Translations under genes and position numbers: made by a program
Shown here: positions 1-64,000 of the stretch, piece after piece
Position numbering within the stretch: position 1 is the stretch's first letter
How the letters are laid out: every line of letters begins with the position of its first letter
NCBI RefSeq assembly: GCF_028994805.1
Contig: NZ_JAJQQP010000002.1
Location: 372,001-436,000 of the forward strand
Direction of reading: 5' to 3'
Length of the DNA: 64,000 nt
DNA from: Promicromonospora iranensis
GTDB taxonomy: Bacteria; Actinomycetota; Actinomycetes; Actinomycetales; Cellulomonadaceae
Notes under the pieces: generated by a model
What the model saw: the letters and a program-made list of their open reading frames with translations, nothing else
Told to the model about the DNA's origin: nothing
The model's database searches: none

Positions 1-240
1 GCCGACATCTTCCTCGACGATGTCACCGTGTCCCGCAAGCACGCCGAGTTCGTGCGCGAGGGCGACTCGTTCGTCGTCCGCGACATCGGCTCCCTGAACG
101 GCACCTACGTCAACCGTGGCCGCATCGACGCCGCCACGCTGGTCACCGGCGACGAGGTGCAGATCGGCAAGTTCCGTCTCACCTTCCACGCCAGCCCGCA
201 GTCGCCGGCGCAGTGGGGCGCGGGGACGCCCGCCCCGTGA
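1..240 (+). CDS. garA: FHA-domain protein, GarA/OdhI type (3' part only)
   Basis: The gene enters from the left edge; only about 79 C-terminal residues are visible. They hold the second half of a forkhead-associated domain, with the phosphothreonine-binding hallmarks S-R-K-H (about residues 10-13 of the visible part) and a following L-N-G-T-Y-V loop. In mycobacteria and corynebacteria GarA/OdhI is phosphorylated by Ser/Thr kinases and then inhibits 2-oxoglutarate dehydrogenase and other TCA/glutamate enzymes. The assignment rests mainly on context: the stop overlaps the next gene, and the order FHA, MerR (ftsR), DUF151, MerR is the conserved garA neighbourhood. A generic FHA protein cannot be excluded because the N-terminal phosphorylation motif lies outside the window. 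Confidence 0.82.
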   Translation, partial: ADIFLDDVTVSRKHAEFVREGDSFVVRDIGSLNGTYVNRGRIDAATLVTGDEVQIGKFRLTFHASPQSPAQWGAGTPAP

Positions 241-1043
241 CCGCCGGCGCCGCACGCGACCATCGTGGGGTCCACGGCGGCACCGACCCACGCCACGACC
301 GCGCCCACGAGCACGCCCACGACGGCGAGCACGGCCAGCCGGACGACGGCTTCGACGCGCCCTGGCCCCGCGGGATCTCCCGCCAGCCCACCATGCGCAT
401 CAGCGACGTCCTGCGCGCCCTGGGCCAGGAGTTCCCGTCCGTCTCGCACTCCAAGCTCCGCTTCCTCGAGGAGCAGGGCCTGATCGAGCCGGTGCGCACG
501 CCGTCGGGCTACCGCCAGTACAGCCAGGCCGACGTCGAACGCCTGCGATTCGTCCTCACCGAGCAGCGCGACAGCTACATGCCGCTGAAGGTGATCAAGG
601 AACGCCTCGCCGCGATGGACGCCGACCCGGACTCGGCCGAGCACCCCGCACCCCGCCTGGCCGGCACCGGCTCACCCGCCCGCCGCCGCTGGACCGCGCA
701 GTCCGTGGCCGACGCCGCCGGCGTCACCGAGGAGTTCGTCCAGGACCTCGCCCAGGCAGGCCTCCTGCCCGCGTCGGGCGGCTCGTTCGGCTCGGGAGCC
801 GTCGAGGTCGCCCGCATCGCGGGCGCCCTGGCAGAGTTCGGCATCGAACCCCGCCACCTGCGTTCCTTCCGCACCGCCGCCGACCGGCAGGTCGCACTCG
901 TGGACCAGGTCGTCGCACCCCTGCGCAGCCAGCAGGCCACCGCCGCTCGCGGCCGCGCCGCGAGCATGGCGAGCGACATGGGCGAGCTGTTCACCCGCCT
1001 GCACGCCGCCTGGGTCCGCCAGGGCATCGACGACCTCGGCTGA
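237..1043 (+). CDS. ftsR: MerR-family cell-division regulator FtsR
   Basis: 268 aa from a GTG that overlaps the stop of the FHA gene (GTGA). An ATG at 213 and an internal ATG at 393 are alternatives. A His/Asp-rich low-complexity leader of about 50 residues precedes a MerR winged helix (about 53-120) with the usual recognition segment and the L-I-E-P-V-R-T-P-S-G-Y-R wing. A second, weaker helical DNA-binding-like half follows. The order garA-ftsR matches Corynebacterium glutamicum odhI-ftsR, where FtsR activates ftsZ, and Mycobacterium Rv1827-Rv1828. The tight overlap suggests co-translation with the FHA gene. The function is inferred from family and synteny. Confidence 0.85.
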   Translation: MTAGAARDHRGVHGGTDPRHDRAHEHAHDGEHGQPDDGFDAPWPRGISRQPTMRISDVLRALGQEFPSVSHSKLRFLEEQGLIEPVRTPSGYRQYSQADVERLRFVLTEQRDSYMPLKVIKERLAAMDADPDSAEHPAPRLAGTGSPARRRWTAQSVADAAGVTEEFVQDLAQAGLLPASGGSFGSGAVEVARIAGALAEFGIEPRHLRSFRTAADRQVALVDQVVAPLRSQQATAARGRAASMASDMGELFTRLHAAWVRQGIDDLG

Positions 1044-1212
1044 ACACCGCCCCACCACACCGGACGCCCTCCCCGCGCGGCGCCCGCGCCACCCGTCCGC
1101 GCCTCCGCACGCCCAAAAAATCACCCGCCTTTGCCGCCCGGCGACCAGTTCGTGACCAGGAACTTGTCCCGAGCGCGCGACGAGTGACCACCCGACGCCG
1201 TACGGTGAAAGC

Positions 1213-1740
1213 GTGAGGCCGGACGACGTGCCGATGGTCCCCGTGGAGATCCTCGGCGTTCGACAGCAGCAGCGCGATCAGGAGATCGTGGTGCTGCTGC
1301 TCGACAGCGCCGCCGACCTGGCCATCCCGATCGTCATCGGAGCACGTGAGGCCAGCGCCATCGCGATGGCACAGGCGGGCCTGGCCACACCCCGCCCCAT
1401 GACGCACGACCTGCTGCGCGACGTGCTCGGCGCCGTCGGCGTCACCCTCGAACGGGTCGACATCGTCGCCCTGGAAGGCGGGATCTACTTCGCCGAGCTC
1501 ATCCTGAGCAACGGCGTGCACCTCGACTCCCGGGCCTCCGACGCGATAGCGCTGGCCGTGCGCACCGGCAGCCCCGTCCTGTGCTCCGCCGAGATCGTCG
1601 CCCTGGCCGGTGTCGAGATCGTCGACGTCGACCAGCAGGCCGAGGTCGAGCGGTTCCGCGACTTCCTGGACCACGTCACACCCGAAGACTTCCTCGGGCC
1701 CCCCGGCAGCGGCAACCAGGGTGGTGGCCGAACCGGCTGA
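1213..1740 (+). CDS. Bifunctional nuclease family protein (DUF151)
   Basis: 175 aa from GTG 1213; ATG 1231 is possible. The protein starts M-V-P-V-E-I-L-G-V a few codons in and carries the DUF151 core: alternating strands and helices, the I-P-I-V-I-G-A-R-E-A segment and the D-S-R-A-S-D-A-I-A-L-A-V-R motif at about residues 103-115. Plant and bacterial members were reported as bifunctional DNase/RNases, but the cellular role in actinobacteria is not settled. It sits between two MerR genes exactly as Rv1829 does in mycobacteria. The C-terminal tail is Gly-rich and probably disordered. Confidence 0.88.
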   Translation: MRPDDVPMVPVEILGVRQQQRDQEIVVLLLDSAADLAIPIVIGAREASAIAMAQAGLATPRPMTHDLLRDVLGAVGVTLERVDIVALEGGIYFAELILSNGVHLDSRASDAIALAVRTGSPVLCSAEIVALAGVEIVDVDQQAEVERFRDFLDHVTPEDFLGPPGSGNQGGGRTG

Positions 1741-1839
1741 AAGTGGACGAACTCGCGACACGCCGAGGGTTTCACGGCGCGCATCTTTGAAATCACCTTC
1801 GACGCGCCATAGCGTGGCCACGACACCCCAGGAGGCACA

Positions 1840-2430
1840 GTGAACACCAGCGGTGAGAGAGCCACACGCGCTACGGTCCCGCACGGCGCGCAGGGTCTCC
1901 TCTTCGGTGAGGACCTGACGGAGCAGGACGCCACGACGGGCTACCGCGGCACCACGGCCTGCCACATTGCCGGCATCACGTACCGTCAGCTCGACTACTG
2001 GGCCCGTACCGGCCTCGTGGAGCCGAGCATCAAGCCGGCCACAGGATCCGGGACGCACCGGTTGTACAGCTTCCGCGACATCCTCGTGCTCAAGGTGGTC
2101 AAGCGACTCCTCGACACAGGCGTCTCCCTGCAGCAGATCCGCACCGCCGTGACCGCACTGCGCGAGCGCGGCGTCGACGACCTGGCACAGATCACCCTCA
2201 TGTCCGACGGCGCGAGCGTGTACGAGTGCACCTCACCCGACGAGGTCGTCGACCTCGTCGCCGGCGGGCAGGGCGTGTTCGGCATCGCCGTCGGGCGGGT
2301 CTGGCGCGAGATCGAAGGCACCCTGGCCCAGATGCCCACCGAGACCCTCGACCAGGGCGAGACCGGCGACGTCCCCGTCGTCGAGGGCGACGAGCTCGCC
2401 CAACGCCGGGCGGCCCGGTCAGCCGGCTGA
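1840..2430 (+). CDS. MerR-family regulator (Rv1830-like position)
   Basis: 196 aa from GTG 1840, fixed by a consensus AGGAGG at 1830-1835. After about 40 residues comes a MerR helix-turn-helix (Y-R-Q-L-D-Y-W-A-R-T-G-L at about 48-59) and a dimerisation helix region. There is no Cys/His metal-binding set, so a metal sensor is unlikely. It is the fourth gene of the garA-ftsR-DUF151-merR block and corresponds by position to mycobacterial Rv1830, an essential-type regulator linked to cell division. The target is unknown here. Confidence 0.85.
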   Translation: MNTSGERATRATVPHGAQGLLFGEDLTEQDATTGYRGTTACHIAGITYRQLDYWARTGLVEPSIKPATGSGTHRLYSFRDILVLKVVKRLLDTGVSLQQIRTAVTALRERGVDDLAQITLMSDGASVYECTSPDEVVDLVAGGQGVFGIAVGRVWREIEGTLAQMPTETLDQGETGDVPVVEGDELAQRRAARSAG

Positions 2431-2531
2431 CCGGACCACCACCACGCTTCACTCAGCCGTCTGGAACGGGGCTGCTCCGCACCCCGACCAGGCGGTCTGC
2501 CGTATCCGGGAGGCAAGCGTAACCTGCCAGC

Positions 2532-3209
2532 ATGCAGCTCACCTTCCACGGTCACGCATGCGTCTCCCTCCCGCTGCCCGACGGCGGCGGCACCCTCGTG
2601 ATCGACCCAGGCACCTTCAGCGACACCGCCGCGGCCCTCACGAGGGCCGCGGCCGTGCTGCTCACGCACGACCACGTCGACCACGTGGACGTCCCCACCC
2701 TCGTGGAGCACCTCGACACAGCCCCCGACGTCCACGTGTGGGCCACCGGTCCCGCGGCGGACGCACTGCGCGAGGGCGGCGCGCCCGCCGGGCAGGTGCA
2801 CGAGGTGGAGTCCGGCCAGGTGCTGGACGTGGCCGGCGCGCGGGTCACGGTCGGTGGTGGCGCCCACGCGCTGATCCACCCGGAGGTGCCGCGAGCGGTG
2901 AACGCCACGTACCTGGTGGAAATCGGCGGGGCGAGCGCCTACCACCCCGGCGACTCGTACGTGGCGCCGGCCGCACTGCCCGAGGGCGGCCTGGACGTGC
3001 TCCTGGTCCCGGTGTCCGGGCCGTGGATGAAGCTGGCCGAGGCGATCGACTTCGCCCGGTCGGTGCCCGCGAGCGCCGTCGTACCGATCCACGATGCGCT
3101 CCTGTCGGAGGTCGGGCACACGCTGACCGGGCGGTGGCTGGACACGGCGCGGCTCGGCGGGGAGTACACCTACGCGCGGCTGTCGCCGGGGGAGTCGCTG
3201 GCGGTGTGA
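2532..3209 (+). CDS. Metallo-beta-lactamase-fold hydrolase (UlaG-like)
   Basis: 225 aa from ATG 2532. The metal-binding signature T-H-D-H-V-D-H (H46, H48, D50, H51) lies after a short beta sheet, a further His near 117 and a D near 136 complete the two-metal site, and the C-terminal P-I-H-D-A gives the last His. The short single-domain layout with H-G-H-A near the start resembles UlaG/UPF0173 metal-dependent hydrolases rather than RNase J or glyoxalase II. The substrate cannot be read from the sequence. It stands alone, about 100 bp after the MerR gene. Confidence 0.82.
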   Translation: MQLTFHGHACVSLPLPDGGGTLVIDPGTFSDTAAALTRAAAVLLTHDHVDHVDVPTLVEHLDTAPDVHVWATGPAADALREGGAPAGQVHEVESGQVLDVAGARVTVGGGAHALIHPEVPRAVNATYLVEIGGASAYHPGDSYVAPAALPEGGLDVLLVPVSGPWMKLAEAIDFARSVPASAVVPIHDALLSEVGHTLTGRWLDTARLGGEYTYARLSPGESLAV

Positions 3210-3269
3210 CGCACGCTCGTCCGCCCCGCCGTCACGGGTGAATCTCACCCGGAACCCGTCCTGTCCGGG

Positions 3270-4424
3270 ATGCGGAGTTTGCGGCATGTGGTGGAGGTGG
3301 GCGACGCTGTGCCCGTGGCAGAGGAAGAGATCGAACAGGCAACCAATCTCGCCGTCACGCTGGGGTGGGTGGTCCTTGCGGTCACGGTGGCGTACTTCGC
3401 GGTGACTCTGGTCTCGAAGCTCGTGCGGTACGCCGCTCGGAGCCACGACACCGTCCGGGAGATCGCGCTCCGGTTGCGCAATCCGGCGCACGCCACGTTC
3501 ATGGTCCTCGGGATGTGGATCGCCGTGTGGTCGACCGCGAACCGGGGGGACCACTGGCTGCCCGTGCTGCAGCACGTGGTGCTCGTGTCCGTGATCCTCA
3601 GCTCGGCCTGGATGGTCGCCACGATCGCGCTCGTGATCGAGGACCGGGCCCTGCACCGGGTGGGCAGCCGCCTCTCGGGGCGGCACGCTCGCCGGCTGCG
3701 TACGCAGATCATGGTCGTGCGCCGCCTGACCATCGGCCTGGTGTCCGTCGTGGCCTGCGCTGCCGTCCTGTTCACGTTCCCCGAGGCGCGGGCAGCGAGC
3801 GCCAGCCTGCTGGCCTCGGCGGGGGTGCTCTCCGTGGTGGCGGCGCTGGCGGCGCAGTCGGCGCTGGGGAACGTGTTCGCGGGGCTGCAGATCGCGTTCA
3901 GCGACGCGGTGCGGGTCGGTGACGTGGTGGTCGTCGAGGGCGAGTGGGGCACGATCGAGGACATCACCCTGGCCTACGTGGTGGTGGGGATCTGGGACGA
4001 GCGCAAGCTGATCCTGCCGTGCACGTACTTCACGTCGACGCCGTACGAGAACTGGACGCGGCAGTCCTCGGAGGTGCTGGGCACCATCGAGATCGACGTC
4101 GACTTCCGGGTGCCGCTGGACGCCATGCGGGCGGAGCTGCGGCGGCTCGTGACCGAGTCCCCGTTGTGGGACGGGCGCGTGGTGAACCTGCAGGTCACCT
4201 CGGCGGTGTCGGGGGTGGTGCGGGCCCGGGCGCTGGTCAGTGGCGCGGACAGCTCGGCGCTGTGGGACCTGCGGTGCCTGGTGCGTGAAGGGCTGGTGAC
4301 CTGGTTGCAGCGGGAGGCGCCGGACGCCCTGCCTCGGACACGGTGGGAGGACGGCGCGAGCGGTGCGTTGGTGCGGGGCTCTGCCGACGCCGCGGCGGCT
4401 AGAGCAGGGGCCGGAGCGGGATGA
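3270..4424 (+). CDS. Mechanosensitive ion channel, MscS family
   Basis: 384 aa integral membrane protein. Hydrophobic segments lie at about residues 28-52, 76-95, 104-130 and 152-172, followed by the MscS pore helix region (about 178-215) rich in Gly/Ala and ending in the conserved F-A-G-L-Q-I-A-F. A beta domain follows with the D-V-V-V-V-E-G-E-W-G-T-I-E-D-I stretch typical of MscS. Role: tension-gated efflux of solutes during hypo-osmotic shock. No clear Shine-Dalgarno marks the start; ATG 3270 is used, and downstream GTGs at 3288 or 3309 are possible. The last 26 bp overlap the convergent phospholipase D gene. Confidence 0.88.
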   Translation: MRSLRHVVEVGDAVPVAEEEIEQATNLAVTLGWVVLAVTVAYFAVTLVSKLVRYAARSHDTVREIALRLRNPAHATFMVLGMWIAVWSTANRGDHWLPVLQHVVLVSVILSSAWMVATIALVIEDRALHRVGSRLSGRHARRLRTQIMVVRRLTIGLVSVVACAAVLFTFPEARAASASLLASAGVLSVVAALAAQSALGNVFAGLQIAFSDAVRVGDVVVVEGEWGTIEDITLAYVVVGIWDERKLILPCTYFTSTPYENWTRQSSEVLGTIEIDVDFRVPLDAMRAELRRLVTESPLWDGRVVNLQVTSAVSGVVRARALVSGADSSALWDLRCLVREGLVTWLQREAPDALPRTRWEDGASGALVRGSADAAAARAGAGAG

Positions 4425-5691
4425 TGAGGGACTCGGCGATCTTGGCGAGGGTGCCGCGTTCCTCCCACTGGGCGAGGGTGAGCTCCTGCGCGTTGGACAG
4501 GTCCATGGCGAAGATGTCCTCCATGCGGCCGGCCAGCCCGGGGTCGACGATCTCGAGGTTGATCTCGTAGTTGCCGGTGAGGCTGAGCCGGTCGATGTTG
4601 GCGGTGCCGATGGTGGTCCAGCGGCGGTCGATGGTGGCGGTCTTGGCGTGCACCATGGCGCCCTGGTACAGGAAGATCCGCACGCCGCCGCGCAGCAGGG
4701 ACGCGTACTGGCCGCGGGCGAGCCAGTCGGCGACCACGTGGTTGGAGCGGTGCGGTACCAGGACGCGGACGTCGACGCCGCGGGAGGCGGCGGCCAGCAG
4801 CCCGGCGTGGATGTCGTGGTCGGGGATGAAGTAGGCCTGTGTGATGTAGACGTGGCTGATGGCCCGGTCGATGGCGTCGAGGTAGATCCCGCGGATGGGG
4901 AACACGAGCTCGGACGGCGCGTTGCGGGCGGCCTTGAGGTGGGGCAGCCAGGTACCGGAGCCGGCGTCGGCCAGGATGGGGTGGCGCTGCTTGCGGTGCC
5001 GGTTCCAGAAGTCGACGAAGGCGTTGCGCAGCTCCCACGCGGAGGGCCCTTGGAGGCGCACGTGGGTGTCGCGCCAGTGGGTGGCGTAGAGCGAGCCGAT
5101 GTTGTAACCGCCGACGAACCCGGTCTCGTCGTCGACCACGAGGATCTTGCGGTGGTCACGGCCCGACGTGCGCACGTTGAGGTACGCCCACCCGGGGCGC
5201 AGCACCGGGAAGCGCAGCACGTGCACGGCGGGCGGGAAGCGGAAGAACGAGTACGGGACGACGAGGTTGGCGAAGCCGTCGACGATGACGTAGACGTCCA
5301 CGCCGCGTGCGGCGGCGTCGATCAGCGCCTGCTTGAACCGCTGCCCCATCGCGTCGTTCTTCCAGATGTACGACTCCAGCATCACGGTCTTGCGGGCGCC
5401 CGCGATGGCCTCGAGCATCGCCTCGAACAGGTCGGCACCGTAGGTGTAGACGGTGGTGGCGGTCTGGTCGATGTGCTCGGTGAGCGGCTTCTCCGTGGGG
5501 AAGTCCGACGTGAGCGGGTGCAGGCGCCGTCGGATCTTGTCCGTGACGGTGAGTGCGATCGCTGCCCCGACGGGCACGGCGGCGGCGATGATCGCGGCCC
5601 GGGTCGTGAGCGTGCGGGCACGTTGCATGAAGCCGGAGGGGATGTCCAGCGTGAGCTTGGGAAGGTTGCGAGGGACCTTGCGAGACGCCAC
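4399..5691 (-). CDS. Phospholipase D-family protein, cardiolipin-synthase-like
   Basis: 430 aa from GTG 5691. An N-terminal membrane anchor (about 28-50) precedes two HKD motifs: H180-x-K182-x4-D187 and H348-x-K350-x4-D355, each followed by the G-x-x-N/A-N-I-D element. This is the arrangement of cardiolipin synthases, which join two phosphatidylglycerol (or PG and CDP-DAG) molecules at the membrane. Longer in-frame extension to 6054 is rejected because it would run through the neighbouring acetyltransferase gene on the same strand. Cardiolipin synthase is likely but other PLD activities are possible. Confidence 0.83.
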   Translation of the reverse strand: MASRKVPRNLPKLTLDIPSGFMQRARTLTTRAAIIAAAVPVGAAIALTVTDKIRRRLHPLTSDFPTEKPLTEHIDQTATTVYTYGADLFEAMLEAIAGARKTVMLESYIWKNDAMGQRFKQALIDAAARGVDVYVIVDGFANLVVPYSFFRFPPAVHVLRFPVLRPGWAYLNVRTSGRDHRKILVVDDETGFVGGYNIGSLYATHWRDTHVRLQGPSAWELRNAFVDFWNRHRKQRHPILADAGSGTWLPHLKAARNAPSELVFPIRGIYLDAIDRAISHVYITQAYFIPDHDIHAGLLAAASRGVDVRVLVPHRSNHVVADWLARGQYASLLRGGVRIFLYQGAMVHAKTATIDRRWTTIGTANIDRLSLTGNYEINLEIVDPGLAGRMEDIFAMDLSNAQELTLAQWEERGTLAKIAESLIIPLRPLL

Positions 5692-5750
5692 GCGCTCACG
5701 GTACCCGGTCTCACGCCCAGGTTCGCGGAACCCGGCCGCGACCGGCCGTG

Positions 5751-6293
5751 TCAGTGGAACGTCGTCGCGTAGTAGGTCTGCTGGTCCACGCTCTCGACCG
5801 TCACGTCCCGGGTCCGCTCGAGATGGCGGCGCAGGTTGTCGGCGAACCGCAGGGAGTCGTCGTTGAACCGGGAGACGTCGTAGGCGCACACCACCCGGTG
5901 CTCGGCGAGGTGGGCGACCAGGGCGTCGAGCATGTCCATGAAGGTCCGCGTGGAGCGGCGGCCGGGGTGCGCGAGCGTGAACCCGATGTACCAGACCGCT
6001 CCCCGCGCAGCCTGCTCGGGATACCGCGCGGCGAAGAACTCCGGGCTGACCCACGGCACCGCGGCGAGGTCCGTCGCGAGCGTGGTCAGCCCGACCGCCG
6101 CACCCCGCTCGTCACGAGCGAGGATCTTGGTCACGCGGTCGTCGGCCATCTCCGCGTCGAACTCCTCACGGAGCAGCACGTGCCGGGCGGCCGCGCGGGT
6201 GCGCAGCGGTGCGAAGGCCTCGAGGTAGAGCTCCCAGAAGTGCTCGGCCACGTCGCCGTCCACGGTCGACTCGAAGGTGATGTCAGCGGCCAC
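5751..6293 (-). CDS. GNAT-like acyltransferase, last gene of the decarboxylase operon
   Basis: 180 aa from GTG 6293, overlapping the end of the arginine decarboxylase gene by 11 bp. The fold pattern (N-terminal helix with E-A-F-A-P-L, central strand pair around V-G-L-T-T-L, then the P-G-R-R-S segment where GNAT enzymes bind CoA, and a following helix) suggests an N-acetyltransferase, but the classical R/Q-x-x-G-x-G/A loop is not exact. The coupling to a decarboxylase that makes agmatine raises the possibility that agmatine or another amine is the substrate; that is inference. It might instead be a non-catalytic GNAT-fold protein. Confidence 0.55.
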   Translation of the reverse strand: MAADITFESTVDGDVAEHFWELYLEAFAPLRTRAAARHVLLREEFDAEMADDRVTKILARDERGAAVGLTTLATDLAAVPWVSPEFFAARYPEQAARGAVWYIGFTLAHPGRRSTRTFMDMLDALVAHLAEHRVVCAYDVSRFNDDSLRFADNLRRHLERTRDVTVESVDQQTYYATTFH

Positions 6294-6801
6294 CGCCGGC
6301 CTCCTCCCGGCCCGCGTGCCATCCCGCACGGCGGAAGGTCGCCACGACCACCGCGCAGACGGGCAGCGTGGTGCAGGTGATGCCCGTGACCAGCCGGCCC
6401 GCCGGCTGGTACGTCCCGCCACGCGTCGCCGACAGGTCCTCCAGGCTGTGCGTGAGGTCCGTGGAGACCTGCTCGCGCGAGGGGCCCTCGTGCTCGACGA
6501 AGAGGCCGGCGCCGCTGTGGTCGTCCCGGAGCGACCAGGCGACGCCGGCCCAGGCCTCGTGCCCCGGCAGCACCGCGTGCTCCCGGGCATAGACGCAGTA
6601 CAGGACGTCACCGTGCTCGCCACGGAGCTGCTCCCGGCCGTCGACCTCGAGCACCCGGCTGCCGGGCGGGACGATCGAGCTCAGGCGGACGAGGTTGAAG
6701 TCGCTGACGCCTGCGGCGGCCAGCGCGGCGTCGAACGCGGCGAGCGTGGTCCGACCGGTTCCGGTGCCGGCACTCACCCGGATCGTCAGGGGATCGGTCA
6801 T
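6283..6801 (-). CDS. Pyruvoyl-dependent arginine decarboxylase
   Basis: 172 aa from ATG 6801, whose ATGA overlaps the stop of the upstream histidine kinase. The family hallmark N-L-V-R-L-S-S-I-V-P-P-G is intact; autocleavage between S41 and S42 would yield the beta chain and the pyruvoyl-bearing alpha chain. The length and the later acidic G-E-H-G-D and E-H-E-G segments match archaeal/chlamydial PvlArgDC, which converts arginine to agmatine and CO2 without PLP. The enzyme would act as a small soluble trimer. Its place between a sensor kinase and an acetyltransferase-like gene is unusual. Loss of catalytic function cannot be ruled out by sequence alone. Confidence 0.85.
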   Translation of the reverse strand: MTDPLTIRVSAGTGTGRTTLAAFDAALAAAGVSDFNLVRLSSIVPPGSRVLEVDGREQLRGEHGDVLYCVYAREHAVLPGHEAWAGVAWSLRDDHSGAGLFVEHEGPSREQVSTDLTHSLEDLSATRGGTYQPAGRLVTGITCTTLPVCAVVVATFRRAGWHAGREEAGGGR

Positions 6802-8894
6802 GGGGTCCTCACTGGTCGGAGCTGTCCGCTGGGGCGCGGAGGGACACGGGGGAGCGTGAAGCGAAAGCTCGATCCCTGGTCCTCGCCCTCGCTGATGGCC
6901 CACAGGCGGCCACCGTGCCGTTCGACGATGCTGCGTGCGATGGCCAGGCCGAGACCGGTGCCACCGCGTTCGCGGGTGTCGGAGGCGTCGACCTGCACGA
7001 AGCGGTGGAACACGGCGTCGAGCTTGTCGGGTGGGATGCCGCGGCCCTCGTCGTCGACGCGCAGCTCGACCAGGTCGCCGGCGGGCAGCGCCGACACGCG
7101 GACGGAGCTGCCGTGCGGTGAGAACCGCACGGCGTTGCCCAGGAGGTTCGTCAGCGTCTGCACGATGCGTTCGCCGTCCGCCCGGACGATCTCGGGGGTG
7201 GTGTCGGGCCGGAGGCGGACCCCGGCCTTGTTCGCCTGGACGGAGACCTGTTCGACGGCGGCGGCCACCAGGTCGTCGACGCGGTGCTCTTCAAGGTCGA
7301 AGTGGGTGGTGCTGGCGTTCAGGCGCTCGGTGTCGAGGATGTCGTCGACGAGCCGGCCGAGCCGTTCGCTGCTGGTCAGTGCGATGTGGACCATGTGGGC
7401 CGCCTGCTCGGGGCGGCTGTCGAGGGCTTTGCTCTCCAGGAGGCCGAGTGCGCCGCGGATGGCCGTCAGGGGTGTGCGCAGCTCGTGGCTCACCACGGAC
7501 ACGAACTCGTCCTTGATGCGCTCCATCTCGCGCCGCTCGGTGACGTCGCGGAACGCGACGACCGCACCGCGGATCCCGCCGTCGTCACGCAGCGGGCTGG
7601 CGGTGACCTCGACGGGTACGTCGGTGCCGTCGAGGCACCGGTAGACGTCCTGCTCGGCCGTGGCCGTGGTCCCGTCCCGGAGGGCCTCGGTGACGTAGCA
7701 GTTCTCCACCGGGTGCGGGGTGCCGTCCTCGGCCGGGGCGTGGAACGTGGCGTGCGCCTCGTGTCCGACGAGGTCGGTCGCGGAGGCGCGGAGCGTGTGG
7801 GCGGCGGCCGCGTTGATGAAGGTCACCCGGCCCTGGGCGTCGACCCCGTAGATCCCGTCGGCCACGGACTCCAGGGTCCGTTCGCGTTCACTCGCCAGGG
7901 AGCGCAGCTGGGCGGTGCGCTCCAGCACGCGCTGCTCGAGCCCGTAGCGCAGCGACTCGTTGTCCAGGACGACGAGGATCTGGCGGCAGACGACCGCGAC
8001 GAGCACGGCGACCCACAGGGCGTTCGCCACCCAGGGCAGCCCCTGGTCGGACTGGGCGACGCGTACCAGGGCGGCGGCCAGGAACAGGCAGAACGTCACG
8101 ACCGTGCGGAGCACGGGTGTGCCGGCTCCGGACCGGGCGGTGGCCGGTCCGCCGGATGCCGCGGGGTGACGGGCGGCGAGCGCGATGGCGACGTAGCCGC
8201 CGACCCAGCCGGCGTCGAGGGGGCTGCCGAAGGTGAAGCCGTCCGACGCGGCCAGGAGCGCGAAGGCCACGTCGGAGACGGCGTACAGGACGAAGCCGCC
8301 ACCGACGAGCACGAGCGGTGTGCGCTCGGCGGCGTTCGAGCGGGTCATGACGAGCACCGCAAGGGTGGCGAGCAGGGCGTCGACCAGTGGGAGGGCGTAG
8401 GCGGTGGGGTCGAGCTGCGGGTGCGACCCTTCCTCCAGGGCGAGGGCGAAGAGCGCGATGTACAGGACGGACCCGCCGACCACGAGGCTGTCGAGCAGCA
8501 TGCGGACCAGCTCCTGGCCGCGTGGGCGGACGGCCGGGAAGAGCGAGAGGCCGACGACGCCGAGCAGGAGGGCGGCGATGTAGGCGGCGTCGCCTGTCTC
8601 GGGGTCGCGGACGAGCCCTGCGTAGATATTGCCGGCCAGCCCGACGACCCCACCGAGGCAGAGGATTCCCCACGCCCGTCTGCGGCGGCCCGCCGATCGG
8701 GCGGCGCGCCACCCGCAGCTGATCGCCGCGACGACGCCTGCCGCGGCGATCGCGGTCATCGAGATCGTCTCGCGGGTGGTCTGGTCGAACGGGCCAGCCA
8801 GGACCAGGGCGAGGGTGGCGACGGCGACGCCGGCTACCCAGGACCAGCGCAGGAAGCTGTTCCTCGACCGCTCGGCAGCGCTCTGCGACCCCAT
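6798..8894 (-). CDS. Membrane sensor histidine kinase with PAS domain
   Basis: 698 aa. The start is ATG 8894 because GAGGG lies five bases upstream; an in-frame TTG at 8903 contains that site. The N-terminal half has about eight to nine hydrophobic segments (to about residue 315), then a coiled linker, a PAS domain (about 345-465, with E-S-V-A-D-G-I-Y-G-V and a D-V-T-E-R-R-E-M exit helix), a HisKA domain with the S-H-E-L-R-T-P phospho-acceptor box, and a HATPase with N, G1 (D-D-E-G-R-G-I) and G2 (G-G-T-G-L-G-L) boxes. It follows a receiver gene by 85 bp and overlaps the decarboxylase gene, so signal sensing and amine metabolism share a transcript. Confidence 0.9.
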   Translation of the reverse strand: MGSQSAAERSRNSFLRWSWVAGVAVATLALVLAGPFDQTTRETISMTAIAAAGVVAAISCGWRAARSAGRRRRAWGILCLGGVVGLAGNIYAGLVRDPETGDAAYIAALLLGVVGLSLFPAVRPRGQELVRMLLDSLVVGGSVLYIALFALALEEGSHPQLDPTAYALPLVDALLATLAVLVMTRSNAAERTPLVLVGGGFVLYAVSDVAFALLAASDGFTFGSPLDAGWVGGYVAIALAARHPAASGGPATARSGAGTPVLRTVVTFCLFLAAALVRVAQSDQGLPWVANALWVAVLVAVVCRQILVVLDNESLRYGLEQRVLERTAQLRSLASERERTLESVADGIYGVDAQGRVTFINAAAAHTLRASATDLVGHEAHATFHAPAEDGTPHPVENCYVTEALRDGTTATAEQDVYRCLDGTDVPVEVTASPLRDDGGIRGAVVAFRDVTERREMERIKDEFVSVVSHELRTPLTAIRGALGLLESKALDSRPEQAAHMVHIALTSSERLGRLVDDILDTERLNASTTHFDLEEHRVDDLVAAAVEQVSVQANKAGVRLRPDTTPEIVRADGERIVQTLTNLLGNAVRFSPHGSSVRVSALPAGDLVELRVDDEGRGIPPDKLDAVFHRFVQVDASDTRERGGTGLGLAIARSIVERHGGRLWAISEGEDQGSSFRFTLPRVPPRPSGQLRPVRTP

Positions 8895-8979
8895 GTCCCT
8901 CAAGGTATGGCACCGTCGTTGGCCTCGCCGTTCGGGCAGGTGGGGCCGTTCGGGCGGGTCGGGCGGGTCGGGCCGGGGG

Positions 8980-9357
8980 TCAGCGGCGCCAGCCGAGAAG
9001 GCCGGCGATCTCGTCGGGCAGCGCGAGCGGGTCGAACGGCTTGGCGAGCACGCCGGCGACGGGCAGGTCCTCGTACCGGCGCCGTTCCGCCGGCTGCACC
9101 TTGGCGGTCAGCAGGATCACGGGGATGCTGCGGGTGCGCGGGTCGTCCTGGAGCCTCGTGAACGTGGTCGGTCCGTCCATCGCGGGCATCATCACGTCCA
9201 GGAGGACGGCGTCCGGCGGGTCCGCGCGGCACAGTGCGATCGCCTGGGCGCCGTCGGTGGCGACGTCCACGGTCCACTCGGTGACCGCTTCCAGGCCGAT
9301 GCGGATGACGTCCCGGATCGCCTCTTCGTCGTCCACCACGAGCAGGCGGCGGCTCAT
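8980..9357 (-). CDS. Single-domain response regulator (CheY-like)
   Basis: 125 aa from ATG 9357, a bare receiver domain: acidic pair D9/D10, phospho-acceptor D54 in L-L-D-V-M-M-P, conserved T near 83 and the K-P-F motif near 106-108. There is no output domain, so it must act by protein contact or relay a phosphate. It lies 85 bp upstream of the PAS kinase in the same direction, which makes that kinase the likely partner; the separate sensor-less kinase at 9768 on the other strand is another candidate. Confidence 0.88.
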   Translation of the reverse strand: MSRRLLVVDDEEAIRDVIRIGLEAVTEWTVDVATDGAQAIALCRADPPDAVLLDVMMPAMDGPTTFTRLQDDPRTRSIPVILLTAKVQPAERRRYEDLPVAGVLAKPFDPLALPDEIAGLLGWRR

Positions 9358-9663
9358 CGGGCCGTTCCCGGTCTGGCCGTGTCGAGCAGCTCCGTCTTGA
9401 GCAGCTCCGTGCCGAGCAGCACCAGCATGCGCCGACCCACCTCCTCGCCGTCGGGCCGAGCCCTCCGCGCCGCGTGGCACCGGGTGCCGCCGGGACGAGG
9501 GCTGCCGCCTCCGTTCATGGTGCCACGCCCGGGATCGTCACGGCCCGACGACAGGCGGTGCAGGGCATTCGTGCATACGGTCGAGGCATACGGCGTCGAG
9601 GCATACGGTCGACGTAGCGGGGCGACCAGGGGCGAGGCCGTCCCGTGAGCACGAGGGGGACCG
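9358..9663. other. Divergent intergenic region with three-fold GCATACGG repeat
   Basis: About 306 bp without a convincing gene between the receiver gene (minus) and the small frame plus kinase (plus). It contains three tandem copies of GCATACGG with TCGAG-type spacers at 9573-9612. It presumably holds promoters for both directions. Confidence 0.6.
9573..9612. repeat. Three tandem GCATACGG(CG)TCGAG units
   Basis: Units begin at 9573, 9586 and 9601 with periods of 13 and 15 bp. Such spacing upstream of a kinase transcript suggests binding sites for a regulator, but no family can be named. Confidence 0.55.
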
Positions 9664-9771
9664 ATGACAGACGCTGAAGCGACTCTTCCGTCCGCCACCT
9701 GGTCCGCGCTGATCTCCACGCACAGCGACCGCGACCGGCACCAGAACCACCGACCGGCCGGGCCGGAATGA
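9664..9771 (+). CDS. Putative 35-aa leader protein coupled to kinase
   Basis: An ATG at 9664 with the purine-rich GAGGGGG element upstream opens a 35-codon frame whose TGA overlaps the ATG of the following kinase (ATGA at 9768-9771). The product is hydrophilic, His- and Arg-rich at its C-terminus (H-S-D-R-D-R-H-Q-N-H-R), with no signal peptide or membrane segment. It may be a real small protein or a translational-coupling leader. I do not recognise a family. Confidence 0.4.
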   Translation: MTDAEATLPSATWSALISTHSDRDRHQNHRPAGPE

Positions 9772-10514
9772 CCCCGCGCTCGCCCGATGACCTGGCCGAT
9801 GTCGTCGGGCACGAGCTGCGGTCGCCCCTGACCTCGGTGCTCGGCTACGCCCAGCTCCTGGGCGCGGACACCCTGACCGAGGAGCAGCGGCACTACGTGG
9901 CCGTCATCGAGCGCAACGGCCGCCGCCTGCTGCGCCTGATTGACGAGGTGCTGGTCAGCGCGCAGCTCTCGGCCGGAGAGTTCAGTGTCGCCCGGCGCGA
10001 CGTGGACCTGGCCGGCGTGGTGCGCACCTGCGGCGACGAGCTCGGTCCGGCGGCCCGGGGCGCCGGGGTGTCGCTCACGGTGACGGCCCCCGGTCCGGCC
10101 CACGTGTCGGGAGACCGCGAGCTCCTGGCGCAGCTGGTCACGAGCCTGCTGGACGGCGCGCTCAAGCGCACCCAGCGCGGCGGCGCGGTGACGGTACGGG
10201 TGACGACGCGGGCTGCCACACCGGAGACGACACCGGAGGTGGTGATCGAGGTCGCCGACACCGGGGCAGGGCTCGGGCCCGAGGAGCTCGACAGGCTCGG
10301 CGTACGGCTCTACCGGTCGCGCGGCGTGGAGGGCGGCGTGGAGGACGGAACCGGTGGGGCGCTCGGGATCGGCGTCGGGCTACCCGTCGCGCGGGCCATC
10401 ACGGACGCACACGGGGGCACACTGCGTGCTGACAGCCCGAGCGGTGCCGGAACCACGGTCACGGTGATCCTGGCGAAGTGTTCGGCGACGAGGGACGGGT
10501 CCACACCTCACTGA
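9768..10514 (+). CDS. Sensor-less soluble histidine kinase
   Basis: 248 aa starting at an ATG overlapping the preceding small frame. The protein begins almost directly with a HisKA domain (phospho-acceptor H15 in G-H-E-L-R-S-P-L) and continues with a HATPase domain, D-T-G-A-G-L as G1 and a G-I-G-V-G-L-P-V segment as G2. The N box is degenerate (L-L-D-G-A-L-K rather than L-x-x-N-A), so ATP binding may be weak. There is no sensory, membrane or receiver domain, so it must depend on partner proteins. The nearest receiver protein is encoded divergently at 8980-9357. Confidence 0.82.
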   Translation: MTPRSPDDLADVVGHELRSPLTSVLGYAQLLGADTLTEEQRHYVAVIERNGRRLLRLIDEVLVSAQLSAGEFSVARRDVDLAGVVRTCGDELGPAARGAGVSLTVTAPGPAHVSGDRELLAQLVTSLLDGALKRTQRGGAVTVRVTTRAATPETTPEVVIEVADTGAGLGPEELDRLGVRLYRSRGVEGGVEDGTGGALGIGVGLPVARAITDAHGGTLRADSPSGAGTTVTVILAKCSATRDGSTPH

Positions 10515-10627
10515 GCGCGCTCCAGCGGTCCCGGGTCACCAGGGCGTACGGCGTGGCGTTGACCGCGGCGGTGCGTTCCAGGAGTCCGGCGATGAGCTGC
10601 GAGCGCCTGGAGGTCGTCAGGCACGTG

Positions 10628-11659
10628 TCACTCGATGGCGGCCGCCAGCGGATGGGACCGGATGGCCGCGGCGAGCTCACCCTCGATGCGGTCGAGGTAG
10701 ACACCGGTGGTGGCGATCGAGGCGTGCCCGAGCAGCTCGGCGACGACCTTGACGTCCCACCCGTCCGCCACGAGCAGGGTCGCCGTGGTGTGCCGCAGCG
10801 CGTGCGGGGTGGCCTCACGCTGGTACGGAGCGGGCATCCGGCGCACGGCGCGGGACAGCAGCGCCCGGATCGCCTGGGTGTCGATACGGCGCCCGCGCCA
10901 GGACAGCAGGAGAGCACGTTGCGCGTCGGCGTCCTGGGGGCGCTTGGCGGCCAGGACGGGGCGCAGGTCGGTGAGGTAGTCGTCCATGGCCCGCGCCAAG
11001 GGTGGGGAGAGCGTCACCGTGCGCGTGCTGCCCCCCTTGCCGCGGATACGCCAGGTGGTCCGCTCGGGCTCACGGGAGACGTCGTCGACGTCGGTACGCG
11101 CGAGCTCCGAGACCCGCGGGCCGAGGACCAGCAGGAGCGCCACCACCAGCCGGTCACGCAGGGCGAGGTCCTGGTCGGTGCGCGCCGGCGTGTCCGACGG
11201 CGGCGTCGTCAGCAGGCTGCGTGCCGCACCCGCCGACAGCGCCGTGCGGGCGGTGCGCAGCGTGCCACGCACCTTCGCCGGCGGAGCGGCCCACTGCATC
11301 GGGTCCGCCTGCACCCAGCACTCACGGGCGGCATACGCGAAGAACCGGGTCACCGACTGTCGGAACCGGTTGACCGTCGCGGTGCTGCGCCCGGGACCTG
11401 GCTTGCGGTCCGGGTCCGTGTACCGGGCGTCCGGCGCCGACTGGTACCGCACCAGCACCGTGTCGACGTCGGACCCCGTGACGTCGTCCAGGATGCGCTC
11501 GCGGCCCGTCAGCCGACCGAACTCGGTGACGTCGCGCGTGTAGCTGCGTGCCGTGGCGGGCGACAGGACGCCACGGATCGTCTCGACCTCGACCGCCGCG
11601 AGGTAACGACGGGTGGCTTCGGCGACGGTGATGCGCTCGAGGCGCGGGGGAGCGACCAT
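10628..11659 (-). CDS. Tyrosine recombinase / integrase (XerC/D-like)
   Basis: 343 aa from ATG 11659. An N-terminal SAM-like core-binding domain (about 10-115) precedes the catalytic domain with R182 (G-P-R-V-S-E-L), K208 (G-K-G-G), H286-x-x-R289, H312 (L-L-G-H-A-S) and the nucleophile Y321. All catalytic residues are present. It is convergent with the kinase and has no phage or plasmid genes around it, so it may be a remnant of an integrated element or a resident recombinase. It is not obviously housekeeping XerC or XerD: the linker is longer and the context differs. Confidence 0.87.
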   Translation of the reverse strand: MVAPPRLERITVAEATRRYLAAVEVETIRGVLSPATARSYTRDVTEFGRLTGRERILDDVTGSDVDTVLVRYQSAPDARYTDPDRKPGPGRSTATVNRFRQSVTRFFAYAARECWVQADPMQWAAPPAKVRGTLRTARTALSAGAARSLLTTPPSDTPARTDQDLALRDRLVVALLLVLGPRVSELARTDVDDVSREPERTTWRIRGKGGSTRTVTLSPPLARAMDDYLTDLRPVLAAKRPQDADAQRALLLSWRGRRIDTQAIRALLSRAVRRMPAPYQREATPHALRHTTATLLVADGWDVKVVAELLGHASIATTGVYLDRIEGELAAAIRSHPLAAAIE

Positions 11660-11866
11660 GACCGTCACCCTAGGCGGGACCACTGACACTCCCGATATGC
11701 CGGAATATCCTCCTGACCTGCGGCGCAACCCACACCTCTCGACAGGTACACCCGCACCCGGCAGGACGGCGCGGGCCTGGCCGAGACACCGCACCACGAC
11801 GAGCACCACCACGGTCCGGCCGACGGCGCTCGCGGCCACCCACCAGGGCCGTGATTCAATCCGCTG

Positions 11867-12913
11867 GTGCGTGCCATCGTCTTCGACCAGTTCCAGGGCC
11901 CCGCCGACGTCCGCGAGGTGCCCGATCCGCGGGCTCCCGACGGGGGCGTGGTCGTGCGGGTGCACGCCACCGGCCTCTGCCTGAGCGACTGGCACGCCTG
12001 GGCCGGGCACGACGACGACATCACCACCCTGCCGCACGTCCCCGGTCACGAGCTCGCCGGCACCGTCGCCGCGGTCGGCGCCGGCGTCACGAGATGGCAG
12101 GTGGGGGACCGGGTGACCGTTCCGTTCGTCAGCGGCTGCGGCACCTGCGAGTGGTGCCTCGGTGGGCAGGCGCAGGTCTGCCCCGACCAGACCCAGCCCG
12201 GCTTCACGCACTGGGGCTCCTACGCCGAGCTGGTCACGCTGCACTCGGCCGACGCCAACCTGGTCGCCGTCCCCGACGACGTCTCCTTCGAGACGGCGGC
12301 GAGCCTCGGCTGCCGTTTCGCCACCGCCTACCGCGCGGTGGCCGGCCGGGCGCAGGTCAGGGCAGGGGAGTGGGTGGCGGTGGTCGGCGCGGGCGGCGTC
12401 GGGCTCAGCGCGATCATGGTCGCCGTCGCCCGCGGAGCACGCGTCGTCGCGGTCGACCGGTCGGCGGCCGCCCTGGACGCGGCCCGTCGTGCCGGGGCCG
12501 AGCGCACCGTGCTGGCCGACGGCCTCGACGTACCCTCCGTCGTCCAGCAGGTGACCGACGGCGGCGCGCACGTCGCCGTGGACGCCGTCGGGAGCGAGCA
12601 GACGTGCGCCGACGCGATCGGCAGCCTGCGCCGTCAGGGGCGCCACGTCCAGGTGGGCCTGTTCGCGCCCGCCGACGGCGGCCCGCGCGTGCCGATGGGC
12701 CGGGTGATCGCCTGGGAGCTCGATGTGCTCGGCAGCCACGGCATGGCGGCTGCCGACTATCCCGAGATGCTGGAGCTGGTCGTGTCCGGCGCGCTGCGAC
12801 CCCAGGACCTGCTCGACCGCGTGGTCGGCCTGGCGGAGGCGGCAGCGCTCCTGCCGACCATGGACACGACGCCGCGCGCCGGCATGGTCGTGCTGGACCC
12901 GCGCCGGGCCTGA
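11867..12913 (+). CDS. Zinc-dependent alcohol dehydrogenase (MDR family)
   Basis: 348 aa from GTG 11867. Catalytic zinc ligands C38 and H61-E62 (G-H-E) and the four structural-zinc cysteines C91, C94, C97 and C105 are visible, followed by the Rossmann motif V-G-A-G-G-V-G-L and an acidic residue at the end of the next strand (A-V-D-R-S), which favours NAD over NADP. It is a medium-chain dehydrogenase of the AdhP/threonine-dehydrogenase type, oxidising an alcohol to aldehyde or ketone. The substrate is not evident and it stands alone. Confidence 0.88.
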   Translation: MRAIVFDQFQGPADVREVPDPRAPDGGVVVRVHATGLCLSDWHAWAGHDDDITTLPHVPGHELAGTVAAVGAGVTRWQVGDRVTVPFVSGCGTCEWCLGGQAQVCPDQTQPGFTHWGSYAELVTLHSADANLVAVPDDVSFETAASLGCRFATAYRAVAGRAQVRAGEWVAVVGAGGVGLSAIMVAVARGARVVAVDRSAAALDAARRAGAERTVLADGLDVPSVVQQVTDGGAHVAVDAVGSEQTCADAIGSLRRQGRHVQVGLFAPADGGPRVPMGRVIAWELDVLGSHGMAAADYPEMLELVVSGALRPQDLLDRVVGLAEAAALLPTMDTTPRAGMVVLDPRRA

Positions 12914-12969
12914 CCTGCCACGACACCCCGGCCTGCCGCGATCGAGGTGGTGCGGTCAGGTGGTGCTGC

Positions 12970-13656
12970 TCAGGTGGCCCAGCGCAGCACCGCGTCCAGC
13001 GGGGCCGGTACCCGGTCCAGCGGCAGTGCCTCCGCCAGGCGACGCCCGTAGCGCTCCTTGCGCCCTCCCTTGGACCCGATGAAGCGGTGCAGCTGCTGAG
13101 TGGTGGTGCGCTCGCGCTGAGCCGGCTGTCCCTGCAGCCGCTCGAAGCTGCGCAGCTCGCCCTCCGCATCGATCAGGGCGAGGAACCCCTCGACGCCGAC
13201 CGCCCGGATGAGCTCGTCCTCCAGGTCCCGGTCGCAACGGAAGAAACCGAGATCGGTCAGGGGAGTGGTCGCCGCGAACGGGCGCAGGCCCACGCGGTCG
13301 AGCCCTTTGATGACGAAGCGTTCCTCCGCGGCGTCGTACAGGCCGCCCAGGCGCAGGTCCTGCCCGCCGAGCGCGACGAGATGGTGCCCGATGTTGGTGA
13401 TACCGCCCATCGCGAGAACCTGCACCCCGAGGTCGGCGAGGGGGAGGCCCAGCCGTGCGGCGAGCGTCTCCACCGCCGCACGATCACTCTCACCCTCCAC
13501 GAGCACCGCGGTGCTCGTGGAGGCGGCGAGGACTCCTGCGAGGTTCATGGTCTCCGGATCGTATGTCTTCACCCGGGGAGGAGCCGCAGCATTTCCGCCG
13601 GTGCTACTGTGTTGATCTTCGTTGCTGTCGTTAGACCGTTGTGTTGCGCTATACAC
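12970..13656 (-). CDS. Stand-alone OLD-like TOPRIM protein
   Basis: 228 aa from GTG 13656; an internal ATG at 13548 is a possible alternative start. The TOPRIM fold is seen in V-L-V-E-G-E-S-D (catalytic Glu and Asp), the G-G-I-T-N-I-G segment, and a later G-L-Y-D-A-A-E-E acidic patch. This is the nuclease half found at the C-terminus of OLD-family endonucleases; here the ABC ATPase half is missing. A C-terminal helical part with K-G-G-R-K-E-R-Y is probably the DNA-contacting end seen in such proteins. It may work with an ATPase encoded elsewhere or act alone. It lies next to a repeat-rich noncoding gap and an imperfect palindrome overlaps its start. Confidence 0.72.
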   Translation of the reverse strand: MYSATQRSNDSNEDQHSSTGGNAAAPPRVKTYDPETMNLAGVLAASTSTAVLVEGESDRAAVETLAARLGLPLADLGVQVLAMGGITNIGHHLVALGGQDLRLGGLYDAAEERFVIKGLDRVGLRPFAATTPLTDLGFFRCDRDLEDELIRAVGVEGFLALIDAEGELRSFERLQGQPAQRERTTTQQLHRFIGSKGGRKERYGRRLAEALPLDRVPAPLDAVLRWAT

Positions 13657-13658
13657 AA
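13639..13658. promoter_or_regulatory. Imperfect palindrome at start of the TOPRIM gene
   Basis: TTGTGT and ACACAA arms enclose 8 bp and overlap the GTG start at 13656. This would be a natural autoregulatory or roadblock site, but no cognate regulator is recognised. Confidence 0.35.
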
Positions 13659-13890
13659 TGCTTTAGAGTTCTTGCCGAGCAGGGGTGAGCTCAGGGTCTC
13701 GTGAGGACCTCAGGCCGCGTGGGGAGCGGGGTGGAGCGCCGCCGATCACGAGGCCCGTTCTGGCAGCGATTCTCGCTGCTGTCCCAGGCCGGCGCAGTGC
13801 TGCTCGGGGAACCGATCGAGCACAGCCGATCGAGCACCTGCCGGGCTGCTCAAGCGGTGCAGTGCTCGGGGGCGGAACGGCGGTCCGTGA

Positions 13891-13927
13891 GATCGGTCCG
13901 TTGCATCCTTGAGATCGGTCCGTTGCA
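13891..13927 (+). repeat. Two direct copies of a 15-bp repeat
   Basis: GATCGGTCCGTTGCA occurs at 13891-13905 and 13913-13927. Its core TCGGTCCGTTGC recurs with one change in the neighbouring inverted repeat. Confidence 0.85.
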
Positions 13928-13941
13928 CGGGGCGGCACGTC

Positions 13942-14005
13942 ACTTCGGTCGGTTGCTCTGACTTCGGTCAATCAACCGACCGATGTCAGAGCAACCGACC
14001 GAAGT
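13942..14005. repeat. Perfect 21-bp inverted repeat with nested 6-bp stem
   Basis: Arms at 13942-13962 and 13985-14005 are exact reverse complements (21/21). Inside, TCGGTC at 13964-13969 pairs with GACCGA at 13978-13983, leaving an 8-base loop. A further related half-copy is at 14021-14040 (GCAAGCGACCGAAGTCAGAG). It is too long for an ordinary operator and lacks a U tract, so a terminator is not the obvious reading. Confidence 0.85.
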
Positions 14006-14171
14006 CAAGGATGGCGCCCCGCAAGCGACCGAAGTCAGAGAGCTTCGCCGAGGGTGATCCCGCCTCGGGCTCGACGTGAGCGCACTACGACGAGCACAGG
14101 ATGCAGCCACGATGCAGCCACAAGCCCACGAGCGGGGCAGTAGATCAAGGCTTCCTTCTCGCCGTAATGAC

Positions 14172-14185
14172 ATAATGTACATTAT
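14172..14185. promoter_or_regulatory. Perfect AT-rich palindrome, candidate operator
   Basis: ATAATGTACATTAT is a perfect 14-bp palindrome in otherwise very GC-rich DNA, 64 bp upstream of the nucleotidyltransferase gene. Its form suits a dimeric helix-turn-helix repressor; the family is not determinable. Confidence 0.5.
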
Positions 14186-14249
14186 CGGTTGTCGACCAGC
14201 TGCCGGTTGATCTGGCTCTACGGGCCCGTCCTGAAGCGAACGTGGCGCC

Positions 14250-15188
14250 GTGGCGTGCCAGACTGCGGCCGTGGCTCAGCACACGTCGCACACGTCCTCT
14301 CCCTACGAACCGGCGCCCCGAGCAGCGCCTGAACGAGTGCCTGAACCAACGCCCGACGCCTCGCCCGAAGCGCCCGCCGCCGCTCAGCCACCTGAGCCGT
14401 CGCCTGAGCCGTCGTCCTCTGACTTATCGCCCGACCGAGCGCCATCGGGACCGGCCGAGCTCGTCGAGCACCTGACGCGTTGGGCGTGCGAGACCCCGTG
14501 GGTCGAGTGGCTCGAGCTCGCCGGCTCCCTGGGACGAGGCGCCGGCGACGAGCTCTCCGACATCGACGCCGGCGTCGGCCTGCTGGACGGCGGTGACCCC
14601 GACGCGGTCGAACGTGCCGTGACCGGGTTCGCGCCCACCGCCGCGGTGCTGCGCCAGCCCTTCGGGCCGGACACCACCCACCTCGTCAGCATCTACCAGG
14701 ACGGCCGACAGCTCTCGCTCGTCGTCATGCCGTGCACCACGCGCACCGGCCTCGCCCCCGAAGCGACCGCCCTGGTGGACAAATCGGGCAGGTTGGCGAC
14801 CGCGCTGGACCGGGCGACGTGGGACCCGGATGCCGCACGACGCCGCGAATGGGCCTTTCTCGCGTGCATCGCCGCAGGTGACGCGCTCAAGCATGCTCGT
14901 AGGGGCGCGTACTGGAGAGCGCTGCGCAGCCTGACCGAGGCTCGCGACCTGTACCTGCAGCTGATTGCCGCACGGGAGCAGGTCGTCTTTCCGCAGTTCG
15001 GGGCCGTCAGCCTGGAGAACGCGGGCCGGCCCGTACCTGATGAGCTCGCCGCCACCCTGGTCGGCTCCCCCGGCCGGCAGCCGATCGTCGACGCCGTCGA
15101 AGCACTCGTGTCACTCCTGGCCCCGTTCGTCCGGGAACACGACCTCGAGGAGCTCTGCGACGCGCTTCGCCTGGACGTCCCACGATGA
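14250..15188 (+). CDS. Nucleotidyltransferase, aminoglycoside-adenylyltransferase-like
   Basis: 312 aa from GTG 14250; GTG 14271 is an equal alternative because no Shine-Dalgarno is clear. After a 65-residue Pro/Ala/Ser-rich, probably disordered leader comes the pol-beta nucleotidyltransferase signature G92-S93 ... D104-x-D106. A helical C-terminal half follows, with a kinked region resembling that of AadE/LinB-type enzymes. It could transfer a nucleotide to a small molecule such as an antibiotic, but resistance is not demonstrated. It overlaps the following dehydrogenase gene (ATGA). Confidence 0.78.
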   Translation: MACQTAAVAQHTSHTSSPYEPAPRAAPERVPEPTPDASPEAPAAAQPPEPSPEPSSSDLSPDRAPSGPAELVEHLTRWACETPWVEWLELAGSLGRGAGDELSDIDAGVGLLDGGDPDAVERAVTGFAPTAAVLRQPFGPDTTHLVSIYQDGRQLSLVVMPCTTRTGLAPEATALVDKSGRLATALDRATWDPDAARRREWAFLACIAAGDALKHARRGAYWRALRSLTEARDLYLQLIAAREQVVFPQFGAVSLENAGRPVPDELAATLVGSPGRQPIVDAVEALVSLLAPFVREHDLEELCDALRLDVPR

Positions 15189-16156
15189 GCGCCGAGCACA
15201 CGACCGCAGACCTGGCCGAGGCGCTCCGCATCAGTCCGACGGTCCGGCTCGGGGACGACGTCGAGCCCGGCTGGCGGGACGCGATCGCTGCCTGGGCCCG
15301 CTCACGGGATCTGGAGATCACGGGCCCCGAGGTCACCGGGCGCGCCGCGACGCTCGCGATCACGACCACGCCCGGCAACGCGGCAGGAGCGGCCTGGGTG
15401 CACTCCCCCTACGCTGGTGTCGAGCACCTGGCGCCGGCGCTGCCCGGCCACGTGCTCCTGACCCGCACGACCGGGACCATGCCGCAGCGCATCGCCGAGT
15501 ACGTGCTCGCCTGGGTCCTTGCCGAACGCTGGCAGACGGCGCGCTACGTCGCCGACTCGGCGTCAGCCACCTGGGACCCGTCGGACCCGCCGGCGCCACC
15601 GGGACGCAACGGGACCGTCGTCGTCGGCACGGGCGCCATGGGCACGGCGATCGCCCGGACCCTGGCCACCCTCGGGCACCACGTCACAGGCCTCAGCAGG
15701 AGCGGGCGCCCCGATGCCCCCTTCGACGCCGTACTCCCCCTCGGCGGGACGCCCGACCCGTCCGCTCTGGACGGACTGGACGGCCCAGGGGTCGACGTCC
15801 TGGTACTCGCGCTCCCCCACACCCCGCAGACCACCGGACTGATCACACCGGAGTTCCTGCGGGCGTTCGACGGCGTGCACCTGGTCAATATCGGCCGCGG
15901 GTCGGCGGTCCGCACGGACACGCTGCTGGACGCGATCGCCACCGGCCACGTGCGCCACGCCACGCTCGACGTCACCGAGGAAGAACCGCTCGGCCCCTCC
16001 TCTCCCCTGTGGCGCCGCCCCGAGGTCACCATCACGCCCCACGTCTCGGGCCTGACGCTGCCGTCCGACGTCGTGGCCGGCCTCGACGCCGCGCTCTCCC
16101 AGGTCCGTGCCGGCGTCCGTCCGACGTCGGCGGTCGCGCTGGACCGCGGCTACTGA
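15185..16156 (+). CDS. D-isomer 2-hydroxyacid dehydrogenase family protein
   Basis: 323 aa, ATG overlapping the previous stop. The Rossmann motif V-G-T-G-A-M-G, the substrate-binding R in I-G-R-G-S, the catalytic E in T-E-E-E-P and H in T-P-H-V-S-G are all present. The arrangement resembles glyoxylate/hydroxypyruvate reductases (GhrA type). It reduces a 2-oxoacid with NAD(P)H; the substrate is uncertain. Coupling to a nucleotidyltransferase is unexpected and may be coincidental. Confidence 0.87.
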   Translation: MSAEHTTADLAEALRISPTVRLGDDVEPGWRDAIAAWARSRDLEITGPEVTGRAATLAITTTPGNAAGAAWVHSPYAGVEHLAPALPGHVLLTRTTGTMPQRIAEYVLAWVLAERWQTARYVADSASATWDPSDPPAPPGRNGTVVVGTGAMGTAIARTLATLGHHVTGLSRSGRPDAPFDAVLPLGGTPDPSALDGLDGPGVDVLVLALPHTPQTTGLITPEFLRAFDGVHLVNIGRGSAVRTDTLLDAIATGHVRHATLDVTEEEPLGPSSPLWRRPEVTITPHVSGLTLPSDVVAGLDAALSQVRAGVRPTSAVALDRGY

Positions 16157-16171
16157 CTCACGCTGAGCCGG

Positions 16172-16579
16172 TCATGTCTCGAGCTGAGCCAGCCGCTGTG
16201 GTGCGGGCTGTGGTTCTGGTCGGTCGACCTGTGCGGCGAGGTTCTGGGGCGCCTGGATGCAGTAGGAGTCGGTGAGGAGCTCGGCGAGCTCGTCCCAGTC
16301 GGTGTCCTGGTCGAGGATCATGCCGACGACGTTGGTGCCCCAGCTGGCCTTGAAGTACTGAGGGCCGAGGTGCTGGAACGCTTCGACCTCGTCCGGCTCA
16401 GCGCGGAAGGTGATGCGGACGAGGCCGTCCTCTCCTCCGAACACGTGGCCTACGGTCGCGTCCCGGACCTTCCAGGCGAGGCCGGTCCAGGCGTCGTGCT
16501 CGTTGCACTCCGGAAGGTGCTCCAGGATGGCGGTGAGGCGCTGGACGGTGTCGGTCGGGACGGGGGCTCTCTCGGTCAC
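16172..16579 (-). CDS. MmcQ/YjbR-family DNA-binding-fold protein
   Basis: 135 aa from ATG 16579. The cyclic-MmcQ/YjbR pattern is clear: an N-terminal helix, the W-x-x-L-A-W-K-V segment, a beta strand V-R-I-T-F-R-A, then L-G-P-Q-Y-F-K-A-S-W-G-T and the closing W-D-E-L-A-E-L-L helix. The fold is DNA-binding-like but the function is unknown for most members. The C-terminal 20 residues are Pro/Gln-rich. It is convergent with the dehydrogenase gene, leaving 15 bp. Confidence 0.8.
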   Translation of the reverse strand: MTERAPVPTDTVQRLTAILEHLPECNEHDAWTGLAWKVRDATVGHVFGGEDGLVRITFRAEPDEVEAFQHLGPQYFKASWGTNVVGMILDQDTDWDELAELLTDSYCIQAPQNLAAQVDRPEPQPAPQRLAQLET

Positions 16580-16612
16580 GGCAGGAGTCTTGCACCTGTC
16601 ACTGACACCGCC

Positions 16613-17269
16613 TCAGACGAGGCCGAGCTCCCGTGCGCGCACGCCGGCCTGGAAGCGTGACTCGGCGCCCAGGGCATCCATGAGCTCGGCGACGCGGCGC
16701 CGGTAGGTGCGGACGCCGAGGCCGAGGGCCCGGGCGGCGGCCTCGTCCTTGACGCCCTGGCTGAGGAGGTCCAGCACCCGGGGCGCGAGCTGTCGGATCT
16801 CGGCGATCTGGGTGTCGTAGACGTCGAGGTCGGTGGCTGAGCGCCAGGCGGCGTCGAACAGGGAGGTGACGCCCTGCACGGCCTCGCGCTGGGTGATGAC
16901 GCTGTAGCTGCGTACGCCGGCGGAGAGGTCGCCGGCCAGGATCGCCAGGCGGCGGTCGAGGACGATCGTCTCGTTGATCTCGTCGCTGGTGATGCGGATC
17001 TGGGCACCGTGCCGGTCGCGGGCCGCGGCCAGGGTGCGGGAGGCGACGGGGTCGAGCAGAATGCCGGACCGGTAGACCTTGCGGATCCGGGTGTCGGCCA
17101 GTGGCCGGGTGCGATACCTCTCGGTGAGGTCGGCGGTCTGTGCCCTCGCCCAGGTGAAGAGGTCGTTGGCGGCGCACGCGACGTCGGTCGCGGAGGCGAA
17201 CAGGTGCGCGGTGCGTTCCATGAGCTCCTGCTCGCCGCGCACGATGGTGACGGTTTCGCCGGTCTGCAT
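16613..17269 (-). CDS. LuxR-type helix-turn-helix transcriptional regulator
   Basis: 218 aa from ATG 17269. The N-terminal two-thirds resembles the phospholipase-D-like ligand domain seen in TrmB/LuxR regulators of actinobacteria (E-R-T-A-H-L-F, R-I-T-S-D-E-I-N-E-T). The C-terminal HTH is at about 160-210 with L-D-L-L-S-Q-G-V-K-D-E-A-A-A-R-A-L-G-L-G-V-R-T near its start. It is divergent from an aldo/keto reductase across 96 bp, so that gene is a natural target. Confidence 0.75.
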   Translation of the reverse strand: MQTGETVTIVRGEQELMERTAHLFASATDVACAANDLFTWARAQTADLTERYRTRPLADTRIRKVYRSGILLDPVASRTLAAARDRHGAQIRITSDEINETIVLDRRLAILAGDLSAGVRSYSVITQREAVQGVTSLFDAAWRSATDLDVYDTQIAEIRQLAPRVLDLLSQGVKDEAAARALGLGVRTYRRRVAELMDALGAESRFQAGVRARELGLV

Positions 17270-17365
17270 GGTCTAAATCCTGCCTGGCGTCGCTCGCGGG
17301 GGCCAGGCCCGGCAACAAGCTGCCATCGTCGGCGGGCCCGGCCCGGGCGGCGTGATGCTGGCTGC

Positions 17366-18397
17366 ATGACGACAGACCTGAACACGACAGCAGCCGGCCC
17401 CGACACCACGAGCCCCGCCGCCACCGGCCCGGGACCGGCCGTCCCGGACGCGGCTGCCGCCGGGACCTGGCAGCTCGGTGATCGCACGGTCAACCGGGTC
17501 GGGCTCGGCGCGATGCGGCTGGTGGGCATGCCCTGGGACGAGACACCGCGCGGGCGGGACGGGTCGCTCGCGGTCCTGCGGCGCGCCGTCGAGCTCGGCG
17601 TGAACCACATCGACACCGCGGCCTTCTACTTCATGCCGCTGCGCTCGGCCAACGAGCTGATCAGCACCGCCCTCCAGCCCTACGGGGACGACCTGACGAT
17701 CACCACGAAGGTCGGGCCGTCCCGTTCTCGCGACGGCGGTTCCGAGCAGATGGCACGCCCCGACCAGCTCCGCGGCCAGGTTGAGGAGAACATCCGCCAG
17801 CTCGGCCGCGACCATCTCGACGTCGTCAACCTGCGCTGGGGCACACGCATGGCCGGCGAGGGGCGTGCGCCCGAGTCGGTGGCCGAACACTTCGGTGCGC
17901 TCGCGGAGCTGCGCGAGGCGGGTCTGGTCCGGCACCTCGGCATCTCCAACATCCTGCCGGAGCAGCTGCTCGAGGCGATGGCCGTCGCACCGGTGGTATG
18001 CGTGCAGAACCAGTACGGCCTGACCAGCCGGGAGGACGACGACCTGGTCACCCTCTGCGGTGAGCACGGCATCGCGTTCGTGCCGTTCTTCTCCGTCGGG
18101 GCCGCTGTGCCAGGTGCCGCACCGCACGGCGGTGCCGACGTGACCGGTCAGGCGCAGGTCGCGGCCGTCGCCGCCGCGCACGAGGCGACACCGGCGCAGG
18201 TCCGGCTCGCCTGGACCCTGCACCGGGGCCCGCACGTCCTGGCCATCCCGGGTACCAGCAGCGTGGCGCACCTGGAGGAGAACGTCGCCGCGGGCGGCCT
18301 GCGCCTGACCGGCGACGAGCTCACGCTGCTGGACGGGATCGCCGACGAGACCGGCGACGACACGCCCCCGGGAACGGCCGCCGTGGCCGACCGGTAG
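17366..18397 (+). CDS. Aldo/keto reductase family protein
   Basis: 343 aa from ATG 17366. The TIM-barrel AKR pattern has D in H-I-D-T-A, Y four residues later in the A-F-Y motif, and K in T-T-K-V-G. The usual fourth residue (His in the D-x-x-x-x-H strand) is absent: the strand reads D-V-V-N-L-R-W-G. That variant is found in other actinobacterial AKRs and does not abolish the fold, but activity should be checked. It is followed after 10 bp by an NmrA-like reductase, probably in one transcript, and its regulator may be the divergent LuxR-type gene. Confidence 0.85.
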   Translation: MTTDLNTTAAGPDTTSPAATGPGPAVPDAAAAGTWQLGDRTVNRVGLGAMRLVGMPWDETPRGRDGSLAVLRRAVELGVNHIDTAAFYFMPLRSANELISTALQPYGDDLTITTKVGPSRSRDGGSEQMARPDQLRGQVEENIRQLGRDHLDVVNLRWGTRMAGEGRAPESVAEHFGALAELREAGLVRHLGISNILPEQLLEAMAVAPVVCVQNQYGLTSREDDDLVTLCGEHGIAFVPFFSVGAAVPGAAPHGGADVTGQAQVAAVAAAHEATPAQVRLAWTLHRGPHVLAIPGTSSVAHLEENVAAGGLRLTGDELTLLDGIADETGDDTPPGTAAVADR

Positions 18398-18407
18398 CCT
18401 GACCGCC

Positions 18408-19283
18408 GTGAGAATCGCCGTCACCGGCTCGACCGGCACGCTCGGGAGCCAGGTCGTGGACCTGCTGGCCACCACCGTCGGAGGCCCGCAGGAGGTCCTG
18501 GCGCTCGCGCGCCGGCCCCAGGCGGTGCCGGCCGCGCTGGGCCCCGCAGCGAGCGCCTCCGGTGTGGTCGTGCCGGTGCATGCCGACTACGACGATCCTG
18601 GTTCGCTGCGGGCGGCCCTGGGCGGGGTGGACGTCCTGGTGTTCGTGTCCAGCGACGGCGAGGCCGCTCGGATGCTGGTCCAGCACGAGAACGTGGTGCG
18701 GGCGGCGAGCGCCTGCGGGGTGGGGCACGTGGTGTACCTGAGTGGTGTGGACGCGGATCTGGCGTCGCCGTTCTGCTACGCGTTCACCAACGGGTTCACG
18801 GAGCGGTTGCTCGTGGAGAGCGGGTGCGGGTTCTCGTTCGCCCGGGCGTCGCTGTTCACGGAGTTCTTCGAGGCGTTCCTGCGGCCGGCGCTCAGGTCGG
18901 GTGAGCTGCGGGTGCCTGCCGGTGGTGGGCGGGTTGCCCTGGTCTCCCGGGCCGATGTCGGGCGGTGCCTGGCGGCGCTCGCGCTCGTGCCGCCGAGCGG
19001 GCGGCACCACGATCTGACGGGTCCTGAGGCGCTGGCGGCCGAGGGTCTCGCGGGTGTGCTCACCGGGATCGCGGGGATCCCGGTGAGCTACACGGACGTT
19101 CCGGCACGGGTCCAGGTCGAGGAGCTGGCCGGGTCCGGGGAGGACCCGTGGTGGACGTACGCGTACTCGTCGATGTTCGCGTCCGTCCGCGAGGGTCGCT
19201 GGGCCGCGGTGTCGGGTGAGGTGTTCCGGCTCACGGGCCGGGTGCCGCTGTCCGTCGCTGACGTGGTGGGTCGGGCCGCCTGA
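18408..19283 (+). CDS. NmrA-like NAD(P)-binding protein
   Basis: 291 aa from GTG 18408. N-terminal G-S-T-G-T-L-G binds the dinucleotide; A-R-R-P after the second strand suggests NADPH; V-F-V-S-S-D is the usual fourth-strand position. There is no catalytic Y-x-x-x-K, which places it with the atypical SDRs of the NmrA/QOR2 type: quinone reductases or redox sensors. It lies 10 bp after the aldo/keto reductase. Confidence 0.82.
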   Translation: MRIAVTGSTGTLGSQVVDLLATTVGGPQEVLALARRPQAVPAALGPAASASGVVVPVHADYDDPGSLRAALGGVDVLVFVSSDGEAARMLVQHENVVRAASACGVGHVVYLSGVDADLASPFCYAFTNGFTERLLVESGCGFSFARASLFTEFFEAFLRPALRSGELRVPAGGGRVALVSRADVGRCLAALALVPPSGRHHDLTGPEALAAEGLAGVLTGIAGIPVSYTDVPARVQVEELAGSGEDPWWTYAYSSMFASVREGRWAAVSGEVFRLTGRVPLSVADVVGRAA

Positions 19284-19310
19284 CCGTTGCCACCGGGTGT
19301 GCCGGTGTGG

Positions 19311-20408
19311 TTACCGGTACTGCGCGGCGATCGGGCAGTCCATCGGGTCGGCGTAGCCGAGGCCCACGCGGTTGAGGTACGCGGTGATGATCCCGTACGA
19401 CTCGAACAGGCCGGTCTCGGTGTAGGGGATGTCGCGCTCGGCGCAGAACGCCTGGACGATGGGGCGTGCCTTCTTCAGGTTGACGCTGGCCATGCGCGGG
19501 AAGACGTGGTGCTCGATCTGGTAGTTCAGGCCGCCCATGGCCAGGTCGACGAACCAGCCGCCGCGGATGTTGCGGGAGGTGAGGACCTGGCGGCGCAGGA
19601 AGTCGACCTTGAGGTCCTTGGGGATCAGGGGCATGCCCTTGTGGTTCGGGGCGAAGGTGGCGCCCATGTACAGGCCGAACGTCGCGAGCTGTACGGCCAT
19701 GAACGCGGCACCGAGCACGGGGCCGAGGGTGAGGAGGACGAGGGTGGGGAACCCGATGAGCCGCAGGCCCAGGAGCCATGCCTCGGCGGCGCGGTGCTTG
19801 ATCGCGGGCGTGGTGGCGAGGGTCTGGACGGCGTTGGCGTGCAGCACGGGGCCGAACAGGGCGAGCATCGGGAAGAACAGCCAGCCCTGGTGCCGGGTGA
19901 CCCAGCCCATGAAGCCGGTGCGGCCGACCTCTTCGCCCGGCACGAAGACGAGGGCGCCGGTCTCGATGTCGCCGTCCTTGCCGATCACGTTGGGGTTCGC
20001 GTGGTGCTTGTTGTGCTTGCGGGCCCACCAGCCGTGGCTGAGGCCGACGACGAGGTTGGCGATGATCCGCGCGAACCACTCGTTGCGGCGGCCGGAGCGG
20101 AAGATCTGCAGGTGGCCGGCGTCGTGGCCGAGGAAGGCGCCCTGCGTGAAGACGACACCGAACAGGACGGCCACCGCGAGCTGCCACCACGTGTCGCCCA
20201 GCGTCAGCAGCAGGGTGAACGCGAGGGCCAGGCCGGCCGCGAGGGCGGCGGTGCGGGCTGCGTACCAGCCGACGCGACGCTCCATCAGGCCGGCTGCCTT
20301 GGCACGCTCGGCGAGGTCGAAGTAGTCGTTGGTCTGCTTGTTGCGGGCGGTGCGCGGTGCGCGGGTCTGGCGGGCCGAGCGAGGCGGCGCGTCGGTCGTG
20401 ATCGTCAT
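19311..20408 (-). CDS. Membrane fatty acid desaturase
   Basis: 365 aa from ATG 20408. The three histidine boxes H-D-A-G-H, H-N-K-H-H and Q-I-E-H-H are present with hydrophobic segments between them. This is the acyl-CoA/acyl-lipid desaturase type with the Q-x-x-H-H third box, inserting a double bond using O2 and reduced carriers. It is 86 bp downstream of a histidine kinase gene on the same strand, with a response regulator divergent from the kinase. That grouping recalls des-desK-desR, where low temperature induces desaturation. Substrate and regiochemistry are not readable. Confidence 0.88.
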   Translation of the reverse strand: MTITTDAPPRSARQTRAPRTARNKQTNDYFDLAERAKAAGLMERRVGWYAARTAALAAGLALAFTLLLTLGDTWWQLAVAVLFGVVFTQGAFLGHDAGHLQIFRSGRRNEWFARIIANLVVGLSHGWWARKHNKHHANPNVIGKDGDIETGALVFVPGEEVGRTGFMGWVTRHQGWLFFPMLALFGPVLHANAVQTLATTPAIKHRAAEAWLLGLRLIGFPTLVLLTLGPVLGAAFMAVQLATFGLYMGATFAPNHKGMPLIPKDLKVDFLRRQVLTSRNIRGGWFVDLAMGGLNYQIEHHVFPRMASVNLKKARPIVQAFCAERDIPYTETGLFESYGIITAYLNRVGLGYADPMDCPIAAQYR

Positions 20409-20494
20409 AGCGTCAACCTAAGAACCGGGCTGCCGGTCGCGCGTCCCCCGTGGGAGCCAACCTCACCCCCTACGTGAGTAGCAGGTGCTCGCGA

Positions 20495-21784
20495 CTACGT
20501 GAGCAGCGGGTGCTCGTCCTCGCCGACGGGCAGGGTGACGGTGAGCTCGAAGCCGCCGTCGGGGGTGGGGCCCGCGGTGACGGTACCGCCGAGGGCGGCG
20601 GCGCGTTCGCGGGTGCCCGCCAGGCCTAGCCGGGCGCCTGGTGTGGGTTCGTCGTCGCGTGCTGGGGCGGTGTTGGTCACGCGGACCCGCAGGTCGTGCT
20701 CGTCGTCGGTGATGGTGACGGTGATCGCGGAGCCGGGGGCGTGCCGCAGGGCGTTGCTCAGGGCCTCCTGGACGACGCGGAACGCGCTGAGTCCTACTGC
20801 GTCGGGAACCACTGCTTCCGTTCCCACGTAGGTGATCTCGGCGCCGGAGGCGCGGGTGGCTCGGACGAGCTCGGCGATGTCGGACAGGCCTGGCATCGGT
20901 GCGGTGGGTGCGGTGTCTTGGCCGCGCAGGAGGCCGAGCAGTCCGCGCATCTCGCCCAGGGCGCGTCGGGAGGAGGCGGCGATCTCCTCGAACTCCTGCT
21001 GGATCGCGTCGTCGAGGCCGGGCTGCCGGTAGCGCGCGGTCGAGGCCTGGACGGTGATGACCGACATGCTGTGCGCGACGACGTCGTGCAGCTCCCTGGC
21101 GATCCTGTTGCGTTCCTCGAGCTCCCGGCGTCTGCCCGCCTCGGCGGCGCTCTGCCGTTCGGCCTGTTCCATGCGGACGACGCTGAGGATCCACAGGCGC
21201 ACGAGGACGCCGACCAGGGCGATCCCGCCGCTGAGGGAGACCAGCACCACACCGTTGGCGCCGGCGGACGCGCTGGCGTCGCCGATGATCAGCGCGGGGG
21301 CGAGGACCGTCATCATGGCTCCCGCGAGCCAGAGGGACGCCGCCCAGTACCAGGAGTGGCGCAGGGCGAGCACGAACACCGTCAGGCAGTGCGTGAGCAG
21401 CACGGTGACCGGCCACGGCCATGGCCACTCGGGCGCCGCGTTGGCGGTCACGATCATCAGCCCGAGCGCGGCCGGGATGGATGCGCCGAGCCCGGCCCAT
21501 GCCCAGCGCACCGCCATGATCGCGGCGGCGCAGTGCACGATGGTCAGGGCCATGGCGGCTGCCGGATGGGTGTCGTACCCGGACGCGGTCACCGGCCAGC
21601 CGACGGCGACGAGCGCCACCGCGGCGATGGAGACCACGGTCCACATCCAGACCACCTCGCGCCGGGCGATCGAGAACGTGCTGAGGTCCAGCCGGGTCAG
21701 TGAACGCAGCCGCCGGTACCGGGCGCCAAGGCTGGCCGCGGCGACGGCGCCCGCCACCTGTGGAGGAGCATGTGGGTGGTCCAT
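20495..21784 (-). CDS. DesK/NarL-type sensor histidine kinase
   Basis: 429 aa from ATG 21784, chosen because a CATAAT -10 lies just upstream; an in-frame GTG at 21823 would lie inside the promoter. About five to six membrane segments (about residues 45-210) are followed by a coiled linker and a HisKA_3 domain with R-E-L-H-D-V-V-A-H-S, then a HATPase_c with the N box E-A-L-S-N-A-L-R-H-A. There is no extracellular loop large enough for ligand binding, as in membrane-fluidity sensor DesK. The divergent LuxR-type regulator at 21887 is the likely partner. Confidence 0.88.
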   Translation of the reverse strand: MDHPHAPPQVAGAVAAASLGARYRRLRSLTRLDLSTFSIARREVVWMWTVVSIAAVALVAVGWPVTASGYDTHPAAAMALTIVHCAAAIMAVRWAWAGLGASIPAALGLMIVTANAAPEWPWPWPVTVLLTHCLTVFVLALRHSWYWAASLWLAGAMMTVLAPALIIGDASASAGANGVVLVSLSGGIALVGVLVRLWILSVVRMEQAERQSAAEAGRRRELEERNRIARELHDVVAHSMSVITVQASTARYRQPGLDDAIQQEFEEIAASSRRALGEMRGLLGLLRGQDTAPTAPMPGLSDIAELVRATRASGAEITYVGTEAVVPDAVGLSAFRVVQEALSNALRHAPGSAITVTITDDEHDLRVRVTNTAPARDDEPTPGARLGLAGTRERAAALGGTVTAGPTPDGGFELTVTLPVGEDEHPLLT

Positions 21785-21793
21785 TCTCTGCAG

Positions 21794-21823
21794 ATTATGC
21801 GGCAGACGTGTGCGGCGCGTCAC
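21794..21823 (-). promoter_or_regulatory. Candidate promoter of the DesK-like kinase
   Basis: On the minus strand GTGACG and CATAAT are separated by 18 bp. The predicted start of transcription is within a few bases of ATG 21784, so the mRNA would be leaderless or nearly so, which is common in actinobacteria. Confidence 0.5.
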
Positions 21824-21886
21824 CCGTGAGAGGGATCCGGCGTCATACTTTCGGGTTTACTGTCGGGCGTCCATTACTTTGGTCCT

Positions 21887-22576
21887 ATGCCGCCAGCTCC
21901 CGACGTTGCCGATAGTGCGATCCGGGTGCTGATCGTCGACGACCAGTCGATGATCCGGGCCGGGTTCGCCGCCCTCCTGGACGCGCACGAAGGGATCACG
22001 GTCGTCGGCACCGCCGAGGACGGCGCGGGGATCTCCGACGTCGTGCGCCGTACGCAGCCCGACGTCGTGCTCATGGACATCCGCATGCCGAAGGTCAACG
22101 GGCTGGACGCGACCCGCACCATCATGGCCATGCCGGGCACCCCGCCGAAGGTGATCATGCTGACGACCTTCGACGCCGACGACTACGTGTTCGCGGCCCT
22201 GCGCGCGGGAGCCAGTGGCTTCCTGCTGAAGGACTCCCCGCCCGAGGAGCTGACCCAGGCGGTCCACGTGGTCGCCGCGGGCGAGGCACTCCTGTCCCCG
22301 AAGGTCACGCGGGCGCTCATCGCCGACTACGCGGCGCGCCCAGAGCGGCCAGCCTCGACGGACGCCAGGCTGGCCGCTCTGACCGACCGCGAGCTCGACG
22401 TCATGAAGCTGGTCGCCGCTGGTCAGTCGAACGCGGAGATCGCGACCGACCTGTACCTGGCCGAGCAGACCGTCAAGACCCACGTCTCCCGCATCCTGAA
22501 CAAGCTCGACCTGCGCGACCGGACGCAGATGGTGGTCTGCGCCTACGAGTCCGGGCTGGTCCGCGCGGGCCGCTGA
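21887..22576 (+). CDS. NarL/LuxR-family response regulator
   Basis: 229 aa from ATG 21887. The receiver domain has the acidic pair at 18-19, phospho-acceptor D64 in L-M-D-I-R-M-P, T and K-D-S in the expected places. The C-terminal LuxR HTH has L-T-D-R-E-L-D-V-M and [10 protein letters not shown]. It is encoded divergently from the DesK-like kinase; together they probably control the desaturase gene. Confidence 0.9.
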
Positions 22577-22580
22577 CGGC

Positions 22581-25019
22581 TCAGCGGGTGGCGACCGGCT
22601 CCCCCACGTACCGGGCCAGGTGCTCCCCCGTCAGGGTTGGCTCCCCCGCCCGGGCCTGAGCCACGAGGTCGGCCGGCGTGCCCTCGAAGACGATGCGGCC
22701 GCCGTCGTGCCCCGCGCCCGGACCGAGGTCGATGATCCAGTCCGCGTGCGCCATGACCGCCTGGTGGTGCTCGATCACGATGACCGACTTGCCTGACTCG
22801 ACGAGTCGGTCGAGGAGCGCGAGCAGATTCTCGACGTCAGCCAGGTGCAGTCCCGTGGTGGGCTCGTCGAGCACGTACACCCCGCCGTCGCGGGCCATCT
22901 CGACGGCCAGCTTGAGCCGCTGCCGCTCTCCCCCGGACAGCGTGGTCAGTGGCTGACCGATCCCGAGGTAGCCGAGCCCGACGTCGGACAGGCGCTCCAG
23001 GATCTTGTGCGCCGCCGGGACCGGAGCGGGGCCACCCCTGGCGAAGAACGCGGCGGCCTCGGCCACCGGCATCGCGAGCACCTCGCTGATGTCCTTCGCG
23101 TCCTCGCCACCGCCGTTCGCGTCGCCACCCAGCGTGTACACCAGCGCCGACGCGTCGAACCTCTTGCCGCCGCAGTCCTCGCACGTCGTGGCCACGGTGT
23201 CCATGAACCCGAGCTCCGTGTAGATCACGCCGGCGCCCTTGCAGGTGGGGCAGGCACCCTCGGAGTTGGCGCTGAACAGCGCGGGCTTGACGCCGTTGGC
23301 CTTCGCGAACGCCTTGCGGATCGGCTCGAGCAGGCCCGTGTACGTCGCGGGGTTGGACCGGCGCGACCCCTTGATCGCGCCCTGGTCGACGGTCACGACG
23401 CCCGCGCCGTCCGGGAGCGACCCGTGGATCAGCGAGCTCTTCCCGGACCCGGCGACACCCGTGACGACGGTCAGCACACCCAGCGGCACGTCGACGTCGA
23501 CGTCACGAAGGTTGTGCGTGCGCGCCCCGCGGATCTCCAGCTTCCCCGACGGCGGGCGCACGGAGTCCTTGAGCCGCGAGCGGTACTCGAGATGGCGGCC
23601 GGTCAGCGTGCCGCTGTCCCGCAGCTCGTCGATGGTGCCCTCGAACTGGATGGTCCCGCCCGCGGACCCGGCGCCCGGACCGAGGTCGACCACGTGGTCG
23701 GCGATCGCGATGGCCTCCGGCTTGTGCTCGACGACGAGCACCGTGTTGCCCTTGTCCCGCAGCTCGACCAGCAGTCGGTTCATCCGCTGGATGTCGTGCG
23801 GGTGCAGCCCGATGGTGGGCTCGTCGAAGACGTACGTGACATCGGTCAGCGCCGACCCGAGGTGGCGGATCAGCTTGGTGCGCTGCGCCTCTCCCCCGGA
23901 CAGGGTGCCCGAGGGACGGTCGAGCGACAGGTAGCCCAGGCCGATCTCCGTGAACTTGTCGAGCTGGAGCTGCAGGCCCGTCAGGAGCGGAGCGGCGGCC
24001 ACGCCGTCGTCGGTCGTGGCGAGCTTGCGCACCCAGGCGGCCAGGTCGCTGATCTGCAGGGCGCACGCGTCGGCGATGCTGATGCCGTCGATCGTGGACG
24101 ACCGCGCCGCCTCGGCCAGCCGGGTCCCGTCGCACTCCGGGCAGCTCACGAACGTGACCGCCTGCTCCACCCAGGCCCGGATGTGCGGCTGGAGGGACTC
24201 GGTGTCCTTGCTGAGCATCGACTTGCGGATCTTCGGGACCAGGCCCTCGTACGTGAGGTTCAGGCCCTTGGCCTTGATCTTCGTCGGCTCCTTGTAGAGG
24301 AAGTCTGCGAGCTCGGTCTCGGTGTAGTCGCGGATCGCCTTGTCCGGGTCCAGGAACCCCGACTCGCTGTACGTGGCGACCATCCAGCCATCGGCGGTGT
24401 ACCCGGGGATCTTGATCGCGCCCTCGTTCAACGACCTCGAGTCGTCGTAGAACTGCGTCAGGTCCAGGTCGGAGACCCGCCCCCGGCCCTCGCACCGCGG
24501 GCACATGCCCCCGTGGTAGACCTGCTCCCGCACTATCGTCTTCTCGCCCGTCGACGACGTCATCACCCCGCTCGCCCTGCGCGCCGGGACGTTGAACGAG
24601 AACGCGATGGGCGGCCCGATCTGCGGCTGCCCCAGCCTGCTGAACAGGATGCGCAGCAGCGCGTTCGTGTCCGTGACGGTGCCGAGGGTGGAACGCGGGT
24701 TGGACCCCAGCCGCTCCTGGTCGACGACGATCGCCGTGGTCAGCCCTTCGAGCTGGTCCACCTCCGGGCGGTCCAGCGACGGCATGAACCCCTGTACGAA
24801 CGCGCTGTACGTCTCGTTGATCATCCGCTGCGACTCAGCGGCGATCGTCGCGAACACCAGCGAGCTCTTGCCCGACCCGGAGACGCCCGTGAACACCGTC
24901 AGCCGCCGCTTCGGGATGTCGAGGCTGATGTCCTTGAGGTTGTTCTCGCGAGCGCCCTGGACACGGATGACGTCGTGGCTGTCCGCCGGGTGCGGGGTGG
25001 TCGTGTGCGCCATGTTCAT
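22581..25019 (-). CDS. Class II UvrA-like ABC ATPase
   Basis: 812 aa from ATG 25019, with GGAGGG six bases upstream. Two ABC domains are seen, with Walker [10 protein letters not shown] and G-V-A-G-S-G-K-S-S, signature L-S-G-G-E motifs, and zinc modules (C-P-R-C-E-G near the start; C-P-T-C and C-E-D-C-G-G later). It is clearly shorter than canonical UvrA (about 950 aa), as in UvrA2/DrrC-type proteins that lack the UvrB-interaction insertion. These are linked to DNA-damage tolerance and to resistance to intercalating drugs. No uvrB lies nearby. Confidence 0.88.
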
Positions 25020-25206
25020 GCTCGGCCCTCCGTGACGGTCACGCGGGACGCGGACCGGGCTTGTCTGACGTCGGCCGCCGGCTCCTGCGGTGCGACGGCA
25101 CCCACCGGACGGTCGGTGGGTGCCGCGGTGCGGGGTGCGGGCCGGGCCGCGCCCCGTGCGGTCGAGCGGGCATCCGGCGTCAGCCCTGGGATACACATGG
25201 TGACGC

Positions 25207-25632
25207 TCAGAGCTGCTTGATGCGAACGGTGTTGCCGGCGGGGTCGCGGAACGCGCAGTCGCGGAAGCCGTAGGGCTGGTCGACCGGCTCCTGCATCACC
25301 TCGGCGCCGCTGGCCTGGATCCGCTCGAACGTCGCGTCCAGGTCCTTGGCGCCGAGGATGACGGCGGCGTAGGTGCCCTTGGCCATCATCTCGGCGACGG
25401 TCTGCCGCTCGGTGTCGGTCACGCCCGGGTCGGCGGCCGGCGGCGTCAGGACGATGGACGTCCCGGGCTGTCCGGCCGGTCCGACGGTGATCCAGCGCAT
25501 GGTGCCCTCGCCGACGTCGAGCTGGACCTCGAACCCGAGGGCGTCGCGGTAGAACGCGAGGGACGCCTCGGGGTCGGAGTGCGGGAGGAAGGTCTGGTGG
25601 ATCGTGAGGTCCGTGCTCTCGTGAGTGCTCAT
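25207..25632 (-). CDS. VOC-superfamily (glyoxalase-like) protein
   Basis: 141 aa from ATG 25632 (GTG 25641 is in frame). Paired beta-alpha-beta-beta-beta modules are seen, with F-Y-R-D-A-L-G-F near the start and F-R-D-C-A-F-R-D-P-A-G-N at the end, a pattern of glyoxalase/bleomycin-resistance dioxygenase-fold proteins. It starts 10 bp after the AraC regulator gene on the same strand. AraC-VOC pairs are common and suggest the regulator controls this gene. The substrate is unknown. Confidence 0.85.
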   Translation of the reverse strand: MSTHESTDLTIHQTFLPHSDPEASLAFYRDALGFEVQLDVGEGTMRWITVGPAGQPGTSIVLTPPAADPGVTDTERQTVAEMMAKGTYAAVILGAKDLDATFERIQASGAEVMQEPVDQPYGFRDCAFRDPAGNTVRIKQL

Positions 25633-25642
25633 GGCAGCCACG

Positions 25643-26167
25643 CTAGGTCCCAGCCGTGGGTGTGCGCTTCTCGATTCCTGACCGGCTGGTTCCTGACCGG
25701 CTGGGGGTGGCCCGCACCGGCCGGGTCACCTGTTTCGCGATGCAGCCCGGCAGCCCGGCGGCGTCGATCGCCTCGGCGGCCGCCAGCGGGTCGTTGCGGT
25801 ACACGCTCGGCGGCACGCCCACGAGCTCGGTGAACCGGGTGCTGAACGTACCCAGCGACGAGCAGCCGACCGCGAAGCAGACCTCGGTCACGCTCAGGTC
25901 GCCGCGCCGCAGCAGCATCATGGCGCGCTCGATCCGGCGCGTCATCAGGTAGCTGTACGGGGACTCGCCGTACGCGGCCTTGAACTGGCGTGACAGGTGT
26001 CCTGCCGACATGTGCACCCCCGCCGCGAGCGCCGCGACGTCGAGGGGCTGGGTGTACTCACGGTCCATGCGGTCGCGGACGCGGCGCAGGAGCGCGAGGT
26101 CGCGGAGGTGCTGTGCGTCGGCGTCGTTGCCGGGGGTGCTGCCTGCGTCGAGGGCGTTGCTGCTCAC
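25643..26167 (-). CDS. AraC-family transcriptional regulator
   Basis: 174 aa from GTG 26167. Both AraC helix-turn-helix units are present (residues about 35-130), with the A-A-G-V-H-M-S-A-G-H-L-S-R-Q-F-K element and the second-unit V-C-F-A-V-G-C-S-S-L-G-T-F-S-T-R-F. There is no separate ligand domain; the protein is short. It is followed 10 bp later by the VOC gene. Confidence 0.86.
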   Translation of the reverse strand: MSSNALDAGSTPGNDADAQHLRDLALLRRVRDRMDREYTQPLDVAALAAGVHMSAGHLSRQFKAAYGESPYSYLMTRRIERAMMLLRRGDLSVTEVCFAVGCSSLGTFSTRFTELVGVPPSVYRNDPLAAAEAIDAAGLPGCIAKQVTRPVRATPSRSGTSRSGIEKRTPTAGT

Positions 26168-26231
26168 CCGTCAGATCGTGTCATGGCGGGCGGGTCGTGT
26201 CATGGAGGGCGGTGGCTGCCCGGGGGTGAGA

Positions 26232-26609
26232 TCAGTCGTGGGTGAGGAACTCCTCGGTGAGGATCAGCTCGGAGCCCTGGTGCCCGTGCACGACGATGCG
26301 GTCGTTCTCGAACGTCACGTCGATCGCCTCGGCGGTGTGGTGCGCGAGGTCGGTGAACGGGCTGGCGACGTAGCTGATCCGTGGGCCGAGGACCGGGTCC
26401 TTGTGCGCGACCCACAGCACGCCGCCCGGTGACCCGTCGTCGCGCAGCTGGACGCACAGCGGTGCCGGGTCCGCGCCGGTGCCCGTGCCCGGGTCGCAGA
26501 CCTCGTGGACGAGGCCGGGCCGGAGATGGTCGGCGACCGCGGACCACGCGCCGACGGCGAGCAGGGCGATCCCGGCCCCCGACAGGGAACCGAGCAGGAA
26601 GCGTCTCAT
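26232..26609 (-). CDS. Small membrane-anchored secreted protein, unknown
   Basis: 125 aa from ATG 26609. The start M-R-R-F-L-L-G is followed by a hydrophobic stretch to about residue 24, consistent with an uncleaved anchor or signal peptide. Two cysteines (D-P-G near the first, L-C-V-Q the second) could form a disulfide in the exported part. No known domain is recognised. Confidence 0.6.
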   Translation of the reverse strand: MRRFLLGSLSGAGIALLAVGAWSAVADHLRPGLVHEVCDPGTGTGADPAPLCVQLRDDGSPGGVLWVAHKDPVLGPRISYVASPFTDLAHHTAEAIDVTFENDRIVVHGHQGSELILTEEFLTHD

Positions 26610-26919
26610 GCGGCTGAACCCTAGTGGGGCCGGCGGCCGTGGGGGCAGCCGTACGGCAGCTTCGACGATGGCGGTTGCCAGTGCTCTGACCAGCGAAGAT
26701 TCCGGTCTCATCCGGGAACAAACGTGACTGTTCCGTCCGTTCTACGGACGGAATGAGTATCTGACCGACGTCGTGGTGCCGGGGTTGCCTGCCCCGCGCT
26801 CGACGTCGCGGCTCGCTCCGGTCCGTGCACCCGTCCAGCGCCCTCTCAGGGTGTTCCCGGCGTTTCCGGATCGGCTCGCGCGATGCTGCTCACCCGGCCC
26901 CCTACGTATGGAGGACCAT
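26610..26919. other. Divergent promoter region with palindrome
   Basis: About 310 bp between the small secreted-protein gene (minus) and the P-loop kinase gene (plus). No credible gene is seen. It contains a TetR-like palindrome at 26731-26753. Confidence 0.55.
26731..26753. promoter_or_regulatory. 9-bp inverted repeat, TetR-operator-like
   Basis: TTCCGTCCG and CGGACGGAA flank a 5-bp spacer. The spacing and sequence resemble operators of TetR-family repressors. No TetR gene is in the window, so it would be controlled in trans. Confidence 0.5.
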
Positions 26920-27609
26920 GTGACGACACCCGCTGTACTGCCCCGCCCGCGCCCGGTGCCCGACGCCCGCGGCGGGGCCCCCGGCCCGCTGATGATCGTC
27001 GTGGGAGGTGTCCCGGGTGCCGGCAAGAGCACCCTCCTGGCGCGGGTCGCCGACGACGTGCCCCGCACCGTCGTGCTCGACCCCGACCGTTACCGGCGCC
27101 GCATCGCCGCGCGGCTGCCGTCCTGGGTGCCGTACCCCACCTACCGGTGGGCCGTGCACACCCTGCACGCCGTCGAGACCCTCGCCCGGCTGGTGCGGGG
27201 ACCACGCTCGACCGCCCCGCTGCTGGTGCACGACACCGCCACGCGGGTGCGGCGGCGAGAAGCTCTCGGCCTGATCGCACGGCTGCGCGGCTGGGACCCC
27301 GTGCTGGTGACCGTGGACGTCTCCCTGGCCGAGGCGCTCGACGGGCAGCTGGACCGTGGCCGGGTGGTGCAGCCGGAGGAGTTCGTGCGGCACTGGGGGC
27401 GCTGGACGGCGCAGCGCTCGGCGCTCGCGGCGGTCGACGGCGGTCCGCGTGGCCCGTGGTCGAGCGTGCACCTGATGGCGCGGTGTGACGCGTACCGGCG
27501 CGTGCGTGAGCTGGCCAGGCTGCGCTCGCTGGTGCTGGCGGCCGACCGGGCCGAGGCCGGCGGCACCCGGGCCAGGGCGGAGCCCTTCGGCCGTCCGTGC
27601 GCCGCGTAG
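26920..27609 (+). CDS. P-loop NTPase (AAA_33-type kinase-like)
   Basis: 229 aa from GTG 26920, fixed by GGAGG at 26910-26914. Walker A reads G-G-V-P-G-A-G-K-S-T; a D-P-D-R-Y segment and a H-D-T motif follow, as in small kinases that phosphorylate nucleosides, antibiotics or polynucleotide ends. No lid or substrate motif allows further naming. The C-terminal half is Arg-rich. Confidence 0.75.
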   Translation: MTTPAVLPRPRPVPDARGGAPGPLMIVVGGVPGAGKSTLLARVADDVPRTVVLDPDRYRRRIAARLPSWVPYPTYRWAVHTLHAVETLARLVRGPRSTAPLLVHDTATRVRRREALGLIARLRGWDPVLVTVDVSLAEALDGQLDRGRVVQPEEFVRHWGRWTAQRSALAAVDGGPRGPWSSVHLMARCDAYRRVRELARLRSLVLAADRAEAGGTRARAEPFGRPCAA

Positions 27610-27626
27610 CGTCGTAGACCGGCAGG

Positions 27627-28649
27627 TCACCGCCAGCCGAGGGCCGGTGCCACGTGGCGCAGGACGTTCTCGATGATGTGCGCGTTGTAGTCCACGCCCA
27701 GCTGGTTGGGCACGGTCAGCAGGAGCGTGTCCGCGGCCTGGACGGCCTCGTCGCCTTGCAGGTCCTCGACCAGCTCGTCGGGCTCGCCCGCGTACGTCTT
27801 GCCGAACCGGGCTGGGCCGGTGTCGAGGCGGCCGACCTGGTCTTCGCTGAAGACCTCCATGCCGAAGTACTGCCGGTCGCGCTGGTCGGTGATGGGGAAG
27901 ATGCTGCGGCTGACCGAGACCCGCGGCTCGACGTCGTGCCCGGCCTCGGCCCAGGCGTCCCGGAAGCGCTGGATCTGCTCGGCCTGCAGCCGGTGGAACG
28001 GCACGCCGGTGTCCTCCGTCAGCAGCGTGGACGACATCAGGTTCATGCCCTGGGCCGCCGTCCACTCCGCGGTGGCCCGCGAACCCGCACCCCACCAGAT
28101 GCGGCGGCGCAGGCCCTCGGAGTGCGGCTCGATCCGCAGCAGCCCGGGCGGGTTGGGGAACATGGGCCGCGGGCTGGGCTCGGCGAACCCCTCGCCGTCG
28201 AGCACCTCCAGGAACCGGGCCGTGTGCTCTCGTGCCAGGTCGGCGCCGCCGGCGTCCTTCGGCGCGGGCTCGTACCCGAAGTGCCGGTACCCCTCGATGA
28301 CCTGCTCGGGTGACCCCCGGCTGATGCCGAGCTGCAGCCGCCCGCCGGAGATGAGGTCCGCCGCCCCGGCGTCCTCTGCCATGTACAGGGGGTTCTCGTA
28401 CCGCATGTCGATCACGCCCGTGCCGATCTCGATGCGGCTCGTGCGCGCGCCGACCGCGGCGAGCAGCGGGAACGGCGAGGCGAGCTGGCGCGCGAAGTGG
28501 TGCACGCGGAAGTACGCGCCGTCGGCGCCCAGCTCCTCGGCCGCCACGGCGAGGTCGATCGACTGCAGCAGCGCGTCCGAGGCCGAGCGGGTGCCCGACT
28601 GCGGATGCGGCGTCCAGTGACCGAAGGACAGGAACCCGATGTTCTTCAC
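27627..28649 (-). CDS. LLM-class flavin-dependent oxidoreductase
   Basis: 340 aa from GTG 28649. Luciferase-like monooxygenase TIM barrel: G-A-Y-F-R-V-H-H-F near residue 45, the I-G-T-G-V-I-D-M strand and the I-S-G-G-R-L-Q-L-G-I-S-R-G segment that lines the FMN/F420 site. It is a single gene with no flavin reductase next to it. FMN or F420 use and substrate are not certain. Confidence 0.86.
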   Translation of the reverse strand: MKNIGFLSFGHWTPHPQSGTRSASDALLQSIDLAVAAEELGADGAYFRVHHFARQLASPFPLLAAVGARTSRIEIGTGVIDMRYENPLYMAEDAGAADLISGGRLQLGISRGSPEQVIEGYRHFGYEPAPKDAGGADLAREHTARFLEVLDGEGFAEPSPRPMFPNPPGLLRIEPHSEGLRRRIWWGAGSRATAEWTAAQGMNLMSSTLLTEDTGVPFHRLQAEQIQRFRDAWAEAGHDVEPRVSVSRSIFPITDQRDRQYFGMEVFSEDQVGRLDTGPARFGKTYAGEPDELVEDLQGDEAVQAADTLLLTVPNQLGVDYNAHIIENVLRHVAPALGWR

Positions 28650-28761
28650 GCTGACCTCAACTCCCTCGTAGCACCCGTCCCGTCCCGGGACCGTAGGACC
28701 GTTCCCGAACTGTTACCCGTACCTGGGCATCGTTTCCGGCTCGCCAGGCGTCTCTACCAGT

Positions 28762-28962
28762 GTGAGCAACAGTGTGAACAACAACGACGCCTTCCTCGAC
28801 CGCAACCGTCCCGCCCGTTTCGCCCAGCGAGACACTCAGGCGGACTCCGTCCGATGGTGGGTCCCCCTCGTGGCCTCCACCGGCGCGCTGCTCGTCCTCG
28901 TCCTCGGCACCGCCGCGGTGGTCAGCAGCCTGGTGAACTCCACCATCAGCAGCATCGGCTGA
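28762..28962 (+). CDS. Small single-pass membrane protein, unknown
   Basis: 66 aa from GTG 28762. A polar N-terminal half (Asn/Asp/Arg-rich) is followed by one hydrophobic helix (about 34-58) and a Ser-rich end. There is no signal peptidase site and no recognised family. A terminator-like hairpin follows immediately. Confidence 0.6.
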   Translation: MSNSVNNNDAFLDRNRPARFAQRDTQADSVRWWVPLVASTGALLVLVLGTAAVVSSLVNSTISSIG

Positions 28963-28965
28963 TCC

Positions 28966-29016
28966 CCGGGCGTTCCCACTGGTGACCATGCTCTCTGGTG
29001 CCACTGGGACGCCCGG
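28966..29016. terminator. Bidirectional terminator candidate
   Basis: CCGGGCGTTCCCA (28966-28978) can pair with TGGGACGCCCGG (29005-29016), with one bulged T. It lies between the stop of the small membrane protein (plus) and the stop of the LacI regulator (minus), the right place for a shared terminator. No T tract is present. Confidence 0.55.
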
Positions 29017-29019
29017 CGG

Positions 29020-30027
29020 TCAGGGCGCCGGCACCGGTCCGGTGCTGTCCCGGACGACCAGCTCGGTCGGCAGCACGTGCGAGCGTGCCGCGCGGCCGTC
29101 GAGCAGGTCCGCGATGGCACCGGCCGCCAGGTGCCCCTTGGCGGTGACGTCCTGCCGCACGGTGGTCAGTGCGGGAACACCCACCGTGGCCGCACGGCTG
29201 TCGTCGTAGCCGACGACGGACAGGTCGCCCGGGACCGACCGCCCGAGCGCGGTGGCCGCGGCGATCACCGCACGGGCGAACACGTCGTCGAAGCACAGCA
29301 CGGCCGTCACGTCGGACGACTCCAGCAGGTCGGTGGCCGCGGCGAACGCAGCCGACCGCGGCAGGAGCGTCGTCCGCGCGACCACCGGTTCCAGCCCGTG
29401 CTCCCCCAGGGCCCTTCGCCACCCGAGCAGGCGGTCCCGGTTCGGCGGGTCGTGGGCGAACTGCTCGGTCAGCGCGAGCACCCCGATCCGGCGATGGCCC
29501 AGCTCGAGCAGATGGCGCGCGCCCGCACGAGCGCCGCTGAGGTCGTCCACGCCGATCGTGGTCACCTCCCGGCCCAGGTCCTGGTCGACGGCGACGACGG
29601 GCAGCTTGCGCCTGCTGAGCCACGCCACACCGGCCGAGGTGGGGTCGCAGGTGTAGACCAGGGCGCCGTCCACCGCGACGTCACGGGCAGGCAGGAACCT
29701 GTCGCCCTGCGGCGGGGTCAGGACGGTCAGCGCAAGCCCTCGACGGGTCAGCTCGTCGGCGACGGCGGCCACGAACTCCGCCGACACGTCGTCCTCGAAC
29801 GCCTCGCTGAGCGGCCCGTTCAGCAGGAGCCCCACGGCCCCCGTACGGCCTCGCGCCAGCGCCCGGGCCGCCGGATCGGGGCCGCTGTACCCGAGCGTCT
29901 CGGCGGTCGCGAGAATCCGCTCCCGCAGCTCCTTGGACAGCTGGTCGGGGCGCGAGAAGGCGTTCGAGACCGTCATCCGGCTCACACCGACCTCGTCCGC
30001 GACGGACTGCAACGTCACCTTGGCCAT
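29020..30027 (-). CDS. LacI-family transcriptional regulator
   Basis: 335 aa from ATG 30027. The N-terminal LacI HTH reads V-T-L-Q-S-V-A-D-E-V-G-V-S-R-M-T-V-S-N-A at residues 4-23, with the hinge helix near 55. The periplasmic-binding-protein-like effector domain follows (Y-T-C-D-P, V-A-V-D-Q-D, C-F-D-D-V-F-A-R and G-Y-D-D-S). Effector is probably a sugar or nucleoside, unknown. No transporter or sugar operon is adjacent. Confidence 0.9.
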   Translation of the reverse strand: MAKVTLQSVADEVGVSRMTVSNAFSRPDQLSKELRERILATAETLGYSGPDPAARALARGRTGAVGLLLNGPLSEAFEDDVSAEFVAAVADELTRRGLALTVLTPPQGDRFLPARDVAVDGALVYTCDPTSAGVAWLSRRKLPVVAVDQDLGREVTTIGVDDLSGARAGARHLLELGHRRIGVLALTEQFAHDPPNRDRLLGWRRALGEHGLEPVVARTTLLPRSAAFAAATDLLESSDVTAVLCFDDVFARAVIAAATALGRSVPGDLSVVGYDDSRAATVGVPALTTVRQDVTAKGHLAAGAIADLLDGRAARSHVLPTELVVRDSTGPVPAP

Positions 30028-30044
30028 AACGAGGCCAGTATCGC

Positions 30045-30293
30045 TCACCCGGCTCCCCCACCGACACGTGCCACCGACTGCGGGGTGACGCACGGCGGAT
30101 CCAGCCGGGCCGCCGTGGCCCGCAGCGCCGTCGCGAGCGCCCGGCGCAGCGCCGCCAGGTCTCGCCGTCGGCGGCGGGCCGTCCGTCGGCGGCGGGCCGA
30201 GGAGTCGCTCCTGACGGGGGCGTGCGGCCGGGCGCTGTTCATCTCGGCGACGGCGCGCCGCAGTGCCAGGTTCCCACCGGCGTACTCGTGCAT
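30045..30293 (-). CDS. Small basic protein, unknown, under palindromic promoter
   Basis: 82 aa from ATG 30293, supported by GGAGGT seven bases upstream and a good promoter further upstream. The sequence is strongly basic with an R-R-R-R-T-A-R-R-R-R-R-D stretch (about 33-45) and an amphipathic Ala/Leu/Arg helix. It could bind nucleic acid. I do not recognise a family. It ends 18 bp upstream of the LacI start. Confidence 0.5.
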   Translation of the reverse strand: MHEYAGGNLALRRAVAEMNSARPHAPVRSDSSARRRRTARRRRRDLAALRRALATALRATAARLDPPCVTPQSVARVGGGAG

Positions 30294-30315
30294 CGTGGCC
30301 ACCTCCAGAAAGGGT

Positions 30316-30358
30316 TCTTGACCGGTACAGTAAGCAGAGGCTTCTGTACCGGTCAAGA
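30316..30358. promoter_or_regulatory. 15-bp perfect inverted repeat overlapping promoter
   Basis: Arms 30316-30330 and 30344-30358 are exact (core GACCGGTACAG/CTGTACCGGTC), with a nested AAGC/GCTT stem inside. On the minus strand it contains TTGACC and TACTGT separated by 18 bp (30356-30327), a strong promoter for the basic small gene. A TetR-type repressor site or RNA hairpin are both possible. Confidence 0.65.
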
Positions 30359-30408
30359 CCCCGCCCAGCCATGGCGGACCCGGCGTGTCCGGTGATCCGG
30401 GAGCCGAC

Positions 30409-31785
30409 TCAGGCCTGCCTGCGGACCGCTTCCGCCACGGCCTCGGCCACCCGGTGGTCGAACACGCCCGGGATGATGTAGGCGCTGTTCAGCTCGTCCG
30501 GTGCGACGACCTCCGCGATCGCCACCGCCGCCACCCGCAGGAGCTCCGTGGTGATGTCCTTGGCCCCCGTGTCCAGCAGGCCGCGGAACAGGCCCGGGAA
30601 GGCGAGCACGTTGTTGATCTGGTTCGGGTAGTCGCTGCGCCCGGTGGCCACCACCGCCGCCGTCTCGGAGGCCTCGAGCGGGTCCACCTCCGGCGTCGGG
30701 TTCGCCAGGGCGAACACCACCGCGCCGTCGGCCATCTGCGCGACGTCCGCGCCCGTCAGGATGCCGGCGGCCGAGACGCCGATGAACACGTCGGCGCCCT
30801 TCAGACCTTCCTGCAGCGTGCCGGAGAACCCGTCCACGTTCGTGTTGTCCACGATCCAGCGCCGGTGCGGGTCGTCGGTCACCACGCCCGGGTGCAGAGC
30901 GCCGTCGCGTCCGAACGCCACGATGTGCCGCGCCCCCTGCGCCTTGAGGAGCCGGATGATGGCGTTGCCCGCAGCGCCCACGCCCGACACCACGATCCGC
31001 ACGTCCTCGAGCTTCTTGTCGACCACCCTGAGCGCGTTGATCATGGCGGCCAGCACCACGATCGCCGTGCCGTGCTGGTCGTCGTGGAACACGGGGATGT
31101 CGAGCTCTGCACGCAGCCGCGCCTCGATCTCGAAGCAGCGCGGCGCCGCGATGTCCTCCAGGTTCACGCCCCCGTAGACGGGCGCCAGCGCCTTGACGAT
31201 CCGCACGATCTCGTCGGTGTCGGTCGTGTCGAGGCACACGGGCCACGCGTCTACCCCGCCGAACTCCTTGAACAGCGCCGCCTTGCCCTCCATCACCGGC
31301 AGTGCGGCGGCCGGGCCGATGTCACCCAGGCCGAGCACCGCGGTGCCGTCCGTGACCACCGCGACGGTGTTCCGCTTGATCGTCAGCCGACGTGCGTCCT
31401 CGGGGTTCTGTGCGATGGCCAGGCACACCCGCGCCACCCCCGGCGTGTACGCGCGCGACAGGTCGCGACGCGTCTTGAGCGGCACCTTGTTCGTGACCTC
31501 GATCTTGCCGCCCAGGTGCATCAGGAACGTCGAGTCGCTCGACTTGAGCACCTCGGCGCCCTCGATGGCGTTCACCGCCGCGACCACCCGCTCACCGTGC
31601 TCCGCGTCGATCGTGTCGCACGTGACGTCCACGACCAGGCCGTGCGACGTCGAGTGCGCGATGTCGACGCCCATCACCGCTCCCCCGGCGTCCGCTACCG
31701 CCGCTACCACCGTGCTCGTGGCACGCTGCGACGCGGCCACCTCCACGCGCAGGGTGATCGTGTAGCTCGGGCTGGGCAACGACAT
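30409..31785 (-). CDS. NAD-dependent malic enzyme with ACT domain
   Basis: 458 aa from ATG 31785, with GAGGAGA upstream. The N-terminal ACT regulatory domain (about 1-85) is followed by the malic-enzyme catalytic part: Y in R-A-Y-T-P-G-V, K in M-E-G-K-A-A-L-F-K, the acidic metal site around F-H-D-D-Q-H-G-T-A, and the dinucleotide motif G-V-G-A-A-G-N. It converts malate to pyruvate with CO2 release, NAD or NADP use uncertain. The ACT domain implies allosteric control by a small ligand. Confidence 0.9.
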   Translation of the reverse strand: MSLPSPSYTITLRVEVAASQRATSTVVAAVADAGGAVMGVDIAHSTSHGLVVDVTCDTIDAEHGERVVAAVNAIEGAEVLKSSDSTFLMHLGGKIEVTNKVPLKTRRDLSRAYTPGVARVCLAIAQNPEDARRLTIKRNTVAVVTDGTAVLGLGDIGPAAALPVMEGKAALFKEFGGVDAWPVCLDTTDTDEIVRIVKALAPVYGGVNLEDIAAPRCFEIEARLRAELDIPVFHDDQHGTAIVVLAAMINALRVVDKKLEDVRIVVSGVGAAGNAIIRLLKAQGARHIVAFGRDGALHPGVVTDDPHRRWIVDNTNVDGFSGTLQEGLKGADVFIGVSAAGILTGADVAQMADGAVVFALANPTPEVDPLEASETAAVVATGRSDYPNQINNVLAFPGLFRGLLDTGAKDITTELLRVAAVAIAEVVAPDELNSAYIIPGVFDHRVAEAVAEAVRRQA

Positions 31786-31922
31786 CGTTGTTCTCCTCGG
31801 TGATCCGGTTCTCCCGGGCGCGGTAGTCCGCACGAGGAGATTCCTACCGCCACAGGGTGACGTGCGCCACACGGGCCCGCCATGCGGACCATCCGGCCCG
31901 CCGTCCGCCCGAAGATGGTGCC

Positions 31923-32474
31923 GTGAACATCGCCATCGACAGCCCCGCCCGCGACGACGTCCGCCGGCTCCTGGACGAGCACCTCACCGACATGTTCGCC
32001 ACCTCCCCTGCCGAGAGCGTGCACGCCCTGGACCACTCGGCCCTCCTCGCCCCGGCGATCACCTTCTGGACCGCACGCGGCGACGACGGCACCCTGCTCG
32101 GGTGCGGTGCGCTGAACGAGCTGGAACCGGGCACCGAGCAGGGCCACGAGCAGGGCCACGGCGAGATCAAGTCGATGCGCACCGCCCTGCAGGCCCGTGG
32201 CAAGGGCGTGGCCTCGGCGCTGCTGGAGACGGTGCTCACCGAGGCACGACGGCGCCGGTACACGCGCGTGAGCCTCGAGACCGGGTCACAGGACTACTTC
32301 GCCGCTGCCCGCCGCCTGTACGCCCGCCACGGGTTCGCCGAGTGCGGCCCTTTCGGGGACTACACGCACGACCCGCACAGCGTCTTCATGACGCTGGAGC
32401 TCCCGGCGCACCGGCCCGCCCAGCAGGCCGGGACCGGGCACCGTGCGGCCGCAGCCGGTCCCGCAGCTTCCTGA
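31923..32474 (+). CDS. GNAT-family N-acetyltransferase
   Basis: 183 aa from GTG 31923. The CoA-binding loop R-G-K-G-V-A-S (Q-A-R-G-K-G) is present after the I-K-S-M-R-T strand, and the A-R-R-L-Y-A-R-H-G-F motif closes the fold. Substrate unknown. Its last 89 bp overlap the convergent phosphatase gene, an unusually long tail-to-tail overlap, so the C-terminal Ala/Gly-rich residues of one of the two are probably non-essential. Confidence 0.83.
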   Translation: MNIAIDSPARDDVRRLLDEHLTDMFATSPAESVHALDHSALLAPAITFWTARGDDGTLLGCGALNELEPGTEQGHEQGHGEIKSMRTALQARGKGVASALLETVLTEARRRRYTRVSLETGSQDYFAAARRLYARHGFAECGPFGDYTHDPHSVFMTLELPAHRPAQQAGTGHRAAAAGPAAS

Positions 32475-33195
32475 CCCGCGCCTCGTCCAGCCCGGCGTAC
32501 CGAAGGTAGGCGGCCGGGTCCAGGTCGGCGAGCCACTCCAGGAGGGCCGCGCGGCGCTCGCCGACGCGCTGGTCCATCTGCCGGGCGGTCCAGCTCTCGC
32601 CCGGGTGCTGCACCCAGGCCCCCTGCTCGACGTCGTAGGCGATGCCCGCCCGGGGCACGGCGCCCCGGAACGCCTGCTCGTAGTCCTCGGCGATGGCCTC
32701 GTGCTCCACGCCGACCAGGGCCAGCAGGATCGCGGTGATCATCCCGGTGCGGTCGCGCCCCGCGGAGCAGTGCACCAGCACCGCCCCCGGGGCGTCGGCG
32801 ACCGCCCGGAAGGCCGCCCCGACCAGGTGCGGGTACATCGCCGTGCTGGGCGCGTACGAGCGCGGGTGGTCCAGCCACGGCCCACAGGCCTCCAGGAAGT
32901 GGGGGTCGCCCGGGTCCTCGGTCGGCGTGCTGCACGTGACGATCCCGGCCGGTCGGACGGCGCCGGGCAGAAGGTCGAGCGCCTGGACGATCTCCGCCGG
33001 GTTGCGCAGGTCCACGACCGTCGTCAGCCCTGCCGCGAGCGCGTCCGCCCAGCCGGTGGGGGTGATCGTCTCGGGTGCGCCGGAGCGCCAGATCCGTCCG
33101 GGGGTGGTGCTCTCGCCGTCGTCGAGCGGGAGGCCGCCGAGGTCACGGAGGTTCAGGGCACCGTCCCAGGTCCGGGGGTTCGCCGGGTTGCTCAT
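32386..33195 (-). CDS. Tyrosine/serine protein phosphatase (Y_phosphatase3)
   Basis: 269 aa from ATG 33195; ATG 33204 is also in frame. The dual-specificity-type signature H-C-S-A-G-R-D-R-T-G gives the nucleophile Cys and the P-loop Arg. The N-terminus N-L-R-D-L-G-G is the family hallmark seen in MptpB-like lipid/protein phosphatases. Cytosolic; substrate unknown. It is convergent with the GNAT gene. Confidence 0.88.
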   Translation of the reverse strand: MSNPANPRTWDGALNLRDLGGLPLDDGESTTPGRIWRSGAPETITPTGWADALAAGLTTVVDLRNPAEIVQALDLLPGAVRPAGIVTCSTPTEDPGDPHFLEACGPWLDHPRSYAPSTAMYPHLVGAAFRAVADAPGAVLVHCSAGRDRTGMITAILLALVGVEHEAIAEDYEQAFRGAVPRAGIAYDVEQGAWVQHPGESWTARQMDQRVGERRAALLEWLADLDPAAYLRYAGLDEARVRKLRDRLRPHGARSRPAGRAGAPGAPAS

Positions 33196-33317
33196 GGGTC
33201 GCATGGTGGTTCCGGGTTCCGGACGTGGTCAACGGGGAGAACTGCCCCTGGACGGGCTGGACGGGGGCGTGGGGGTCGGTCGAAAGGTTGGGGGTCGAGT
33301 CAGCCCGTCGACGGACT

Positions 33318-34274
33318 TCACCGCCGCCGGGGCACCGCGATGCGGTCGAGGTCGGCCGCGACGGTGAGCTCGCCGTCGAACACCGTGCGCGCCTCCTGCT
33401 CGAACTCGGCAGGGTCGGTGTACCGCTGCGAGAAGTGGGTGAGGACGAGGCTGCGCACACCGCTGCGGGCGGCCACCGTCGCGGCCTCGAGGGCGGTCAG
33501 GTGCCCGTGCTCGCGTGCGAGACCGCGGTCGCGGTCCAGGAACGTCGACTCGATGACGAGCAGGTCGACGCCGTCGGCGAGGTCCCACACCGCGTCGCAC
33601 ATCCGGGTGTCCATCACGAACGCGAACGACTGGCCGGGGCGCGGGTCGCTGACGTCCTCGACCCGCACCGTGCCGCGCGGGGTGCGCAGCGTGCCGTCCT
33701 GGGCCAGCCGGCCGACGTCGGGCCCGGTGATGCCGGCGGCGGCGAGGCGGTCGGGGTCCATGCGGCGGCCGTCCGGCTCGTCGAGCCGGTACCCGTACGC
33801 CTCCAGGGAGTGGTCCAGCCGGGCCGCGCGGAGCACGGTGGGACCGTGCAGCTCGCCGGGCACGCGGGGTACGACGCCGTCGTGCGACAGCCCTTGCAGC
33901 GCGAGGCGCTCGCGGTGGTGGTAGGCCGTCGAGTCGCAGAGCGCCTCGATCCACCGCCTGCCGGACGCCGGGAACGTGATCGGCACCGTCTGCGGCACGC
34001 CGTCGAGGCTGATGCGCTGCACGACGCCGGCCAGCCCGAGACTGTGGTCGCCGTGCAGGTGCGTGATCGCGATCCGGGTCAGCGCGGTCGCGGAGATGCC
34101 GGCGTGCAGCATCTGGCGCTGGGTGCCCTCACCGGGGTCGAACAGGAAGACCTCGTCGTCCCAGAACAGCGCGTACCCGTTGTGGTTGCGGGTCCTGGTG
34201 GGCACCTGGCTCGCGGTACCGAGGGTGACGAGCTCGCGGCTGGAGAGGCGGTGGTTGGCGGGGCGCTGGAACAC
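33318..34274 (-). CDS. rnz: Ribonuclease Z
   Basis: 318 aa with the start placed at GTG 34274; 34310 is an alternative. The beta-lactamase-fold tRNase Z signature H-L-H-G-D-H is present, after [10 protein letters not shown] and the [10 protein letters not shown] segment, which bind tRNA and metal. It cleaves pre-tRNA 3' ends. A later V-L-T-H-F-S-Q-R-Y and E-S-T-F match the family. Confidence 0.88.
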
Positions 34275-34366
34275 GTTCGCATTGTGTCCCGAACACCCGG
34301 GAACCGGCACGGGAAAACAGCGGCGAGCACAGCACCGGGAGGCGCTGACATCTCGTTTTCAAAAGA

Positions 34367-34705
34367 TCACCCGCACCCGGGAAGCAGGTTCAGCGGGTCA
34401 CAGCCATACTTCGCCTGAGCCAGTACGAGGACGGCCCAGCCGAAGGCGACGAGCATGGCTCCGCCGACAAGGATGTTGAGGACCGGGTAGTTTCCGTCCT
34501 GCAGGACCGGGGCCAGCGCCAGGGCGGCTCCCGCGAGGAGGCAACCCAGTGTCACAATGGTGATCGGGCTGGTCAGAGCGTCAGAGGCAGGCAGCTCGAG
34601 CCATCCGAACCGATCCCCGAGAAGCACCAGAGCGACGTACGGAAGAGCGAATCCCAGCGCAGCGATCGCGCGCCAGTCCATCACCGAGAGCTTCGACAGC
34701 ACCAT
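34367..34705 (-). CDS. Small multi-pass membrane protein, unknown
   Basis: 112 aa from ATG 34705; GGGGAGG lies just upstream, so the GTG at 34702 may be used instead. Three hydrophobic helices (about 12-30, 42-62, 72-94) are seen, and a Cys pair near the C-terminus (C-D-P-L-N-L-L-P-G-C). No family is recognised. Confidence 0.6.
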   Translation of the reverse strand: MVLSKLSVMDWRAIAALGFALPYVALVLLGDRFGWLELPASDALTSPITIVTLGCLLAGAALALAPVLQDGNYPVLNILVGGAMLVAFGWAVLVLAQAKYGCDPLNLLPGCG

Positions 34706-34739
34706 GACCTCCCCTTTTTGACCTACCCCAGACAGTGGC

Positions 34740-34850
34740 CAAACACCCTCCACAAGTGTTAATAATCAGGGGGCGGTCCGCTATCTTTGGTAGTGATTTT
34801 CACAAAATCCGACATATTCGTACGATCTCCACTTTCAGGACTCTCGCGCT
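34740..34850. promoter_or_regulatory. AT-rich divergent promoter region with short palindrome
   Basis: This stretch is the most AT-rich of its neighbourhood and separates the small membrane protein from the Lsr2-like gene. GATTTT and AAAATC at 34795-34809 form a 6-bp palindrome with a 3-base spacer. If the adjacent gene product binds AT-rich DNA it could act here. Confidence 0.45.
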
Positions 34851-34911
34851 GGTGACACCCTGGGGCGCGGCGTAGCGCCACCGGCGGCACGGCTGTCGAG
34901 AAAGGACGCGC

Positions 34912-36303
34912 ATGGCGAGGGACGAACGCGTAGGAAAGCCCGCGTACGCAGCGGTCTCGACACGGATCACCGGGATCCGAGTGGCTGGCGCGCGCTTGCG
35001 TGAGATCGCCGTCGTACGGATCGACGAGCGAGGCGCCGTGGTCGACGAGTGGTCGGCGGTACTGCACCCGGACGGCGCGTGGATCGCGCTCGCCGACGTC
35101 GCCTCGACCCTGCGCGAGCGCCTGTCGCAGATGGCGATCGTGACCCACAACGGCAGGCTCGGCATCGAGGTGCTGCGGGCGGAGCTGGCTCACCTGGGGT
35201 GGCAGCTGCCCGCGTTCGCCCAGCTGACGACCATCGACGCGAGCTATCACTACCTGCCAGGCCTGGTGCACCGCCGCCTGTCGGACTGCTGCACCGCCGC
35301 AGGGGTCCCGTTCGAGGGCGGCGGCGTCCCGCCGAACACCCACCCGGTCAACGAGGCCCGCGCGACCGCCGGACTGCTGAGCCGGTTCCTGCAGAGCGGG
35401 AACGGAGCGCCCGACCTTCCGGAGCTGCTGCAGGTCACGCTGCGGGCCTGGGTCTACCCCTGGCCCGACGGGCCGAGCCGAGTGGCCGAGCCGCCCCGCC
35501 CCTGGCCGGGCCGACGGGGACCGGGCGTCCTCACGACACTGGCCGGACAACCGCTCGCCGACGCCATCGCCGACGTTGCCGACGTCCACACGCACGGCTA
35601 CCTGGCGCTCATCGCCGAGACGCTCCATGACGGCCGGCTCACCCCGGAGTCGTCCGGCGGGCTCGCGGACGCCGAACCGCTCTACCGGCTGACACCCGAG
35701 GCCGCCACCGACATCCGCCGCAAGTTCTTCGACGCCCTGGTGCGCCAGGCGATCGCCGCCGACCGGTACCACCTGGAGGTTCGGCAGGAGCTGTGGCGGG
35801 TCGCGGACACGCTCGGCTGCCCCCGGGACGCCGTGATCGAGCCGATCGTCGAGGCGACGCCCGTCGAGTTCCCCAAGCTGGACGACGACACCGGCGCCAA
35901 GAAGCCCACCGACGGCCGCCGCGTGGCGACGCCGGCCCAGATGCGGGCCTGGGCCATCGCCAACGGGTTCGACGTCGAGGGCTACATCCGGCTGCCGTGG
36001 TCGATCGTGCGGGCCTTCGAGGAGGCGCACGGGCAACCCGTCGACCGCACCCCGCGCCCGACGACGGCGCACGACCATGCACCGGCCGGGGGCTCGGAGC
36101 ACGAGGAGCCGCGGGCAGGCCTGGACCCTGGTCCCCGTCCCGCTCCGCGCCCGGCACCCGGGGCGACCCCGCGGCCGATCCTGCGTCCCAACCCCCGCCC
36201 TGCTCGCCGCAGGGACCTCGGGCAGGACGACCCCGACGGTGGGGTACCCCAGCTCGAGTTCGACCGGCTGGAGACCCCGCCCATCGGCAACCCGGTGGTC
36301 TGA
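34912..36303 (+). CDS. DnaQ-fold (inactive-looking) and Lsr2-like domain protein
   Basis: 463 aa from ATG 34912. Residues about 10-165 align by eye with DEDDh exonucleases: E-I-A-V-V-R-I-D, V-V-D-E-W, T-H-N-G-R-L-G with L-R-A-E-L and H-P-V-N-E-A-R. The catalytic acids are changed: the first motif reads S-T-R-I-T instead of D-x-E-T, and T-H-N-G-R-L-G has lost its Asp. Near 337-375 a segment R-A-W-A-I-A-N-G-F-D-V with I-R-L-P and A-F-E-E-A-H resembles the Lsr2 C-terminal DNA-binding domain, though its R-G-R minor-groove motif is not conserved. A Pro/Arg-rich tail follows. Its last 55 bp recur at 38825-38879. Confidence 0.7.
   Translation: MARDERVGKPAYAAVSTRITGIRVAGARLREIAVVRIDERGAVVDEWSAVLHPDGAWIALADVASTLRERLSQMAIVTHNGRLGIEVLRAELAHLGWQLPAFAQLTTIDASYHYLPGLVHRRLSDCCTAAGVPFEGGGVPPNTHPVNEARATAGLLSRFLQSGNGAPDLPELLQVTLRAWVYPWPDGPSRVAEPPRPWPGRRGPGVLTTLAGQPLADAIADVADVHTHGYLALIAETLHDGRLTPESSGGLADAEPLYRLTPEAATDIRRKFFDALVRQAIAADRYHLEVRQELWRVADTLGCPRDAVIEPIVEATPVEFPKLDDDTGAKKPTDGRRVATPAQMRAWAIANGFDVEGYIRLPWSIVRAFEEAHGQPVDRTPRPTTAHDHAPAGGSEHEEPRAGLDPGPRPAPRPAPGATPRPILRPNPRPARRRDLGQDDPDGGVPQLEFDRLETPPIGNPVV
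36248..36302 (+). repeat. 55-bp repeat, copy 1 (end of the Lsr2-like gene)
   Basis: Matches 38825-38879 in the same orientation with 53 of 55 bases identical; one change is synonymous and the other is Leu to Phe. In this copy the repeat ends within the TGA stop. Confidence 0.9.
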
Positions 36304-36328
36304 TCAGGTCCTGGACTCGTGCCGCCAC

Positions 36329-37102
36329 TCATGCGGCCGCGAACCGGTACCCCAGCCCTCGGACCGTGTGGATGAAGCGCGGGCTCCTGGGGCTGTCGCC
36401 GAGTTTGCGCCGGACGTTGGCCACGTGCACCTCGACCGTGCGGTGGTCCGCCTCCGTGACCCGACCTCCGTAACGATGTTGGTCGGGCCACAGCATGGCC
36501 GCGAGGTCACCCTTGGCCACGGTCCGGCCGTGTGCGCCGTGGAGGACGGCGAGGAGGTCGAACTCTGTGCGGGTGAGCTGGACGAGCTCGCCGCCCAGGC
36601 GGACCGTGCGGCGTGCGATGTCGACCTCGAGGCACCCTGCCGTCGCGCCGGGCGCGGACTCGGCAGGCTGTTCCGGAGCTGGAGCCGGAGCCGGAGCCGG
36701 AGCTGGAAACGGAGCCGCGTAGCGGCCGGCATGACGCAGGAGGGCCTCGACGCGTGCTCGGAGCTCACGCGGCCGGAACGGCTTGGTGACGTACTCGTCG
36801 GCGCCTGCCTCAAGACCCATGAGCGTGTCGGGCTCGTCGGCCCGGCCGGTGAGCATGACGACGACGGTGTCGGAGAAGGTCCGTAGCCGCCGCACGACCT
36901 CGAACCCGTCGATGTCGGGCAGGGAGACGTCGACGGTCGTCACGACGGGCTCGTGGATCCTGACCAGCGCCACACCCTGCGCACCGGTCGTCGCGGTATG
37001 AACGGTGAACCCGGCCTGCTGCAGCGTGACCTCGATGAGTGCGCGGACGTCCTCGTCGTCCTCGACGACCACCACGATGCCTCGGCCCCAGGGCTCCTCC
37101 AT
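36329..37102 (-). CDS. Orphan OmpR/PhoB-type response regulator
   Basis: 257 aa from ATG 37102. Receiver domain with acidic residues in V-V-V-V-E-D-D-E, the phospho-acceptor D in V-D-V-S-L-P-D and K-P-F; a long Ala/Pro linker; then a winged helix with L-T-R-T-E-F-D-L-L and V-R-G-L-G-Y-R. No histidine kinase is next to it, so its partner is elsewhere. It is followed on the same strand only by the end of the convergent Lsr2-like gene and preceded by the 52-aa gene, so it may be co-transcribed with the glycosyltransferase. Confidence 0.9.
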   Translation of the reverse strand: MEEPWGRGIVVVVEDDEDVRALIEVTLQQAGFTVHTATTGAQGVALVRIHEPVVTTVDVSLPDIDGFEVVRRLRTFSDTVVVMLTGRADEPDTLMGLEAGADEYVTKPFRPRELRARVEALLRHAGRYAAPFPAPAPAPAPAPEQPAESAPGATAGCLEVDIARRTVRLGGELVQLTRTEFDLLAVLHGAHGRTVAKGDLAAMLWPDQHRYGGRVTEADHRTVEVHVANVRRKLGDSPRSPRFIHTVRGLGYRFAAA

Positions 37103-37170
37103 CTGTCGAACGTAACAACGACACCGCCGCGCCGCCGCCCCAGGGCGGCGGTCGCGACGGTGTCCGTGAG

Positions 37171-37329
37171 TCATGCTTCCCTGCGCGGTACGACCCGTCG
37201 TATGGCTGCTCCGGCCGCGATCAGCGCGAACGACGCCAGCGCGAGCCACAGCATGTTCTCGGGGCCCGTGGCTGCCAGGGCTGCGGCGCCGCCGCCTCCC
37301 AGTGTGCTGAGTGCTGCTCCGTTATACAT
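37171..37329 (-). CDS. 52-aa LAXTG-type sortase-substrate-like microprotein
   Basis: An ATG at 37329 starts one base after the glycosyltransferase stop, with AAGGAG inside the end of that gene. The 52-aa product has a short Gly/Ala/Ser-rich N-terminus, L18-A-A-T-G22, one hydrophobic helix (about 26-43) and an R-R-V-V-P-R-R end. That is the layout of a sortase sorting signal with the class E-type LAXTG motif. There is no signal peptide. It is too short for most gene finders. Its position implies translation coupled to the glycosyltransferase. Confidence 0.72.
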   Translation of the reverse strand: MYNGAALSTLGGGGAAALAATGPENMLWLALASFALIAAGAAIRRVVPRREA

Positions 37330-37330
37330 C

Positions 37331-38482
37331 TCACCATCTCCTTTCTCGGTTCATTGCAGAGTCCAGGTATGCCTTTCCATGGCATACCTGAAGAAATATG
37401 TCGAACGGCAGCTCGTAGAGGGTGGCTGCAATCATCTGCCTGACCTTTCCTCGGTCCCGCAGAGTGATGACGCGCTCCATCACGAAAACTCCGGTCAGCG
37501 CCAGCCAGAACGGTTGGATGCTCAGCGACCCCAATGCCACGAGCGACCAGACGATCGTCGCCAGGTACGCCGTGGTCACCAGAATTCCGAGCATGGTCAC
37601 CAGCTGACGGGCCCAGTAGGGCGCGGTGACACGGGTGAGGCCGTACTGGACGCAGTTCTCGATCGCACCGCGCTTCCACCGCAGGCGTTGGGCCCAGAGC
37701 TCCCGCCAGGTCGGCATCACCTCGGTCGTCAGCGTGCAACCCTTGGGCGACAAGATCTTGTAGCCGAGGTGCATCAGGGCGAACGAGATCTCGTTGTCCT
37801 CCGTCAGCACCGTGGTGTCATACACGCCGCCGTGCCCGTCGCCGACCGGGATCTCCCGCGACAACCTCGCTGACCGCACATGCTGCAGTGTCGAGGCACG
37901 AAACACTGCCGCGGTGCCGGTCACGACCAGGCATCTTCCCTTGAGGCGCCGTACGTCCCGCGCGTATCGCGCGTACTCGTTGCGCTGCAGGTGACCGACG
38001 AACCCTCCGCCGTCCTGTCCGCGAAACACGCCGCCGACGGCCCCGAGCCGGCTGTCGGCGGCGAGGTGGGAGAGCGCACTCTCGATGAACTCGGGGTCCA
38101 GCACGCTGTCTGCGTCCTGGATCAGCACGAAGTCGTCTTCCTGAAGCCGAGGAAGTACCACCGACAGGACCTGGTTGAGCGCTCCCGCCTTCTTGTACTT
38201 GTTCCCGACGGTTTCCGTGACGTAGGCGCCGGCGCGTTCGGCGAGGTCGACCGTGTCGTCGCTCGAGTTGTCAGAGACGACGATGACCTCGTCGGGCAGT
38301 CGAGACTGGCGGCTCAGCGCCGTGACCGTCTCGGCAATTGCTTCCGACTCATTGTGTGCCGGAATCAGCACCACGACGCGATGGCGGGTAGAAATACTCA
38401 CCGAGGCATCCGCGATCACGGCCGATTCCAGCGCGGCACCGTATTCGCCGGAAAGCTGCTCGGAGCGTCGTCTCTCCGCCAT
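37331..38482 (-). CDS. Processive family-2 glycosyltransferase (synthase type)
   Basis: 383 aa from ATG 38482 with GAGAGG upstream. The GT-A domain has L-I-P-A-H-N-E-S near residue 40, D-A-D in Q-D-A-D-S, the T-E-D-N-E acidic motif and Q-R-L-R-W, the hallmark of cellulose, chitin and hyaluronan-type processive synthases. Two or three membrane helices (about 285-345) follow. It probably makes a cell-surface or secreted polysaccharide from a UDP-sugar, with galE (UDP-galactose) near by as a possible source of substrate. The stop is one base before the 52-aa gene. Confidence 0.85.
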   Translation of the reverse strand: MAERRRSEQLSGEYGAALESAVIADASVSISTRHRVVVLIPAHNESEAIAETVTALSRQSRLPDEVIVVSDNSSDDTVDLAERAGAYVTETVGNKYKKAGALNQVLSVVLPRLQEDDFVLIQDADSVLDPEFIESALSHLAADSRLGAVGGVFRGQDGGGFVGHLQRNEYARYARDVRRLKGRCLVVTGTAAVFRASTLQHVRSARLSREIPVGDGHGGVYDTTVLTEDNEISFALMHLGYKILSPKGCTLTTEVMPTWRELWAQRLRWKRGAIENCVQYGLTRVTAPYWARQLVTMLGILVTTAYLATIVWSLVALGSLSIQPFWLALTGVFVMERVITLRDRGKVRQMIAATLYELPFDIFLQVCHGKAYLDSAMNRERRW

Positions 38483-38550
38483 GGCGCTGCCTCTCGTGAG
38501 TGTCTGAATGACCACTTCCAGCGTGTGGTCCAGACCTCAGCGCCCAGCAG

Positions 38551-38609
38551 AAGATCCTCAAGGAATGCTCAAGGTCCCACTTCGGGATCTTGAGAGTCTT
38601 GAGGATCTT
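38551..38609 (-). promoter_or_regulatory. Long nested hairpin in the glycosyltransferase leader
   Basis: AAGATCCTCAAG (38551-38562) pairs exactly with CTTGAGGATCTT (38598-38609). Inside, 38568-38578 pairs with 38584-38594 with one mismatch around a 5-base loop. Three direct CTTGAGRRT units occur at 38589, 38598 and 38607. It lies 69 bp upstream of the start codon, so it may act in the mRNA leader or bind a regulator as DNA. Confidence 0.6.
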
Positions 38610-38664
38610 GAGGTTCCGCAGATAGAGCTGTCGATCGCCTTCTACGGCGGAGAGATATTCATAC

Positions 38665-38694
38665 GGCACGACGGCGGCTCATCGCCGTCGTGCC
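38665..38694. terminator. 12-bp stem hairpin, terminator candidate
   Basis: GGCACGACGGCG (38665-38676) and CGCCGTCGTGCC (38683-38694) form a perfect stem with a 6-base loop. It is just downstream of the galE remnant on the minus strand, where the terminator of the original galE would be. No T tract. Confidence 0.55.
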
Positions 38695-38713
38695 CGCGCG
38701 GGCACCCCCGGGG

Positions 38714-38818
38714 TCAGGCGTCCGGGAACCCCTGGGGGTTCTTGGACTGCCAGCGCCAGGTGTCGGCGCACATGTCGTCGATCGTCTTCGTCGCCCGCCA
38801 GCCCAGCTCCGTGTTGGC
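38714..38818 (-). pseudogene. galE: 3' remnant of a UDP-glucose 4-epimerase gene
   Basis: Encodes the last 34 residues and stop of a GalE: N-T-E-L-G-W-R-A-T-K ... W-R-W-Q-S-K-N-P-Q-G-F-P-D-A, matching the C-terminus of the intact GalE at 40334-40438 in most positions (about 27 of 34). The two copies share a perfect stretch of about 26 bp. The remnant is more GC-rich than the intact gene. It is truncated at 38818 and joined to a copy of another gene's 3' end. Confidence 0.85.
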
Positions 38819-38824
38819 GGATGA

Positions 38825-38879
38825 CCCAGTTCGAGTTCGACCGGCTGGAGACCCCGCCCATCGGTAACCCGGTGGTCTG
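38825..38879 (+). repeat. 55-bp repeat, copy 2 (truncated gene end)
   Basis: 53/55 identical to 36248-36302. The reading frame continues past the stop position because TGA is replaced by TGG, so this copy no longer ends a gene. It directly abuts the galE remnant. Confidence 0.9.
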
Positions 38880-38951
38880 GGGGTCGCGTGATGTGGAGCC
38901 GGTGACATGCCGGGCATGCGTGCGGCCGCCGCGCGCCCGAGCGTTGGTCAG

Positions 38952-40253
38952 CTATGCACCTGCCGGCTTGGCGCGTGCAGCGCCCTCGTCGCGCAGTTCG
39001 ACCAGGAAGCTCGGGTCGGCCCGCAGCACGCGAACGAGCGCGTCCAGCGCCGAGTCCAGCGGGACGGACGGCTCACCGATCTGCCGCGAGAGATCCAGCA
39101 AGCCAGCGGCGTGCCAGCAAGGTGCTTGTTCGGCGGACAGTTCCGTGTCCGCAGGCAGGTTCTGGATCGCGGACAGGTTCAGCGGTGTCACTCTGATCGT
39201 CTGAGTCCAGAGCCGCTCATCAGTCAGCACGCCATGGATCAGGCCCTTGCGCCGGAGCTCTTGGGACGAAACGGTCAAGGCTGTGACGCAGAAGAACTCA
39301 GGCTTCGCGCCTCGATCCAGCCACCGCCCGTACCCGACTACGGCCGACCGCCCGATCGCGGTCCGGGAGATGGTCGTCTCTTCACGCAGCTCCCGCTCCG
39401 CGCCACGGCAGATAAGTTCGTGCAGAAAGGACGAGTCCGAATAGTCCCTCGGCTCGAGCGCTCCCGAGCCTGAGGGGGCCAACCGACCGGAGCTGGCCTG
39501 CGACCGTGTTGTCTGGAGAGTCACCACCAGATGATCGTCCGTAGTTATCGCAAGGGTGGATACCCCGATGCTGTTGTCCAGCTTGCTGGAATCGAAGCGG
39601 CGAAAGTCGCCTGAGTCGTCGAACAGGTAGTTCTCGCGGAATCGAAACGGCCCTTCAGGCGCTTCGATGTCCCATCGGGTCAACTCGTTGGAGCACAAGA
39701 GGGAGAAGAAGTTACTCCGCTGTACGACAGCAGGGCGATCCTGTTCCAGGAAGTCTTGGTCGATATCGGTGCACAGTCGAACGTTCGGGCCGTTGAACGG
39801 CCAATGCCCACGCGCGCTGTTCGACATGACATACGGCGCGACGTCGGCCAGTCCTGTCGGCAATGTGTACATGGACGGGGCCATCTGGACCGGCACGAGA
39901 GCGTGCGCAAGTTTCAGGTCCAGCTCAGGATCGAATGCCATCCGACCTTCCGCAGAGAGCAGCACAGAGGGAAGCCCTGGCACAGCAGGAGAGCCTTCGA
40001 AGCTGAGCGGAAGCGATCGAGGAGCCATCACCCACTGCGACCACCGCATCCTGAGCAGAGCACTATCGCGAACGATCAGCGCCAGCGCCGTGACTGTCGC
40101 GAGGACCAGGAGGCCACCGTTGAGCCAACTCGGAATCTTGAGCAGCGAAGGCACCAGCCCGAGAGCGAATCCAGCAAGTCCCGTGACGTAGACCCACTCG
40201 GCTTTCATCAGGAAGCGGACACGGTCGATCGCACTGCGGATCACAGCTCGCAC
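38952..40253 (-). CDS. Membrane-anchored Nudix-hydrolase-like protein
   Basis: 433 aa from GTG 40253 (GGGAG nearby; ATG 40208 is possible). Two hydrophobic helices at about 21-38 and 43-61 are followed by an unassigned region and, after about residue 225, a Nudix-like fold: a beta strand pair (V-S-T-L-A-I-T and L-V-V-T-L-Q) and a box E279-x7-R-E-x-x-E-E (E-R-E-L-R-E-E). The first Gly of the usual Nudix box is not at the standard place. Substrate unknown. Codon use and base composition are lower in GC than neighbours. It sits between two galE sequences. Confidence 0.65.
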   Translation of the reverse strand: MRAVIRSAIDRVRFLMKAEWVYVTGLAGFALGLVPSLLKIPSWLNGGLLVLATVTALALIVRDSALLRMRWSQWVMAPRSLPLSFEGSPAVPGLPSVLLSAEGRMAFDPELDLKLAHALVPVQMAPSMYTLPTGLADVAPYVMSNSARGHWPFNGPNVRLCTDIDQDFLEQDRPAVVQRSNFFSLLCSNELTRWDIEAPEGPFRFRENYLFDDSGDFRRFDSSKLDNSIGVSTLAITTDDHLVVTLQTTRSQASSGRLAPSGSGALEPRDYSDSSFLHELICRGAERELREETTISRTAIGRSAVVGYGRWLDRGAKPEFFCVTALTVSSQELRRKGLIHGVLTDERLWTQTIRVTPLNLSAIQNLPADTELSAEQAPCWHAAGLLDLSRQIGEPSVPLDSALDALVRVLRADPSFLVELRDEGAARAKPAGA

Positions 40254-40333
40254 GAAACTCCCGATCGAATGATGTGGTGAGGTGCAAGAGGTCGGCACCT
40301 CAAGCCAACCAGGTCCAAGGGCCGCGATCGACC

Positions 40334-41356
40334 TCAGCTGTCCGGGAAGCCCTGAGGATTCTTGGACTGCCAGCGCCAGGTGTCCGCACAGATCTCGTCG
40401 ATCGTGCGGGTCGCACGCCAGTTGAGTTCTTGGTTCGCGCGGGAAGGGTCCGCCCAATAGGCTGCGAGATCACCGGGACGCCTATCCCCGACCACATAAG
40501 GCAGCTTGCGATCAGACGCCCTTTCGAAGGCGTGCAACAACTCGAGCACAGAGGTACCGACGCCGGTCCCGAGGTTGAAAGCTCGTACTGGTTCGTCCAT
40601 CGACCCCAAGTGCTCCAAGGCGGCAACGTGCCCCGCTGCGAGGTCCATGACGTGGATGTAGTCGCGCTCGCAGGTTCCGTCCGCGGTTGGATAGTCGTCG
40701 CCGAACACCACCAGTTTGTCGCGACGTCCGACAGCGATCTGCGCGATGAACGGCATCAGGTTGTTCGGGATACCCTGCGGGTCTTCGCCGATCTCACCGC
40801 TGGGATGAGCGCCAACGGGATTGAAGTAGCGCAGCAGAGCTACTTTCCAGCCGGCGTGGGCCTTCGCAACATCCGAGAGCACACGTTCGACCATCACCTT
40901 GGTCTGTCCGTATGGGGAAGCCGCCGACAGGTATTCGTACGTCTCCTGATACGGCACCGGAGCCTTTTCCCCGTACACCGTCGCCGACGATGAGAACACA
41001 AGCTTGGCAACACCATGGTTCGCCATTGCATTCGCAAGCGAGAACGTGGAGTCGAGGTTGTTCCGGTAGTACTCCAGCGGTTTGGCCACCGACTCGCCCA
41101 CCGCCTTAAATCCTGCGAAGTGGATGACGGCGTCGATCTGCTCGGTAGCGAAGAGCCGCTCGGTCTTGTCGACGTCCGTCAAGTTGAAGCCGTGTATCGG
41201 AATCGACTTGCCTGACAGCGCCTCCATCCGGGCAATGATGGTGGGCTTCGAGTTGGAGAAGTCGTCGACCACCAGGACGTCGTGACCAGCGGCTACCAGG
41301 GCGAGGACGGTGTGCGAGCCGATGTAGCCGGCTCCACCCGAGACGAGAACGCGCAT
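40334..41356 (-). CDS. galE: UDP-glucose 4-epimerase
   Basis: 340 aa from ATG 41356. N-terminal G-G-A-G-Y-I-G-S-H binds NAD, S-S-S-A-T-V-Y-G precedes the catalytic Y-x-x-x-K (S-P-Y-G-Q-T-K), and R-Y-F-N-P-V-G-A-H is typical. It interconverts UDP-glucose and UDP-galactose for surface polysaccharides and galactose use. GC content is lower than surrounding genes. A truncated second galE end lies 1.5 kb downstream, so this copy may have been acquired by exchange. Confidence 0.93.
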   Translation of the reverse strand: MRVLVSGGAGYIGSHTVLALVAAGHDVLVVDDFSNSKPTIIARMEALSGKSIPIHGFNLTDVDKTERLFATEQIDAVIHFAGFKAVGESVAKPLEYYRNNLDSTFSLANAMANHGVAKLVFSSSATVYGEKAPVPYQETYEYLSAASPYGQTKVMVERVLSDVAKAHAGWKVALLRYFNPVGAHPSGEIGEDPQGIPNNLMPFIAQIAVGRRDKLVVFGDDYPTADGTCERDYIHVMDLAAGHVAALEHLGSMDEPVRAFNLGTGVGTSVLELLHAFERASDRKLPYVVGDRRPGDLAAYWADPSRANQELNWRATRTIDEICADTWRWQSKNPQGFPDS

Positions 41357-41437
41357 GGTCTCAAACTACCGGGTGGCCGCTGCCCGCAGACCACCCCCGC
41401 CGTCACCGTTCCGGTCGGCAGCGGTAGCCTCCCGCGC

Positions 41438-42121
41438 ATGACGGTGCCCGAGGCCATGCTCCTGTTCGCCCTCGTCGCGATCCCCCTGACGATCATGCCC
41501 GGCCTGGACAGCGCGCTCGTGCTGCGCACCGCCGTCGTCCACGGCAACCGGCACGCCTACGCGACCGCCCTCGGCATCAACGCGGGCGTCCTCGCCTGGG
41601 GCGTGGCCGCCGCCGTCGGCGCGACAGCGGTGCTGGCCGCCTCGGCGACCGCCTACCGTGCGCTCACGCTGGCCGGTGCCGCCTACCTCCTGTGGCTCGG
41701 CGGGCGCATGCTGTGGTCGAGCTTCCGCCCGGGCCGCTACGACGCGCTGCCCGCCGCCGCACTGCCCCACGACACCCGAGGGACCCCGGACGCACCACGG
41801 TCCGCCTGGCGCTCCTTCGCCCTCGGCGCCACGACGAACCTCCTGAACCCGAAGGTCGGCGTCTTCTACCTGGCGACCATCCCCCAGTTCCTGCCCGACG
41901 ACGTGCCCCATCTCCTCATGGGCCTGCTGCTCGCGATCGAGCACGACGTCCTCGGGCTCGCCTGGCTGGCCCTCCTGATCAACGCCGCGAACCTGGCCAG
42001 ACGTTGGCTGTCCGGCCGGGCGATCGCCCGCGTCACCGACCGGGTGACCGGCGTCGTGCTGCTCGCACTCGGCGGCCGCATCGGCTGGAACGCCCTCGCC
42101 GGGCAGGCCCGTCCCCTCTGA
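41438..42121 (+). CDS. LysE/RhtB-family exporter
   Basis: 227 aa from ATG 41438. Six hydrophobic segments with the P-G-L-D-S near the start of helix 1 and the N-L-L-N-P-K-V-G-V-F-Y motif that marks amino-acid/homoserine exporters of the LysE superfamily. It probably extrudes an amino acid or related metabolite. It is divergent from galE across about 80 bp. Confidence 0.88.
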   Translation: MTVPEAMLLFALVAIPLTIMPGLDSALVLRTAVVHGNRHAYATALGINAGVLAWGVAAAVGATAVLAASATAYRALTLAGAAYLLWLGGRMLWSSFRPGRYDALPAAALPHDTRGTPDAPRSAWRSFALGATTNLLNPKVGVFYLATIPQFLPDDVPHLLMGLLLAIEHDVLGLAWLALLINAANLARRWLSGRAIARVTDRVTGVVLLALGGRIGWNALAGQARPL

Positions 42122-42179
42122 GCGCGACACCACCGCCACGCTCCCCCGGCCACGTGATCAGGGCGGATACCCTCACCTC

Positions 42180-43643
42180 GTGGCGTACACCGAGCAACGC
42201 ACCGACTCCGCGGGCCGCACCGGCTACGTCGGACGTTTCCGGGTCGACGGTCGCCTGCGCAGCACCCGCCGCTTCACCGTCAAGCGGGAGGCGCTCGCGG
42301 AGGCGCGGCGCCAGGAGGAGGCCGGCAAGCACGCGGAGTGGGTGGACCCGGCCGCCGGCCGGGTCACGGTCGCCGAGTGGTTCACGATCTGGCAGGAGTC
42401 CCGCGTCGACCGCGCGCCGCGCACCCTCGAGGCGGAGCGCGAGCGCTTCCGCTCCCTGGTCGCCCCCGCGTTCGGTGACCGGCCGTTGCGGCAGGTCACC
42501 CACGAGGACGTCGCGCGCTGGGCCGCCACCATGACCTCCCCCACCACCGGGGAGACCGCCTCCCCGGCCCGGCGCAGGGACGCGGCACGCCTGCTGGTGG
42601 CCCTGCTCGACGCCGCCGTCGACGCCCGTCGCCTGCGCACCAACCCCGCACGGACGCCGTCGGGCAAGGTGCCCGCCCTGCCGCGCGCACCGAAGACCAA
42701 GCCGCACCGGTACCTCTCCCACGAGCAGCTGCGCCGGGTCGCGGACGCCGCCCGCACGCCCCAGACCCGCACCCTCGTCCTGCTGACCGCCCTGACCGGG
42801 CTGCGCTGGGGTGAGGTCAGCGCCCTCACGGTGGCCGACGTCGACCCGCTGCGCCGCCGCGTGCACGTCACCAAGGCGTACACCCGCCTCGACGACGGCA
42901 CCCTCCTGCTCGGCGACACCAAGACCCACGCCCGGCGCGAGGTCCCCCTGCCCGCGACCCTCGTCGAGGCCGTCGCCGCGCAGGCCGCCGGCCGGGCGCC
43001 CACCGACCTGCTGTTCACCGGGACGCGCGGCGGCCCTCTGCGCCGGGAGAGCTTCGACCGGTCGGCGTTCCGGCCCGCGGTCCTGGCGGCCGGGCGTGCC
43101 GTGCGCACGCTGCGTGAAGCCCTGGACCTGCCGGTCTCCGGTCTGTACGACGACGGTGTGGCGGCCGTGGTCCGCCGTGCCCAGTCCGACGGCGGGCTCG
43201 AGCCCACCGGCGTCTGCGACCCGGCGACATGGACCCTCGTGGGCGCTGCCGACCGGGCACGCCGGGACGGGCGCACGGCCGCGACGACCCGTGGCGAGAA
43301 GGTGAGCCGCACCCGGCTGCTGACCGCCCTGTCGAGCACGACGCTCGGGCCCGGTGCGGAGGACTTCGACACGCTCACGCTGCACGACCTGCGCCACACC
43401 GCCGCGTCGCTGGCCATCTCCGGCGGGGCCACGGTCAAGGCGGTGCAGCGCATGCTCGGGCACGAGTCGCCGGTACTCACCCTCTCGACGTACGCCGGCC
43501 TGTTCGAGGACGACCTCGACGCACTGGGCGACACGATGAGCGCGGCGTTCCAGGCGACCGCCGTCGTGCCCGGCGCGCACGCGGGCGCTGCGACGCCGAA
43601 CGTCACCTCGATCGGGACCGCCCGGGCCTGGGCCGTCGGCTGA
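42180..43643 (+). CDS. Tyrosine recombinase with inserted PG-binding-like domain
   Basis: 487 aa from GTG 42180. AP2-like arm-binding start, a SAM-like core-binding domain (about 62-160), then the catalytic domain with R209, K248, H402-x-x-R405, H428 and Y438, all present. Between the first and second halves of the catalytic domain, residues 307-355 carry an inserted segment that reads like a peptidoglycan-binding PG_binding_1 repeat (V-S-G-L-Y-D-D-G-V, G-L-E-P-T-G-V, D-P-A-T-W). Such an insertion is not standard in integrases. It follows LysE by 58 bp and is followed by tandem repeats. No other phage genes are seen. Confidence 0.85.
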   Translation: MAYTEQRTDSAGRTGYVGRFRVDGRLRSTRRFTVKREALAEARRQEEAGKHAEWVDPAAGRVTVAEWFTIWQESRVDRAPRTLEAERERFRSLVAPAFGDRPLRQVTHEDVARWAATMTSPTTGETASPARRRDAARLLVALLDAAVDARRLRTNPARTPSGKVPALPRAPKTKPHRYLSHEQLRRVADAARTPQTRTLVLLTALTGLRWGEVSALTVADVDPLRRRVHVTKAYTRLDDGTLLLGDTKTHARREVPLPATLVEAVAAQAAGRAPTDLLFTGTRGGPLRRESFDRSAFRPAVLAAGRAVRTLREALDLPVSGLYDDGVAAVVRRAQSDGGLEPTGVCDPATWTLVGAADRARRDGRTAATTRGEKVSRTRLLTALSSTTLGPGAEDFDTLTLHDLRHTAASLAISGGATVKAVQRMLGHESPVLTLSTYAGLFEDDLDALGDTMSAAFQATAVVPGAHAGAATPNVTSIGTARAWAVG

Positions 43644-43670
43644 CCGGGCCTGTCCGAGACGCGACGCACC

Positions 43671-43734
43671 GTGTTCTCGTGACGTGTTCTCGTGACGTGT
43701 TCTCGCCGATCCGGGATGCTGATGTCGAGAACAC
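43671..43734. repeat. 13-bp tandem repeats with inverted copy after integrase
   Basis: GTGTTCTCGTGAC at 43671 and 43684, a partial third copy GTGTTCTCG at 43697 and its inverse CGAGAACAC at 43726-43734. These could be integrase arm sites or a regulatory hairpin; the last pair has 20 bp between its arms. Confidence 0.75.
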
Positions 43735-43822
43735 GCGGACGGCTCCGTCCCAGGGTCGAGGGCGCCCACCGCGTCCCCGACCGTGCGGGTCCTGCGAGGG
43801 GCCCTCGACCAGGGAGAGAACC

Positions 43823-44239
43823 ATGGCGAAGTACCTGCTGCTCAAGCACTACCGGCACAACGGCCCCAAGCCCGTTCCGGGCACCGAGGCGATGATGGAC
43901 CAGTGGACGCCCGAGGAGATCACGGCGCACATCGACTACATGGGCCGGTTCGCCGAGAAGCTGGCGGAGCGTGGCGAGTTCGTCAGCGAGGGCGCGCTCT
44001 CGCCGGAGGGCACGTTCGTCCGCTATGACGGCGAGGGGCGGCCGCCGGTGACGGACGGGCCGTTCGCGGAGACCAAGGACCTGATCGCGGGCTTCATGAT
44101 CATCGACGTCGAGTCCCAGGAGCGGGCGTACGAGGCGGCCGCCGAGCTCTCCGCGGCGCCGGGCCAGGGCGGGCGCCCGATCTACGAGTGGCTCGAGGTG
44201 CGGCCGTTCTTCGCCGAGCTGCAGGGCACGACCGAGTAG
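43823..44239 (+). CDS. DGPF/YCII-domain protein, ECF42 partner
   Basis: 138 aa from ATG 43823 with AGGGAGAG upstream. The YCII-like fold has D-G-P-F-A-E-T-K in the middle, after which the DGPF family is named. In many actinobacteria DGPF proteins are encoded next to ECF42 sigma factors and are their regulatory targets or partners; here the ECF42 gene starts 37 bp later. Enzymatic activity of the YCII fold is not established here. Confidence 0.9.
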   Translation: MAKYLLLKHYRHNGPKPVPGTEAMMDQWTPEEITAHIDYMGRFAEKLAERGEFVSEGALSPEGTFVRYDGEGRPPVTDGPFAETKDLIAGFMIIDVESQERAYEAAAELSAAPGQGGRPIYEWLEVRPFFAELQGTTE

Positions 44240-44276
44240 GCACGACCGACGCGACAGGACAGGTCAGGACGGCAGC

Positions 44277-45446
44277 ATGCACGAGGACCAGGTGAACGAG
44301 CTGATGCGTACGCTGGCGCCGCAGGTCCTGGGCGTCCTCGTCCGCCGCGGAGCAGACTTCGCGACGGCCGAGGACGCCGTGCAGGAGGCGCTGATCGAGG
44401 CAGCGCACCACTGGCCCGACAGTCCTCCGGACGAGCCGAAGGCGTGGCTCCTGAAGGTCGCCGGCCGCAAGCTGATCGACGCGCAGCGCGCCGAGGCGGC
44501 CCGACGCCGGCGGGAGGAGCGTGTCCACGACGAGCCCCCGCCCGGGCCCACCGAGCAGTCGGACGACACGCTGCTCCTGCTGAGCCGGTGCTGCCATCCG
44601 TCGCTCAGCCCGGCGTCCGCCATCGCGCTGACGCTGCGCGCCGTCGGTGGGCTCACCACGGCGCAGATCGCGCGCGCCTTCCTGGTGCCCGAGGCCACCA
44701 TGGCGCAACGCATCTCCCGCGCCAAGCGCACGATCACCGGTGAACGGTTCGACACCCCGGGTGACGTCCGAGCGGTGCTGCACGTGCTGTACCTGATCTT
44801 CAACGAGGGGTTCACGGGCGAGATCTCCCTCGCCGACGAGGCGATCCGGCTGACGCGCCAGCTCACCGCGGCGAGTGCGACGGACCCGGAGATCGCCGGC
44901 CTGCTCGCCCTGATGCTGCTGCACCACGCCCGGCGGGAGGCGCGGTACACCGCGTCGAACGAGCTGGTGCCCCTGGACCAGCAGGACCGGTCGCTGTGGG
45001 ACACGTCGATGATCGGCGAGGGCGTCGCCGTCCTGCAGGGGGCGCTGGGTCGAGACCTGCTCGGGCAGTACCAGGCGCAGGCCGCGATCGCCGCGCTCCA
45101 CGACGACGCGCCCAGCGCCGAGGAGACCGACTGGCCGCAGATCCTCGAGTGGTACGACGAGCTGGTCCGGCTCACGGACAGTCCGGTCGTCGCGCTCAAC
45201 CGGGCTGTCGCCGTCGGCCAGGTCGACGGCCCGCGTGCAGGTCTGGCCGTCCTGGCCGGGATCGACCCCGGACTCGCACGCTGGGACGCCGTGGCGGCCC
45301 ACCTGTACGAGCGCGCCGGCGACGTCGCCCTGGCGATCGAGCACTACAGGACCGCGGCGGACCGGGCCACGAGCCTGCCGGAGCGCACCCACCTCATCAA
45401 GCAGGTGGCACGGCTCGTCGTCGAGGCGCGCTCTAGAGGCCGCTGA
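44277..45446 (+). CDS. ECF42-family RNA polymerase sigma factor
   Basis: 389 aa from ATG 44277. Sigma region 2 (A-F-A-T-A-E-D-A-V-Q-E-A with F replaced as A-D-F) and region 4 (T-T-A-Q-I-A-R-A-F-L-V-P-E-A-T-M-A-Q-R) occupy about 1-170. A long C-terminal TPR-like helical extension follows, including S-L-A-D-E-A-I-R-L-T-R-Q-L and R-A-V-A-V-G-Q. This architecture and the DGPF neighbour define ECF42, which uses its C-terminal domain rather than a separate anti-sigma factor for control. The final 14 bp overlap a convergent gene. Confidence 0.92.
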   Translation: MHEDQVNELMRTLAPQVLGVLVRRGADFATAEDAVQEALIEAAHHWPDSPPDEPKAWLLKVAGRKLIDAQRAEAARRRREERVHDEPPPGPTEQSDDTLLLLSRCCHPSLSPASAIALTLRAVGGLTTAQIARAFLVPEATMAQRISRAKRTITGERFDTPGDVRAVLHVLYLIFNEGFTGEISLADEAIRLTRQLTAASATDPEIAGLLALMLLHHARREARYTASNELVPLDQQDRSLWDTSMIGEGVAVLQGALGRDLLGQYQAQAAIAALHDDAPSAEETDWPQILEWYDELVRLTDSPVVALNRAVAVGQVDGPRAGLAVLAGIDPGLARWDAVAAHLYERAGDVALAIEHYRTAADRATSLPERTHLIKQVARLVVEARSRGR

Positions 45447-45969
45447 AGATCCAGGTGGACGGCGCGTCGTATCCCGTGAGCCCACCCGGCCGGCTGCACG
45501 CCCCCAGGTCGAGCGTCACGAACGTGACCACCTGCGTGAGCGTCGATCCGGCAAGAACCCCGCTGGTGATCGGCCCGGTGACGGTCAGCACGTAGGTGCC
45601 GTTGACCGTCGTCGAGGTCGAGGACCACGACCAGGCGCTCGTCATGGTCGAGCTTCCGTTCCAGAAGATGGTCTGAGTTCCGCTCCCCCCGCCGAACAGC
45701 GTGGCGCACGACTTCGTGACCTCCCCGCTGTAGTCCGCGGTGAACGACGTGAGCGTCGGGTGGGTCAGGCTCACACAGGACGCTTCATCGTGCCCCTCGA
45801 CCTCCAGGGTCTGGGCGACGTTCGTGACTCCGGGGTCGTACGTGCCGACCGAGTCGCCGACGCAGTTCACCACCGTCGGAGTCGCTGTGGCTGTGGCTGA
45901 TGGCGCCGCGACCAGGCCGACGGCGGCCAGGAGCACCGTGCTGGCGATGGCGTAGATGTACCTCTTCAT
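45433..45969 (-). CDS. Secreted protein, unknown
   Basis: 178 aa from ATG 45969. A Sec signal peptide (M-K-R-Y-I-Y-A-I-A-S followed by Leu/Ala-rich core) is cleaved probably after A-T-A near residue 27. The mature part is Thr/Ser-rich with four Cys residues likely in disulfides and predicted all-beta. No family is recognised. Confidence 0.7.
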   Translation of the reverse strand: MKRYIYAIASTVLLAAVGLVAAPSATATATPTVVNCVGDSVGTYDPGVTNVAQTLEVEGHDEASCVSLTHPTLTSFTADYSGEVTKSCATLFGGGSGTQTIFWNGSSTMTSAWSWSSTSTTVNGTYVLTVTGPITSGVLAGSTLTQVVTFVTLDLGACSRPGGLTGYDAPSTWIFSGL

Positions 45970-46093
45970 GACTCTCCCGTCTGGATGACGAGCGCCCCGG
46001 CTGACACCGAGATCATGACCCCCCGACTCGCCCTTCCTTGGAGCGTGAGCCCGTTCACGCAGCGGTGCAACCCCAAGCGGCCGCTGGGTCTCC

Positions 46094-46876
46094 TCAGGGC
46101 TGGTCGCGGTCCCGGAGGTAGGCCTCCAGCGTGGCGGCGCCGGCCAGCATCGCCCGCCCGCGGGCGGACAACCGGCGTTGCCAGTCGCGCAGCGTGGCCT
46201 CCAGCGGTCCCACTCCCCCGGCGGCACGCACCTGAGCGATCAGCGGGGCGATCTGCTCCAGCAGGTAGCCGCCTCGCCGGAGCTGGTGGGCGAGCTTCGC
46301 GTCCCGTACAGCCGCCTCGTCGTAGACGCGGTACCCCGTCTGTGCGTCGCGGCGCGGACGCACGATCCCGGCCCGCTCCCAGGTCCGCAGTGTCGCGGGC
46401 CGGATGCCGAGCTTCGCTGCGAGCGGCCCGATGAACGTCGCGGCGGGTCGGGCGGTGGCGCCCGACCCGGACGCGGGTTCACGCTCGTTCGGCGAGGACC
46501 GAGCCGCAGGCCCGAGGTCGCGGAGCGCTGCCTCCACCGCGTGGAGCGTCCGGCGGTCCTCCAGGAGCTGGGCGTGACTCTCGTCGATGAGGCGGAAGGC
46601 CTCCCCGTACGGATCCTCGTCGCCGGCCGCGGGTTCGTTGACGGCCCGCATGATCGCCGTCGCCGTCGGGTGGCCGTGGCCGGGGACCAGGGCGAGGAAC
46701 GCGCGCAGGGCGCGCGCGTGCGACGTGCCGTAGACGCGGTAGCCGTTCGGTGTCCGTTCGGCGGCGGGGAGGATGCCCGTGTCCTCGTAGTTCCGGACCG
46801 CCTGGGTGGACAGGCCGTGCTCACGGGCCAGATCGACCGGCCGGAGCCGCACACCGGTTCGAAGGTCTGACCGCAT
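46094..46876 (-). CDS. TioE-like MerR regulator with two HTH domains
   Basis: 260 aa from ATG 46876. The first MerR HTH (S-T-Q-A-V-R-N-Y-E-D-T-G) is followed by a linker and a second MerR-type HTH near residue 140 (R-P-A-T-L-R-T-W-E-R-A-G-I-V). Two DNA-binding units in one chain and a helical end are typical of TioE-type regulators. It is divergent from the erythromycin-esterase-like gene, with a palindrome between them, so it is probably that gene's regulator. Confidence 0.82.
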   Translation of the reverse strand: MRSDLRTGVRLRPVDLAREHGLSTQAVRNYEDTGILPAAERTPNGYRVYGTSHARALRAFLALVPGHGHPTATAIMRAVNEPAAGDEDPYGEAFRLIDESHAQLLEDRRTLHAVEAALRDLGPAARSSPNEREPASGSGATARPAATFIGPLAAKLGIRPATLRTWERAGIVRPRRDAQTGYRVYDEAAVRDAKLAHQLRRGGYLLEQIAPLIAQVRAAGGVGPLEATLRDWQRRLSARGRAMLAGAATLEAYLRDRDQP

Positions 46877-46897
46877 CTTCCCTTCCCCCACGACGCA

Positions 46898-46915
46898 AAG
46901 TCTCAACCGAGACTT
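46898..46915. promoter_or_regulatory. 7-bp inverted repeat between TioE-like and esterase genes
   Basis: AAGTCTC and GAGACTT flank a 4-bp spacer in the 58-bp divergent intergenic space, a natural MerR-type operator position. Confidence 0.6.
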
Positions 46916-46934
46916 CGACGATACCTTTCAAGGA

Positions 46935-48140
46935 ATGACGACAGACATCCAGGAGACCACCGGTCCCGTCGATTCCACCGCGGTCATGCGGCTGCTGCCC
47001 GCCCGCCCACGGGTTCTCGCGCTGGGCGAGCCCGCGCACGGCGAGCAGAGCCTGCTCGCCGTGCGCAACGAGCTGTTCCGGCAGCTGGTCGAGCAGGAGG
47101 GCTACCGGACGATCGCCCTCGAGAGCGACTGTCTGGCAGGCCTGCTCGTGGACGACTACGTCACCACCGGCGAGGGTGACCTCGACGAGGTCATGAGACG
47201 CGGCTTCAGTCACGGGTGGGGTGCGTTCCCGGGCAACCGGGACCTGGTGCGCTGGATGCGCGGCTACAACGAGGACCGTCCGGCGTCCGACCGGCTCCGG
47301 TTCGCCGGTATCGACGGTCCGCTGGAGATCACGGGAGCCGCGAGTCCTCGGCAGGCTCTCCTCGGGCTGCACGACCACCTGGCGGCACATGTGGACGCCG
47401 AGCTGGCCCCCTGTACCCGGGACGCCCTCGACCGCCTGATCGGTCCCGACGATCGATGGACGGAGCCTGCCGCGATGATGGACCCGGCCCGGTCCGTCGG
47501 CCGGACCGCCGAGGCCAGGGAGCTGCGACTGCTCGCGGACGACCTCGTGGCCCTGCTCGGCGCACGGGCGCCTCAGCTGCTCGCGGAGTCGTCAGCCACG
47601 GACCGGGAGCGGGCACGGTTGTACGGGCGCACGGCGACGGGCCTGCTCCGGTACCACTTCTGGATGGCAGACCCGGGCACGAGCCGCATGACCTGGCTGC
47701 TGGGGGTGCGGGACGCGATGATGGCGGCCAACCTGCTCGCCGCCGCCGAGCGCGGCCCCGTGCTGGTGAGCGCGCACAACAGCCACCTGCAGCGCGATCT
47801 GAGCACCATGAGCATGTGGGACCACCCGAGGTTGGAGTGGTGGAGCGCCGGGGCGCTGGTCGACGCCGAGCTCGGTGCGGGATACGCGTTCCTGCCCACC
47901 GCCCTCGGCACCATCCGGCACCAGGGAGTGGACACGCCGCCGTCGGACACCGTCGAAGGGATGCTGTACGCCCTGACCGGAGACCATTACCTCGTCGACG
48001 CCGGCCGCCTGGCGTCCGTTCTCGGGGACGCCAGGGCGAAGGCGCGCGTGTCCCCCTGGTTCGGGTATGCCCCGTTCGACCCGGCGCACCTCCCACGCAC
48101 CGACGGCATCGTCTTCGTCAAGGAGGCGGAGCGGCCGTAG
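46935..48140 (+). CDS. Erythromycin-esterase-like protein
   Basis: 401 aa from ATG 46935 (AAGGA upstream). The Ere/succinoglycan-biosynthesis esterase pattern has G-E-P-A-H-G-E near residue 35, E near 62 (I-A-L-E-S-D), R-F-A-G-I-D and the V-S-A-H-N-S-H catalytic His segment. Ere enzymes hydrolyse macrolide lactones, but many members act on other substrates. Resistance to a macrolide is possible but not shown. Divergent from a TioE-like regulator. Confidence 0.85.
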   Translation: MTTDIQETTGPVDSTAVMRLLPARPRVLALGEPAHGEQSLLAVRNELFRQLVEQEGYRTIALESDCLAGLLVDDYVTTGEGDLDEVMRRGFSHGWGAFPGNRDLVRWMRGYNEDRPASDRLRFAGIDGPLEITGAASPRQALLGLHDHLAAHVDAELAPCTRDALDRLIGPDDRWTEPAAMMDPARSVGRTAEARELRLLADDLVALLGARAPQLLAESSATDRERARLYGRTATGLLRYHFWMADPGTSRMTWLLGVRDAMMAANLLAAAERGPVLVSAHNSHLQRDLSTMSMWDHPRLEWWSAGALVDAELGAGYAFLPTALGTIRHQGVDTPPSDTVEGMLYALTGDHYLVDAGRLASVLGDARAKARVSPWFGYAPFDPAHLPRTDGIVFVKEAERP

Positions 48141-48454
48141 CCGGGGGTCGAGGAACGTCGCAAGGCGGGTCAGCCTGGCTGGTCAGGTCGCCAGGGTCAC
48201 GCGTCGGGCCGGTCGGGCGACGTGGATGACGGGCGTCGTCAGCGCTCACTATCTGCTCACCAGTGCGCTGAGTAGCGCCAGCGAGACACCACGAGAATTG
48301 CTAGATCTAGCGGATAGATCTGCATGAGGGGTGTTTTGCGCACCCGCTTCAGGAAAGCGGGTGCGTACTGTGCGAACGACTAGTAGGAGTAGTATTGTGG
48401 AACTACTCGTACTACTACGAGCTGGAATGACGGACGAATCGATCGGGGAACGAC
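48141..48454. other. Intergenic region rich in palindromes upstream of KfrA-like gene
   Basis: No gene seen. It contains a perfect 12-bp palindrome (GCTAGATCTAGC, 48300-48311), an 11-bp stem hairpin (48339-48365) and two overlapping inverted repeats (48387-48421) close to the next gene. Confidence 0.65.
48387..48421. promoter_or_regulatory. Overlapping inverted repeats, KfrA-like operator
   Basis: GAGTAGT...ACTACTC (48387-48408) and CTCGTA...TACGAG (48406-48421) overlap. KfrA proteins are known to repress their own genes, so these are candidate autoregulatory sites. Confidence 0.55.
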
Positions 48455-49411
48455 GTGCGGGACAAGGAACGGGTCTTCCAGGCTGCCGAGGCGCTGACGG
48501 CCGAGGGGGTGGCGGTCACGGTGACGAACGTGCGCGAGCGTGCCGGCTGCTCCAACGCCGCGGCGACGAAGTACCTGCGCGAGTGGCGGGACACGAAGGC
48601 CGCGCAGGACGAGGCTCGTCAGGCGCTCCCCGACCTGCCCCCGGCGGTCACGGCGCTCGTGGACCGTGGCCTCGACGCCCTGTGGGGCGCTGCGGTCGAG
48701 GTGGCGCGCGCCGAGCACGAGGCAGCGGCCGCCGCGCAGGACGAGGCCCTGACCGCCGTCGTCGGCGAGGCGGACGCTCTGGCCGCCCGCGTGGACGAGG
48801 CCGACGCAGAGCTCGCCCAGTTCCGTGCGGTCCTCGAGTCGGCTCGCGAGTACGCCCGGTCCGCGGAGGAGGAACGTGCCACCGCGGAGAAGGAGCGGGC
48901 GGACGCCGTGGCAGCGTCGGCCCGGCTGGAGGGCGACCTGGCCACCGTGCGTCAGGCGCTCGACGCCGCGCGGGACGAGCTCGTCCGGGAACGGTCCGCG
49001 ACGGCGGCTGCCGAGCGCGCACGGGCCGACGCCGAGGCCGCCCGCGCGCAGGCGCAGGGCGCCGCCGTCGGGCTGCGGGAGTCGCTGGCCGATGTTCGCG
49101 CGGCGCTCGAGGCTGCCCGGTCCGACGCCGCTCAGGCTCACCGTGACCGTGGGGCAGCAGAGGCTGCCCGCTCCGCCGCGGAAGCGTCGGTCGCCCGGCT
49201 CGAGGGCGAGCTCTCGGCCTCCCGGGAGGCGCTGGAGTCGGCGCGCGGGCAGGCCGCGGAGGCCGAGCAGGCCCGCGTGGCGGCCATCGCCGCCCAGTCG
49301 CAGGCCGAGGGCACGGCCGCCGGGTTGCGGGAGGCGTTGGAGTCGGCGGTGGCCGGTGCGCGTGCGGGCGCCTCGGCAGCCGCAGAGCAGGCAGAGGTGC
49401 CGAACCGTTGA
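48455..49411 (+). CDS. KfrA-like DNA-binding coiled-coil protein
   Basis: 318 aa from GTG 48455 with GGGGAA upstream. The N-terminal KfrA_N domain (about 1-60) has V-F-Q-A-A-E-A-L-T-A-E-G-V-A-V-T-V and Y-L-R-E-W-R. The remaining 250 residues are an almost uninterrupted Ala/Glu/Arg coiled coil. KfrA was described as a plasmid partition and autoregulatory protein in RK2; here no plasmid genes are nearby, so it is a chromosomal homologue, possibly structural or nucleoid-associated. Confidence 0.82.
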   Translation: MRDKERVFQAAEALTAEGVAVTVTNVRERAGCSNAAATKYLREWRDTKAAQDEARQALPDLPPAVTALVDRGLDALWGAAVEVARAEHEAAAAAQDEALTAVVGEADALAARVDEADAELAQFRAVLESAREYARSAEEERATAEKERADAVAASARLEGDLATVRQALDAARDELVRERSATAAAERARADAEAARAQAQGAAVGLRESLADVRAALEAARSDAAQAHRDRGAAEAARSAAEASVARLEGELSASREALESARGQAAEAEQARVAAIAAQSQAEGTAAGLREALESAVAGARAGASAAAEQAEVPNR

Positions 49412-49481
49412 GCGCCTGACCTCGTGCCGGCCGGTTGCCGCCGGGCGGCACGATGTCAGTGGCAGGTGCTGTGATGGCCTG

Positions 49482-49937
49482 ATGAACCTTCGCGGATTTG
49501 CCACCATCAGCTACTGGGCCGACGACGTCACGGCGGCCGCCGCCTGGTACACGCAGCTGCTCGGCGTCGCGCCGTACTTCGAGCGGTCCGGACCGGACGG
49601 TGTGCTCGCCTACGCAGAGTTCCGGATCGGTGACAAGCAGGCCGAGCTCGGCATCGTGAGCCGCGCCTACGCGCCGCCCGGCTTGCCCGCAGAGCCGGGC
49701 GGCGCGGTCATGTACTGGCACGTCGACGACCTGGAGGGCACGATGGCCCGGCTCCACGAGCTGGGCGCCACCGAGTACCAGCCCGTCACGCCCCGTGAGG
49801 CGGGGTTCGTCACGGCGTCCGTGGTGGACCCGTTCGGGAACGTCCTCGGGGTCATGTACAACCCGCACTACGTGGAGCAGCACCCGACCACCGGCGAACG
49901 CACCACACCCGGGACAGCCACTCCGCACTCCCGCTAG
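49482..49937 (+). CDS. VOC-superfamily protein
   Basis: 151 aa from ATG 49482. The paired VOC modules are seen with W-Y-T-Q-L-L-G-V near residue 22 and D-P-F-G-N-V-L-G near the end, a pattern of glyoxalase/bleomycin-resistance fold enzymes. Substrate unknown. It ends 10 bp before the peptidase gene and may be co-transcribed. Confidence 0.85.
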   Translation: MNLRGFATISYWADDVTAAAAWYTQLLGVAPYFERSGPDGVLAYAEFRIGDKQAELGIVSRAYAPPGLPAEPGGAVMYWHVDDLEGTMARLHELGATEYQPVTPREAGFVTASVVDPFGNVLGVMYNPHYVEQHPTTGERTTPGTATPHSR

Positions 49938-49946
49938 GTTGCCTGC

Positions 49947-51938
49947 GTGACTTCTGCACCCTCGACCTCCGTGCCAGAGATCGTCAACGCCCTGCTCGAC
50001 CTGACCGCCTGGGCCGTCCTCGACGTCGACCCGGAGGGCCGCATCCTCGCCGGGAACGACGAGCCAGGCAGCATGCAGCTCGTCGAGATCGCGCCGGACG
50101 GCACCCGGACGCAGCTCACCGCGCTGCCGTCGCGCTGCTCCGGCCGCTACGTCCCGGGCACGCGCCGCGTGGTGGTCCAGCACGACAACGGCGGCGACGA
50201 GAAGACCCAGCTCAGCCTGCTCGACCTGGCACCCTCGGACGCAACGGTCGCCTCCCTGCCCACCGGGCCGGCCCTGCCCGACGTCAGACCCGCGGCCAGC
50301 TCGCTGCCCGCACGCCTGCCCGCGACGCTGGAGACACTCGCACCCCTGGTGCACGACCCTGAGCACAAGCACGACCTCGCCGACGTCTCGGCCGACTCCG
50401 TGGTCTTCCTCACCAACCGGCGCGACGGTGTCGACTTCGACCTGGTCGTCCACGACCTGGCGACCGGCACCGAGACCACCCTGTACGACGGCGGCGGGTA
50501 CCTCTCGGCCGCCGCCGCCTCCCACGACCGCCGCTCGGTGGCGATCACGGTGCTCAGCAGCCAGCCGCGGTCCACGCAGATCCTCGTCGCGGGCGACGGC
50601 GGAGACAGTGCCGCCGCGCTCACGGCCCCGGACGAGCACGCCCATCACGCACAGGTCGCCTGGACCGCCGACGACGACGCGCTCGTCATGGCGTCGGACC
50701 ACGACCGCGAGTTCGCCGCCGTCGTCCGCGTGCGCCCGGGCGAAGCGAACAGCCCCGAGAACACCGTCTGGCAGACCCTCGTCGAAGCAGACGACCACGA
50801 CCTCGAGGTGGCCCTCTCCCCCGACGGCACGGCGATGATCGTCGGCCACCACCAGGACGGCGTCACCACCCTGGCCGTGCACGAGCCCGACGGCACCCAC
50901 CGCTGCGACGTCACCCTGCCCGACGCCGGAGTGCCCACCGTCGTCTGGGCACCGGACTCCTCCCGCTTCGCCGTGCACCTCACCACCCCCGGCGACCCCG
51001 GATCCATCCACCTCGTCGACGCCGCCACCGGCACCGCCACCACAGTGGTCGACGGACGCGACCAGGTCCCCGCCGGCCTGCCCGTCGCCCTGCCCACCGT
51101 GCACCGCGTCCCCACCCCGGACGGCGAACAGGTGCCCTGCTTCGTCTACCGCCCCGTGCCCGCCACCACATCCACGAGCACCGGACCCGCCCTCACCGGC
51201 GCCTCCGTCCTCCTCATCCACGGCGGCCCCGAGGGCGAAGCCACCCGCCTCTTCTCCCCCGTCATCCAGGCGCTCGCCGCCACGGGCTTCACCGTGCTCG
51301 TCCCCAACGTCCGCGGCTCCGCCGGCTACGGCAAACGCTGGGTCAGCCTCGACGACGTCCACCAGCGCCTCGACTCCGTCGCCGACCTCGCCGCCCTGCA
51401 CGCCTGGCTCCCCGAGCTCGGCCTCGACCCCGAACGCAGCGCCCTGTGGGGTGGCTCCTACGGCGGCTACATGGTCCTGGCCGGCACCACGATGCAACCC
51501 GACCTGTGGGCCGCCGGCGTCGACATCGTCGGCATGTCCTCGCTCGTCACCTTCCTCGAGAACACCTCCGAGTACCGCCGCGCCGCCCGCGAACGCGAGT
51601 ACGGCAGCCTCGAGCACGACCGCGACTTCCTCCTCACCGCCTCCCCGATCACCTACCTCGACCAGCTCCGCGCACCGCTGTTCGTCATCCACGGCGCCAA
51701 CGACCCCCGGGTCCCGCTGTCCGAGGCCGAACAGATCGCCGCGGCGCTCGCGGACCGCGGCGTCCGGCACGAGCTGCGGGTGTACGTCGACGAGGGCCAC
51801 GGGCTCGCCCAGCGCGCGAACCGCAAGGACGCCTACCCGGCGGCGATCGAGTTCCTCGCCGAGGTCTTGGGCGGCACCGAGGTCTTGGGCAGCACCGGGA
51901 CCCCGGGTAGCACCGGGAACGCGGGAGGCGACGAGTGA
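49947..51938 (+). CDS. S9-family serine peptidase (prolyl-oligopeptidase type)
   Basis: 663 aa from GTG 49947. An N-terminal beta-propeller-like region (about 1-390) is followed by an alpha/beta-hydrolase domain with H-G-G-P-E-G-E, the nucleophile S in W-G-G-S-Y-G-G, D in G-A-N-D-P-R and H in E-G-H-G. Likely cytosolic peptidase or acylaminoacyl-peptidase: no signal peptide is seen. The C-terminal tail has repeats rich in Gly/Ser/Thr. Overlaps the next gene by GTGA. Confidence 0.88.
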   Translation: MTSAPSTSVPEIVNALLDLTAWAVLDVDPEGRILAGNDEPGSMQLVEIAPDGTRTQLTALPSRCSGRYVPGTRRVVVQHDNGGDEKTQLSLLDLAPSDATVASLPTGPALPDVRPAASSLPARLPATLETLAPLVHDPEHKHDLADVSADSVVFLTNRRDGVDFDLVVHDLATGTETTLYDGGGYLSAAAASHDRRSVAITVLSSQPRSTQILVAGDGGDSAAALTAPDEHAHHAQVAWTADDDALVMASDHDREFAAVVRVRPGEANSPENTVWQTLVEADDHDLEVALSPDGTAMIVGHHQDGVTTLAVHEPDGTHRCDVTLPDAGVPTVVWAPDSSRFAVHLTTPGDPGSIHLVDAATGTATTVVDGRDQVPAGLPVALPTVHRVPTPDGEQVPCFVYRPVPATTSTSTGPALTGASVLLIHGGPEGEATRLFSPVIQALAATGFTVLVPNVRGSAGYGKRWVSLDDVHQRLDSVADLAALHAWLPELGLDPERSALWGGSYGGYMVLAGTTMQPDLWAAGVDIVGMSSLVTFLENTSEYRRAAREREYGSLEHDRDFLLTASPITYLDQLRAPLFVIHGANDPRVPLSEAEQIAAALADRGVRHELRVYVDEGHGLAQRANRKDAYPAAIEFLAEVLGGTEVLGSTGTPGSTGNAGGDE

Positions 51939-53233
51939 CCCGCGAGGAACGGCGCCTGCGGCTGTCGATCGACGACCAGATCGAGAACCGGTACCACGAG
52001 GTGCCGTTCGAGATACCCGCCGGACGCGCTCCCCGCGCGCTGGAGGTCACCCTCGCGTACGCCAAGGACGCCGCGGTGATCGATCTGGGCTGCCGCGACC
52101 CGAAACGCTGGCGAGGATGGTCGGGCGGTGCCCGGTCGCGCTTCGTGATCACGCCGGACGCCGCGACCCCCGGGTACGAGCCCGGTGAGCTGGTCCCGGG
52201 CCGGTGGGCCGTGGTTCTCGGCCTGCACGGGATGCCTGCCGACGCCGTCGACGTCACCGTCACGATCACCACGGGGGTGGACGCCGGCGGGGTCGAGGAC
52301 GAGCCGCCCGCGCAGCCTCCGCCGTCGGGCAGCGGGAGCGGACCGGGCCGCACCCGGCTGGGCCGGGGCCTGCCCGCGCCGGAGGGTCTGACCTGGTACG
52401 CGGGCGACCTGCACGCCCACACCACGCACTCGGACGGGACGCTGAGCATCGCCCAGCTCACGGCCGCCGCCGCGGGCCGGGGCCTGGACTTCCTCGCCGT
52501 GACCGACCACAACACCGTCTCGCACCACGCGCACCTGCCGGGTGTGGGTGCCGCGTACGACACGTGTCTCCTGCCCGGGCAAGAGGTGACGACGCACGCG
52601 GGCCACGCCAACGCGTTCGGCGACATCGGCTGGGTGGACTTCCGGCGCCCGGCGGCGCAGTGGCTGTCCGACGTCGAGGAGCGCGGCGGGATCCTGTCCG
52701 TGAACCACCCGATCCAGGACGACTGCGGGTGGGTGTACCCGGTGCGGACCGGGTTCCTCGAGCTGTGGCACATCTCGTGGTTCCTCGACCTGACGGCCAC
52801 CGGACCGTGGGCCTACCTGCGCGGCTTCGACGGGTCAGGTGCGGGTGGCGCGGAGAGCGCCTCGGCAGGCCGTCCCGTGCTCCTGGGCGGCAGCGACTTC
52901 CACACGCCTGACCAGGGCTTTCCGCCGGGCACGCCCACCACGTGGGTCGCCGCCGAGGACCGCTCACCCGAGGCGATCCTGGATGCCGTCCGCCACGGGA
53001 GGACCGCCATCAGCCGCTTCCCCGGGCCGGGCGAGCCGGCTCTGGTGCGCGTGGGCGTCGACCTGGTCGCCGTCGACGCGGACGGCACCGTCCTGGTCGA
53101 GGGCGTCCCGTCGGGCGGTACGGACCGCAGGCGGCACGTGCGCGGGGACCGCGTGACGTTCGCCGCGCCGCCCGAGGGCGGGCCGTACCGGCTGGAGGCG
53201 GCCGACCGGACGCTGCTCGCGATCAGCGCGTGA
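51935..53233 (+). CDS. PHP-domain metallohydrolase (CehA/McbA type)
   Basis: 432 aa from GTG 51935, overlapping the peptidase stop. An N-terminal beta domain (about 1-130) is followed by a PHP domain with D-L-H-A-H-T-T-H-S-D-G, T-D-H-N, G-Q-E-V-T-T, V-N-H-P and G-S-D-F-H metal ligands. CehA-like proteins hydrolyse esters and phosphoesters with bound metal. Substrate unknown. Coupling to a peptidase suggests a shared task. The last 11 bp overlap the convergent transporter. Confidence 0.86.
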   Translation: MTREERRLRLSIDDQIENRYHEVPFEIPAGRAPRALEVTLAYAKDAAVIDLGCRDPKRWRGWSGGARSRFVITPDAATPGYEPGELVPGRWAVVLGLHGMPADAVDVTVTITTGVDAGGVEDEPPAQPPPSGSGSGPGRTRLGRGLPAPEGLTWYAGDLHAHTTHSDGTLSIAQLTAAAAGRGLDFLAVTDHNTVSHHAHLPGVGAAYDTCLLPGQEVTTHAGHANAFGDIGWVDFRRPAAQWLSDVEERGGILSVNHPIQDDCGWVYPVRTGFLELWHISWFLDLTATGPWAYLRGFDGSGAGGAESASAGRPVLLGGSDFHTPDQGFPPGTPTTWVAAEDRSPEAILDAVRHGRTAISRFPGPGEPALVRVGVDLVAVDADGTVLVEGVPSGGTDRRRHVRGDRVTFAAPPEGGPYRLEAADRTLLAISA

Positions 53234-54710
53234 CGGGTTCGGCGCCGGACCCAGCGGTCGGCCCGGGATCCGGATCTGTACCCGGACCGGCATCCGGACC
53301 GTCCGGCGAGCCCGTCTCCTGCGGCGCCGCCGGAAGCCGGATGAACCGCGAGACGGTCGTGCCGACCACGAGCAGCGCGAACGGGTACAGGGACAGGTAG
53401 ACGCGGAACGCCTGTCCCGGGTCGGGGCCGGGGTCGGCACCCGAGCGGTAGCCGAACCAGAGCGCGAGCGACGCCAGCGCCGCGGCCGTCACCAGGCCGT
53501 TGAGCCGGCCCAGCACACCGAACGCCGCCAGGAAGAGCCCGCTGCGGTGGGTGCCGTAGCGGGCGGCGTCGGCGTCGAGCACGCGGGCGATCACCAGGTC
53601 GTTCGTCGCGAGCACGCCGGAGTAGCCGACGGCGACGGCCAGCCCCGCGAGGATCCCGGTGGTCAGGTCCGTCGCGAAGTACATCGGCACGAACCCGACG
53701 GCCGCCACCGGCAGCGCGAGCCGCCACGTCCATGCGGCGCCCTTGCGTCGCACGACGGCGGCCCACACGCTCAGCATCCCGATCGCCACCACGATCACGA
53801 CCAGCTGCAGGATGCTCGCGTCCAGGGCCGAGCCGCCCAGCGTGTGGTGCACGTAGAGCTGGAGGCCGCCCAGGACCAGCGCCATCGCGGACCCGTAGCA
53901 GGCGTTGACGACGCCGACGGTCCAGAAGTGCGACGTCGACAGGATCTGTCCGATCGACCGGAAGAACAGCGGCTTGGGTTCCGCGTCGAGCGCCGGGTCC
54001 TCGCGGACCCCGAACGCCGTCCACAGGATCACCGTCGCCGCCACCACCGCGAAGATCACCGCGAGGCGCCCGTACCCGACGGTCGACCCCTCGGTGCCCA
54101 GCACGTTCCGCGCCAGCACCGGCGTCAGCGCCAGGGCGATCACCAGCGCGATGAGCTGGGCGCCCTGCCGCACGGCGTTCGCCGTCGCGCGGCGCCGCTC
54201 GTGCGTGAACAGCTCGGGCAGCAGCGCGCCGTAGCTGGCGTTGATCAGTGAGTCGGCCATCTCGGTGGTGATCGCGAACACCGCGAACCACACGGCGAGC
54301 CCCACCGCGGAGTCGGCCACCGGCCCCGGCACGGAGAACAGGGCGATGGTCGTGCAGGCCAGCACCAGCGCGCCGGTCACCAGGTACGGCCGACGCCGCC
54401 CCCAGCGTGAGCGCGTGCGGTCCGACAGGTGCCCGAAGACGGGGTTGTCCAGCGCGTCGAGCACCCCGTACACCGCGTAGACGGTCGCGTAGACGACGGC
54501 GTCCAGGCCGAGCAGCTCGACGTACACGTAGAGCATCGAGCCCTTGACGAGGTTGATCGGCAGCGAGGTGCCGAACATGCCGACGCCGTAGCGCATCGGT
54601 GAGGTGCTCGGGTGCGCCGGCGTGCCTGCGCGCGCTGACGTTGCCGGGGGCTCGCTCGCCGGCGCACCCGATGCCGCATGCTCGGCGTCCACGTCGGTGA
54701 GCCTACTCAC
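53223..54710 (-). CDS. GPH-type sugar:cation symporter (MFS)
   Basis: 495 aa from GTG 54710, overlapping the stop of the deacetylase by GTGA. About 12 hydrophobic helices follow an N-terminal polar leader of about 35 residues; D-N-P-V-F-G-H-L-S-D-R-T-R-S-R-W-G-R-R-R-P after helix 2 is the GPH/MelB signature loop. It probably takes up an oligosaccharide or glycoside. Co-transcription with a YdjC-like deacetylase supports a glycan role. Confidence 0.88.
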   Translation of the reverse strand: MSRLTDVDAEHAASGAPASEPPATSARAGTPAHPSTSPMRYGVGMFGTSLPINLVKGSMLYVYVELLGLDAVVYATVYAVYGVLDALDNPVFGHLSDRTRSRWGRRRPYLVTGALVLACTTIALFSVPGPVADSAVGLAVWFAVFAITTEMADSLINASYGALLPELFTHERRRATANAVRQGAQLIALVIALALTPVLARNVLGTEGSTVGYGRLAVIFAVVAATVILWTAFGVREDPALDAEPKPLFFRSIGQILSTSHFWTVGVVNACYGSAMALVLGGLQLYVHHTLGGSALDASILQLVVIVVAIGMLSVWAAVVRRKGAAWTWRLALPVAAVGFVPMYFATDLTTGILAGLAVAVGYSGVLATNDLVIARVLDADAARYGTHRSGLFLAAFGVLGRLNGLVTAAALASLALWFGYRSGADPGPDPGQAFRVYLSLYPFALLVVGTTVSRFIRLPAAPQETGSPDGPDAGPGTDPDPGPTAGSGAEPVTR

Positions 54711-55504
54711 CACCTGCCGACCAGGTCGATGCCCTGCCGGTCGATCTCCCGGACGAGAACCGGATCGCCCAGCAGCCGCAGCTCCCAGGTCCGCTTGCGC
54801 CACCACCCCGCCGACAGCTCCCGCAGGCGCGCGGTGTCCGGGGCCGGGTGCAAGAAGATCTCGCTGGTCCCCTCGGGCAGCCGATCCAGCAGGCGCAGGT
54901 AGTGGTCCCGCAGGGACACGTAGTCCCGTGCCTCGGCGTCGCCGCCCCGGTGGGTGGCGATGACGCGCGGCAGGCGCACCCCCGCGGCGTCCGCTGCCGC
55001 CACCGCGCTCGCGTGCCGCTCCCGCACGGCGGGTGTGGTGAGCAGCGGGTCACCGTCCCCGTACAGCTCCAGCCCGCGAGGCAGGCGGAACGCCAGACCA
55101 CGGCGCGCGCACACCGAGATCGCCTCGGCGAGGTAGGAACGCCCCGACAGCCCGTAGAGCGTGCCCTGGTGGGAGTCCAGGCGATCCGGCGCGGGCGAGC
55201 CGACGACGGCCGTGGCTCGTGCCAGGGCGTCGATCTGATCGGTGACCCGGTCGACGACGTCGTCGAAGCCGCCGTCCGGCGCCGGTTCCGGGAGCACCAC
55301 GTGCACACCGGGCGCGACGTCGGGCGCCGCGCGGGCGACCAGCTCGACGGCACGGAGGGCGCCGGGGTTCTGCTCGCCGTCGACGTGTGCGGTGATGACG
55401 CCGACGGCCGTCAGAGGCGAGCCGGCCAGCAGGGCGGCGATCTCGCGGTCCGCGTCGGGGTGGGTGCCGGCGTCGTCAGCGGTGAGAACGAGACTGCGCG
55501 TCAT
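54707..55504 (-). CDS. YdjC/ChbG-family carbohydrate deacetylase
   Basis: 265 aa from ATG 55504. The A-D-D-A-G start, G-V-H in the third strand, L-D-S-H-Q-G and F-L-H-P are the metal-binding family motifs; the usual second His of D-S-H-x-H is replaced by Gly here. The family removes acetyl groups from N-acetyl sugars such as chitooligosaccharides. It is coupled to the symporter gene. Confidence 0.86.
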   Translation of the reverse strand: MTRSLVLTADDAGTHPDADREIAALLAGSPLTAVGVITAHVDGEQNPGALRAVELVARAAPDVAPGVHVVLPEPAPDGGFDDVVDRVTDQIDALARATAVVGSPAPDRLDSHQGTLYGLSGRSYLAEAISVCARRGLAFRLPRGLELYGDGDPLLTTPAVRERHASAVAAADAAGVRLPRVIATHRGGDAEARDYVSLRDHYLRLLDRLPEGTSEIFLHPAPDTARLRELSAGWWRKRTWELRLLGDPVLVREIDRQGIDLVGRW

Positions 55505-55544
55505 GCACCCAGTCTGACCCAGCCGGCAGCCGGTCAGCAGCCGG

Positions 55545-56111
55545 TCAGTAGCTGCCGATCACGCTCGTACCGAGGGACTCCGCGGCCTTGCCGAGCTGTA
55601 CCTCGAGGTCCCACGGCGTGGTCACGTGCGGGATCGCCGCGGGGACGCAGGGCAGCATCGCGGTGTGGAGGGACAGGCTGGTCCCCAGCGTGTCGGCCCG
55701 CCAGACGCCCGGGCCGACCACCTCGAACTCGCCCGCCCCCGTGCGGTGCAGGACGACCACGTACTCCTGGCCGGTCTGCAGGACGGCGGGCATCCCGGCC
55801 CCGGGCGGGGACGACGTGGACCCGACCTGGGTCACCGCAAGGTTCGCGTTCTTCGCCACGGCACCCAGCAGCACCTTGCGCAGCTGGACCTCGGTGCGGG
55901 TGTAGGGCACGCGGTCGACCACGTCGACCGCCGCGTCACCGGCCTGCACCAGGGCGACGACGTCGGCGTCGGCGACCAGCTGCTCGACGGTCCCGTAGTC
56001 CTCCGGCGCCATGAAGTCGGCAGCCCTCGCGTCGGTCATGCAGCCGCTGAGGAGCCCGATCACGCCCATCATGCCGATCATGCCGAGGGCCACCCGCGCC
56101 TGCGGTCGCAT
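55545..56111 (-). CDS. Putative lipoprotein, unknown
   Basis: 188 aa from ATG 56111. A signal peptide ends in a lipobox L-L-S-G-C near residue 23, so the protein is likely anchored to the membrane outside. The mature part is mainly beta (V-V-D-R-V-P-Y-T-R-T-E-V, Y-V-V-V-L-H) and unassigned. Confidence 0.7.
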   Translation of the reverse strand: MRPQARVALGMIGMMGVIGLLSGCMTDARAADFMAPEDYGTVEQLVADADVVALVQAGDAAVDVVDRVPYTRTEVQLRKVLLGAVAKNANLAVTQVGSTSSPPGAGMPAVLQTGQEYVVVLHRTGAGEFEVVGPGVWRADTLGTSLSLHTAMLPCVPAAIPHVTTPWDLEVQLGKAAESLGTSVIGSY

Positions 56112-56332
56112 CGCCGCTCCGTCCTCCGTCACCCCGGTCGCCAGACCGCCCCGTTCGGCGCCTCCCCGAGAGACGGCAGGACGTCTGGTGCGTTCGCCGC
56201 ACGAGCACCATGCCGCGTGCTCGTTCGTGCAACGAATGTTCCTCGGTTCCCTGACGACAGGACAAGGGCAGGCGAGGGCGAACCTGGGCTGAGCGGGACG
56301 GCCAGTTTGGCGCGATGCGAAACAGGACCGGG

Positions 56333-57112
56333 TCAGGCGGCGTGCGCGCTGCCGATCGCCCGCACGAGGCCCGACGTGGAGATCGAGCCCATGCGATAGC
56401 GCTCCACCGCGGCGACGAGCGCCTCGCTGACATCGCGCGGTACGCGCGAGGACCGTGCCACGGGGTGCCAGATCTCGCGTTCGAACACGGCCGTCCGCTT
56501 CGCCGGCCCACGGTACAGACGCCCGGCGAGTGGCGGGGGCGCGGGGACCGGTCCCGAACCGGGAGGCGCCGGAGGCACCGGGCCCTGGGGCGGCGCAGGG
56601 GGCGGCGGCACCGGGGCGTGGACGGACGGTACCGCCGTCGGCGCCGGGGCAGTGGGCCGGTGAGCACCCGGCACGGGAGTCGCGGGCTGCTGCGGCGCCA
56701 GATAGCTCGCGAGCCGTGACGCCCGGTAGCGGGCGCCCGGGTTCCAGCGCAGGGTGGGCACGGCGGGCTCGGCCGGCCGCACACCGGTGGACTCCCGGCG
56801 CGGCGCGGGGGCGTCAGGCAGCTCGGCGGTGTCCGTGACCGAACCCGTCGACGCGCCTGCAGCGGCGGGCTCGTCAGCAGGGGCAGAACCAGCGGCGGCA
56901 GCGGCGGGTGGGGGCGGGGGAACCGGAGCAGCCGCCGAAACGGTGGCCGCTACCTGCTCTGCGTGCACCTTCTGCTCTGCGTGCGCCTTCCGTAGCGCCG
57001 CCACGATGCGGGCGACGCGTCCCGTGTCGGCGTCCAGGTAGTGCGCGGGCGAACCCTGTGGGCCGTCAGCGCTCGTACCGTCCGAGGCCTGACTCTCCGT
57101 ACCGTCCGCCAT
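56333..57112 (-). CDS. Pro/Ala-rich protein of unknown function
   Basis: 259 aa from ATG 57112 with GAGGGAG five bases upstream. Most of the protein (about 60-190) is low-complexity Pro/Ala, likely disordered. A conserved-looking C-terminal part (about 190-255; R-L-Y-R-G-P-A, A-V-F-E-R-E-I-W) may be a small folded unit. No family is recognised. Confidence 0.6.
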   Translation of the reverse strand: MADGTESQASDGTSADGPQGSPAHYLDADTGRVARIVAALRKAHAEQKVHAEQVAATVSAAAPVPPPPPAAAAAGSAPADEPAAAGASTGSVTDTAELPDAPAPRRESTGVRPAEPAVPTLRWNPGARYRASRLASYLAPQQPATPVPGAHRPTAPAPTAVPSVHAPVPPPPAPPQGPVPPAPPGSGPVPAPPPLAGRLYRGPAKRTAVFEREIWHPVARSSRVPRDVSEALVAAVERYRMGSISTSGLVRAIGSAHAA

Positions 57113-57268
57113 GACTGCTCCCTCACCCGTCGTCCCGCCGTCGTCCGGCCACGACCAGCGCCGACCGCTGTCCCATATGTTCCCTGCCGCGCCCAGGGCG
57201 TGCAAGCCCCGGGCGCGGCAGGACGACCTGGGCCGGTGACCAGGGCTTTGGCCCCGAATCAGCCCGGC

Positions 57269-57931
57269 TCAGTCTCCGCCGAGCATGTCCAGGAAGCTCG
57301 GGGTGCTCGAGAACGGGTCGGCGGGCTTGGCATGCTCGCCGCGGGCGAACACGAGGGCCGCCAGGGAGCGGCCGGCGCGTTCGATGCGTTGGGGCAGGGA
57401 GCTGCCTCCGTCGTCGTGGTGGTTGGCGCTCGCGGCTCGGGCCCAGTCGTCGGTGGCCGCGAACACCGAGGTGGTGACGACGTCGGCCCGCAGGTAGGTG
57501 AACAGCGGCCGCAGGGAGTACTCCAGGGCGAGGGAGTGGCGTGGTGTGCCGCCGGTCGCGCCGAGCAGCACGGGCATGCCCGTGAGGGCTTCCTTGTCGA
57601 GGATGTCGACGAACGACTTGAACAGCCCGGAGTAGGTGGTGGTGAACAGCGGGGTCACGGCGATGACGGCGTCCGCCCGGGTGACGGTCTCGATGGCATC
57701 GGCGAGGTCACCGGTGGGGAACCCGGTGAGCATCGCGTCGATGATCGCGTGCCCGTGGTCGCGCAGCTCGACCACCTCCACGGTCACGTCGTGGCCCAGG
57801 GCCTCGAGCTCGCGCACCGTGGCCTCCGCGAGCCTGTCGGCCAGCAGCCGGGTCGAGGAGGGTTGCCCCAGGCCGGCGTGCACGACGGCGATCGTGCGCT
57901 CGGTGGTGGTGCGCTCGGTGGCGTCGGTCAT
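57269..57931 (-). CDS. NADPH-dependent FMN reductase (CE1759 type)
   Basis: 220 aa from ATG 57931, overlapping the stop of the LLM gene (ATGA). The flavodoxin-like fold has L-G-Q-P-S-S-T-R-L-L near the start and T-P-L-F-T-T-T-Y-S-G-L-F-K in the middle, as in NADPH:FMN reductases that supply reduced flavin to a partner monooxygenase. The partner is the upstream LLM oxidoreductase. Confidence 0.88.
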   Translation of the reverse strand: MTDATERTTTERTIAVVHAGLGQPSSTRLLADRLAEATVRELEALGHDVTVEVVELRDHGHAIIDAMLTGFPTGDLADAIETVTRADAVIAVTPLFTTTYSGLFKSFVDILDKEALTGMPVLLGATGGTPRHSLALEYSLRPLFTYLRADVVTTSVFAATDDWARAASANHHDDGGSSLPQRIERAGRSLAALVFARGEHAKPADPFSSTPSFLDMLGGD

Positions 57932-59085
57932 GACAGGACCTCCTCTGCCCGCTTGCCGGTGTACTCGTCCGCGCCGTCGCCGACGTGCGTCGCGCCGGCC
58001 TGGCCCGTTGCCTTGGCGGCGGTGACCCGCTCCGCGTGCGTGGGCGGGTTCGCCGGCACGTCGGCGGGGCGCTTGGCGTCCGCGATCTTGCGCAGCTCGG
58101 GCACGACGTCGGAGGCCAGCAGGTCGATCTGGTCCAGGACGGTCTTCAGCGGCAGGCCGGCGTGGTCGATCAGGAACAGCTGACGCTGGTAGTAGCCGAC
58201 GTCGTCGATGAAGGACCCGTACCGGTCGATGACCTGCTGCGGCGAGCCGACGGTCAGCGGTGTGTCCCGCGTGAAGTCCTCCATGCTCGGACCGTGGCCG
58301 TAGACGGGCGCGTTGTCGAAGTAGGGCCGGAACTCGTCCCAGGCAGCCTGGCTGTTCCTCCGGATGAACGCCTGGCCACCGAGGCCGACGATCGCCTGGT
58401 CGGCGCGGCCGTGGCCGTAGTGCTCGAACCGTTGCCGGTAGAACGCGATCATCTGCCTGGTGTGGCTGATCGGCCAAAAGATGTTGTTGTGCAGGAACCC
58501 GTCGCCGTAGTACGCGGCCTGCTCGGCGATCTCGGGGCTGCGGATCGAGCCGTGCCACACGAACGGCGGGACACCGTCCAGGGGGCGTGGGGTGGCGGTG
58601 AAGCCCTGCAGCGGGGTGCGGAACTTGCCCTCCCAGTCCACGACGTCCTCGGTCCACAGCCGGCGTACCAGCGCGTAGTTCTCGATCGCGAGCGGGATGC
58701 CCTGGCGGATGTCCTGCCCGAACCAGGGGTACACCGGACCGGTGTTGCCGCGGCCCATCATCAGGTCCATCCGGCCGTCGGAGATGACCTGCAGCATCGC
58801 GTACTCCTCCGCGATGCGTACCGGGTCGTTCGTCGTGATCAGGGTGGTCGCCGTGGACAGGGTGATGTTCTTCGTGACGCCGGCGAGATAGCCGAGCATC
58901 GTCGTCGGGCTGGATGCCACGAACGGCGGGTTGTGATGCTCACCCGTGGCGAACACGTCCAGACCGGCCTCGTCCGCGTGCTTCGCGATCGTGAGCATCG
59001 CCCGGACACGTTCGGTGTCGTCCGGGGTGTGCCCCGTCGTCGGGTCCGTCGTCACGTCGCTGACACTGAAGATCCCGAACTGCAT
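57928..59085 (-). CDS. LLM-class flavin-dependent oxidoreductase (CE1758 type)
   Basis: 385 aa from ATG 59085. The LLM TIM barrel is seen: A-T-G-E-H-H-N-P-P-F near residue 45, G-R-M-D-L-M-M-G-R-G and S-I-R-S-P-E-I-A. It is a two-component monooxygenase that uses reduced FMN from the co-transcribed reductase. Substrate unknown. A 22-bp palindrome lies 68 bp upstream. Confidence 0.9.
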   Translation of the reverse strand: MQFGIFSVSDVTTDPTTGHTPDDTERVRAMLTIAKHADEAGLDVFATGEHHNPPFVASSPTTMLGYLAGVTKNITLSTATTLITTNDPVRIAEEYAMLQVISDGRMDLMMGRGNTGPVYPWFGQDIRQGIPLAIENYALVRRLWTEDVVDWEGKFRTPLQGFTATPRPLDGVPPFVWHGSIRSPEIAEQAAYYGDGFLHNNIFWPISHTRQMIAFYRQRFEHYGHGRADQAIVGLGGQAFIRRNSQAAWDEFRPYFDNAPVYGHGPSMEDFTRDTPLTVGSPQQVIDRYGSFIDDVGYYQRQLFLIDHAGLPLKTVLDQIDLLASDVVPELRKIADAKRPADVPANPPTHAERVTAAKATGQAGATHVGDGADEYTGKRAEEVLS

Positions 59086-59152
59086 GATCTCGCGCTCCCA
59101 TGATCGTGTTCCTGCTGAAGCCCTGCGTGCTGGACTGTCCTGCGTGCCGAGC

Positions 59153-59174
59153 TATTCATGCAGATGCATGAATA
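59153..59174. promoter_or_regulatory. 22-bp palindrome, MarR-type operator candidate
   Basis: TATTCATGCA and TGCATGAATA are exact 10-bp arms around GA. AT-rich palindromes of this size upstream of redox-enzyme operons are typical of MarR-family repressors. It is 68 bp upstream of the LLM start and also 250 bp upstream of rbpA on the other strand. Confidence 0.7.
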
Positions 59175-59315
59175 CTGCCCACAACCTGCTGCTAGTCTCG
59201 ATTGTTCCCACCAGGCCTGCTCCCACCAGCCGCTACCCACGTGAGATCGCGCACATCCGCGCCCAGTTTGCCCGGAGTGCGCTTGCGAGCGCACATCGGA
59301 CGCGTAGCCTGATCA

Positions 59316-59353
59316 GACGGCTGGAACATAGACGGCTGGAACGGCTGGAACAT
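59316..59353 (+). repeat. Three-fold repeat with GGCTGGAAC units upstream of rbpA
   Basis: Units GACGGCTGGAACATA (59316), GACGGCTGGAAC (59331) and GGCTGGAACAT (59343) in tandem. The last carries the GGAAC -35 element of the rbpA promoter; the others lack a correctly spaced GTT. Confidence 0.8.
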
Positions 59354-59372
59354 CACAGAGGGTCCCCGCGTT
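59347..59372 (+). promoter_or_regulatory. SigR-type promoter of rbpA
   Basis: GGAAC and GTT are separated by 18 bp, matching the SigR/SigH oxidative-stress consensus GGAAT-N18-GTT. In Streptomyces coelicolor rbpA is a SigR target, so the assignment is supported by family knowledge. Confidence 0.75.
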
Positions 59373-59425
59373 GGCACTACGGACCTTTTTCCGCCACCTA
59401 TCCCGACAACCCTCTGGAGGACATC

Positions 59426-59770
59426 GTGCCCGACCGGTCCCTGCGCGGTATGAGCATCGGTAGTAAGAGCATGGAGTCCGACGAGGGCGTGGACTTCGCC
59501 CCTCGGTTCCAGGCCTACTACGACTGCCCCAACGGCCACACCATCATCCTGCCCTTCGCCACCGACGCGGACGTACCCCCGATCTGGGAGTGCCGCTGCG
59601 GCGAGGAGGCACTGCTGCGCGACGCCGAGAAGCCGGAGCCCAAGGCGACCAAGCCCCAGCGCACCCACTGGGACATGCTGCTGGAGCGCCGCACCGTCAA
59701 GGAGCTCGAAGACCTGCTCGACGAGCGCCTCGAGCTGCTGCGCGCCGGCAAGCTCCGCCGCTCCGCCTGA
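59426..59770 (+). CDS. rbpA: RNA polymerase-binding protein RbpA
   Basis: 114 aa from GTG 59426, with GGAGG seven bases upstream. The start D-R-S-L-R-G-M and the zinc-binding C-P-N-G-H and E-C-R-C-G-E motifs, followed by the sigma-interacting C-terminal helix (T-V-K-E-L-E-D-L-L-D-E-R), are complete. RbpA binds RNA polymerase and the housekeeping sigma factor and stabilises open promoter complexes. A SigR-type promoter lies upstream and a strong terminator downstream. Confidence 0.95.
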   Translation: MPDRSLRGMSIGSKSMESDEGVDFAPRFQAYYDCPNGHTIILPFATDADVPPIWECRCGEEALLRDAEKPEPKATKPQRTHWDMLLERRTVKELEDLLDERLELLRAGKLRRSA

Positions 59771-59821
59771 CAGCCTCGCACCGACGGTCCCCGTGACCGT
59801 CAGCAGCGACTGACAGCAGCG

Positions 59822-59870
59822 GAAACGACCGTCGGGTCCAGGCCATGTGGCCGGACCCGACGGTCGTTTC
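59822..59870. terminator. 18-bp stem bidirectional terminator
   Basis: GAAACGACCGTCGGGTCC (59822-59839) pairs perfectly with 59853-59870; GGCC(N4)GGCC adds an inner stem. The right arm ends in TTTC, and on the other strand in TTTC too. It lies between rbpA and the convergent lnt. Confidence 0.85.
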
Positions 59871-59902
59871 TGTACCTGCTGGTCGTATCGACCGGCGTGC
59901 GC

Positions 59903-61654
59903 CTACCGACTCAGGCTCACGGCACCGTCCACCACCGGCACGGTCTGCGCCCGCATCCGCCTGCGCGCGCCCACCCCGCCGCCGACACCCGTCACCAACA
60001 GGGCTACCGCGAGGCCGCCGACCACCCAGCCCGGCCAGTAGCCTGCGGCCACAGCAGGCGTGATCGACGACCGCAAGGGCAGGTTGGCCACGAACTCGTC
60101 GTCCGTGAACAGGCCTGTCCGGCGCACCACCGTGCCGTCCGGCGTGATCACACCCGACACCCCCACCGTCGAGATCTGTACCGCCGCCCGGCCCGTCGTC
60201 ATCGCCTGCATCCGCGACATCGCCAGCTGCTGCGTCGACTCCGCCGTGAACCCGAACGACGCGTTGTTCGTCGGGATCACGAGCACCTGCGCACCCCGCA
60301 GGACCGCGTCGCGGATGATCTCGTCGTACGCCACCTCGAAACAGATGATCGTGCCCATCCGGTAGTCGCCCTGACCCAGCCGACTCGGCACGTCCACGTA
60401 CGGCGGGTTCACCCCGGGAATCATGTCGGTCGTCACCCGGTCCACCTGGTCCGACAGCAGCCGCAGGAAGGGCCGCATCGGGATGTACTCACCGAACGGC
60501 GCCGGATGCTGCTTCGCGTACCGCCCGATCACGCCGTTGCCCGCCTGCCACAGCAGCGACACGTTGTACCGGCCTCCCGTCTCCGGGAACTCCTGCGCCC
60601 CCACCAGGATCGGCGCCCCCACGGCCGCCGCGGCCTCGTCCAGCCCTCGTGCGACATCCGGCGTCGTCTGCGGGTCCAGGTCGCTGCCGTTCTCCGGCCA
60701 CAGCACCACGTCCAGCTCGCCCGCATAGTCCTCGGCCAGCGTGTAGGTACCCTCCAGGTGGTTGTTCAGCACCTCGGCCCGGTTCGCGAACGCGCCGAGA
60801 CCCGGCTCCCCCACGTTGCCCTGGACCGCACCGGCCCACAGCGTGCCGTCCTCGGCCAGATCACTGCCCGCGTCGTAGACCTCGTTCCCCTCCGGTGTCT
60901 CGACGGGACCGGCGCTGGCGGAGGTGGCCAGGGGCAGCACCAGCGGCACGACGGCGACAGCGGCGCCCAGCGCGAGGGCGCCGACGGCCCGGCGTGCCTC
61001 GCGTCCGGGTGTGGAGTGCCGCGGGCCGCCCGTCGACGTGACGCCGCCGCGGGCTGAGGGGGTGTCGCCGTCGGATCCGGGGAGACGGAGCCGGACCGCG
61101 CGGACGAGGCTCGCGGCAGCGAGGGCGAGCAGCACGCCGGCGAACGCGACCAGCAGGCTCACGGCGACGGTGCCGCCGAGCCAGGCGGCGCGCCCGGTCG
61201 GGGCGTCGACCATGGCCCAGGCGAGACGGCCCCAGGGGAACCCGCCGAACGGGACCTCGGCGCGCCACTGCTCCACTGCGACGAACAGGACGGCGAACGC
61301 GGCGGCGAGCCGCCAGCCGCGGCGGCGCAGGAACCGTGCCCGGCGTACCCAGGTCCACCCCGCGCCGAACCCGGCGAGGAACAGGGCCTCGACCGCCGAC
61401 ATGGCGATCCATGGCGCGGCCTCCGTCGACTCGTGCGCCCACCACAGGTGGGGCAGGAAGAAGGTGAGGCCGAACAGGAACCCGACGAAGAAGTTCCACC
61501 AGGCGCCGTCGCGGCCGAGCGACCAGTACAGGACGGCGACGGCGACGAAGGCGGCGGGCCACACTCCGGCGTCGGGGAACGCGGTCCAGAGGAGGAGGCC
61601 ACCGGCCACCGCGAGGAACAGGGACAGCAGCCGGGACGGCTCAGGCAGGCGCAC
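59903..61654 (-). CDS. lnt: Apolipoprotein N-acyltransferase
   Basis: 583 aa from GTG 61654. About seven hydrophobic segments precede a nitrilase-type catalytic domain with E in W-P-E-N-G-S-D, K in Y-A-K-Q-H-P and C in I-C-F-E-V. It adds the third acyl chain to lipoproteins at the membrane, and in actinobacteria is known to act on lipoproteins of the mycobacterial type. Convergent with rbpA. Confidence 0.93.
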   Translation of the reverse strand: MRLPEPSRLLSLFLAVAGGLLLWTAFPDAGVWPAAFVAVAVLYWSLGRDGAWWNFFVGFLFGLTFFLPHLWWAHESTEAAPWIAMSAVEALFLAGFGAGWTWVRRARFLRRRGWRLAAAFAVLFVAVEQWRAEVPFGGFPWGRLAWAMVDAPTGRAAWLGGTVAVSLLVAFAGVLLALAAASLVRAVRLRLPGSDGDTPSARGGVTSTGGPRHSTPGREARRAVGALALGAAVAVVPLVLPLATSASAGPVETPEGNEVYDAGSDLAEDGTLWAGAVQGNVGEPGLGAFANRAEVLNNHLEGTYTLAEDYAGELDVVLWPENGSDLDPQTTPDVARGLDEAAAAVGAPILVGAQEFPETGGRYNVSLLWQAGNGVIGRYAKQHPAPFGEYIPMRPFLRLLSDQVDRVTTDMIPGVNPPYVDVPSRLGQGDYRMGTIICFEVAYDEIIRDAVLRGAQVLVIPTNNASFGFTAESTQQLAMSRMQAMTTGRAAVQISTVGVSGVITPDGTVVRRTGLFTDDEFVANLPLRSSITPAVAAGYWPGWVVGGLAVALLVTGVGGGVGARRRMRAQTVPVVDGAVSLSR

Positions 61655-61777
61655 GATCGCAGCCTACCGGCGCGAGCCGGACCTCCCGCGCCACCCGCCC
61701 TGGGCTGTGGGCGCGATCCTTGCGCCTCTCACGGGCGGGTTGTCGCAACGGTCGCGCTCACAACGCACGAGGGGGTG

Positions 61778-63559
61778 TCAGAACGTGTCGTGCAGGATGA
61801 CGCCGTCGCGCAGCGTGTGCAGGCATTCCGGCTCGACGGCGTCCGGGGAGAGGTCGGGCAGCAGGGGTGTGCCCGCGCGGGCTTCCTCGCTCCAGGAGCT
61901 GAGGCGGCCGGGCGCCGCCTGCACCCCGAGCTGTTCGGCGCGCCAGACGGCGAGGTGCGCGGGCGCGCCGACCCGCAGCTGCCCGGCGCCCGTGTGGTCC
62001 AGCCCGGCCAGGCGCCAGCCGCCGCGGGTGTGGGCACGGAACGCGGCGCCGGCGGAGATGCGCTGGTCGGGGTCCTCGTGGCTGGTCGCCGCGCGCACGC
62101 CCTGCCAGGGGTCCACGGGGGTGACCGGGGTGTCGGACCCGAACGCGAGCGGTACTCCGGCCTGGGCGAGGTCGGCGAACGGCATGAGCGAGCCGGCGCG
62201 CAGGGCGCCGAGGCGGGAGGCGTAGACGCCCTTGCTGCCCCCGAAGGCCGAGTCGAACGCCGGCTGGACCGACAGCCCGACGCCTTGGACGAGGAGCGCG
62301 GCGAGCGTGGTCGCGTCCACGAAGAGCCCGTGCTCGATGCGGTGGTGCCCGGCGCGGACGGTGCTGTCGCCGGTGAGCTGGGCGGCGATCTGGAGGCCGA
62401 GGACCATCGTGTCCATGGCGCGGTCCCCGATGACGTGGAACGCACCCTGGACGCCCGCGCCCTGGACGGCGGCGAGGTGGTGGGCGATCTGCTCGGCGGA
62501 CAGGTACAGGTTGCCGGTCCACGGGGTGCCGTCGGCGTTGGTCAGGGCGCCGGAGAAGGCCCCGGACGACGGGTCCAGCGGCAGGTCGGAGTACGGGCTG
62601 CGCAGGGCGGCGGTGCGGGAGCCGATGGAGCCGTCGACGTTGAGGTCGCCGCCGATGCCGGTGAGGAAGGGCAGCTCGGCGAGCAGCGCGCGGGCCTCGT
62701 CGGTGGTCGCGCACAGCTCGCCGCGGTAGGCGGCGAGGTGGGGCAGTGCGGGCACGGCCGGGTCGGCCACGGCCTCCGCGGTCACCGAGTCGGTCGTCAT
62801 GGCGTACAGCTCGGCGAGGCCGGCCCGGGTGTCGAGGTGCGCACCGCTCATCTCGTGCACGGACACGATGCCGCGGGTGGCCCACGCGGCGAGGGTCTCG
62901 CGGTAAAGGCGGGTGCGGCGTTCGGGTGACAGCGCGTGGGCGACGTCGCGCACCGTGTGGTGCAGGTCGGCGGTGACCAGGCCGGTGTCGGCGGGGGCGT
63001 CGGACCAGCCGGAGCCGGACAGGCCCGTGCCGGTCCAGGCGGGGTCGCGCTCGATGCCGGCGCGGGCGGCCATCGTGGTGGAGACGACCGCGGAGTGCAC
63101 GTCGACGCGTGCGGCGTAGACGGGGCGTCCGCCGCAGGTGTCGTCGAGCTCCTGCCGGGTGAACGTGCGCTGTTCCGGCCAGGCCTGCTCGTCCCAGCCG
63201 AAGGCGAGCAGCACCTGGTCGCCGGACGGGTCGGCGGCCGCCAGCCGCTGGGCGCCGTCGTGGAGCGCGGCCAGCGCGTCGGCGAGGGAGTGCACTCCCC
63301 CCGCGGGCGTGAGGTCCACCGCGTCGCTCGACAGGCCCGTCTCCAGCACGTGGGCGTGCGCGTCGACGAAGCCGGGCGTCACCAGGGCGCCGTCGAGGTC
63401 GATGACCCGGTCGGCGCGCGCGGCGAGGCCGGCTGCGGTGTCGTCGGCGCCGAGCCACGCCACCACGCCGTCGTCGACGAGGATCGCCTCGGCGAAGGGG
63501 TCCGCCGAGGAGTGGATGACGCCGTTGCGGTACAGGATGGATCGGACGGGCTGGCTCAC
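61778..63559 (-). CDS. Amidohydrolase-family protein (YtcJ-like)
   Basis: 593 aa from GTG 63559. The amidohydrolase-3 pattern has D-A-H-A-H in the N-terminal part, H in F-H-V-I-G-D-R-A-M-D, R-I-E-H, and G-S-D-T-P-V in the last metal strand. Metal-dependent hydrolase; substrate unknown. It lies upstream of lnt on the same strand with 123 bp between. Confidence 0.9.
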   Translation of the reverse strand: MSQPVRSILYRNGVIHSSADPFAEAILVDDGVVAWLGADDTAAGLAARADRVIDLDGALVTPGFVDAHAHVLETGLSSDAVDLTPAGGVHSLADALAALHDGAQRLAAADPSGDQVLLAFGWDEQAWPEQRTFTRQELDDTCGGRPVYAARVDVHSAVVSTTMAARAGIERDPAWTGTGLSGSGWSDAPADTGLVTADLHHTVRDVAHALSPERRTRLYRETLAAWATRGIVSVHEMSGAHLDTRAGLAELYAMTTDSVTAEAVADPAVPALPHLAAYRGELCATTDEARALLAELPFLTGIGGDLNVDGSIGSRTAALRSPYSDLPLDPSSGAFSGALTNADGTPWTGNLYLSAEQIAHHLAAVQGAGVQGAFHVIGDRAMDTMVLGLQIAAQLTGDSTVRAGHHRIEHGLFVDATTLAALLVQGVGLSVQPAFDSAFGGSKGVYASRLGALRAGSLMPFADLAQAGVPLAFGSDTPVTPVDPWQGVRAATSHEDPDQRISAGAAFRAHTRGGWRLAGLDHTGAGQLRVGAPAHLAVWRAEQLGVQAAPGRLSSWSEEARAGTPLLPDLSPDAVEPECLHTLRDGVILHDTF

Positions 63560-63616
63560 GGGGGAACTGTATGCGATCCCCTCCGGCGCCGCTGCCAGGG
63601 CGCTGGTGTCAGCCGG

Positions 63617-64000
63617 TCAGAGACTCGAGTACGCGACCACTCCCCGCAGCACCGCGTCCTGGGCCTTGCGTGCGGTGGTGCGCAGCTTGTCGGACGGCGC
63701 GGCGCCGCCGAGCTGGTCCAGCACGTCGATGACCTGCTTGCACCAGCGCACGAAGTCGCCGGCGGCGAGGTCGGAGCCGCGCAGGACGCTGTCCAGCCCC
63801 TTGCCGGACGCCCACCGGTACATCGCGCCGACCAGGCCGAGGTCGAGCGGTCCGGTGGCGTCGATGCCGTGCGCCTCCTCGAGGTCGTCGACCTCGGACC
63901 ACACGCGCTGTGTGTCGTCCAGGACGCCCGCGAGGCGCCCGGTCGGGCCGCCGGGGATGTAGGGGTCGGGGGCGTCGTCGCGGCGGCTCTGGTAGACCAC
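63617..64000 (-). CDS. C-terminal part of HelY-type DEAD/DEAH helicase
   Basis: 127 C-terminal residues visible; the gene continues past the right edge. The DSHCT-type end is recognised: A-G-D-F-V-R-W-C-K-Q-V-I-D-V-L-D-Q-L and K-A-Q-D-A-V-L-R-G-V-V-A-Y-S-S. HelY/Mtr4-like helicases unwind RNA and in actinobacteria lie near tatC/tatA and this lnt-rbpA region, which agrees with the context. Confidence 0.85.
   Translation of the reverse strand: MVYQSRRDDAPDPYIPGGPTGRLAGVLDDTQRVWSEVDDLEEAHGIDATGPLDLGLVGAMYRWASGKGLDSVLRGSDLAAGDFVRWCKQVIDVLDQLGGAAPSDKLRTTARKAQDAVLRGVVAYSSL

Follow-up and report, generated by a model that had tools for sequence, protein, structure and literature searches.

Organization of the locus

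Within the window (the whole 64,000-nucleotide stretch of DNA analysed here, part of a genome of 5.84 Mb), a GT2 synthase gene (glycosyltransferase, GT; 37331..38482 (-); 383 aa from its ATG, or 394 aa if translation starts at a GTG at 38515) is followed on the same strand by the gene for a 52-aa microprotein carrying an LAXTG motif (37171..37329 (-)) and, downstream of that, by a response regulator (36329..37102 (-); receiver and Trans_reg_C domains by Pfam) that Promicromonospora iranensis and Myceligenerans indicum possess as well. The stop codon of the GT (TGA, 37333-37331 (-)) is separated from the ATG of the microprotein (37329-37327) by a single G at 37330, and the Shine-Dalgarno sequence AAAGGAG of the microprotein gene (37338..37344 (-)) lies inside the 3' end of the GT gene, 8 nt before the ATG. 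These coordinates confirm the first-pass annotation of the locus, which had placed a 52-aa frame with a good Shine-Dalgarno one base past the GT stop. A GC-rich hairpin is found between the microprotein and response-regulator genes (37126..37158 (-); -29 kcal/mol and z -3.1 for the folded 50-nt stretch).

Upstream of the GT, the window carries a copy of the 3' end of galE (106 nt, 79%) and a second one, of 55 nt (96%), that matches the tail of the open reading frame at 34912-36303 (stretches concerned: window 38714-38879, 40334-40439, and 36248-36302). The gene at 38952-40244 stands between these duplicated stretches and galE, which in P. iranensis adjoins the GT. The duplicated stretches look like an insertion or recombination scar.

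The microprotein, MYNGAALSTLGGGGAAALAATGPENMLWLALASFALIAAGAAIRRVVPRREA, whose stop codon ends at 37171, begins with M-Y-N and continues through a Gly/Ala-rich stretch, the motif LAATG (residues 18-22; 37264..37278 (-)) with a predicted cleavage site between T21 and G22, one helix, and the C-terminal end RRVVPRREA. The sole hydrophobic stretch by Kyte-Doolittle hydropathy spans residues 25-43, and AlphaFold2 predicts a confident helix at residues 24-46 (37192..37260 (-)) and, at low confidence, a helix at residues 4-20. The first charged residue is E24 and the C-terminal end is basic (RR..PRRE). Every sequence feature named at first pass (Gly/Ala N-terminus, L-A-A-T-G, one membrane helix and basic end) is present, and the hydropathy reading, with its single hydrophobic stretch at 25-43, agrees with the absence of an N-terminal signal peptide that had also been claimed. 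A Pfam scan of the microprotein returned no match.

The GT matches Pfam PF13641 and PF00535 and scores 100.8 bits against the NCBIfam model PgaC_IcaA, far under the cut-off of 422; its best named match, from P. iranensis, is 89% identical. Processive GT2 synthases are characterized by D, DxD, TED, and Q/RxxRW motifs, and the DxD, TED, and QRLRW motifs are conserved in an alignment of 37 rows (alignment A3), with D134, D136, E239, D240, Q276, R279, and W280 invariant and D82 and T238 conserved in at least 90%. The solved folds nearest to the AlphaFold2 model of the GT (pLDDT 83.9) are viral and frog hyaluronan synthases and the archaeal mannosyltransferase PcManGT. HAS and BcsA have N-terminal transmembrane (TM) helices; such helices are absent from the window GT, for which hydropathy places TM segments only from residue 305 on and the model has its long membrane-type helices from residue 298. 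They are likewise missing from the other GTs with an LAXTG microprotein that were checked (L080, L086, L142, and L143), the exception being a GT from an exosortase-type locus (genome G785; see below), which has an N-terminal TM helix.

Conservation and pairing with the synthase

A pattern scan of a species-level genome collection, which was not a census, recovered at least 59 loci with a GT match, from which 17 distant or short GT2 matches (L062-L078) and one locus cut off in the GT (L054) were set aside. In all 41 of the complete GT loci, the adjoining small frame begins no further than 17 nt from the GT stop, and 40 of the 41 frames belong to the LAXTG microprotein family, the other being of a different type (L057, Corynebacterium). 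LAXTG is present in 37 of the 40 family members, with LAYSG in L043 and L046 and LTYAG in L051; in L032, LAVTG is set further from the helix.

A second sample consisted of 216 genomes of one family, 41 of which had a GT match at E <= 1e-90. All 11 GTs with 61-64% identity have the microprotein adjacent. The other 31 GT matches are 44-49% identical, including one from a genome already counted among the 11, which thus has two copies, and the remaining 30 genomes with a GT of this group had no peptide match at E <= 0.001. Four further genomes of the sample gave peptide matches, strong in G710 and weak in G785, G737, and G682. In G710 (L190/L199), the GT gene is broken into frames and the adjoining microprotein frame is intact. 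A search for LAXTG-TM frames behind GT2 synthases in relatives, the check proposed at first pass, thus found the frame conserved along with the GT, both among the 41 adjacent starts and among the 11 closest GTs.

Codons were compared over 38 sequences (the window and 37 others; L032, L050, L051, and L057 were left out), giving a median pN/pS of 0.25 for the microprotein (398 pairs with pS 0.05-0.6), with the helix region (0.215) below the motif (0.252). The microprotein is more than a chance frame because its position is conserved across several families and because of this low median pN/pS; by these comparisons, the frame is a real gene that is subject to purifying selection and linked to the synthase. 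Three of 26 microprotein relatives match Pfam, weakly and in other families only (DUF6463, MFS_4). Together, the members make up a conserved family of genes of ~50-70 codons, lacking any convincing Pfam match and paired with GT2 synthases in many actinobacteria.

The putative sorting motif and class E sortases

Over the same 38 sequences, the L, A, and G of the motif are each present in 38 and the T in 36, and the X position is occupied by seven different residues. Distant copies begin with MY (MANY in two) and mostly possess L[AP]xTG, including LPETG and LPDTG in the f34 genomes, LPITG in G276 and LPVTG in G617 (two genomes of one large genus, which we guess to be Streptomyces), and LAHTG, LAYTG, LASTG, and LAATG elsewhere; a copy on an Embleya plasmid reads ALAATG. 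The Thr has been lost and the gene kept in four loci, as LAYSG in two sister Arthrobacter and as LTYAG in Arsenicicoccus and G092. Invariant residues also occur in the helix and in the RIVPxR end. MY is conserved at the N-terminus, and the residues from there to the motif vary in number and sequence. Applied to the window's genome, the NCBIfam model NF058583 for small LAXTG proteins gave 22 matches at E <= 10, of which eight were examined. Six of these are the C-termini of other proteins (open frames of 228-1418 aa) in which, as in the microprotein, LA[AST]TG is accompanied by a hydrophobic stretch and a basic C-terminus; the other two are the microprotein and a locus without the motif. By these patterns of conservation and occurrence, the LAXTG motif of the microprotein family behaves like a sorting signal, and the microprotein as a whole has the form of a cell-wall sorting tail without the rest of a protein.

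Sortases (PF04203) were detected in all 50 of the GT-bearing genomes tested, an observation that is weak by itself. Of class E and class F, the window's genome has one sortase each; both are above the NCBIfam cut-offs, and neither is on the window's contig. The class E gene (L001) scores 262.3 bits with NF033747 (cut-off 160), and a sortase E gene, which was to be looked for according to the first-pass annotation, therefore does occur in the genome. The frame directly before the class F gene (L002:455-1938) has a hydrophobic stretch and RRR at its end. In three genomes, a class E sortase gene lies downstream of the microprotein on the same strand, at a distance of 57 nt in G276, 7 nt in G617, and 234 nt in Citricoccus (L050); the respective scores of 177.7, 194.1, and 243.6 bits all exceed the cut-off of 160. 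A tblastn search over 71 GT loci (5.8-64 kb, some from the same genome) found a nearby sortase in those three genomes only, and another locus of G276 (L090) has a LAATG peptide and no sortase nearby.

In the structural report on SrtE1, Tyr229 (in the sequence GHY) is proposed to favour Ala over Pro before X (PMC5148588). The linked sortases have GHF beside LPITG and LPVTG and GHY beside LAMTG. Among the top sortase loci of the genomes with LA-type motifs, 17 of 18 have GHY (L117 gave no match; the class F L002 was not counted), and the f34 sortase loci (L104, L105, and L108) have no GHY. GHY is also found in G092, with its LTYAG, and, where the genome has a motif-free microprotein (see below), in four of seven sortase loci (one GHF, two without a match), so it is the class E default, and the informative part of the specificity match is the GHF/Pro pairing, in two related loci only. 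The observed pairing of motif and sortase, LAXTG with Tyr and LPXTG with Phe, agrees with the published specificity model (PMC5148588).

Exosortase-type loci and a motif-free clade

In two genomes of different families, G785 and G474, a microprotein of the form MYG..LAYTG or MYG..LAATG has a different GT2 and an exosortase-family protein as neighbours (loci L200:6280-8446 and L235:3-2169). With the XrtP-associated GT model (cut-off 520), the GT of G785 reaches 288 bits, and the exosortase of that genome scores 88 bits against XrtS (cut-off 145) and matches Pfam PF09721 above the cut-off; the exosortase of G474 matches the XrtS model at E 2.3e-17, under the cut-off. A pattern search found no such peptide within 1.5 kb of two other XrtS-like loci, and the window's genome, searched with the XrtS model, had no match at E <= 1e-5.

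The GTs of the 44-49% group have strongly hydrophobic N-terminal extensions, with N-terminal TM helices in L151 and L152, and in all 19 of the loci examined, out of the 31 matches, a TM microprotein of ~67-98 aa without the motif stands behind the GT (in L175 it was found only from an internal start). Members of this motif-free family (L165-L183, L009-L014, L057, and L082-L084, directly after a GT2) follow the pattern ..LLPES.L..xFAVLATFVAINT..KILPK.. ETRSIYPD, and Pfam returned no match for any of 20 members. Both types of microprotein end in a similar K/R-I-x-P. Homology between the two is not claimed, as hhalign gave a probability of <2% in both comparisons. On a tree of 46 GTs (midpoint rooting; several branches are long and deep placements unsure), the GTs of the motif-free type group in a single clade (100/99) that sits inside the LAXTG-type branches, and the LAXTG type itself shows two or more losses of the Thr. 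The motif-free clade and the Thr losses fit an old pairing of microprotein and synthase in which the motif is usual yet dispensable.

Gene neighbourhood and the putative polymer

Neighbouring genes were clustered for 50 GT loci, among which at least one genome is represented twice and from which loci with a GT missed by a simple gene caller are left out. The microprotein adjoins the GT in 35 of the 50 loci, a group of convergently oriented proteins occurs in 34, and response regulators occur in 22. The gene immediately after the microprotein codes for a response regulator in the window, G047, and two of the three f34 loci; the regulators near the GT differ in kind and position and are often non-adjacent.

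The convergent protein (L025-L060; ~340-460 aa) has an EIDLCE motif in 28 of 28 proteins, no Pfam match above the cut-off in the four that were scanned, and a weak match to a 1,3-1,4-beta-glucanase among PDB sequences (E 0.031 and 0.096). We take the ExDxxE motif to be a sign of GH16; a GH16 label for the gene would rest on that motif, with no Pfam match over the cut-off and a weak PDB match, and was not adopted. Tentatively, the protein is possibly a distant GH16-like enzyme. A neighbour group from five loci (L139, L140, L141, L051, and L144, by position) was assigned to GH26 by Pfam in the two proteins scanned, and a CE4 deacetylase follows the microprotein in L143 (Pfam) and L238 (by eye). 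The GH26 matches would suit a beta-glycan and the CE4 deacetylases an amino-sugar polymer, and a beta-linked glycan is a plausible product of the synthase.

Proposed role of the microprotein and alternatives

With reasonable though far from full confidence, we interpret the microprotein as a minimal sortase substrate, devoid of a signal peptide, that works with the adjacent GT2 synthase. This reading is favoured because LAXTG is conserved, sortases are present in the genomes, and three of them are linked and have matching specificity residues. The synthase and the microprotein would be made together, and the uncharged N-terminal ~20 residues would cross the membrane as an N-tail, in an N-out, C-in orientation set by the C-terminal RR/KR. 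A class E sortase would then cut between T21 and G22 and join the N-terminal 21-residue peptide (Met-Tyr-Asn ... Thr) to an amine of the cell wall at the site of polymer export by the synthase. The leftover helix would remain in the membrane close to the synthase, with the polymer tethered or organised at the wall by the anchored peptide. The earlier suggestion of a peptide anchored by a class E sortase is upheld in part: the conserved frame, the class E sortase of the genome, the LA[AST]TG tails of other proteins in the same genome, and the three linked sortases with their matching residue speak for it, and the four kept copies without the Thr and the TM microprotein lacking a motif in another GT clade speak against it. 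The Thr losses, the motif-free clade, and the lack of an adjacent sortase at most loci all count against a role in sorting alone.

In the main alternative, which is somewhat unlikely, the microprotein is instead a single-helix accessory subunit that completes the membrane part of the GT2, with LAXTG structural or of secondary importance. The model for such a role is provided by IcaD and PgaD, small membrane accessory subunits of the PgaC/IcaA synthases. The missing N-terminal TM helices of the LAXTG-type GTs that were checked, the invariant residues in the helix and RIVPxR end together with the lower pN/pS of the helix, and the four loci that kept the gene after losing the motif are all in keeping with a subunit, as are L151 and L152, where GTs of the motif-free type have N-terminal TM helices and are still accompanied by a TM microprotein. 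A subunit would leave unexplained the LAXTG with its free X, the match of Ala/Pro to Tyr/Phe, and the linked class E sortases; moreover, the N-terminal TM helix of the G785 GT occurs next to a LAYTG microprotein, and the profile comparison found no homology between the two microprotein types. Sorting and subunit roles are compatible, since docking of the helix to the synthase may go together with cleavage and anchoring of the N-tail.

A further step from the sortase-substrate reading, which we regard as doubtful, is that the microprotein acts as a protein handle, in that the polymer would be joined to the exposed N-terminal peptide, with the near-invariant Tyr2 as one candidate site, or free amino sugars of the polymer would resolve the sortase acyl-enzyme, producing a covalent link of peptide, glycan, and wall. 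The CE4 deacetylases beside the microprotein in L143 and L238 would then supply the free amines, and the exosortase variants would represent parallel versions.

Very improbable is a role of the 21-residue peptide, released or anchored by a sortase, as a surface signal fed back through the neighbouring response regulator; the frequency of the regulator cluster (22 of 50 loci), the loci with a regulator directly behind the microprotein, and the conserved MY would suit a signal, but the regulators vary in kind and position and are often non-adjacent and the segment from MY to the motif is variable. A chance frame or annotation artefact can be dismissed, for although spurious frames are plentiful in high-GC DNA (123 ORFs of at least 40 aa in 16 kb), conservation, position, pN/pS, and the pattern of the motif rule it out.

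Comparison with known systems

If processed by a sortase, the microprotein would have the smallest sortase-substrate architecture known to us, would need no signal peptide for its export, and would be tied to a polysaccharide synthase; Gram-positive bacteria would have a route for coupling the export of a GT2 polymer to peptidoglycan. Through this gene family, GT2 synthases are connected to class E sortases and, in two genomes, also to exosortases, and the pairing of microprotein and synthase suggests an undescribed way to tie sugar-polymer synthesis to the cell wall. The original assertion that no system of this kind had been described holds for the literature, in that searches (with most subscription papers outside their scope) found no account of a pairing of GT2, sortase, and microprotein (passages of PMC13251363 have no bearing on it), and has to be qualified for the databases, in that NCBIfam already contains NF058583 (LAXTG_small_WW, 'LAXTG motif-containing small protein'). 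This model likewise describes a small LAXTG protein, has a name that does not mention a synthase, and matches 34 of 35 members of an alignment of the family (A1) at E <= 0.01 (best, 4.3e-11). The window microprotein scores 24.9 bits against a cut-off of 65, which rules out its membership of NF058583. A search of 39 genomes with the model had no match at E <= 1e-7, and as the controls were blank too, it was uninformative.

Like the microprotein, IcaD and PgaD are small membrane proteins encoded beside PgaC/IcaA-like GT2 synthases; the microprotein differs in its one helix, its LAXTG motif, and the lack of a sequence match, Pfam offering no match of the IcaD/PgaD type for the window microprotein and NCBIfam only LAXTG/LPXTG models. 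The exosortase-associated GT2 systems (NCBIfam glyco_with_XrtP, XrtS) similarly have a GT2 beside a sortase-like membrane enzyme, and two such loci carry a MYG..LAxTG microprotein, as at the window, although the exosortase-type GT is distant from the window GT on the tree.

A sortase-anchored actinobacterial protein that bears a glycopolymer is found in GspA/LcpA of Actinomyces oris (PMC6381275) and is a precedent for a glycopolymer on such a protein. GspA differs from the microprotein in being a Sec-exported surface protein, with a glycan that comes from a separate pathway and is attached by an LCP enzyme (PMC6381275). The substrates of class E sortases, such as the chaplins, share with the microprotein the LAXTG motif with its free X, the hydrophobic helix, the basic tail, and the class E sortase itself (PMC5148588). 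Unlike these substrates, the microprotein has neither a signal peptide nor an exported domain and only ~20 residues before the motif, and it has a GT2 synthase as its constant neighbour.
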